Source: an uncultured Lachnospiraceae bacterium
GTDB lineage: Bacteria; Bacillota; Clostridia; Lachnospirales; Lachnospiraceae
Length of the DNA: 34,111 bases
Assembly: GCA_949740385.1 (NCBI GenBank)
Contig: CATJJD010000051.1
Location: 1-34,111, forward strand
Direction: 5' to 3'
Part shown: in pieces, positions 1 to 34,111 of the stretch
Numbering within the stretch: position 1 is the first letter of the stretch
How the letters are laid out: the number at the start of each line of letters is the position of its first letter
Made by a program: the position numbers and the translations under genes
The notes under the pieces: generated by a model
Database searches by the model: none
Told to the model about the DNA's origin: nothing
Seen by the model: the letters and a program-made list of their open reading frames with translations, nothing else

Positions 1-284
1 TGCTCTTTGATGCTGTCAATCAGAAGCTGCTTGCAGTCCGCCGGCTCCTTGATATGATTCTCTTTCACCTTGCGCCTCAGACTCTCCAGAATATCCTCTG
101 TGGCCCGCACCCCCAGATCTCCCATAATCAGAATCTCCTCCAGCTCCTCATAGAACTCCTCGTCAATTCTGGAAAAGCCGGAAAAAACAGAATCAATCCC
201 GGAAACGATCGTATCCCTCGTCTTCGTAAGCCCCTCCACCAGACGGGCAAAAAAACCCTTTTTTCCCTTCGCTTCTTCACTCAT
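1..284 (-). CDS. ftsY: Signal recognition particle receptor FtsY, N-terminal part (runs off the left edge)
   Basis: The reverse strand encodes about 94 residues beginning MSEEAKGKKGFFARLVEGL and continuing through an acidic helical stretch (EFYEELEEILIMGDLG). This matches the N domain of FtsY, the SRP receptor GTPase that docks ribosome-SRP complexes at the membrane. The GTPase (G) domain lies outside the window. The ATG at 282-284 is preceded by AGGGGA at a suitable distance; another ATG 7 nt upstream is out of frame. The ORF track missed it because it is open at the edge. It follows smc by 42 nt and is the last visible gene of the plsX-acpP-rnc-smc-ftsY cluster, an order known from many Firmicutes. 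The family call rests on the N domain plus context. Confidence 0.9.
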   Translation of the reverse strand, partial: MSEEAKGKKGFFARLVEGLTKTRDTIVSGIDSVFSGFSRIDEEFYEELEEILIMGDLGVRATEDILESLRRKVKENHIKEPADCKQLLIDSIKE

Positions 285-326
285 TGCTCATTCCCCTTTT
301 CTTATTCCCTTTTTGCTCCCGTGCTC

Positions 327-3300
327 TCACGCATCCAGATCGTCCTCAATCAGATTGACGCTGACAAGGGTCGAAATGCCCTTCTCCTGCATCGTAATGC
401 CGTATAGCCGGTCCGCAGCCGCCATGGTTCCCCGCCGGTGTGTAATCACAATAAACTGGGTGTTCTTCGTCAACCTGCTCAGATATTTTGCAAAGCGCGT
501 TACATTGGAGTCGTCCAGCGCCGCCTCTATCTCGTCCAGAAGACAAAACGGCGACGGCTTGAGCGCCTGTATTGCAAACAGCAGCGCAATGGCGGTGAGC
601 GCCTTCTCCCCGCCGGAGAGCTGCATCATATTCTGCAGCTTTTTTCCCGGCGGCTGAGCGATAATGCGGATGCCGCACTCCAGAATATCCTCGTCCTCCA
701 CCAGCTCCAGCGTGCCGTGGCCGCCGCCGAAGAGCTGCTTAAAGGTGCCGTCAAACTCCTTTTGAATCTCCGCAAACTTCTCCGCAAACTGCGTGCGCAT
801 GCCGGTGTCCAGATCGTCGATAATGCCCACCAGCGTCTGCTCCGCCTCCACCAGATCGTCGTGCTGCCCCTTTAAAAAGCCGTAACGCTCCGACACCTCC
901 CGGTACTCCTCAATGGCGTTGACGTTCACATCCCCCAGCTTTCGGATGTCGTCCCGAATCCGGGCAATCAGCTTCTTCAGCGCCCCGGCATCGCCGTAAT
1001 CCTCGTTTGACAGCTCCGCGGCGGCGTGGGGAGTCAGCTCGTATTCCTCCCACAGATAGTTGGTCTGGGATTCACTCTCCCCCTTCAGCTTCTCCTGCAC
1101 GCTGTTTAAACGGTAAATCTCCTTTTCCAGATCCGCCTGCCTTCTCGCCGTCTCCTCCTGCTTCTGGAAAAATCCCCGGTAGTCCTCGGACATCTTCTCC
1201 TTCTTCTCCAGATTCTCCTTAAGCTCCTGCTCCAGCCTCCCGTGGGACTCGGACGAAGCAAGAATCGTCTGCCGGATGGCCTCGATGTCCTCGGCCTTCT
1301 GCTTCACATCCTCCTTCGAGCGCCTGGCGTTCTCCAGAAGCTCCCTCGCCTCCCCGTCAAACTTTGCAAGCTCCCCGTCAATACGGTCCATATTTTCCTG
1401 CACAAAGGCCGCGTTCTGGCGGATGTTGGCAAGCTCCAGCACAATGCCGGACAGTCTGTCGTTTGCGGCGCTCTCAAGCTTTGTCTGCTCCGCCAGCATC
1501 TCCGTCAGCGCCTTCGACTCCTCGGAAATCTCCGCCTCCCGCCTCTCGGTGCGCTCCGACTCCTCCAGAATCGCAGCCTTTTCGCCGCTGATCTCCGCAA
1601 TCTGGTCTTCCATCTGGGCATTTTCCATCATCAGGTCCGCAAAAGCCGCCTCGCTCTCGTTTCGCTGCTGCCTTGCCTGCTCCTCGTTCATCTGAGCCGT
1701 GTTTAAGAGCAGCCGCTTCTGCTGCAGCGTCTCCCGCACCGAAGACAGCTCGTCGGCGGTCAGCTCCAGTGCCGTAGCGACGTCCTGCCTGCGGTTTTCC
1801 AGCTCCGACAGCTCCTCCTTCAGCTTCGAGAGCTTCCCCTCCAGCTCCTCGATCTCGCGGTTTCTCGCCAGAAGGTTGGAGGAATTTTTAAACGCGCCTC
1901 CCGTCATGGACCCGCCGGGACTTAAGTGCTCGCCCTCAAGGGTCACGATGTTCAGGCTGTAATTGTGCTTCCTGGCAAGGGCCGTGGCGTGGTCGATGGT
2001 ATCCACCACAAGCACCCGCCCCAAAAGGTACGCCGCCACCTCCTCGTATTTCCGGTCGCACCTGACAAGCCGGTTGGCAACGCCGATCACCCCCGGCTCA
2101 GCGGCTGCCGCGTCGTTTTTCGGATTGCTCCTTGCGCGGATGCTGGTGAGGGGCAGGAAGGTGGCGCGCCCGAAACGCTTTTCCTTCAAAAACGCGATCA
2201 TGCGCTTCGCCGTCTGCTCATCCTCCGTGACAATGTTCTGGATGCTGCCGCCCAGTGCGGTCTCGATGGCGGTTTCGTACTTTTTCTCCACCTGAATCAG
2301 ATCCGATACGACGCCCAGAAGTCCCGGGTTGTTTCCCTTCTGCTCCATCACTCTTCGGATGCTATTTCCGTAGCCGTCATAGCGCTCCGCAATGTTTTTC
2401 AGCGACTCCAGCCTGGACTGCTGTCTTAAGTACTGCGCCTTCTGCTCCTCCAAAAGCCTGCTGTTCTCCTTCGCCTTCCCTCGCCAGCTGCTTTCCTTCT
2501 CCGCCAGCGCCTGCTCCTCCTTTTTAACCTCCAGGACTTCCGCTTCCAGCTCTTTTCGTTTTGTTTCGTACTGGCCCAGCACGGCGTTTAAGTCCGCCTC
2601 CTGGGTTTTCCGGTCCAGAATGCGCCTTGCCAGCTCCGCCTTTCGGATATGGATCTGCTCCAGCATCGTGTCGCTGCGCTGTCTTTTCGACTGAATCTGA
2701 GCCTTTTTGTTTAACAGCTCAACAAGCTCCTTCTGGCCGCCGGATACCGCCTTGCTGCAGGCTGCAATCTTCTCCTGCACCGCCGCAAGCTCCTCCTTTG
2801 CCGCCTGCTGGTCTGACAGGGCCTGCTGCAGCTGTTCGTCGCTTGCCTCCTTCTTCTGGGCGTACTCACCCCTGGCTTTTTTTCGCTCCGCCTTCTCCTT
2901 TTCGATGGCGGCAAGGCGGCTCTTAAGATGCTCCTCCGTCATCTCCGCCGTATGGATCTGCTCGGTGAGAAGGGAAATCTGGCTCTCCAGCTTCTCCTGC
3001 ACCAGGGACGTATTGCCGATATTCTCCCGAAGCCCGGTAATCCGCTCCTCCATCGCCTCAAGGCCTGTGCCGAGCTGATCGTACTCCTCCCGGATTTTGT
3101 CGTAGTACGCGTTAGTCTCCTGCAGCTGGGCGTCCGCGATCCCATACTTCTCTCTGGCCTCCCGAAGCTCTGCCGCAATCCGCTTTTCCTCCAGCAGGAA
3201 CATGTTGACGTCGTACTCCTTCAGCTCGTTCTTCTTCTTCAGGTACGTTCTCGCTTTCTCCGCCTGCCGCTCCAGCGGGCCTACCTGCCGCTCCAGCTCC

Positions 3301-3887
3301 GCGAGAATGTCGTTGACGCGCACCAGGTTCTCCCGTTCGCTCTCAAGCTTCTTAAGAGCCGTGACCTTGCGCTTTTTAAACTTGACAATCCCCGCCGCCT
3401 CGTCAAAGAGCTCTCTGCGCTCCTCCGGCTTCCCGCTCAATATCCGGTCGATCTGACCCTGACCGATGATGGAGTAGCCCTCCTTTCCGATACCGGTGTC
3501 GTAGAAGAGCTCCGACACTTCTTTTAAGCGGCATGTGCTGCCGTTAATAAGGTATTCGCTCTCCCCCGAGCGGTACAGACGCCTGGCCACCACAACCTCC
3601 TCGTAGTCGATGGCCAGCTGATGGTCGGAATTGTCCAGTGTGATGGCAACGTAGGCGTAGCTTAACGGCTTTCGGTTCTCCGTTCCCGCGAAAATGACGT
3701 CCTGCATGGAGGCGCCGCGAAGCTGTCTCACCGACTGCTCCCCCAGCACCCAGCGGACAGCGTCCGACACATTGCTCTTTCCGCTGCCGTTTGGGCCGAC
3801 GATGCCGGTGATGCCGTTGTGGAAGTCAAAAACAATCTTGTTTGCGAAGGACTTGAACCCGTGCACCTCAATACTTTTTAAATACAT
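327..3887 (-). CDS. smc: Chromosome segregation protein SMC
   Basis: This 1186-residue protein has the full SMC architecture. A Walker A motif (GPNGSGKS, residues 31-38) lies near the N terminus. Long coiled coils rich in E, K, Q and A follow to about residue 500, then the hinge (about 520-680, including ETALGGSIQNIV), the returning coiled coil, and a C-terminal head with the ABC signature LSGGEKALTAIALL (from residue 1090) and Walker B FCLLDEIEAALDD (about 1114-1126). SMC dimers with ScpA/ScpB condense and segregate the chromosome using ATP. The length is normal for bacterial SMC. The start overlaps the end of rnc by 10 nt, indicating translational coupling, and ftsY follows. Confidence 0.98.
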   Translation of the reverse strand: MYLKSIEVHGFKSFANKIVFDFHNGITGIVGPNGSGKSNVSDAVRWVLGEQSVRQLRGASMQDVIFAGTENRKPLSYAYVAITLDNSDHQLAIDYEEVVVARRLYRSGESEYLINGSTCRLKEVSELFYDTGIGKEGYSIIGQGQIDRILSGKPEERRELFDEAAGIVKFKKRKVTALKKLESERENLVRVNDILAELERQVGPLERQAEKARTYLKKKNELKEYDVNMFLLEEKRIAAELREAREKYGIADAQLQETNAYYDKIREEYDQLGTGLEAMEERITGLRENIGNTSLVQEKLESQISLLTEQIHTAEMTEEHLKSRLAAIEKEKAERKKARGEYAQKKEASDEQLQQALSDQQAAKEELAAVQEKIAACSKAVSGGQKELVELLNKKAQIQSKRQRSDTMLEQIHIRKAELARRILDRKTQEADLNAVLGQYETKRKELEAEVLEVKKEEQALAEKESSWRGKAKENSRLLEEQKAQYLRQQSRLESLKNIAERYDGYGNSIRRVMEQKGNNPGLLGVVSDLIQVEKKYETAIETALGGSIQNIVTEDEQTAKRMIAFLKEKRFGRATFLPLTSIRARSNPKNDAAAAEPGVIGVANRLVRCDRKYEEVAAYLLGRVLVVDTIDHATALARKHNYSLNIVTLEGEHLSPGGSMTGGAFKNSSNLLARNREIEELEGKLSKLKEELSELENRRQDVATALELTADELSSVRETLQQKRLLLNTAQMNEEQARQQRNESEAAFADLMMENAQMEDQIAEISGEKAAILEESERTERREAEISEESKALTEMLAEQTKLESAANDRLSGIVLELANIRQNAAFVQENMDRIDGELAKFDGEARELLENARRSKEDVKQKAEDIEAIRQTILASSESHGRLEQELKENLEKKEKMSEDYRGFFQKQEETARRQADLEKEIYRLNSVQEKLKGESESQTNYLWEEYELTPHAAAELSNEDYGDAGALKKLIARIRDDIRKLGDVNVNAIEEYREVSERYGFLKGQHDDLVEAEQTLVGIIDDLDTGMRTQFAEKFAEIQKEFDGTFKQLFGGGHGTLELVEDEDILECGIRIIAQPPGKKLQNMMQLSGGEKALTAIALLFAIQALKPSPFCLLDEIEAALDDSNVTRFAKYLSRLTKNTQFIVITHRRGTMAAADRLYGITMQEKGISTLVSVNLIEDDLDA

Positions 3888-4582
3888 GACTGATTCCGCT
3901 CCCTGTACTCTCTGATCTTAAGAAGCGCCCGGTAGGCAGCCTCCTGCTCCGCCGCCTTCTTCGTGTGCCCGCTGCCGGTGCCCATGCACGTATCGCCGAT
4001 GCGCACCTCCACCGTAAAGCTCTTGTTGTGATCCGGTCCGGACTCGTCCGTCAGAACATAGGCCATGCTCTCGTGCTCTCCCTGCACCACCTCCTGCAGG
4101 ATAGTCTTGCTATCATAAAAGAGCTGCCTGTTCTCAATGTCGGTCAGAATGTTCTTCGACACGAACTCTTTTGCGATAGCAAAACCACCGTCCAGGTAAA
4201 TCGCCCCGATCACCGCCTCCAGCGCGTCCGAGAGAATGGACTTTCTGCCTCTGCCGCCGGTCAGATCCTCCCCTTTTCCGAGAAGCAGATAGTCGCCGAG
4301 ACTTAACTCCTCCGCACACGCCGCAAGCGTCGGCTCGCAGACAATGCTCGCCCGCAGCTTCGTCAGCTCTCCCTCCGGCAGATTATCATAATTGCGGTAC
4401 AGAAAATCGCTGGATGCAAGCTCCAGCACCGCATCCCCCAGAAACTCCAGCCGCTCGTTGTCCGAGAGCCTTTTCATATGCTTCTCGTTGGCGTAGGAGC
4501 TGTGGGTCAGCGCCTGTCTCAAAAGCCCCTCCCTTGTAAAACGATAGCCGATCACACTCTGAAATTCCTTCCAGTTACTCAT
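3878..4582 (-). CDS. rnc: Ribonuclease III
   Basis: The 234-residue protein cleaves double-stranded RNA in rRNA and mRNA maturation. The RNase III signature NERLEFLGDAVLEL is at residues 42-55, with the second acidic cluster in GRKSILSDALEAVIGAIYLDGG around residues 110-132. A C-terminal double-stranded RNA-binding domain occupies about 160-230 (GSGHTKKAAEQEAAYRALL). The start is supported by AGGAG seven nt upstream of ATG. The gene lies between acpP and smc, overlaps smc by 10 nt, and is preceded by a 111-nt gap that holds a short hairpin and a 10-bp tandem repeat. Confidence 0.98.
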   Translation of the reverse strand: MSNWKEFQSVIGYRFTREGLLRQALTHSSYANEKHMKRLSDNERLEFLGDAVLELASSDFLYRNYDNLPEGELTKLRASIVCEPTLAACAEELSLGDYLLLGKGEDLTGGRGRKSILSDALEAVIGAIYLDGGFAIAKEFVSKNILTDIENRQLFYDSKTILQEVVQGEHESMAYVLTDESGPDHNKSFTVEVRIGDTCMGTGSGHTKKAAEQEAAYRALLKIREYRERNQSCI

Positions 4583-4600
4583 CCATTATCTCCTCACAAT

Positions 4601-4640
4601 CTACTGACATATTCCGACATTTTCTGATATTTTCCGGCAT
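4601..4640. repeat. Degenerate 10-bp tandem repeat upstream of rnc
   Basis: Four consecutive 10-bp units on the plus strand (ctactgacat, attccgacat, tttctgatat, tttccggcat) share a pyrimidine-rich half and end in G-purine-pyrimidine-AT. They lie about 20 nt upstream of the rnc start in the acpP-rnc gap. Function unknown. Confidence 0.5.
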
Positions 4641-4652
4641 GAAAAGGCAGAA

Positions 4653-4675
4653 AGGAGCCCGCGCCCCGGACTCCT
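4653..4675 (-). terminator. Possible weak terminator or attenuator hairpin between acpP and rnc
   Basis: In the transcript direction AGGAGTCC pairs with GGGCTCCT (8 bp, one G-U pair) around a 7-nt loop, followed only by a broken T-rich stretch (TTCTGCCTTTTC). It may lower read-through from acpP into rnc or be an RNA processing site. Only the hairpin is seen directly. Confidence 0.35.
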
Positions 4676-4693
4676 GACAAATGAAAATCATGC

Positions 4694-4927
4694 CTAATTA
4701 TTGACCGCATTCCGGATCTGCTCCACCGCGTCAGCCACCGTGATGATCTTCTCCGCCTGCTCGTTGGGGATCTCAATATCAAACTCTTCCTCAAGTCCCA
4801 TAATAATCTGGAATACATCCAGAGAGTCCGCGCCGAGATCGTCGATAAACGTCGTATCCATCGTGATCTCATTCTCATCCACATTCAGCACTTCCACAAT
4901 AATCTTCTTCAGCTTCTCAAATTCCAT
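4694..4927 (-). CDS. acpP: Acyl carrier protein
   Basis: A 77-residue acidic protein beginning [20 protein letters not shown]. It carries the phosphopantetheine attachment motif LGADSLD, with the modified serine at residue 35. ACP shuttles growing acyl chains in fatty-acid synthesis and donates acyl groups to PlsX. The ORF track extends it to position 4990, but the real start is the ATG at 4925-4927, preceded by AGAAAGGAAGG; the extra 21 residues have no ribosome-binding site and do not resemble ACP. It lies 59 nt downstream of plsX in the same operon. Confidence 0.97.
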
Positions 4928-4986
4928 AACTGCCTTCCTTTCTGCGTCTCTTTTTGTTGCATGCAATATTATTTTTCTGCGTCCCG

Positions 4987-6024
4987 TCACAGGTCCGCAG
5001 TCTGCGGTTCTTCTCCGCCCGCGCCGATAATTCTCTCACGAATGATTCCGTTTATATCATTCTCATGAAAGGTTACGCACTGGTAGATCGAGTTGGTGAT
5101 CTCCTTTGCTTTGGAGCTGCCGTGGGTCTTGACCGCCAGACCGTTGAGTCCCAGCAGCGGCGCACCGCCGTACTCCGTGGCGTCAAATGCCTTAAGCGTC
5201 TTTTTCATGGCCGGCAGCGCAAGCGCCGCTCCCACCTTGCTTCTGACCGTGCTCATCAGCCCCTGTCTGATCGCAGAGACCAGGGTGGCGCTCAGCCCTT
5301 CATACAGCTTTAAAATGACATTGCCCACGAAAGCCTCGCACACAATGACATCCGCACTCCCTCCTGGAATCTCCCGCGCCTCGATGCTTCCGACAAAATG
5401 AATATCCGTGCATGCCCGAAGCAGCGGAAAGGTTTCCTTCACCAAAGCGTTCCCCTTCTCCTCCTCCGCGCCGATATTGACGATGGCGACACGGGGATTT
5501 TTCACTCCGACAACCTTTTCCATGTAAATCGCGCCCATCCTGGCGAACTGGACCAGATGCTCCGGTCTTGCGTCCACGTTGGCCCCGCAGTCGATCAGCA
5601 ACGATACCCCCGACGCAGTCGGGATTAACGGCGCAAGGGGCGGTCTTTTAATCCCACGGATTCGACCGATGATGGTCTGTCCGCCCACAAGCACAGCTCC
5701 GGAGCTCCCCGCGGTGACAAACGCGTCCGCCTCCTTCTGCTTTACCAGATTCATGCCAACTACCATAGACGACTGCTTTTTCTTCCGGATTGCCATAACC
5801 GGCGGCTCCGCCATCTCGATAACCTCCGGCGCGTCCACAATCCCGATTCTTTCTTTCGGGTACGAATGCCGCGAAAGCTCGCCTCTCACGACATCCTCCT
5901 TTCCCACGAGCAATACCTTGATATCCTCCCGGGAGGAAACCGCATCCACAGCGCCCTTTACGATCTCGGCCGGCGCGTTGTCACCGCCCATCGCATCCAG
6001 AGCCACTACTGTAATTGTCTGCAT
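4987..6024 (-). CDS. plsX: Phosphate acyltransferase PlsX
   Basis: The 345-residue protein converts acyl-ACP to acyl-phosphate, the acyl donor for PlsY in phospholipid synthesis. The N terminus [18 protein letters not shown] is the family signature, and the conserved [15 protein letters not shown] and [10 protein letters not shown] segments follow. The start at 6024 is chosen because AAGGAGGA lies just upstream; the longer ORF-track start at 6045 would place that ribosome-binding site inside the gene. It is the first gene of the plsX-acpP-rnc-smc-ftsY unit and has its own promoter downstream of the rpmF terminator. No fapR gene is next to it. Confidence 0.97.
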
Positions 6025-6054
6025 CGCTTTATCCTCCTTATGCATCTATTAGAG

Positions 6055-6083
6055 AATATACTATATCTCCATGTATAAATCAA
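6055..6083 (-). promoter_or_regulatory. Promoter for plsX operon
   Basis: On the minus strand TTGATT and TATATT are separated by exactly 17 nt, about 30 nt upstream of the plsX start and just past the rpmF terminator. This is a good vegetative sigma-factor promoter match. Confidence 0.65.
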
Positions 6084-6093
6084 TGTCTTATTG

Positions 6094-6143
6094 AAAAAAA
6101 ACAAAAGGTGCGAAATCTCATGACTTCCATAAGACTTCACACC
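6094..6143 (-). terminator. Rho-independent terminator of yceD-rpmF
   Basis: In the transcript, GGTGTGAAGTCT pairs with AGATTTCGCACC (12 bp including two G-U pairs) and is followed by TTTTGTTTTTTTT. It begins about 20 nt after the rpmF stop codon and separates rpmF from plsX. Confidence 0.85.
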
Positions 6144-6164
6144 CCCTGACGATCGGTTCCCGCT

Positions 6165-6344
6165 CTACTCCTGCGGAATGATTTCCTTCTTATTATAAGA
6201 ACCGCAGTTCTTGCAGACACGGTGAGGCATCATTAACTCGCCGCACTTGCTGCACTTCACAAGAGTCGGAGCAGACATTTTCCAGTTTGCTCTTCTTTTA
6301 TCTCTTCTCCCCTTGGAAGATTTATTCTTCGGACAAATCGACAT
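6165..6344 (-). CDS. rpmF: 50S ribosomal protein L32
   Basis: A 59-residue basic protein missed by the ORF track. It begins MSICPKNKSSKGRRDKRRAN, the L32 N terminus, and contains a zinc ribbon with CxxC pairs at residues 31/34 (KCSKCGE) and 44/47 (VCKNCGS). It is a component of the large ribosomal subunit; this is the four-cysteine, zinc-binding form. The start has an AGGAGG-like site, and the gene begins 4 nt after the yceD stop codon, the classic yceD-rpmF arrangement. A strong terminator follows. Confidence 0.97.
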   Translation of the reverse strand: MSICPKNKSSKGRRDKRRANWKMSAPTLVKCSKCGELMMPHRVCKNCGSYNKKEIIPQE

Positions 6345-6348
6345 TCCT

Positions 6349-6873
6349 TCACACCTCCTTAAACTTTTGAAATATATCAGCGATTGCCGCCATTCCCGGA
6401 TGAGGCTCTGTCTTCTGACAGCTGCAGTCCCTCTCGTTTAAGTTCGTCCCGCAGACCCTGCAGATTCCCCTGCAGTCATCCCTGCAGAGAACCTTCACAG
6501 GCCAGTTCACCAGAATCTCGGCGTACAGAAGCTTCTCTGTATCCAGCTCGTATCCGGTCAGGTAATCCGTCTCCTCCCCGTCCTCCTCCGACAGTCCGTC
6601 GCTTCCGATGCGAAACACTCTGTCAACGGAAAAACACAACGGCGTCTGAACCGGCTCCAGACACCGGCTGCACGCTATCTCCGCCTCGAGGTTCACCTCC
6701 GCGGATACGCGCACCGTTTCATTCTCCTGATTTCGGATATGAAACACGACAGGTTCCCTTCCTGTAATAGGAAAATCGCCCAGCCTGGAGCGGAAAGAAG
6801 TCATCACAATGTCTGCCTCACACTCCGTCTCCCTGTTTATGGACTTTGCAATCATTGAAAGATCAATATTCAC
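6349..6873 (-). CDS. yceD: YceD family (DUF177) protein
   Basis: A 174-residue protein of the YceD/DUF177 family, which is nearly always encoded next to rpmF and in some bacteria and plastids has been linked to 23S rRNA maturation. It carries the family's CSRCLEP motif near residue 90 and a C-terminal cysteine cluster (CRDDCRGICRVCG and DCSC) that could bind zinc. It starts with GTG at 6871-6873 behind TAGGAG. A near-consensus promoter lies directly upstream. Translation is probably coupled to rpmF (4-nt gap). The precise molecular role is not evident from the sequence. Confidence 0.9.
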   Translation of the reverse strand: MNIDLSMIAKSINRETECEADIVMTSFRSRLGDFPITGREPVVFHIRNQENETVRVSAEVNLEAEIACSRCLEPVQTPLCFSVDRVFRIGSDGLSEEDGEETDYLTGYELDTEKLLYAEILVNWPVKVLCRDDCRGICRVCGTNLNERDCSCQKTEPHPGMAAIADIFQKFKEV

Positions 6874-6899
6874 AGTATTCTCCTACCCACACTTAGACA

Positions 6900-6928
6900 A
6901 GTATATCTTTCTGCTTCCGCTTTGTCAA
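6900..6928 (-). promoter_or_regulatory. Strong promoter for yceD-rpmF
   Basis: Minus strand TTGACA, a 17-nt spacer and TATACT lie about 27 nt upstream of the yceD GTG. The consensus -35 box fits high expression of a ribosomal protein operon. Confidence 0.85.
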
Positions 6929-7017
6929 GAACTTTTTCAGTTACTTTTCACACCCACGCCGGTCGCTGCGCTGACTGATGCGGAGTATACCGCTGCACAG
7001 CCAAAGGAGCTGCCCCC

Positions 7018-7043
7018 GCGCCGGGCCTTATGGAACCCGGCGC
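7018..7043 (-). terminator. GC-rich hairpin downstream of ackA
   Basis: A perfect 8-bp inverted repeat (GCGCCGGG / CCCGGCGC) with a short loop lies about 20 nt after the ackA stop codon. No T-run follows, so it may be a 3'-end stabilising structure or a factor-assisted terminator rather than a classic intrinsic terminator. Confidence 0.5.
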
Positions 7044-7063
7044 CTGTGTGAACCGCAGCCTTT

Positions 7064-8254
7064 TTATTTTACAAGAGCGACGGTCTCGCGGCAGATTGCA
7101 AGCTCCTCGTTGGTCGGAATCACGCACACCTTCACGCCGGAGTCCTGCGTGGAGATCACCCGCTCCTCGCCCCGCACCTGGTTCGCCTCCTCGTCCACGG
7201 CGATTCCCAGGTATCCAAGATATGCAAGGATCATGCTGCGGATAAAGGACGTGTTCTCCCCGATTCCCGCCGTAAAGGCGATGGCGTCCACGCCGTTCAT
7301 CGCCGCCGCATAGGCTCCGATGTACTTTGCCACCCGGTACGCAAACACCTCGCACGCGTCTTTTGCCCGCTCATTGCCCTCGTTGTAGGCCGCCTCCAGA
7401 TCACGGAAATCGCTGGAGACGCCGGAGATGCCCTCCACGCCGGACTTCTTGTTCAGCACATTCATAATGCCCTCGATGTCCAGATTCTCCTTCTTTGCAA
7501 TGTACTCCATAATCGCCGGATCAATGTCGCCGGAGCGCGTTCCCATCACAAGCCCCTCCAGCGGCGTAAGTCCCATGGATGTATCCACACAGGAGCCGTT
7601 TAGCACGGCGCTGATGGAGGCTCCGTTGCCCAGGTGCGCCACGATAATTTTGGAATTATTTAAATCCATATTTAAGAACTCGGCGCAGCGCTTTGACACG
7701 AAGCTGTGGCTTGTCCCGTGGAAGCCGTAGCGTCTCACCTGGTACTTCTCGTAGTACTCGTAAGGAAGCCCGTACAGGTATGCTTTGCGCGGCATGGTCT
7801 GGTGGAATGCGGTGTCAAACACGCCCACCATCGGCACGTTCGGCATCAGCTCCTGGCACGCCCGGATGCCGATCAGATTGGCCGGGTTGTGGAGCGGCGC
7901 AAGATCGTTGCACTCCTCAACCTGCGCAAGCACCTCCTCCGTCAGAACGAAGGACGCCGCAAACTTCTCCGCGCCGTGCACCACCCGGTGTCCCACCGCA
8001 TCAATCTCCGACAGACTCTCAATGGCGCCGCTCTTCGGATTTACAAGAGCATCCAAAACCATCTGAATCGCTTCCTTGTGGGTCGGCATCGCAGACTCGG
8101 TGATCTCCTTGTCCATTCCGATCTTCTGGTACACCAGCCTGCCGTCAAGTCCGATCCGCTCGCACAGTCCCTTCGCAAGCACCGCCTCCGAGTCCGAGTT
8201 AATCAGCTGATACTTTAACGACGAGCTTCCGCAGTTAATGACTAATACGTTCAT
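7064..8254 (-). CDS. ackA: Acetate kinase
   Basis: The 396-residue enzyme interconverts acetyl phosphate + ADP and acetate + ATP, the ATP-yielding last step of acetate fermentation. Family landmarks are in order: [11 protein letters not shown] at the N terminus, GHRVVHGAE around residues 87-95, FDTAFH near 150, YGFHGTSH near 180, HLGNGAS near 210, GTRSGDIDP and FTAGIGEN near 330. The length is typical. The ATG follows AAGGGGG and a strong promoter. The usual partner pta is not beside it; instead ackA is divergent from tmcAL, whose enzyme uses acetate. Confidence 0.98.
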
Positions 8255-8306
8255 TGTTTCCCCCTTATTTCTGAAAATTTAGAGTTATTTGAAAACCATT
8301 GTCTCT

Positions 8307-8335
8307 ATTATAAACATAATTCAATTTCCAGACAA
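8307..8335 (-). promoter_or_regulatory. Promoter for ackA
   Basis: Minus strand TTGTCT, a 17-nt spacer and a perfect TATAAT, placed 53 nt upstream of the ackA start. Confidence 0.75.
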
Positions 8336-8419
8336 GAGGAAAAACGCTTTTTTGCAAACAATATCGATACACCGCCTCAACGGTCACTTTGCCGAATCGG
8401 ATCATCCGGCAGAAATCAT

Positions 8420-8448
8420 TTGCAGCGGACAGCCATCCGTGCTATTCT
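8420..8448 (+). promoter_or_regulatory. Promoter for tmcAL
   Basis: Plus strand TTGCAG, a 17-nt spacer and TATTCT, ending about 45 nt upstream of the tmcAL start codon. It is divergent from the ackA promoter in the same 238-nt gap. Confidence 0.6.
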
Positions 8449-8492
8449 ATTGAAAATGCGCACCACAAATAACACCGAAGGCGGAGGGACAC

Positions 8493-9767
8493 ATGAAAGC
8501 AGCGGGCATTATCGCAGAATACAATCCATTTCACAACGGACACCGGTGGCAGCTTGCCCGGGCGAAGGCAGAGACGGGAGCGGACTTTATTGTGGCGGCC
8601 ATGAGCGGCGACTTCGTGCAGCGGGGAGCGCCCGCCATGGCGGACAAGCACACCCGGGCGCAGATGGCGCTGGCGGGCGGAGCCGACCTGGTGCTTGAAA
8701 TACCGGCAGCAGCAGCCGTCTCCTCCGCGGAGTACTTCGCCGGGGCCGGCGTCAGGCTGCTTGCAAAAACCGGTGTTGTGTCTGTCATATGCTACGGCTG
8801 CGAGCAGCGAAACCCCGGGCTTTCCGCCCGGCTGGCCGAAGCGCTCCTTGCTCCGGATACCGCCTTTTCGGACACCGTGAGGGACCTGCTGCGAAAGGGA
8901 AAGAGCTACCCGTTTGCCAGACAGGAAGCGCTGTGCGCTTTTTTTCCGGACATCGGCTCCGACGAGATCCGCGCCTTCGTCTCCTCCCCCAACAACATTC
9001 TGGCTCTGGAGTACGAGAAGGCCATCGCAGTCTGGAACCGGAGTCATCCGTGCCCGAACACGCTGGAAGGACATGCCATGAAGCGGGTGGGAAGCGGCTA
9101 CCACAGCACCAGGCTTACCGCCCCCTTCGCCTCCGCCGCCGCCATCCGCCGCGCCCTTTTTGACGGGCCGGCAGATGACGGCGGCCTGTGGCAGCGGCTG
9201 TCCGGCTGCATGCCGGACACCTCCGCCGCGCCGCTTAAGGCCGCATGGTCCGACGGACTTCTCCTTCACCCCGACGACTTCTCCGCCCCGCTGTGCGCCG
9301 CTCTGCTGGCCGAGGAGCCAAAAGGGCTTGCGCGGTTTTCGGACGTGTCGGACGCCATGGCCCACCGGATTGCAAACTGCCTGCCGCAGTTTCTCTCCTG
9401 TACGCAGTTTGCGGACCTTGTAAAGACGAAGGATCTGACCCACACCCGGGTAAGCCGCGCCCTCTTTCACATTTTACTCGGCATAACGCAGGAGGACTGC
9501 GCGCGGGACATCCGCTATCTCCGGGTGCTGGGTTTTCGCAAAACGGCCGCTCCCCTGCTGTCCGCCATACGAAAAAAGGCCTCCGCACCTCTGATCACAA
9601 AGGTTGCGGACGCCTCCCGGGTGCTGGCAAAGGACAGTGCGGCCCGCAGCGCTCTTAATAAAGACATCGCGGCCGCCGACCTCTACCGGAGCATAAGCAG
9701 CATAAAAAGCGGCCGGGTACTGCCAAACGAGTACCGCCGGCCTCTCGCCATCCTTAAAGCTCCATAA
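8493..9767 (+). CDS. tmcAL: tRNA(Met) cytidine acetate ligase (TmcAL, formerly YlbM)
   Basis: The 424-residue protein belongs to the nucleotidyltransferase-like TmcAL family, which activates acetate with ATP and forms N4-acetylcytidine at the wobble position of elongator tRNA-Met. The N terminus MKAAGIIAEYNPFHNGH contains the HxGH nucleotide-binding motif, followed by MSGDFVQRGAPA and DLVLEIPAAAAVSSA, all characteristic. GGAGGG precedes the ATG. It is divergent from ackA, which fits the acetate dependence. Its last 14 nt overlap the end of the convergent gene aroB. Confidence 0.93.
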   Translation: MKAAGIIAEYNPFHNGHRWQLARAKAETGADFIVAAMSGDFVQRGAPAMADKHTRAQMALAGGADLVLEIPAAAAVSSAEYFAGAGVRLLAKTGVVSVICYGCEQRNPGLSARLAEALLAPDTAFSDTVRDLLRKGKSYPFARQEALCAFFPDIGSDEIRAFVSSPNNILALEYEKAIAVWNRSHPCPNTLEGHAMKRVGSGYHSTRLTAPFASAAAIRRALFDGPADDGGLWQRLSGCMPDTSAAPLKAAWSDGLLLHPDDFSAPLCAALLAEEPKGLARFSDVSDAMAHRIANCLPQFLSCTQFADLVKTKDLTHTRVSRALFHILLGITQEDCARDIRYLRVLGFRKTAAPLLSAIRKKASAPLITKVADASRVLAKDSAARSALNKDIAAADLYRSISSIKSGRVLPNEYRRPLAILKAP

Positions 9768-10866
9768 TAATCTCCCGCGCCAGCTCCTCCTCGACGGGCT
9801 TTGCGTACACGCCCGGCGCAAACTCCACCACGTCTCCGATGCCCTTCTGGAGCACGAAGCGCAGACGGCCCTCCCGCACTTTCTTGTCGGTGTAGAGCTT
9901 TCTCACAAGCTGCTCTCTGTCAATGTAATCCGGAACGTTCGTGGAAAGCCCAAGTCTTTGGTAGAGGGAGATGACCCGCTCCGCCTCCTCCTCCGACATG
10001 TAGCCGAGCCGCGCGGACAAAAGGGCCTGTGCAGCCATGCCCACAGCCAGCGCCTCCCCATGGAGCAGGCGGTAGTCGCTGACCGTCTCGATGGCCCGGC
10101 CCACGGTGTGCCCGAGATTTAAAATCTCCCGCAGCCCGCTCTCACGCTCGTCCTTCATCACCACCTGGTATTTGATCCTGCAGTTATTCTCCGCGATGTA
10201 CTCGCAGGCAAACCGCCGGAAGCTCAATATATCCTCCAGATTCTCCTCGATAAACGAAAACATGTCGGCGTTTGCCAGGCAGGCGTGCTTGACTGTCTCC
10301 GCCATTCCGCTGCGCACCTGCCGCAGCGGCAGCGTCTTCCAGGCCGCAATATCAATGTACACCTTCCTCGGCTGGTTGAACATGCCGATCAGGTTGGTTG
10401 CAACCGGCGTGTCCACCGCCGTCTTTCCGCCCACGGACGCGTCCGCCGCCGCCAGAAGCGTTGTGGCAAAATTGACAAAGGGCACGCCTCTGGCGTAGGT
10501 CCCCGCCACAAATCCCGCAAGGTCCGTCACGACGCCGCCGCCCACGGCGATAATCCCGCAGTCTCTGCGGAATCCCTTCTCCAGCATCGCGTCCTCGATG
10601 CGCGCCTTCGTCTCTCTCGTCTTGCTCTTCTCCCCCGCCGGAAACACGAACATCTCAACCTTAAAGCCCGCCTGGGCCAGCTTCGAGGCGATGGGCTTCG
10701 CGTAGAGGGGAAGCACGTTGCTGTCGGTGATCACGGCGATCTTTTTGGCGCCGCCCAAAAGCCCCGTGCCCAGATCGTCCACCAGACCGTTGATCAGCTC
10801 GTAGCCGATCTCAATCTCGTAGCTGTCATCCACCACTCTTTTTAAATCTACATTAAATAAACTCAC
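9754..10866 (-). CDS. aroB: 3-dehydroquinate synthase
   Basis: The 370-residue NAD- and metal-dependent enzyme makes 3-dehydroquinate from DAHP, the second step of the shikimate pathway. The NAD-binding GGGVVTDLAGFVA motif, the active-site segment DASVGGKTAVD and the metal-binding LNLGHTVGRAIE and LLHGEALAVGM are intact. I prefer the GTG at 10864-10866, which has AGAGGG eight nt upstream; the ORF-track ATG at 10884 adds six residues but lacks a ribosome-binding site. It is the last gene of the rhomboid-glnS-DUF2225-rnhA-aroB unit and overlaps the convergent tmcAL by 14 nt. Confidence 0.97.
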   Translation of the reverse strand: MSLFNVDLKRVVDDSYEIEIGYELINGLVDDLGTGLLGGAKKIAVITDSNVLPLYAKPIASKLAQAGFKVEMFVFPAGEKSKTRETKARIEDAMLEKGFRRDCGIIAVGGGVVTDLAGFVAGTYARGVPFVNFATTLLAAADASVGGKTAVDTPVATNLIGMFNQPRKVYIDIAAWKTLPLRQVRSGMAETVKHACLANADMFSFIEENLEDILSFRRFACEYIAENNCRIKYQVVMKDERESGLREILNLGHTVGRAIETVSDYRLLHGEALAVGMAAQALLSARLGYMSEEEAERVISLYQRLGLSTNVPDYIDREQLVRKLYTDKKVREGRLRFVLQKGIGDVVEFAPGVYAKPVEEELAREIIMEL

Positions 10867-10896
10867 AGCATTTTCCCTCTGCATTCAATCTGCATT

Positions 10897-11487
10897 TCAG
10901 TCAACTCCCGCCGCCTGTCTTGCCAGCCGGTCCGCCTCCTCGTTTCCCTCCACGCCGGAGTGTCCCTTCACCTTGACAAACTGCAGATTAAGTCTGTCCT
11001 TAATACTCTGCACATAGTCATAGTAGGCGATGGTCCCCTTCCTGTTGCGCTTCCAGGCGCCGGTGGCCCACATCTCGATTCCCATATAGTCGTAGCAGAT
11101 CGTCAGATCCGAAAGACCAAGGGAGACGGCCTTCTCCATGGCCGCCATGCTGCCGAGCACCTCCCCGGCCACGTTTCGCATGGACGCCATATCCGGCTCC
11201 TTTCCCGCCCCCTGCAGCACATGCCGCTCGCCGTTTGCCACGAGAAAGCCGCCGTAGCCGTACACCCCCGTGGATGCGTTGAAGGAGCCGTCCACAAAGG
11301 CGTAGCTTTCGCTCACAGGCTTTTTTTCCTCCCGGGACGCACCCGCAAAGGCCTGCGCCTCCTCAAGCGTCGGAAAGCTTTTGTACTGCGCTCCGGGAAA
11401 TCCGTCCACCATCTTTTTGCAGGCGTCCCAGGTACCGTATACGCCGGGACGCCTGCCCTTTTTCACCGCATAGTACTTCTTAGCCAT
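10897..11487 (-). CDS. rnhA: Ribonuclease H with N-terminal viroplasmin-type hybrid-binding domain
   Basis: This 196-residue protein degrades the RNA strand of RNA-DNA hybrids. Residues 1-47 (KKYYAVKKGRRPGVYGTW..) form the caulimovirus-viroplasmin/RNase H1 hybrid-binding domain. The RNase H fold has its acidic site intact: D66 (FVDGSFN), E109 (RNVAGEV), D133 (CYDYMG) and D186 (NEEADRLA), with catalytic His176 in KGHSGVEGN. This is the eukaryote-like RNase H1 layout that is common in clostridia. Its start overlaps the end of the DUF2225 gene by 8 nt, so the two are probably translationally coupled. Confidence 0.95.
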   Translation of the reverse strand: MAKKYYAVKKGRRPGVYGTWDACKKMVDGFPGAQYKSFPTLEEAQAFAGASREEKKPVSESYAFVDGSFNASTGVYGYGGFLVANGERHVLQGAGKEPDMASMRNVAGEVLGSMAAMEKAVSLGLSDLTICYDYMGIEMWATGAWKRNRKGTIAYYDYVQSIKDRLNLQFVKVKGHSGVEGNEEADRLARQAAGVD

Positions 11488-12349
11488 TGCTCTGCACCCT
11501 GTGGAGCTTTTCCACGATCAGCTCCTTTAAGTCCATCGCCCGGTCCTTCACCGAGCGGGCCGCCACCTGGGAAGTCAGAACAGAGGACACAAGCTTCGAG
11601 GCCACATCGTACTTTTCCAGCCGGTACGCCATGCTGGCCAGAAGAAGGTTCAGGGTGTTCTCCTCCATGCCGCACATCGGGAAATTCTCGGAGGCGATAG
11701 CCTTTATAAAGCCCTCGTAAGCCTGCTCGTAGTACGCCTGCTCCTGCTTCCTGAGCTCCTCGGTCTCTCCGTTTTCATCTTCCCCGGCCGCCGCAAGGGC
11801 TTCCAGCTTTCCCCGGTACAGCCAGGAGAGCTTTAAGCACTCGTAGGCCGCCTCGCTGGCTCTTCCCCGCTTCACCCTGGTGCAGTTCATCGCCCGCCGG
11901 TAGCGTTCAAAAGCCTCCTCGTAGGTGTAGGCCGCAAGCGCCTCGTCCTGCGCCGGCGAATCCGGCTTAAAATTGCTCTTCACCTCCTGCTCAAGCAGCC
12001 TGATCTGCCCGCCGGTAAGGTTCTCGAAATAGCGGTTGATCGCCGTATAGCCGCACTTCGGGCACGACGAGACGTCGTACTTGTTTGTGTCGATAAAGGC
12101 AAACCGCGGACGCAGGTCGAAGTCCGGGTCCAGACGCCTTGCGCGGCCGCTCTTTAATGTGCGGGAGCGAAACGAGCAGTCGCAGACCGGACAGTGGACG
12201 GTTTTTGCGAAAAGGAACTCGATCTCCTCGTGAACCGGCGCTTTCTTTTCCGGCTCCTTCTCCTTATTTTCCGTCTTCCCTGTCTCCTCCGGGCGCTTCG
12301 TCTCCTCCTTCACCGGAGCGGACTTCTTCAAACCTGATAATAAACCCAT
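11480..12349 (-). CDS. DUF2225 family protein
   Basis: A 289-residue protein of the DUF2225 family, whose function is not established. It has a charged, low-complexity N-terminal stretch (residues 8-40, rich in E, K and P), then two CxxC pairs, HCPVCDCSF near residue 53 and SCPKCGY near 95, that probably form a zinc site. The helical C-terminal half contains TPR-like alternation (YEEAFERYRRA, YYEQAYEGFIKA). No signal peptide or membrane segment is seen. The start has AGGGGGAAG upstream. It sits 21 nt behind glnS and overlaps rnhA by 8 nt, so it belongs to that operon. Confidence 0.85.
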   Translation of the reverse strand: MGLLSGLKKSAPVKEETKRPEETGKTENKEKEPEKKAPVHEEIEFLFAKTVHCPVCDCSFRSRTLKSGRARRLDPDFDLRPRFAFIDTNKYDVSSCPKCGYTAINRYFENLTGGQIRLLEQEVKSNFKPDSPAQDEALAAYTYEEAFERYRRAMNCTRVKRGRASEAAYECLKLSWLYRGKLEALAAAGEDENGETEELRKQEQAYYEQAYEGFIKAIASENFPMCGMEENTLNLLLASMAYRLEKYDVASKLVSSVLTSQVAARSVKDRAMDLKELIVEKLHRVQSNG

Positions 12350-12370
12350 ACTTCCCCCTTTTTTTACGAA

Positions 12371-14077
12371 TTATAATTTAAATGAACTTTTCAGTGACAC
12401 AATACGGTTGAACACCGGCGCTCCCGGCCTTGAATCCTTCACGTCCGCGCAGAAAAAGCCCTGCCGCACAAACTGAAAGCTCTCGTATGGCTTCGCCTCC
12501 AGAAGAGCCGGCTCCACCACGCTCTTTGTGAGAACGGTGAGGGAGTTGGGATTCAGGTTGAGGCTTCCGTCCTCGTTGTACACCCCGGCTTCCTCGTTCA
12601 CCAGGTTCTCGTAGAGCCGGACGGTCACAGGCTTTGCGTGTTCCGCGCTCACCCAGTGGATCGTGCCCTTTACCTTACGCCCGTCCGGGCTGTTGCCGCC
12701 GCGGCTGTCCGGATCATAGGTGCAGTGGATCAGCGTGACGTTGCCGACCTCATCCTTCTCACAGCCGACACACTTTACAAAGTAGGCGTTCATCAGCCGC
12801 ACCTCGTTGCCCGGGAACATGCGGAAATATTTCCTCGGCGGCTCCTCCATAAAGTCCTCCCGCTCGATGTAGAGCTCTCTGCCGAACGGCACCGTGCGGC
12901 TTCCAAGCTCTCTGTTCTCCAGATTGTTGTCCACCGAAAGCTCCTCCGTCTGCCCCAGCGGATAGTTATCGATCACAACCTTCACCGGATCTAAAACTGC
13001 CATCATCCGCGGGCGCTTGAGCTTTAAGTCCTCCCGGATGCAGTACTCCAGCATCGGCATCTCACAGGTACTATTGCTCTTGGAAACTCCGGCCAGCTCC
13101 ACAAAATTGCGGATGGACTCCGGCGTGTAGCCTCTTCTTCGCAGCGCCCCGATGGAGACGAGACGCGGATCGTCCCAGCCGTCCACCGTGCCGTCCTCCA
13201 CGAGCCTTTTAATGTAGCGCTTGCCGGTCACCACGTTGGTCAGGTACAGCTTCGCAAACTCGATCTGCTTTGGCATTCCCTCCGGCGAGCTCTTGTAGCC
13301 CAGCTCCTTTACGACCCAGTCGTAGAGCGGTCTGTGATCCTCGAATTCCAGCGTGCAGATGGAGTGGGTGATCCCCTCGATGGCGTCCTCGATCGGGTGG
13401 GCATAGTCGTACATCGGGTAAATGCACCATTTGTCGCCGGTGTTGTGGTGGGTCATTCTGGCCACCCGGTAGATGACGGGATCGCGCATGTTGATGTTGG
13501 CCGCGGCCATGTCGATGCGGGCTCTCAGCACCTTGCTGCCGTCCTCGTACTTACCGTCCCGCATTTCCTCAAAGAGCTTTAAGTTCTCCTCCACGCTGCG
13601 GGACGCATACGGATCTTCCTTTCCCGGCTCCGTCAGCGTGCCCCGGTACTCCCTTATCTCCTCCGCCGTAAGGTCGGAGACGTAGGCCTTCCCCTTTCGG
13701 ATCAGCTCCACCGCCCCCTCGTACATCTGCTCGAAATAGTCCGAGGCGTAAAAAAGGTTGTCTCCCCAGTCCGCCCCAAGCCACTGCACGTCCGCCCTGA
13801 TGGCCTCCACGTACTCGGTCCGCTCCTTCGTCGGGTTCGTGTCGTCAAACCGCAGGTTGAACTGACCGCCGTATTTTTTCGCAAGCCCGTAATTCAGGAG
13901 AATCGCCTTGGCGTGGCCGATGTGCAGCCCCCCGTTCGGCTCCGGAGGAAAGCGCGTCCGCACCGCCTCGCATCTGCCCTCCGCCAGATCCTTCTCGATG
14001 ATCTGCTCGATAAAATTTTTTGATACCTTCTCAGTTTCGGCAGCATTTTCCATAACATTTTCCATAACATTTTCCAT
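12371..14077 (-). CDS. glnS: Glutaminyl-tRNA synthetase
   Basis: The 568-residue class I synthetase charges tRNA-Gln directly. The signature [16 protein letters not shown] covers residues 44-59. Catalytic-core segments such as [14 protein letters not shown] and GWDDPRL follow, and the C-terminal anticodon-binding beta-barrels are complete. The KMSKS-equivalent loop reads VTGKR rather than the VMSKR of the E. coli enzyme. The N terminus is built from repeats of MENV encoded by a 12-bp tandem DNA repeat, so the exact start is ambiguous; the ATG at 14077 lies eight nt after GGAGG. Direct GlnRS is absent from many Firmicutes, which use GatCAB instead, so horizontal origin in the lineage is likely. 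Confidence 0.96.
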
Positions 14078-14085
14078 AACATTTT
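14043..14085. repeat. 12-bp tandem repeat at the glnS start codon
   Basis: On the coding strand the unit ATGGAAAATGTT occurs about three and a half times in tandem, starting directly after the Shine-Dalgarno sequence. Each copy contains an in-frame ATG and an out-of-frame ATG. Changes in copy number would add or remove MENV without breaking the frame. Confidence 0.85.
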
Positions 14086-14124
14086 CCTCCGCAATATTGA
14101 TACTGTTCCGGCGCCCGCCGGATC

Positions 14125-14997
14125 TTATACATGCTCGTGGGTAAACAGATGCTCTTCACAGTACTCCCGGTTGCCGCTGCACTTTGAGCAGTAGCGGAAA
14201 CCAAGCTCCGGGTTCGTAAGCTCCGTCCTTCCGCAGATGACGCATTTGTGCTGCGAGATGCCGCTGCCCGGCCTCGGCCGGGAAAACTGGGCCCGGAATT
14301 CCTTCTGCCGCTTTCGCTGCTGCCTGCCCAGTCTTGTTCTGGTAAACCAGAAAAAGAGAAACATATTCGCCACCGCAAAGACGATCTGCGCGCACATCAT
14401 AAAGCCGGTCATAAGCCCCAGCATCCCGCCGTACTGCTGCAGACCGATCTTTATATAGAAATAAACCGTGTATGCAAGGTACAGAAGCTCAAATACAAGC
14501 ATCCATTTCATCCTGACCGGAAGCACGAAGTAGATGCGCACCTCCGCCTCCGGCATGCACATGGCAAGTGCCAGCAGCATGGACATCAGTATATAGTAGG
14601 TCGACAGATGAACCGGCATCCCCAGCCCCAACGTAAGCTTCGTTATCACGTAAAACAGAATTCCCCCGATGTCGCTTAAAAGAATGCCCTGCACCAAAAA
14701 CACGTTCATGCGAAACGTCCCGAGAAACGACTCCAGAGAGCTCCCCCACATCAGCACGCAGAAGAGAAACAGCAGCCCGAAAAAGTCCATGCTCGTCACC
14801 GGCATAAACACCCAGGTGACAAGCCGCCAGATCTGCCCGTGCAGTATCGACGCTGCGTCAAAGGCCAAAAAATCGAGCATCTGCGGCGACATCAGCTCCA
14901 TCAGAAATCCCACCACAATGGCGGCTACAAAATAGCGGCTCAGATTCGGAACCGCATAGCGACCGAGCTTTCGCTCCAGTTTGTTCATCCAGTTCAT
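14125..14997 (-). CDS. Rhomboid-like membrane protein lacking catalytic residues, with C-terminal zinc-binding tail
   Basis: A 290-residue protein with about six hydrophobic segments between residues 20 and 220. It has the rhomboid-like sequence [13 protein letters not shown] at 54-66 and a glycine-rich last helix ([11 protein letters not shown], 189-199). The rhomboid GxSG serine motif is not present in the fourth segment ([15 protein letters not shown]), and the last-helix histidine is replaced (QQYGG), so it is probably a non-proteolytic rhomboid relative. The cytoplasmic tail has CVICG (252/255), YCSKC (270/273), C280 and several histidines, resembling a zinc-binding domain. The ATG follows GGGGG; a strong promoter lies upstream. 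It is the first gene of the glnS-DUF2225-rnhA-aroB unit. Confidence 0.75.
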
Positions 14998-15033
14998 ATA
15001 TGCACCCCCTGAAGAAATTGGTAGTCAGTGACC

Positions 15034-15063
15034 ATTATACGTTTTTCCGGTGTCTCTTGTCAA
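15034..15063 (-). promoter_or_regulatory. Promoter for the rhomboid-like/glnS operon
   Basis: Minus strand consensus TTGACA, an 18-nt spacer and a perfect TATAAT, 37 nt upstream of the start codon. The -35 box lies inside an inverted repeat. Confidence 0.8.
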
Positions 15064-15070
15064 CAGACAC
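15050..15070. promoter_or_regulatory. Inverted repeat over the -35 box (possible operator)
   Basis: GTGTCT, 9 nt, AGACAC form a perfect 6-bp inverted repeat (near-perfect to 9 bp) that brackets the TTGACA box of the rhomboid/glnS promoter. The spacing suits a dimeric repressor, but the regulator is unknown. Confidence 0.45.
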
Positions 15071-15135
15071 GGGATTCTTTCCTGTTTTTCTAATAATTTC
15101 CGGTATTTTTTATAGTTTCTTTACAGATTGCAACA

Positions 15136-15164
15136 TTGTTTTTTGTCTGGTTCTGTCGTATAAT
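15136..15164 (+). promoter_or_regulatory. Promoter for the activase gene
   Basis: Plus strand TTGTTT, a 17-nt spacer and a perfect TATAAT. It leaves an untranslated leader of about 95 nt before the activase start. Confidence 0.7.
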
Positions 15165-15265
15165 GTTGTAGGTTTCCGCAGGAAATCAGTACGCATGATA
15201 GTTTTGTGAGCCGCATACATTTTTTACATGCAGGCTTTTTAACCGCAATGGAGGTCATTTTATTT

Positions 15266-18200
15266 ATGGAGAACAGGCAATTAAACAAACTTGGCATTGA
15301 TATCGGTTCCACCACGGTCAAAGTGGCGGTTCTTGACGAGACGGACCGTCTGCTCTTCTCTGACTACGAACGGCATTACGCCAACATCCGGGAGACGCTG
15401 TCTTCCCTGATCCGGAAGGCACACCGGCAGCTTGGAGACTGCGCGATCCTGCCTGTCATTACCGGCTCGGGAGGGCTTACGCTGGCGAAACACCTCTCGG
15501 TTCCCTTCGTGCAGGAGGTCATCTCCGTCTCCACCGCGCTGCAGCACTTTTCGCCTCAGACGGACGTGGCCATCGAGCTCGGGGGCGAGGACGCCAAAAT
15601 CATATACTTTGAGGGCGGCAACGTGGAGCAGCGCATGAACGGCATATGCGCAGGCGGCACCGGCTCCTTTATCGACCAGATGGCGGCTCTGATTCAGACC
15701 GACGCATCCGGCTTAAACGAGTACGCAAAAAATTACCGGGCCATCTATCCGATCGCCGCCCGCTGCGGCGTGTTCGCCAAAACCGACATACAGCCCCTGA
15801 TCAACGAGGGGGCCACGAGGGAGGATCTGTCCGCCTCGATTTTTCAGGCCGTGGTGAACCAGACCATAAGCGGCCTGGCGTGCGGCAAGCCCATCCGGGG
15901 ACATGTGGCATTCCTGGGCGGTCCGCTTCACTTTCTTTCCGAATTGAAGGCGGCCTTTATCCGCACACTGGCGCTGGACGACGCCCACGCCATCACGCCG
16001 GAGAACTCCCATCTGTTCGCGGCCATCGGCTCCGCCTTAAACAGCACAGCCGATTCCGAAACCACACTTTCCGCCCTCCGGGACAGACTGGCCTCCGACA
16101 TTCAGATGGAGTTTGAGGTAGCCCGGATGGAGCCGCTGTTTGCCGATGAGGCCGATTACGAAGAATTTGCCGCCCGCCACGGGGGAAACAAAGCCCGCAC
16201 GGCGTCCCTCGCCGACTACCGGGGCGACTGCTACCTTGGCATCGACGCAGGCTCAACCACCACAAAGGTGGCGCTTGTGGGAGAAAACGGAGATCTCCTC
16301 TACTCCTTCTACAGCAGCAACAACGGCAGCCCGCTGGATACGGCCATCGCCTCCATCCGGGAGATCTACGAAAAGCTTCCGAAGGGGGCCCGCATTGTCC
16401 ACTCCTGCTCCACCGGCTACGGGGAGGCGCTCTTTAAGGCCGCGCTGCAGCTGGACGAAGGGGAGGTGGAGACCGTGGCCCACTACTACGCCGCCGCCTT
16501 CTTCGACCCGGAGGTGGACTGCATCCTGGACATCGGCGGCCAGGACATGAAGTGCATAAAAATCAAGAACAAAACCGTGGACTCGGTGCTCTTAAACGAG
16601 GCCTGCTCCTCCGGCTGCGGCTCCTTTATCGAAACCTTCGCGAAATCTCTGAATTTCTCGGTGGAGGATTTCGCGAAGGAGGCGCTCTTTGCCCAAAATC
16701 CCATTGATCTCGGCACCCGCTGCACCGTTTTTATGAACTCGAAGGTGAAGCAGGCCCAGAAGGAGGGGGCGTCTGTTGCGGACATATCCGCAGGGCTCGC
16801 CTACTCGGTCATCAAGAACGCGCTCTTTAAGGTAATCAAGCTCTCCGACGCGTCGGATCTGGGCAAAAACATCGTGGTGCAGGGCGGAACCTTCTACAAC
16901 GATGCGGTGCTGCGCAGCTTCGAGAAAATCGCCGGGGTTCACGCCACCCGCCCGGACATCGCGGGAATCATGGGGGCTTTCGGCGCCGCGCTGATTGCAA
17001 GAGAGCGCCACGAGCCGGGCAGCCAAACCGGCATGCTGAGCATCGGGGCCATCGACGGACTGACCTACACGACGAAGCTCTCCCGCTGCAAGGGCTGCAC
17101 GAACCACTGCCTTCTGACGATCAACCGCTTCTCGGACAACCGGCAGTACATCACCGGAAACCGCTGCGAGAAGGGGCTTGGCAGAGAGAAAAATAAAGAG
17201 GAGCTCCCGAACCTGTTCGCCTTTAAGAACCGGCGGCTGTTCGACTACGAGCCGCTGCCTGTGGCGGAGGCAAAGAGGGGCACCGTGGGTATTCCAAGGG
17301 TGTTAAACATGTACGAAAACTACCCGTTCTGGGCAACCTTTTTCGCCCGGCTGAATTTCCGCGTGGTGCTCTCACCCCAGTCCACCCGAAAGATTTACGA
17401 GCTTGGCATCGACTCGATTCCGAGCGAGTCCGAGTGCTATCCGGCAAAGCTGGCCCACGGGCATATCGCATGGCTGATCCACCACAATGTGGACTTTATT
17501 TTCTACCCGGCGATTCCCTACGAGCGCAACGAATTTCCGGACGCAAACAACCACTACAACTGCCCGATTGTCACCTCCTACTCGGAGAACATCAAAAACA
17601 ACGTGGACGAGATCACAAGCGGACAGGTGCGGTTCTTAAATCCCTTTATGGCCTTCACCGACGAGGAGGTTTTGTCGCAGCAGCTTGTAGAATGTTTTAA
17701 ATCAGAATTTAACATTCCGGAAAGTGAGGTGAGGGACGCGGTCTCCGAGGGCTGGAAGGAGATGGAGGTTGTGCGGCTCGAGATGCAGGAGAAGGGGAAC
17801 GAGGTTCTTAAATACATGGAGGAGAACCACTGCAGGGGCATTGTGCTGGCGGGACGGCCCTACCATGTGGACCCGGAGATCAACCACGGCATTCCGGAGC
17901 TGATCGGGTCCTACGGCCTTTGCGTACTGACCGAGGATTCCGTCTCCCATCTGGGCAATACGGAGCGGCCGCTGATCGTTATGGATCAGTGGATGTACCA
18001 CAGCAGGCTCTATGCCGCCGCCAGCTTCGTTAAGACAAGGAACGATCTGGATCTGATTCAGCTCAACTCCTTCGGCTGCGGTCTGGACGCGGTGACGACG
18101 GACTGCGTGAGCGACATACTGACCGGCTCGGACAAGATCTACACCTGCTTAAAGATCGACGAGGTGAACAATCTGGGGGCGGGGCGCATCCGCATCCGCT

Positions 18201-19516
18201 CGCTTCTGGCCGCAATCCGCGTGAAGGAAAAGACCGGGACGGACCGCAGAGTACGGCCGTCCGCCTACCAGCGGGTTGTCTTTACGGAGGAGATGCGAAG
18301 GGACTACTCCATCATCTGTCCGCAGATGTCGCCGATCCATTTTGACCTGCTGCTCCCGGCGTTTCGGGCCGCGGGCTACAATCTGGTTATACCGGACGTG
18401 CCCGCCAGGGAGTGCGTGGACATCGGCCTCAAGTACGTGAACAACGACGCCTGCTATCCGTCCCTGATTATTATCGGACAGATTATGAGCGCCGTCATGT
18501 CCGGCAATTTCGACCTGAAAAAAACAGCCGTCATCGTCTCCCAGACCGGGGGCGGCTGCCGTGCCACCAACTATATCGGCTTTATACGCCGGGCATTAAT
18601 CAAGGCGGGCTATCCGGACATTCCGGTCATATCCATCAGCATGGTGGGACTGGAGAAAAACCCGGGCTTTAAGCTGACTCCTTCCCTGATTCAGCACGGG
18701 CTCTATGCGCTTATATTCGGAGATATTTTCATGCGCTGTCTCTACCGCATGCGCCCGTACGAGGCCGTGCCGGGCTCCGCCAACGCGCTGCACGAGAAAT
18801 GGAAAAAGCGGGTGATAGAATTTCTCGGAAGCGCCCGCATACTCTCTCACGGGAAGTTCAAAAGAATGTGCCGCCTGATCATCCGGGATTTCGACAATCT
18901 GCCCATCACCGACGAGGTGAAGCCGCGGGTGGGCGTGGTCGGGGAGATTCTCGTCAAGTTTCTGCCCGCCGCCAACAACCACATTGTGGATCTGCTGGAG
19001 GCCGAGGGCGCGGAGGCCGTGGTGCCGGACCTGACGGACTTTCTGCTCTACTGCTGCTACAACCAGAACTTCAAGGCGGATCATCTGGGGGCCACCGAGA
19101 AGTCGAGACGCCGGAACAATATGCTGATCCGGTTTTTCGAGTGGCTCCGCGGCGCCGCCAGAAAGGAGCTTGTAAAGAGCCGCCACTTTACGCCGACCGC
19201 CTACATACAGGATCTGGCAAAGGATGCCGAGCATATTGTCTCCTGCGGAAATCAGACCGGAGAAGGCTGGTTTCTCACCGGAGAGATGCTTGAGCTGATC
19301 CATCAGGGAGCGGGCAACATCGTGTGCGCACAGCCCTTTGCCTGTCTGCCGAACCACATTGTGGGCAAGGGTGTCATCAAGGAAATCCGAAATGAATACC
19401 CGGGCGCAAACATTATCGCCATCGACTACGATCCGGGCGCTTCGGAAGTGAATCAGCTTAACCGGATCAAGCTGATGCTGTCCACTGCACACAGAAATCT
19501 TAAAAATCAAATCTGA
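15266..19516 (+). CDS. Giant acyl-CoA dehydratase activase-related protein (two activase domains plus dehydratase-like C-terminus)
   Basis: A 1416-residue cytoplasmic protein. The first BadF/HgdC-type ATPase domain (residues 9-270) begins [15 protein letters not shown] and has the iron-sulfur cysteines C128 (GICAGGTG) and C167 (RCGVFAKTD). The second copy (about 322-600) begins [16 protein letters not shown] with C447 (NEACSSGCG) and C486 (TRCTVF). In HgdC, the activator of 2-hydroxyglutaryl-CoA dehydratase, two such cysteines 39 residues apart from each subunit hold one [4Fe-4S] cluster; both copies here keep that spacing. A CKGCTNHC motif (about 608-615) and a long DUF2229/HgdB-like region follow. 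The start is the ATG at 15266 behind GGAGG. No substrate dehydratase is adjacent and the physiological role is unknown. Confidence 0.88.
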
Positions 19517-19540
19517 GTTTAACAAAGGAAGGGTTATGCT

Positions 19541-20100
19541 ATGGATGTGAAGCTGTTAAAGGGATGCGGCAATATGGTCTCCTACCGCCTCGGACAGGCA
19601 ATCTGCCGCGAGGGGGAGGAGGGGCAGTCCATGTTCGTGCTGCTGCGGGGATGGTCACGGTTGTCATCGGCTCCTTTTCCGACAATCCGCAGGGCGTCGA
19701 CCAGCTGGAGGAGGGGAGCTTTTTCGGCGAAATGTCACTGCTGGAGGGAAAGCCCAGATCGGCCACCGTCATGGCAAGAACCGAGGACGTGCTCGTGCTG
19801 GAAGTGTCGGAGGAGGATTTCTTTTTGCTGCTTAAGACTGCCACCTCCCTCGCCTTCCGGCTTCTGACCAACCTGAAGGGGCGTCTGGACGCCATGCTGG
19901 AGCGCATCGAAAGGACGGACCGGCCCTTCGCCTTCCGTTACCGGAAAGACCGGATTTACGGGATCATCCAAAAGCTTGATCTTTCCTCCTTCGAGAAAAT
20001 CGCCGTGACGGAACCGGACTATGTGTGGATGCTGCTCCGGTATTTAAGCTCTTCTCTCGACAGACTGAATCAGGAATTTCTGCAGAGAGTCTGCGCTTAA
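19541..20100 (+). pseudogene. Cyclic nucleotide-binding domain protein, broken by a frameshift
   Basis: A single-domain CNB (Crp/cAP-type) protein split over two frames. The first frame gives MDVKLLKGCGNMVSYRLGQ through GEEGQSMFVLLRG. The second resumes with MVTVVIGSFS and contains the phosphate-binding cassette FFGEMSLLEGKPRSATV, with its Glu and Arg, and a helical C terminus without a DNA-binding domain. The junction is at the run of four Gs at 19647-19650; one extra G restores a continuous protein of about 186 residues. Either a real frameshift or a base-calling error in the G run explains it. A site AAGGAAGG precedes the ATG. It lies 24 nt after the activase gene and 18 nt before the cyclase gene. 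Confidence 0.82.
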
Positions 20101-20118
20101 GCCCGGGGAGGTGCCGCC

Positions 20119-22233
20119 ATGCCACGCAATCGCCTGATCCCCGTCATCACATGCATCATCTCCCTGTGCCTTGGCATCTGCACGGCGTATCTGACCTGCT
20201 CGAAACGTCTGGCACATGTGGACAACGCCGTGACCAACATTATTTATCAGTACAATTCCTTCGATCAGGCCGACTCCCGCATTACGCTCGTCACCATCGA
20301 CGATGCCAGCGAGGCGGTATACGGCCATTAAAGCGCCTGGTCCCGCAGCATTCTCTCGGATGTGGTGCGCACCGTGTCCGAAGACGGCGCCTCCGTCATC
20401 GGCCTGGATGTGGATCTGTCGAAGCCCGGCGCAGACGACGCGCTGCTGGCCGATGCCTGTGCCGACGCCGGCAATGTGATTGCCTTCGCCAGCGTCGCCT
20501 GGGGGGACAGCGAGGCGGCGGACGACGATTCCGACGGCGCGTTTTTCCGGCCCGGGGCGGCGGACGGCTCCGCGGACTGGAGCAGCCTGCAGGCGAGCGA
20601 TCTTTCTCTGCCCTCCCGGACACTGCTGGACACCGTAACGCCCGCCGTCGCTAACGCAACGAAACAGTCTGCGGACGGCAGTATAAGAAAGGCCGCCCTC
20701 TCCCTTCCGGTGGGCGGGAAAGACTACGACAGCTTTGCGGCCGCGGTATACCGGCGCAATCAGGAGGCCCTTGGGCTTTCCTGCCGTTTTCCCCGGACCG
20801 ACAGCGAGGATCTGTTCGGCTTCAACGTAATCTGGGACACAGGCAGCTACCAGAGGATTTCGGTGTGCGACCTCTTATCCGGCAGCTCCCCGCCGGAGCT
20901 GATCCGGGACCACATTGTAATCGTCGGCATGTATCAGGAGCTGCCCGGGCCGAAGCTTGTGGACAATGTCACCCTGCGCCGGGAATCCCAGGACATTCTG
21001 CTGCAGGCCTCCATGATCCAGTCGCTGTTAAAGCAGCGCACTGTAGAGGAGCTTCCGCCGGAGGCGCAGGCGGCGCTGTCCGCGTTTCTCATTGCGTCCT
21101 TCTACCTGATCGTGGCCAACCGGAAAATCTGGTTTATTCTGATCGCCTACAGCATTTTTGTGTCCGCATGCTACTCCGCGGCCATCACCGCCAACTTAAA
21201 CGGACAGCGCGTCCTTTTGCTTGTACCGCTTCTCGGCTCCGCCGCCGCCCTCGTTGTGATGCTGCTGCAGCACCTGCTTTTGTCCACCCTTGAACGCCGC
21301 CGGATGGAGAAAACCTTAAAGCTCTACATGGATTCCTCCGTCGTGGATCACATTAATGAGACGGACCCCACCAACCTTGCGGCTCTCTCGGCGCGAAAGG
21401 AGATCGCCATTCTCTTCGTGGATGTGCGCGGCTTTACGACGCTGTCGGAGCGCCTGCAGCCGGAGCAGGTGGTAGAAATATTAAATGCATATTTTACTAT
21501 TGTTGCAAACGCTGTAAATCGCTGGGGCGGGACACTGGATAAATTTATCGGGGACGCGGCCATGGCAATTTTCAACGCTCCCAGACCTCTTGCGGACTAC
21601 CGCTTTTACGCGGTCTGCGCCGCGGACGAAATCATTGAAGGATTTCAGGCTGTAAAAGGGGTTTACGAGAAGAAATTTCATCAGCATTTAAATATTGGAA
21701 TCGGAATTAACGCAGGCGTTGCCATTGTCGGAAACATCGGATGCTACAGCCGCATGGACTACACAGCAATCGGAGATGCGGTCAACACCGCCTCCCGGCT
21801 GGAGTCCAGCGCAGCGCCGGGACAGATTCTTGTCAGCGAGCCGGTGGCCGCCGCCCTGCGGGAAAGAGCAAAATTGAACTGCGTCGGAGAGCTTACCTTA
21901 AAGGGAAAGGCCCGCACCGTCAAAACCTACGAGGTTTCAAAAATTGACCGGCCGAAGCAGGCGCCTTTTGACCGCAAAGAGCTTCTGGAAAGCCTGATGG
22001 AGCAAAAGGACCGAATGGAGGACTTTCTCGAGGAAAACCGGGAGCGGGTCGGAGAGCTACTGGAGAAGCAGAAGGAGCAGGCCGAAGAGCTCATCGGTGA
22101 ACAGATGGAGCGGGTCGGGGAGCTTTTTGGAGAAACAGAAAGGAGCAGGCCGAAGAGCTCATCGGTGAGCACGCCTGCCGCCGGCAGAACACATAAACTG
22201 CAGATACAATCAGAGGAGGATTTCATAACATGA
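20119..22233 (+). pseudogene. CHASE2-class III adenylate cyclase, with an in-frame stop and a C-terminal frameshift
   Basis: One reading frame from ATG 20119 (behind GGGGAGG) encodes a signal-anchor helix, a CHASE2 sensor, three membrane helices (nt 21070-21300) and a class III cyclase domain. The frame is interrupted by TAA at 20329-20331, leaving a 70-residue fragment and a 623-residue open frame. The cyclase domain keeps both metal aspartates (FVDVRGFT and GDAAMAIF), the adenine-selecting Lys (DKFIGD) and Asp (YTAIGDAVN), and the N/R pair (VNTASR), so it looks catalytically competent for cAMP. The C-terminal coiled coil contains a 66-bp duplication whose second copy gained two bases, shifting the frame. 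The ancestral stop was probably at 22194-22196. It overlaps the next gene by ATGA. Confidence 0.83.
22042..22171 (+). repeat. 66-bp tandem duplication in the cyclase C-terminal coiled coil
   Basis: Unit 1 (22042-22107) and unit 2 (from 22108) both start GAGCGGGTCGG and share the GGAGCAGGCCGAAGAGCTC block. Unit 2 has one additional T (run at 22124-22128) and one additional A (run at 22139-22141), so it is read in a different frame from unit 1. Confidence 0.9.
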
Positions 22234-23021
22234 AGAAACTTTACTGCATTCCCTGTCCGGACAGAATTGCGGATTTTGTAAGCTTTGCCGGGGAGTATGA
22301 CGCCGGGTTTGAGTACAACGATTTCTTTCTCCCTGACGTGCTGGACAGCCCGGACCGGATTCAGGATCTTACCGACCTGTACCGGGCGCAGCCCAGAGAC
22401 CGCAGCGAGGATACCCTCCACGGCGCATTTCTCGACATGTGCGTCAATTCCTCGGACTCCCGCATATTTGCGGCCACCGATCTGCGCATTCACCAGAGCA
22501 TGGACATCGCGTCCTCTCTCGGCGTGAAGGCGGTGATCTTCCACACGAACCACATACCGAACTTCCGCCTGAAAAGCTACCGCAGAGAGTGGCTCGACCG
22601 AAACGAGACCTACTGGCGCAGGCTCCTTTCTGCGTATCCAGGGCTGTCTGTGTATATGGAAAATATGTTTGACGAGGAACCGGAGCTGCTGGCGCTTCTG
22701 GCCGCCCGCATGACGGACGAGCCGCGCTTTCGCGTCTGCTTCGACTTCGCCCACGCCTGCATATCTGGCACCTCTCCCCACATCTGGTGCCAGGCGCTTG
22801 CACCCTTCACCGGCCACATGCACATCAACGACAACGACGGCCTCGAGGACCCCCACCGTCCGGTCGGAAGCGGCAGCCTCCCCTGGGAAGCATACCGCAG
22901 CTTTATCGACTCCCTTCCGGAGGAAAAACGGCCGTCAGTGCTGATCGAGGTCCGCACGTACGAGGATCTGATGGCATCCGTCGCTTATATGAAGGAGAAA
23001 GGATTATTTCCTCTGCGGTAG
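22230..23021 (+). CDS. Sugar phosphate isomerase/epimerase-like TIM-barrel protein
   Basis: A 263-residue protein of the AP-endonuclease-2-like (xylose isomerase-like) TIM barrel family. Metal-ligand type motifs are present: LHGAFLDM near residue 63, YMENMFDEEP near 143, CFDFAHA near 173, HMHINDNDG near 195 and a C-terminal LIEVRTYED. The DPHRPVGSGSLPW segment is typical of sugar isomerases and hydroxypyruvate isomerase relatives. The substrate cannot be named. GAGGAGG lies upstream of the ATG, which overlaps the stop codon of the damaged cyclase frame. It is the last gene of the plus-strand run and converges on the DUF2284 gene. Confidence 0.8.
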   Translation: MKKLYCIPCPDRIADFVSFAGEYDAGFEYNDFFLPDVLDSPDRIQDLTDLYRAQPRDRSEDTLHGAFLDMCVNSSDSRIFAATDLRIHQSMDIASSLGVKAVIFHTNHIPNFRLKSYRREWLDRNETYWRRLLSAYPGLSVYMENMFDEEPELLALLAARMTDEPRFRVCFDFAHACISGTSPHIWCQALAPFTGHMHINDNDGLEDPHRPVGSGSLPWEAYRSFIDSLPEEKRPSVLIEVRTYEDLMASVAYMKEKGLFPLR

Positions 23022-23094
23022 AAAGTGACCCTCCCCAGAGCCTGTTTATCCGGACACGGACAGCCGTCAGGCGTAAGGCTTACCAGCTCCATCT

Positions 23095-23625
23095 CTACCA
23101 GAGTACGCAGCAGGTAAACGTGATTGTCTGCGGCCCGTAATAGTATCCCGCGCCGGAATCCTCACAGATTTTTGACACAAAAAGTCCGCAGGCCTCCATG
23201 GACGGCATCTGCTTTTCGGGAAACCGGCACGGATTCGGATACGCGCAGCTTTCGCACAGGGTGCAGCTTCCGGCCGCCATCGGAAAGCAGTCCGGCTCCC
23301 TCTCCCGCATCCGCTCCGCGAAGGCGAAAAACCGCTCCTTCTGCAGCCGCTCGGTCTCCTGCATCGTCTCCACGTCAAAGTCGTCCTCCATCTGCCCGGT
23401 GGACTGCACAATAATTCCCCTCGCATATTTCCCCGCTTTTTTCTCCAGCTCCTCCAGCGTCCCGCAGCCCGGCGGGCAGGACCAGGACCTGCCGTATTTG
23501 CCGCAGCGGTTCTCCTCACACATTTTCCGCACTTCCTGTAAAAATTCCAGCTTCCCGGTATTCAGCTCGTGGGCGTGGGTAAATCCCAGCTCCCCGGCAA
23601 GCGCAATCGCCTCCTGTACCGTCAT
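23095..23625 (-). CDS. DUF2284 family metal-binding protein
   Basis: A 176-residue protein with two cysteine-rich patches: CGKYGRSWSCPPGCG near residues 41-55 and CTLCESCAYPNPC near 120-133. This is the pattern of the DUF2284 family, predicted to bind metal or an iron-sulfur cluster. No enzymatic role is established. The start is an ATG behind AGGAGG. It lies 45 nt downstream of the RACo-like gene in the same direction, so the two are probably co-transcribed; the pairing suggests a role in handling or reactivating a metal- or corrinoid-dependent enzyme. That role is inference only. Confidence 0.82.
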   Translation of the reverse strand: MTVQEAIALAGELGFTHAHELNTGKLEFLQEVRKMCEENRCGKYGRSWSCPPGCGTLEELEKKAGKYARGIIVQSTGQMEDDFDVETMQETERLQKERFFAFAERMREREPDCFPMAAGSCTLCESCAYPNPCRFPEKQMPSMEACGLFVSKICEDSGAGYYYGPQTITFTCCVLW

Positions 23626-23670
23626 GCAGCGCTCCTCCTCTTCTCCGTAAAAATCCTGTATCAGAACATT

Positions 23671-25203
23671 TCATGCATCAAACATCATCGCTTCCATATA
23701 CGCGTCGTTAAACGCCCCGAGGCCGGACAGCTCATAATAGTCCATATTCCCCTGAATCCGGCGCAGCCGCTCTCTGGCTGCGCCGGATACAAGCGCAGCC
23801 GCCGCGCCCGCAGCAGCCGCATTGCCGACGACGGATGCAGAAGCCGAAAGCTCCGCCGGAATCAGCCCGATCCTTGCGGCGCTGGACACCCGGATAAAGC
23901 TGCCGAAGCCCCCCGCCAGCAAGAGCCGCTTCACCTGGCCGGCCCCGATGCCGTAAGTGTCAAGCAAAACCTTAGTCCCGGCGGCGATGGCCCCCTTTCC
24001 AAGCTGCAGCTTGCGCACGTCGGACTGGGAGATAAATACACGCTCCGTCAGCTGAAAAATCGGGCTTTCCTCCTCGTCCAGCGACAGATAGGGCAGACAG
24101 GCGGCCGGGATATCGTCCTCCCCCACCTCCAGCATCCGGCCCGTTTCATCCACAGCGCCCAGATCTAAAAGCATCGCAACCGCGTCGATCAGCCCCGACC
24201 CGCAGATGCCGGAGGCCTCGCCGCCCCCGATCACCTGGCACACCACCCGGCCGTCTCTCCATTCCACCGCAGAGACCGCCCCCGGCGCCGCCGTCATGCC
24301 GCAGTCGATCTGCGCTCCCTCAAAGGCCGGACCTGCCGCCGTCGAACAGCAGACGAGACGGTTCCCGCACCCAAGCGCCATCTCGCCGTTTGTCCCCACG
24401 TCGATGAGCAGCGTCACCTCGTTCGTCTCGTCCAGCCCCGCCGCCAGAACGTCCCCTGTAATATCGCCGCCCACATAGCCGGAAACCGCCGGAAGCACAT
24501 ATACCTCCCCGTCAAAGCCCAGATTCAGCTGCGCCGCCTCATAGCAGTCTCCGAACCGGGACACCGGCGTAAATGGCGAAACGCCCAGTCCCTGCGGGTC
24601 AAGTCCCGCCAGAAGATGGCACATGGTAGTGTTGGCCGCAATGGCCATGCGCCGGACTTCGCTGCGGTCCACGCCGGCTTTTTCGCATAATTTCCCTGTC
24701 AGCCGGGCGAGCTGCCCCTGCACCGTCTCCGTAAGCGCGGGAAGATGCCCCTCGGCCGCCGCCTGAATCCGGGAAATCACATCGGCCCCGTAAGTGCCCT
24801 GGGCGTTGCCCTCCCCCACCGTTGCGGCACAGGCTGCGTCCGAAAGCCGGATCAGATGGCAGACAACCGTGGTCGTACCGATGTCGCAGGCCACGCCGTA
24901 CCCCGTCAGCCCGGCGTCCGGGCAAAGCTGCACCGATTGCCCTTCCGTCTTCACCGAAAGCTCCTCCTCCTTCGGCAGAAAATATTCCTCCCCGTCCTTC
25001 GGATAAACCTGGCAGGCCAGCACCGGCTCCTTCGTTCCGTCAGCCGCCGCCCGCATGACCGTGCATTTTTTACACAGACCCTTTCCGCCGCAGGGTGCGT
25101 GCACCTGCCCCTGCCGGTTCTCCCAAAGAAGCGCAAGCAGCGTTTTGTCCGCCGCGGCCGCATACTCCTTTCTGCCGTCCTTTGTCCACACCGTAATCCC
25201 CAT
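23671..25203 (-). CDS. ASKHA-domain protein with N-terminal [2Fe-2S] ferredoxin (RACo-like reductive activator)
   Basis: A 510-residue protein. Residues 1-80 form a plant-type [2Fe-2S] ferredoxin domain with cysteines at 38, 44, 47 and 64 (APCGGKGLCKKCTV.. and LACQ). The rest is an ASKHA ATPase: GVACDIGTTTVVCHLI near residue 112, LLIDVGTNGEMALG near 270, and GGEASGICGSGLIDA. This matches RACo-type proteins, which use ATP to drive reduction of inactive Co(II) corrinoid proteins; DUF4445 is the domain name. The ORF-track start at 25245 is replaced by the ATG at 25201-25203, which has GGAGGGAAGCG upstream. No corrinoid protein or methyltransferase gene is in the window, so its target is unknown. 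Confidence 0.88.
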   Translation of the reverse strand: MGITVWTKDGRKEYAAAADKTLLALLWENRQGQVHAPCGGKGLCKKCTVMRAAADGTKEPVLACQVYPKDGEEYFLPKEEELSVKTEGQSVQLCPDAGLTGYGVACDIGTTTVVCHLIRLSDAACAATVGEGNAQGTYGADVISRIQAAAEGHLPALTETVQGQLARLTGKLCEKAGVDRSEVRRMAIAANTTMCHLLAGLDPQGLGVSPFTPVSRFGDCYEAAQLNLGFDGEVYVLPAVSGYVGGDITGDVLAAGLDETNEVTLLIDVGTNGEMALGCGNRLVCCSTAAGPAFEGAQIDCGMTAAPGAVSAVEWRDGRVVCQVIGGGEASGICGSGLIDAVAMLLDLGAVDETGRMLEVGEDDIPAACLPYLSLDEEESPIFQLTERVFISQSDVRKLQLGKGAIAAGTKVLLDTYGIGAGQVKRLLLAGGFGSFIRVSSAARIGLIPAELSASASVVGNAAAAGAAAALVSGAARERLRRIQGNMDYYELSGLGAFNDAYMEAMMFDA

Positions 25204-25310
25204 CGCTTCCCTCCATAGCAATCCGCAAAAATTCTTCTGATACAAATCATACGCCGAACCTGTGACTGTCTCCGCAGCGCAGAGCTCTCTCCCGTCCGGT
25301 CTCTCTTTTT

Positions 25311-25338
25311 ATTATACTGAACTGCCGCAAAATTACAA
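25311..25338 (-). promoter_or_regulatory. Promoter for the RACo-like/DUF2284 pair
   Basis: Minus strand TTGTAA, a 16-nt spacer and a perfect TATAAT, about 108 nt upstream of the start codon. It sits in the 329-nt divergent gap with the CDF gene. Confidence 0.6.
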
Positions 25339-25384
25339 CCGCAGAAAACAGACATTCACGCACTTGCCGCAATCAGGCTTGCCA

Positions 25385-25410
25385 TAATCTGCCAGCGATG
25401 ACACAGATTA
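25385..25410. promoter_or_regulatory. Inverted repeat upstream of the CDF promoter (possible operator)
   Basis: TAATCTG, 12 nt, CAGATTA is a perfect 7-bp inverted repeat, 22 bp upstream of the -35 box of the metal exporter gene. It could bind a metal-responsive or other dimeric regulator; none is identified. Confidence 0.35.
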
Positions 25411-25432
25411 GTTGCCAACAGGCTTTTTTTTA

Positions 25433-25461
25433 TAGACTTTCCGGGAAACATACCATATAAT
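25433..25461 (+). promoter_or_regulatory. Promoter for the CDF exporter and FAD dehydrogenase
   Basis: Plus strand TAGACT, a 17-nt spacer and a perfect TATAAT, about 71 nt upstream of the CDF start. The -10 box is strong and the -35 box weak. Confidence 0.6.
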
Positions 25462-25532
25462 AGTCTGTAGTGCTTCCATGCATAGCCGAATCGGTATGGA
25501 TCGGAAATTTCGTAAAAAGAAAGGGTTTACTT

Positions 25533-26414
25533 ATGGAAGAAAATTTCAGGCAGACTGCCAACCGTGTCTCCGTCGTGAGCATCGTTGTCAATCTGCTTTT
25601 ATCCGTTTTTAAGCTTGTGGCCGGTGTGATCGCCCACTCCGGCGCCATGGTATCGGACGCCGTACACTCCGCATCCGACGTGTTTTCCACCGTCGTCGTG
25701 ATGATTGGCATCCGCGTCGCCGCAAAGGAGGCCGACGAAGAGCACCCTTACGGCCACGAGCGGCTGGAGTGCGTGGCGGCGATCATTCTTGCGACCATAC
25801 TTTTTGTCACGGGACTCTCCATCGGAGGCTCGGCCGTCGTCACCGTTTTGAGCGGCAGCTTCGAGAGCCTGAAGGCTCCGGGCATGCTGGCGCTTATTGC
25901 GGCCGCCGTGTCCATCGTCGTCAAGGAGGGCATGTTCTGGTACACAAGAAACAGCGCGGCCCATATCGACTCCGCCGCGCTGATGGCGGACGCCTGGCAC
26001 CACCGCTCGGACGCCCTCTCCTCCGTCGGCGCGCTCATCGGCATCGGCGGCGCAAGGCTTGGCTTTCCGGCGGCGGACGCCCTGGCGAGCCTTGTGATCT
26101 GCGTGTTTATCGTAAAGGCCGCCTACGATATTTTTAAGGACGCCGTGGACAAAATGGTGGATCACTCCTGGGATCGGGCCGAGGAACAGATCCTGCGGGA
26201 TTTTATCAAAAAGGAGGAGGGCGTCATCGACGTGGACAGCCTGCGCACCCGGGTGTTCGGCACAAGAATCTATGTGGACGTGGAGATCGCCGTGGACGGG
26301 GAGCTGACGCTGCGCCAGGCCCACGCCATCGCCGAGCGGGTGCACGACAACCTGGAATCCATGTTCGGCAAGGTCAAACACGTCATGGTACACGTCAATC
26401 CGTATGAATCGTAA
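25533..26414 (+). CDS. Cation diffusion facilitator family metal exporter
   Basis: A 293-residue inner-membrane protein with about six membrane helices. It exports divalent metal (Zn, Fe, Mn, Cd or Co in this family) in exchange for protons. The metal-site motifs are in the second helix (MVSDAVHSASD) and fifth helix (DAWHHRSDALSS), each with an HxxxD pattern, plus HPYGHERLE after helix 2. The C-terminal cytoplasmic domain (from about residue 205) has the usual ferredoxin-like fold pattern (VRTRVFGTRIYVDVEI.. type) and ends in HVMVHVNPYES. The start is the ATG at 25533 behind AAGAAAGGG, not the upstream ORF-track start. The FAD dehydrogenase follows after 20 nt. The metal specificity cannot be assigned. 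Confidence 0.9.
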   Translation: MEENFRQTANRVSVVSIVVNLLLSVFKLVAGVIAHSGAMVSDAVHSASDVFSTVVVMIGIRVAAKEADEEHPYGHERLECVAAIILATILFVTGLSIGGSAVVTVLSGSFESLKAPGMLALIAAAVSIVVKEGMFWYTRNSAAHIDSAALMADAWHHRSDALSSVGALIGIGGARLGFPAADALASLVICVFIVKAAYDIFKDAVDKMVDHSWDRAEEQILRDFIKKEEGVIDVDSLRTRVFGTRIYVDVEIAVDGELTLRQAHAIAERVHDNLESMFGKVKHVMVHVNPYES

Positions 26415-26434
26415 ACAACGGGGAGGTAACAACT

Positions 26435-27808
26435 ATGTATGACATTATCATTATCGGGGCCGGGCCAGGGGGGATTTTTTCCGCCTTCGAGCTGCTCCGG
26501 CAAAACAGCAGCCTGAAAATCGCCGCCTTCGACTGCGGCCATTCTCTCGAAAAGAGACACTGCCCCATCGACGGGGAACGGGTAAAAAGCTGCATCGGCT
26601 GTAAGAGCTGCGCCATCATGAACGGTTTCGGAGGAGCCGGCGCATTCTCCGACGGCAAGTACAACATCACAAACGATTTCGGCGGCACGCTCTATGAGTA
26701 CATCGGAAGAAAGAAGGCCTTTGAGCTGATGGAGTACGTGGACGACATCAACGTCTCCCACGGCGGCGAGGGAACCAGGATGTACTCCACCGCCGGAACC
26801 GGCTTAAAGAAAATATGCCTGCAGAACAAGCTGAAGCTTCTGGACGCCTCCGTGCGCCATCTGGGCACGGACATCAACTACGTGGTGCTGGAAAATCTCT
26901 ATCAGGAGCTTTCGGGGAAAATGGACTTTTTCTTCGACACGCCCGTGGAACAGATCGAGGTGCTGGAAGAAGGCTACCGCATCCACTGCAAGGACCGCAC
27001 CTTCGACTGCAGACGCTGCATTATCTCCGTGGGCCGCAGCGGCAGCAAGTGGATGGAGCGGGTGTGCGACCAGCTCTCGATTCCGACGAAATCCAACCGT
27101 GTGGACATCGGCGTGCGGGTGGAGCTTCCGGCGGTCATCTTCTCCCACCTGACGGACGAACTCTACGAGAGCAAAATTGTCTACCGCACCGAAAAGTTCG
27201 AGGACAATGTGCGCACCTTCTGCATGAACCCTTACGGCATCGTCGTGAACGAGAATACCAACGGCATCGTGACGGTCAACGGGCACAGCTATGAGAGCGC
27301 GGACCTGCGCACGGAGAACACCAACTTTGCGCTGCTTGTGGCCAAGCATTTCTCCGAGCCGTTCAAGGACAGCAACGGCTACGGCGAGAGCATCGCAAGA
27401 CTGTCCAACATGCTGGGAGGCGGTGTCATCGTCCAGCGGTTCGGCGATCTGGTGCGGGGCAGAAGAAGCAACGCCAAGCGCATCGAGGAGGGGCTTGTGA
27501 CGCCGACTTTGGCAGCGACCCCCGGCGATCTGAGCCTTGTGCTGCCGAAGCGCATTCTGGACGGCATCATCGAGATGATCTACGCCCTGGACAAGATCGC
27601 ACCCGGCACCGCAAACGACGACACGCTGCTCTACGGCGTGGAAGTCAAGTTCTACAACATGGAGGTGGAGCTGGACGAAAATCTGCAGTGCAGATACCCG
27701 GGCCTCTACATCATCGGGGACGGCAGCGGCGTGACCCACTCCCTGTCCCACGCCTCGGCCAGCGGCGTCTACGTGGCAAGGCATATCGCGCAGAACCTGC
27801 CTTCGTAA
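26435..27808 (+). CDS. FAD-dependent dehydrogenase (COG2509-like)
   Basis: A 457-residue flavoprotein. The dinucleotide-binding fold is at the N terminus (MYDIIIIGAGPGGIFSAFEL), followed by a cysteine-rich segment SCIGCKSCAIMNGFGGAGAFSDGKYN around residues 50-76. A second FAD-contact segment near the end is PGLYIIGDGSGVTHSLSHASASG, in the position where many FAD dehydrogenases have GDxxGV. The overall layout matches uncharacterised FAD-dependent dehydrogenases of the COG2509 type found in clostridia. The CxxCxxC motif suggests a cluster or redox cysteines. The ATG is behind GGGGAGG. The gene is 20 nt after the CDF gene and ends at a bidirectional terminator. Substrate unknown. Confidence 0.82.
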   Translation: MYDIIIIGAGPGGIFSAFELLRQNSSLKIAAFDCGHSLEKRHCPIDGERVKSCIGCKSCAIMNGFGGAGAFSDGKYNITNDFGGTLYEYIGRKKAFELMEYVDDINVSHGGEGTRMYSTAGTGLKKICLQNKLKLLDASVRHLGTDINYVVLENLYQELSGKMDFFFDTPVEQIEVLEEGYRIHCKDRTFDCRRCIISVGRSGSKWMERVCDQLSIPTKSNRVDIGVRVELPAVIFSHLTDELYESKIVYRTEKFEDNVRTFCMNPYGIVVNENTNGIVTVNGHSYESADLRTENTNFALLVAKHFSEPFKDSNGYGESIARLSNMLGGGVIVQRFGDLVRGRRSNAKRIEEGLVTPTLAATPGDLSLVLPKRILDGIIEMIYALDKIAPGTANDDTLLYGVEVKFYNMEVELDENLQCRYPGLYIIGDGSGVTHSLSHASASGVYVARHIAQNLPS

Positions 27809-27847
27809 AATATTCGCAATCAGCAGAAACAGCTCGTTTAAGCGATT

Positions 27848-27893
27848 GGGGCTGTCGGTAAACGACTCTTTTTCGTCATTTACCGACAGCCCC
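27848..27893. terminator. Bidirectional terminator between the FAD dehydrogenase and leuA
   Basis: A perfect 15-bp inverted repeat (GGGGCTGTCGGTAAA / TTTACCGACAGCCCC) with a 16-nt loop lies between two convergent genes. The flanks are only modestly T-rich, but position and stem strength fit termination in both directions. Confidence 0.8.
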
Positions 27894-27906
27894 TTCTGTC
27901 ATTCCG

Positions 27907-29916
27907 TCATCCCCGCGGCACATTGCCGCGGCTTTTGTTCCGATACTGGATCGGCGTCATGTCAAACACCTTCCGAAACGTACGGTTGAAATGCTCCACA
28001 TTCTGATACCCCACCGCGTAGGATATGTTTTCCACGGTCATATTGCCGTTTTTCAGCAGCGTTTTTGCCCGTTTCATGCGGATATTTGTCACATGATCCC
28101 CAAATGTTTTGCCCGACTTATCCTTGATAAATCTGGATATGTACGGCTCCGACAGGTGGAACTGCTCCGCCATCGCCTCAAGCGTCACATCCTGATAGTT
28201 GTTCTGGATAAAGTTGAGCATGGCCGTCAGCCGCTCGTCGGTGCTGCCCTCGCTTCCCGCAATCTGCGGCAGCTTGTTGACCGCCACAACCAGCGCGCTT
28301 ATACTGGCTGTAATAATGTCCTCGTCCAGTCCGACGCCCCAGTAATTTTTCCCGTCGCAGGTGATGCCCACATAGGCGATGGCCTTCGAGGACGATCCCT
28401 GGGAAAGGGCGTGCTCCTCGTACACCGACAGCTCGTAGCTCACGTCAAAAAACTGCTTGATCGTGTTGCTCACCGCGTCCAGGCGGCCGTTGCCGTTTGC
28501 GTCCACCACCGTGCGCTTTCCGCCGAAGTCGATGGTTGTCTCCGCCATAATACCGTCGTTCTGCTTAAAATGGCACTCCGAAATGGTAAAGTACGGCATC
28601 GGGTTCACATAATTTTCTTCGAAAATCTCATACACCCACTGCGGCGACAGCTCTCTGTGCTCCTCGTCGGACACCTGCTTCACCGCGTAGCCGACCTCCT
28701 CCCGCATTTTCTCCGGCATGGAGATCGAGAAGTTCTGCTTTAAAATGTAGCTGATGCCGCCCTTGCCGGACTGGCTGTTGATGCGGATCACGTCGGCGTC
28801 GTAACGGCGGCCCACATCCAGCGGGTCGATCGGCAGATACGGAACCGTCCACTTTGCAAGGTCCTTCTCCTCCCGCCATGCCATCCCCTTTGCGATGGCG
28901 TCCTGGTGGGAGCCGGAAAATGCGGAGAACACCAGATCTCCCGCATAGGGCGACCTCTCCCCCACCTGCATGCGGGTCAGCCGCTCGTAAGTCTCGCGGA
29001 TGCGCGGCATGTCGGAAAAATCAAGCCCCGAATCCACGCCGTAGGCGAACATGTTCATCGCAAGCGTCACAATGTCCACGTTGCCGGTGCGCTCCCCGTT
29101 GCCGAAGAGCGTCCCCTCAATGCGGTCCGCCCCCGCCAGAATTCCAAGCTCCGCGTCGCAGACGCCGCAGCCCCTGTCGTTGTGGGGATGAAGGCTCAAA
29201 ACCACGTTGTCCCGGTACTTAAGATTCTTGCTCATATACTCGATCTGGGTCGCAAACACATGGGGCATGGCCGTCTCAACCGTCGCCGGAAGGTTGATGA
29301 TCACCTTTTTCTCCCCTTTTGGTTTCCACACGTCCAGCACCGCGTTGCAGACCTCAAGGGCGTACTCCACCTCTGTCCCGTGGAAGCTCTCCGGGCTGTA
29401 CTCGAAGGAGAAATCCCCTTCCGTCTCGTCGGCCAGAGTCTTAAGCAGCACGGCGCCGTCCACCGCAAGCTGTTTAATCTGCTGCTTATCCTTCCGGAAC
29501 ACCTGCTCCCGCTGGGCCACCGATGTGGAATTGTACAGGTGGATCACCGCGTGGGGCGCACCCTTCACCGCCTCGAAGGTCTTTCTGATAATGTGCTCTC
29601 TCGCCTGCGTCAGCACCTGCACGGTCACATCGTCCGGAATCATATCCCGCTCGATTAACGTCCGCATGAAAATGAACTCCGTCTCCGACGCCGCCGGAAA
29701 GCCCACCTCGATCTCCTTAAAGCCGATATCCACCAGCATCCGGAAAAACTCCAGCTTCTCGTCGAGACTCATCGGCTCAATCAGCGCCTGGTTGCCGTCC
29801 CGCAGATCCACGGAGCACCAGATCGGCGCATGATCCACATACTCTTTTTTCACCCAGTCATACTCGCACACAGGCGGCATAAAATACTGCCGCTCGTATT
29901 TCTCATAATTCTTCAT
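27907..29916 (-). CDS. leuA: 2-isopropylmalate synthase fused to an AraC-type DNA-binding domain
   Basis: The 669-residue protein starts leucine synthesis by condensing acetyl-CoA with 2-ketoisovalerate. It is type-2 IPMS: the catalytic DRE-TIM barrel has SVDLRDGNQALIEPM (35-49), the metal motif HPHND (243-247) and FGNGERTGNVD (271-281). The LeuA dimer domain, the leucine-feedback site in this family, covers about 440-550 (ELSVYEEHALSQGSSSKA..). The frame then continues into a complete AraC/XylS HTH domain (560-660): one helix-turn-helix around VTLEAMAEQFHLSEPYISRF and a second around VENISYAVGYQNVEHFNRTF. Ordinary IPMS of this type ends near residue 550. There is no stop between the parts. 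The ATG follows GGAGGAG and lies in an inverted repeat. Confidence 0.93.
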   Translation of the reverse strand: MKNYEKYERQYFMPPVCEYDWVKKEYVDHAPIWCSVDLRDGNQALIEPMSLDEKLEFFRMLVDIGFKEIEVGFPAASETEFIFMRTLIERDMIPDDVTVQVLTQAREHIIRKTFEAVKGAPHAVIHLYNSTSVAQREQVFRKDKQQIKQLAVDGAVLLKTLADETEGDFSFEYSPESFHGTEVEYALEVCNAVLDVWKPKGEKKVIINLPATVETAMPHVFATQIEYMSKNLKYRDNVVLSLHPHNDRGCGVCDAELGILAGADRIEGTLFGNGERTGNVDIVTLAMNMFAYGVDSGLDFSDMPRIRETYERLTRMQVGERSPYAGDLVFSAFSGSHQDAIAKGMAWREEKDLAKWTVPYLPIDPLDVGRRYDADVIRINSQSGKGGISYILKQNFSISMPEKMREEVGYAVKQVSDEEHRELSPQWVYEIFEENYVNPMPYFTISECHFKQNDGIMAETTIDFGGKRTVVDANGNGRLDAVSNTIKQFFDVSYELSVYEEHALSQGSSSKAIAYVGITCDGKNYWGVGLDEDIITASISALVVAVNKLPQIAGSEGSTDERLTAMLNFIQNNYQDVTLEAMAEQFHLSEPYISRFIKDKSGKTFGDHVTNIRMKRAKTLLKNGNMTVENISYAVGYQNVEHFNRTFRKVFDMTPIQYRNKSRGNVPRG

Positions 29917-29955
29917 AAGCTCCTCCGATAAAATATATCAATCTTTATGAAGAAT
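29908..29955 (-). promoter_or_regulatory. 11-bp inverted repeat overlapping the leuA start codon
   Basis: In the transcript, ATTCTTCATAA pairs perfectly with TTATGAAGAAT. The second arm contains the leuA AUG and the Shine-Dalgarno GGAGGAG lies in the 26-nt loop. If transcribed, the hairpin could occlude translation start; as DNA it could be a protein-binding site for the AraC-like domain. A possible -35/-10 pair (TTAAGA, 17 nt, TATATT) sits inside this region, which would place part of the repeat outside the RNA. Confidence 0.5.
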
Positions 29956-30017
29956 CTTAACACAACATATCTCCAATTAGAATGATTAAATTTAAGCAAT
30001 TTTATTGATCTTTTTTA

Positions 30018-30938
30018 TCATTTCAAGAAACCGCTGACGATGCGCTCCTCCGCCTCCGCCTCGGTCAGGCCAAGGGTCATAAGCTTCAGAAGCTGCTCTC
30101 CCGCAATTTTTCCGATGGCCGCCTCGTGAATCAGGCTGGCGTCCACGTCCGCCGCCGTCAGATTCGGGCTGGCAGACACCCTTGCTGCCCCCATAATGAT
30201 GGAGTCGCACTCCGTATGGCCGCTGCACGGCGCATTTCCGTTCAGGGTGCTGGAAAAATGCTGCACGCTCTCGTCCTTCGCCACCGTGCGGCTGACAATG
30301 TTGCAGCTGCTGCCCGCACCGTTTAAGTCCGCGTTGAACTCCGACACCGCATGCTGCACGCCGTCTGTGAGCACCTTCTCCTGCACCTCGAGCGTCGCAT
30401 TGGCCGCAAGCGTCGCAACCGTCTTTCGCACGGTGTCGTCGATGCCGGAAATCTGGGTCGCCTCCATGCGCACATATGCCCCCTCCGAAAGGTGCACCTC
30501 CGTAGTCGGGTTCATAACCCGCTTTCCCCGGCCGTCACCCTCGCCGTAATGCTTCTCCACATAGCGAAGCTTCGCATTTTTCCCGACGAAAAAGCGGTGA
30601 ATGCCGTCGTGGCTGCTGTCGCCTCCGCCGCAGTTGTGAATGCCGCAGCCAGCGACAATGGTCACGTCGCAGTCATCCCCCACGTAGAAATCGTTGTACA
30701 CCGTTTCCTTTAAGCCCGCCTGGGAGAGCACCACTGGAATGTGCACGCTCTCGTTTTTCGTGCCCGGCTTAATGATAATGTCGATGCCGGTTTTGTCCTC
30801 CTTGCTCACAATGTCGATGTTCGCCGTGGTGTTGCGCACGCTGCTCTCTCCGTTCACCCGGATGTTGTACGCCCCCACCGGAAGGGCGTCCAGCTCCGCA
30901 ACCTCCTTTAAAAGACTCTTTCCAATCTCATCTATCAT
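30018..30938 (-). CDS. sufB: SufB/SufD-like Fe-S scaffold protein (SmsB type)
   Basis: A 306-residue protein with the SufBD right-handed beta-helix core, built of repeating strands such as VRMEATQISGIDD and ATLEVQEKVLTDG. It keeps the candidate cluster cysteine near residue 244 in GHTECDSIIMG and the HEAAIGKI segment near 268, both typical of SufB. It is much shorter than E. coli SufB (about 495 residues) because the N-terminal region is missing, as in the minimal two-gene SMS-type systems of anaerobes and archaea. The start follows AAAGGAAG. It lies 16 nt after the SufC gene. No sufS, sufU or second scaffold gene is present. Confidence 0.85.
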   Translation of the reverse strand: MIDEIGKSLLKEVAELDALPVGAYNIRVNGESSVRNTTANIDIVSKEDKTGIDIIIKPGTKNESVHIPVVLSQAGLKETVYNDFYVGDDCDVTIVAGCGIHNCGGGDSSHDGIHRFFVGKNAKLRYVEKHYGEGDGRGKRVMNPTTEVHLSEGAYVRMEATQISGIDDTVRKTVATLAANATLEVQEKVLTDGVQHAVSEFNADLNGAGSSCNIVSRTVAKDESVQHFSSTLNGNAPCSGHTECDSIIMGAARVSASPNLTAADVDASLIHEAAIGKIAGEQLLKLMTLGLTEAEAEERIVSGFLK

Positions 30939-30954
30939 ACCCGCACTTCCTTTC

Positions 30955-31674
30955 TCAGTCCAGCTTGTCCATCAGAATATCGCAGCCGGCCCGCGCCGTG
31001 CCGATTAACGTCGGCAGAATCTCGTCCTTCGGGCCGTAGCGCTCCACCACGCCGTCCTTAATATAGATAATTTTGTCCGCAATATCCAGTATGCGCTCCT
31101 GGCGGCTGATAATCAGTATGGTCCCGCTGTGCTCTCTCTGCATTTTCTCGAACACATGAATCAGGCTGCGGAAGCTCCACAGGTCGATTCCCGCCTCCGG
31201 CTCGTCAAACACGGAAAACTTTGCCCCTCTGGCCAGTATCGTCGCGATCTCGATGCGCTTGATCTCCCCGCCGGAAAGGCTGGCGTTCAGCTCCCGGTCG
31301 ATGTAGTCCTTGGCGCACAGCCCCACCTCGGACAGGTACGAGCAGGCCTCGCTTACGGTGAGCTCCCGCCCCGCCGCAATGGTGATCAGATCCCGCACCG
31401 TAAGCCCCTTAAACCGCACCGGCTGCTGAAAGGCCAGGCTGATTCCCGCCTTCGCCCGCTCCGTCACCGAGTAACCCGTGATGTCCTCCCCGTCCAGAAT
31501 AATCTGACCCTCCGTGGGCATCACAATCCCCGCGATCACCTTCGCCAGCGTCGACTTGCCGCCGCCGTTTGGCCCGGTGATCACCACAATCCGGTCGTCG
31601 ATGGCGAGACTGACATCCTTTAGGATCTCCTTCTCGTCCTCCGCCTGAAAGCTTATATTTTTAAGTTCCAGCAT
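30955..31674 (-). CDS. sufC: SufC-like Fe-S assembly ATPase (SmsC type)
   Basis: A 239-residue ABC-type ATPase: Walker A GPNGGGKST (residues 34-42), Q-loop AFQQPVRFKGL near 92, ABC signature LSGGEIKRIEIATIL near 133 and Walker B FSVFDEPEAGID near 152. The QPVRF-like Q-loop sequence and the adjacent SufB-like gene identify SufC rather than a transporter subunit; no membrane protein is nearby. It powers Fe-S cluster assembly on the SufB-like scaffold. The start codon follows AAGGAGGCAATT. A terminator from the upstream gene lies 55 nt before the start, and no clear promoter was recognised between them. Confidence 0.9.
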   Translation of the reverse strand: MLELKNISFQAEDEKEILKDVSLAIDDRIVVITGPNGGGKSTLAKVIAGIVMPTEGQIILDGEDITGYSVTERAKAGISLAFQQPVRFKGLTVRDLITIAAGRELTVSEACSYLSEVGLCAKDYIDRELNASLSGGEIKRIEIATILARGAKFSVFDEPEAGIDLWSFRSLIHVFEKMQREHSGTILIISRQERILDIADKIIYIKDGVVERYGPKDEILPTLIGTARAGCDILMDKLD

Positions 31675-31728
31675 AATTGCCTCCTTCTTCCTGCTTAATC
31701 CCTTTTCTGCCCCGGACAGACTGCGCGC

Positions 31729-31775
31729 AAAAAGGCAGATACGGCAGCCTCCTTCTTCGGACTGTCATATCTGCC
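31729..31775 (-). terminator. Rho-independent terminator upstream of sufC
   Basis: In the transcript GGCAGATATGACAG pairs with CTGCCGTATCTGCC (14 bp, one mismatch, one G-U pair), loop of 14 nt, followed by TTTTT. It ends transcription of the small unknown gene. Confidence 0.8.
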
Positions 31776-31800
31776 ACCTGCTCTTTTGCCCATTCGCCCG

Positions 31801-32112
31801 CTAAGCGTAAGCATCGAACATTGTGCCGACCACAGCGTAGGAGCCTCCCTGCATCGCAGAGTCGTAAAAGCTGTTCTGCCCCTGCAGGCTTCCTGCGATC
31901 TCGTTGAACGCCTCCTCCAGTCTGGCTGCTGACATTTTGCGTGAAACGGGCGCTTCTGGCTCCGGCGTCTTCTCTTCTTTGCCGCCGCCCACCGGGACAA
32001 CCATCTTATCCGCAAACGCAACCTTTTTTGCCGGTCTGACCGGGCGCACCTCCTGCCCGTAATGCATGCTCGCGTTCACGGCCGATAAACCGCCCATCGG
32101 TTCTGCAAACAC
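31801..32112 (-). CDS. Small protein of unknown function
   Basis: A 103-residue protein I do not recognise. I use the GTG at 32110-32112, which has GAGG eight nt upstream, since the ORF-track start at 32208 and the next ATG at 32154 lie over or too close to a good promoter. The sequence has a mobile, charged middle (about residues 25-55, with GGGKEEKTPEPEAPV) and a C-terminal helix-prone segment rich in A, E and M (SRKMSAARLEEAFNEIAGS) ending in a G/S/Y/A-rich tail (SYAVVGTMFDAYA). There is no signal peptide, membrane segment or cysteine pair. It has its own promoter and terminator, so it is probably a real, separately expressed gene. Confidence 0.6.
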   Translation of the reverse strand: MFAEPMGGLSAVNASMHYGQEVRPVRPAKKVAFADKMVVPVGGGKEEKTPEPEAPVSRKMSAARLEEAFNEIAGSLQGQNSFYDSAMQGGSYAVVGTMFDAYA

Positions 32113-32174
32113 ACACACCACCTCACTTTCTCTGTTGTCGCTCTCATCCCTCATTATCAATGACAGACAATTAC

Positions 32175-32203
32175 AATATAACATATCTGCACTGCAAAGT
32201 CTA
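32175..32203 (-). promoter_or_regulatory. Promoter for the small unknown gene
   Basis: Minus strand TAGACT, a 17-nt spacer and TATATT, giving an expected leader of about 55 nt before the GTG at 32112. The boxes lie inside the longer ORF-track version, which argues for the shorter gene. Confidence 0.6.
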
Positions 32204-32241
32204 TCCATTTTATCGGTTCATATCTGCGGAGTCCGGCATTT

Positions 32242-32664
32242 CTAATCCGCCCCGTCCTCCCCGACTGCAAGGTCAAGCCCCGACCGCTCCAGCCACTCGG
32301 CGGCTTTTTTTCGATTTACTACCGTCCCGATGCCCGACTGGTAGCAGCGGGCAAGCTCCGCCATGGCCTCCGGCATCTCAAATTTCACCGCCCCCACCAG
32401 CATACAGCGGAACAGCTCATTGTAATTGCAGGACATGCCATAGCCGCTGCGAAGCTTCCTGCACACCTCCGCCACGGAATCCCGGTCGCCCAGAATCCCC
32501 GCCCGGACGTAAAATTCCATCGCCTTTGCGTACTCTCTCGAAAAATGGTACTGCGCAGCCTGTGCGCGGAAAAACTCGATTTTCTCCTGAAGAGACCTTG
32601 CGTAATCCATAAAATCCTGCCACCTGTACAAACCCAAAAACATCTGTCCCTGCTTCATGTTCAT
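32242..32664 (-). CDS. Sel1-repeat-like protein
   Basis: A 140-residue all-helical protein. Its second half shows Sel1/TPR-like repeats: AMEFYVRAGILGDRDSVAEV and, most clearly, AMAELARCYQSGIGTVVNRKKAAEWLERSG, which follows the Sel1 consensus (A..LA..Y..G.GV..N..KA..W...A). Such repeats usually mediate protein-protein contacts; no partner can be named. The ORF track starts at a GTG; I use the next ATG. Neither start has a convincing ribosome-binding site, so the N terminus is uncertain. It is followed by the small unknown gene and preceded by a weak promoter candidate. Confidence 0.7.
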   Translation of the reverse strand: MNMKQGQMFLGLYRWQDFMDYARSLQEKIEFFRAQAAQYHFSREYAKAMEFYVRAGILGDRDSVAEVCRKLRSGYGMSCNYNELFRCMLVGAVKFEMPEAMAELARCYQSGIGTVVNRKKAAEWLERSGLDLAVGEDGAD

Positions 32665-32701
32665 CACGGCGTCTCAAAACAGTCCACCATGATTATTCCC
32701 T

Positions 32702-32730
32702 ATTGTAACACTTTTAAAACAGAAATAAAA
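32702..32730 (-). promoter_or_regulatory. Possible promoter for the Sel1-repeat gene
   Basis: Minus strand TTTTAT, a 17-nt spacer and TACAAT upstream of the Sel1-like gene. The -10 box is good and the -35 box poor. Confidence 0.4.
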
Positions 32731-32747
32731 GCCGGAATTTTTATGTA

Positions 32748-33374
32748 CTATCTCTTTTTTGCCGGCACGCCCACGTAGGTTCCGCTCTCCTCAATATCTC
32801 TCACGACCGCCGCCCCGGCCCCGATCATGCAGTCTTCGCAGACGGAAATGTTGTTGCTCACCACCGCCCCCGCTCCGATCCAGGTGCGCCGCCCGGCGCT
32901 CACCGCTCCGGCCAGGTGCGCACCCACCGCCACATGAACATAGTCGCCGATGCTGCAGTCGTGGTCCACGGAGGCGCACGTATTGATAATGCAGCCCTTT
33001 CCGACGCGGCTTCCGGCGTTTACCACAGCCAGCGCCATCACAACCGTGCCGCTTCCTGGCTGTATGTCAGCCGCCAGCACAGCCATCGGGTGCACCAGCG
33101 TCGCGCACACAATTCCGTCCGCCTCCAGCGCCTCCTGCATCCGCTGTCTGATCTGTCCGTTTCCGATGGCGACAATGATGTCGTACCCCCGCTTCGCATA
33201 TGCCGCCGCTTCTTTTGTCCTTCCCGCTACCCGGTATTTTCCGCACTCGTTCAGCGCCTCGTTGTCGTCCAGAAAAACAATCGTCCCATAACCGTTTCGC
33301 TCCGCAATATCCGCCACTACCTTTCCATGTCCGCTGGCACCGATCACCGCCAGCCTTTTTCCTGTCTCAGCCAT
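32748..33374 (-). CDS. NeuD/PglD-family sugar O- or N-acyltransferase
   Basis: A 208-residue protein. Its N-terminal alpha/beta domain has LAVIGASGHGKVVADIA (about 8-24) and IVFLDDN. The left-handed beta-helix of hexapeptide repeats from about residue 95 contains the catalytic-type histidine at 138 in ASVDHDCSIGDY. This is the NeuD/PglD layout; relatives acetylate amino-sugars or sialic acid on cell-surface glycans. The acceptor cannot be told and no glycan gene cluster is visible in this window. The start is the ATG at 33372-33374 behind AAGGAGGA; the upstream ORF-track start is not needed. A 23-bp palindrome lies 79 bp upstream. Confidence 0.87.
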   Translation of the reverse strand: MAETGKRLAVIGASGHGKVVADIAERNGYGTIVFLDDNEALNECGKYRVAGRTKEAAAYAKRGYDIIVAIGNGQIRQRMQEALEADGIVCATLVHPMAVLAADIQPGSGTVVMALAVVNAGSRVGKGCIINTCASVDHDCSIGDYVHVAVGAHLAGAVSAGRRTWIGAGAVVSNNISVCEDCMIGAGAAVVRDIEESGTYVGVPAKKR

Positions 33375-33452
33375 CCGCCGTCCTCCTTTGATCCTGTTGT
33401 GCATTTACGCGCATCCAGCCCGAAACGGCTGTTTTCGCCGGATTCTCCAAAA

Positions 33453-33475
33453 TAATAAAGTAACGTACTTTATTA
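33453..33475. repeat. 23-bp palindrome, copy 1
   Basis: TAATAAAGTA, 3 nt (ACG), TACTTTATTA: two perfect 10-nt arms. It is the exact reverse complement of copy 2 at 33838-33860. It lies 79 bp upstream of the NeuD-type gene. Confidence 0.9.
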
Positions 33476-33750
33476 CGGAGGACGCGAAAGCCCCTGTATT
33501 TTCAGGTATTCCCGAAATCTCTGACCAGAATTCTGACGGCGAATAGAATTGTCCGATTCTGCTTTTCGGTCCGGGAACGCCTGATAACACCGGGTTTCGG
33601 CAAATATTTCTGACGGCAAATCTGACGGCGAATAAGAGGAAATGACATTGAAATGGCAGGAAAATGGCTGATTCTGACAAAAACCAGCTCGCGATATGGG
33701 GATCAATAATTGAGAAAAGAGCATTTCTGCGCGGGACATGTAAATTATTA
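33476..33750. other. Non-coding region with direct TCTGAC repeats (possible element end)
   Basis: The span 33375-33992 holds no convincing gene. Within it TCTGAC occurs in the same orientation at 33520, 33532, 33609, 33621 and 33673; three copies extend to TCTGACGGC(G/A)AAT. Two pairs are spaced exactly 12 bp. Repeated short sites next to an ExeA/TniB-type ATPase gene resemble the multiple transposase-binding sites at Tn7- or Tn552-like ends, but no terminus is defined. The overlapping minus-strand ORFs here are judged spurious. Confidence 0.5.
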
Positions 33751-33779
33751 TTGACGCCGGTCGGGATTTGAAGTAGAAT
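33751..33779 (+). promoter_or_regulatory. Promoter for the ExeA-like gene
   Basis: Plus strand TTGACG, a 17-nt spacer and TAGAAT. The transcript would have a leader of about 205 nt that includes palindrome copy 2. Confidence 0.65.
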
Positions 33780-33837
33780 GGGGGCGATTTCGTTCGAGGG
33801 GGCTGTTTTTGGCGGAAGATGGAAGGGGATTTGCGGA

Positions 33838-33860
33838 TAATAAAGTACGTTACTTTATTA
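33838..33860. repeat. 23-bp palindrome, copy 2
   Basis: TAATAAAGTA, 3 nt (CGT), TACTTTATTA. It is inverted relative to copy 1, so each palindrome points the same way toward its own downstream gene (NeuD-type gene to the left, ExeA-like gene to the right). Confidence 0.9.
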
Positions 33861-33992
33861 CATTTCTCCCGATGTGAAGTGTTTAAAAATCCGCCCGCAC
33901 TGTGCCACGCCTTCTAATCATATATGGCGTTGCCTGCAACAGCAGAAAGAGGGATCCCCATCGATTATTCAAGGATCGGGGGGTGAAGTCTG

Positions 33993-34111
33993 ATGTTCCG
34001 TTCCTACTATGGGCTTTCCTTCAATCCCTTTGACAAACAGAACGCAAGAGAAAAGGACCGGTTCCTGTCAAAGGACATCTCCGAGATGGCGTCCCGCCTG
34101 GACTACTGAAA
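33993..34111 (+). pseudogene. ExeA/TniB-like transposition ATPase, 5' end, with a frameshift; runs off the right edge
   Basis: The start MFRSYYGLSFNPFDKQ followed by DRFLSKDISEMASRLDY is typical of ExeA/TniB-type AAA ATPases encoded with DDE transposases in clostridial mobile elements. A stop (TGA at 34107-34109) follows LDY, where family members usually continue L-K. Restoring one C (TAC CTG AAA) would give exactly that, so a one-base deletion is likely. The start has a G-rich site upstream. The Walker motifs and the partner transposase lie outside the window, so the family call depends on the N terminus only. Confidence 0.6.

Follow-up and report, generated by a model that had tools for sequence, protein, structure and literature searches.

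Invertible promoters are already known from several systems. In Clostridioides difficile, RecV operates switches at flgB, cwpV, cmrRST, pdcB and pdcC (PMC5903667, PMC8890394); the capsule promoters of Bacteroides fragilis are inverted by Mpi, a serine recombinase, according to work cited in PMC5903667; and a fimbrial inverton of Providencia stuartii (14-bp imperfect repeats, 844 bp) encloses the open reading frame of a recombinase (PMC5903667). The PhaseFinderDC catalogue of gut invertons (PMC11892184) describes invertible promoters near surface genes, including those of Clostridia-type Firmicutes_A with inverted-repeat motifs of their own.

The window, by which we mean the whole stretch of 34,111 nucleotides analysed from an uncultured Lachnospiraceae bacterium (contig C51), contains two identical palindromes of 23 bp in opposite orientation, 385 bp apart start to start, and both the positions and the exact reverse complementarity given in the initial annotation are borne out (Table 1). 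That annotation divided each copy into two 10-nt arms around 3 nt; the copies are indeed palindromes, but a division into an 8-bp arm, a 7-bp spacer and an 8-bp arm fits better, because a related element of the same genome (C118) has the spacer CAGTATA. The left-site spacer is the exact reverse complement of the right-site spacer. With a probability of roughly 90%, we interpret the palindromes as crossover sites of a tyrosine-type invertase, bounding a miniature invertible promoter (inverton) that subjects a NeuD/PglD acetyltransferase to ON/OFF phase variation.

Table 1. Features of the proposed inverton in the window, and spacing of the homologous site pairs in the same genome
Feature	Position	Strand	Remarks
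Proposed target: NeuD/PglD-family sugar O-acetyltransferase	32748..33374	-	Pfam PglD_N; TIGR03570 above cut-off
Left recombination site (proposed)	33453..33475	+	TAATAAAGTAACGTACTTTATTA; arm TAATAAAG, spacer TAACGTA, arm CTTTATTA
Proposed invertible segment, 362 bp	33476..33837		homologous to the interiors of four other pairs of this genome (alignment of five elements)
First direct-repeat motif, TCTGACCAGAATTCTGACGGCGAATA	33520..33545	+	proposed arm-type recombinase binding site
Second direct-repeat motif, TCTGACGGCAAATCTGACGGCGAATA	33609..33634	+	89 bp after the first; proposed arm-type site
Sigma-70-type promoter, TTGACG-17-TAGAAT	33751..33779	+	points away from NeuD (OFF); position kept in 5/5 elements
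Right recombination site (proposed), inverted copy	33838..33860	-	TAATAAAGTACGTTACTTTATTA, exact reverse complement; + strand spacer TACGTTA
38-codon start of an ORF at the contig end ('ExeA-like')	33993..34109	+	downstream of the promoter as now oriented; two bases from the contig end
Inverted pairs, start to start			C51 (window) 385 bp; C94 387; C284 429; C335 428; C118 343

Thirteen sites occur in the genome at up to 3 mismatches and none for a reversed control pattern, a number therefore far above chance; a fourteenth site, cut by the start of contig C338, lies directly before a helicase gene. Ten of the thirteen make up five inverted pairs that are complete, with start-to-start distances of 343-429 bp, that is, short inverted repeats around segments of a few hundred bp; the remainder are one lone site (C80) and the sites of C163 and C286, where the end of the contig cuts the element in half. 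The initial annotation was right to argue from the exact identity of the two copies to a shared function, and right to propose a search of the genome for further paired copies, which exist. The lone site (L009:2644-2666), which precedes a truncated helicase gene, is apparently a relic of such a switch. A search of the same genome with the arms alone (TAATAAAG-N7-CTTTATTA) gave no extra site at up to 2 mismatches, and at up to 1 mismatch no site was found in 59 other genomes, 35 of them from the same genus. A scan of further genome contigs with an 18-base pattern returned 39 stretches, none with both a second site at inverton distance and internal repeats, and two scans of viral contigs found one single site in the first and none in the second. 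A rabbit Bacilli MAG (L038) carries two exact TAATAAAGTA-type palindromes (3842-3864 and 5231-5253), 1389 bp apart, whose spacers TATTGTA/TACAATA are reverse complements of each other; this is possibly an unrelated inverton.

The left spacers of the five pairs are TAACGTA, TAAGGTA, TAATGTA, TAAAGTA and CAGTATA; they differ between pairs, and the spacer of the partner site is the exact reverse complement in 5/5 cases. This match is not built in, because the search used the arms only, and zero spacer mismatches arise in only 1 of the 120 possible re-pairings of these sites. One arm position differs in three of the five pairs, with arm mismatches that are not common to both sites. The match of spacers within pairs, their difference between pairs and the unshared arm mismatches therefore indicate site-specific strand exchange rather than an operator, the end of an IS or a hairpin.

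The segments between the sites are organized alike in the five aligned elements. From the gene side, each consists of a site, the TCTGACCAGAATTCTGACGGCGAATA motif, a second copy of the motif about 91 bp on, a promoter and the far site. The promoter, of a near-consensus TTGAC-17-TATAAT type, stands 58 to 130 bp before the far site, so that all five have a promoter inside the segment near one end, directed in every case away from the gene beside the near site (OFF). The window element has no recombinase gene inside. On the proposed mechanism, recombination across the 7-bp spacer would flip the 362-bp segment: the promoter, which in the assembled orientation faces away from NeuD and would leave it OFF, would come to lie about 58 bp inside the left site and to read into NeuD through a leader of about 150 nt (ON). 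The invertase may bind at the internal TCTGAC direct repeats, which would then be arm-type sites like those used by integrase-type recombinases.

The assignment of the proposed target is supported by TIGR03570 (224 bits, against a cut-off of 161), and its start is likely to be the ATG at 33374 rather than 33404, because a ribosome-binding site (AAAGGAGG) precedes the former. Of the two genes that had been described as reading away from the pair, the NeuD-type gene thus holds, whereas the ExeA-like one is not confirmed, the 38-codon fragment being without a Pfam match. Nor does the pair serve two divergent genes equally: its sites enclose one promoter, and where the other copies have a helicase gene, this one has NeuD. 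The gene beside the near site encodes an HA-domain helicase in C118, C335 and C284 and is a short unnamed ORF in C94. No further copies of the right flank of the window were found by search. Elsewhere in the window, an unusual ORF (27907-29916) fuses a complete alpha-isopropylmalate synthase to a C-terminal AraC-type HTH domain.

The helicases carry PF03457 repeats and head polysaccharide operons. A NusG/KOW-domain protein follows the helicase in C305 and C307, with a DegT aminotransferase next in C307; in C200 the genes after it encode a sugar transferase and an epimerase; and in relatives the next gene encodes an EPS polyprenyl glycosylphosphotransferase (TIGR03025 in L115, L116 and L119; Bac_transf in L122). 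The two NusG/KOW-domain proteins (L126:1307-1849, - strand, and L127:1702-2298, - strand) are candidate operon-specific antiterminators like LoaP. The helicases are 51.7% similar to those of the Ruminococcus albus 7 plasmid pRUMAL01, where a helicase pair directly follows nucleotide-sugar genes; this similarity, like the protein content, indicates Clostridia. Counting the present genome, 9 of the 62 from the genus have the helicase at E <= 1e-50.

Homologous loci of congeners have a palindrome pair with a 7-nt spacer upstream of the helicase, 1.35-1.93 kb apart, and between the palindromes lie a tyrosine recombinase gene and a divergent promoter (L115, L116, L118, L121, L123, L124); in L119 and L122 the segment is short and encloses no recombinase. 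A recombinase-centred search adds the pairs of L155, L156, L158, L160, L162, L164, L166 and L168 to L172 as well as C422 of the same genome as the window. For the TTCGCAGAT arm type, which was found with free spacers, the spacers are identical in 11/11 pairs and differ between pairs at a mean of 4.2/7 positions; no mismatch was observed, and 100,000 shuffles never gave fewer than 11. Identity of the crossover sequence at both sites thus holds for this arm type (11/11) as for that of the window (5/5).

The internal promoter is directed toward the gene in L118, L119, L124, L156 and C422, and away from it in L115, L116, L121, L123, L155, L166, L168, L170 and L171. In genome G084, two helicases that are 93% identical (L116, L124) have invertons in opposite orientation relative to them. 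Both orientations are therefore present among homologous loci, the paralogous loci of G084 included, which is comparative evidence that such segments have inverted there, though not that inversion is ongoing in the species of the window. Duplicate loci of sister species (G031/G063) were also compared for an inverted orthologue; in G063 the locus is broken between two contigs. The gene next to an inverton codes for a TnpB-family protein in three genomes of the genus (L156:1563-2897, + strand; L158:2289-3710, - strand; L173:4208-5698, + strand), called by PF07282 and by NF040570 below its cut-off. By eye, the RuvC Glu is missing from these proteins (IVIT[RK]P), as is the third Asp, with LNSAKN where DxNAAxN would be expected, and they may be nuclease-dead and TldR-like.

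The genome encodes eight proteins that match PF00589, two of which (C422, C173) belong to the inverton family. The C173 tyrosine recombinase (L084:3418-4608) is solitary, is not flanked by palindromes, and has both the PF00589 domain and the intact residues R210, K257, H318, R321, H344 and Y354. In a tree it groups with L165, L168, L169, L170, L171 and L172; the sites of those clade members that have a clear pair mostly end in AGAG or AAAG before the spacer, like TAATAAAG (L169 does not), giving site ends of AAAG/AGAG-N7-CTTT/CTCT for the family; and an arm-like motif, TGAC[GT]GCGA, is common to L165, L168 and the window repeats, where the other clade has TGACCA. Its clade, the ends of the sites and the shared motif together make C173 the probable enzyme acting in trans on TAATAAAG-N7-CTTTATTA sites, with an identity of only 35-42% to recombinases whose sites are known. 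The window inverton would be a non-autonomous element, and C173 would probably flip all TAATAAAG-type sites in trans.

It is quite conceivable that the inverton is flipped by another enzyme. One candidate is the recombinase of C422, a member of the same family that lies inside an inverton itself; the arms of its sites, however, are different (TTTCGCAGAT), and the repeats of its clade are of the TGACCA type, not TGAC[GT]GCGA; alternatively, the MAG is 84% complete, and another enzyme may therefore be missing from it. Contig C422 carries an autonomous inverton (L082:998-2524) with TTTCGCAGAT arms, the recombinase inside, and a promoter that faces an aldose 1-epimerase-like gene.

Three functions other than inversion were considered and rejected on the grounds of spacer pairing and the homologous loci. 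Operators of one dimeric regulator, flanking a divergent promoter region, would show the perfect dyad symmetry, the promoter-proximal position and the several copies per genome that are seen here; they are nevertheless very unlikely, as such operators leave unexplained why the central 7 nt are the same within a pair and different between pairs, why copies come as inverted pairs 343-429 bp apart, and why a recombinase lies between the palindromes at homologous loci. We give equally little credence to terminal inverted repeats of a miniature transposable element (MITE-like). The repeats of one such family would share their central bases, yet both ends vary here in step, and the centres of the sites differ from copy to copy where a MITE would have invariant termini; every copy lies immediately before a gene and turns the same side to it; and no transposase is encoded inside. 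These observations outweigh the presence of five homologous copies (366-452 bp) spread over separate loci, the integrase-family enzymes of the genome, and the copies at NeuD and at a second non-helicase gene, which suggest past duplication or mobility. The 30-base flanks of the sites show no obvious direct repeat on inspection. RNA hairpins or terminators in leader RNAs can practically be dismissed: both strands fold better than shuffles (z = -3.85 and -2.94), but this follows from any 10-bp palindrome, neither spacer matching nor a distant inverted partner would be needed, and examination of the sites gave no U-tract terminator. Among the functions proposed in the initial annotation, the boundary of a mobile element came nearest, in that the sites would be substrates of an integrase-family recombinase, albeit for inversion and not transposition; none of the three fits the pair-specific spacers, the internal promoter and repeats, or the homologous loci with a recombinase and the opposite orientation.

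Site-specific inversion is thus the preferred reading, and two observations stand against it: all five complete elements of this genome are in the one OFF orientation in the assembly, and TAATAAAG arms are absent from every other genome tested. From the sequence of the five elements and their relatives we infer that inversion occurs in this species, and we predict binding of the enzyme at the arm-type repeats and control of NeuD. A wider proposal is tentative: one trans-acting integrase-type invertase with arm-type repeats may run miniature invertons throughout the genome, the 7-bp spacers being addresses that promote inversion within loci and impede exchange between them, and may thereby phase-vary several polysaccharide operons led by an HA-domain helicase together with a polysaccharide-modifying acetyltransferase. 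Two incomplete elements reuse spacers, that of C286 being the spacer of C51 and that of C163/C338 the spacer of C284; the addresses are therefore not unique, and the idea is weakened.

In the open-access literature searched, we located neither the combination found here nor any report of a helicase-linked switch, and helicases are absent from the main text of the PhaseFinderDC catalogue (PMC11892184). The nearest solved relative of C173, the Int protein of Tn1549 (PDB 6EMY/6EMZ/6EN0; E = 5e-18 over the catalytic domain), moves a conjugative transposon, whereas the relatives described here bound invertible promoters. As in Providencia, a recombinase gene lies inside the invertible segment in congeners of this genome; unlike the Providencia inverton, these belong to another phylum, and the window element is without a recombinase. 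The family would comprise two forms, autonomous invertons that carry a recombinase and miniature ones that do not. If so, matching spacers within an inverted palindrome pair provide a rule by which switches can be found from an assembly alone, without reads.

The proposed system resembles the RecV switches in its short invertible segments bounded by inverted repeats, in its Clostridia genome, and in that a single tyrosine recombinase would serve several loci in trans. The RecV repeats are of modest similarity and variable length, whereas the sites described here have constant arms and form full palindromes around a 7-nt locus-specific spacer, and the targets, unlike those of RecV, are polysaccharide operons. 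In this last respect the system would resemble that of Mpi as cited in PMC5903667, with several polysaccharide promoters flipped by one trans-acting recombinase; it differs from the serine enzyme Mpi in its tyrosine recombinases and in operons that start with an HA-domain helicase, followed in C305 and C307 by a NusG-like gene. If the proposal is true, the uncultured Clostridia of this genus phase-vary their polysaccharides by a Bacteroides-like strategy that is built from unrelated parts: the recombinases are of the tyrosine type, there are arm-type repeats, and an HA-domain helicase stands at the head of the operons.
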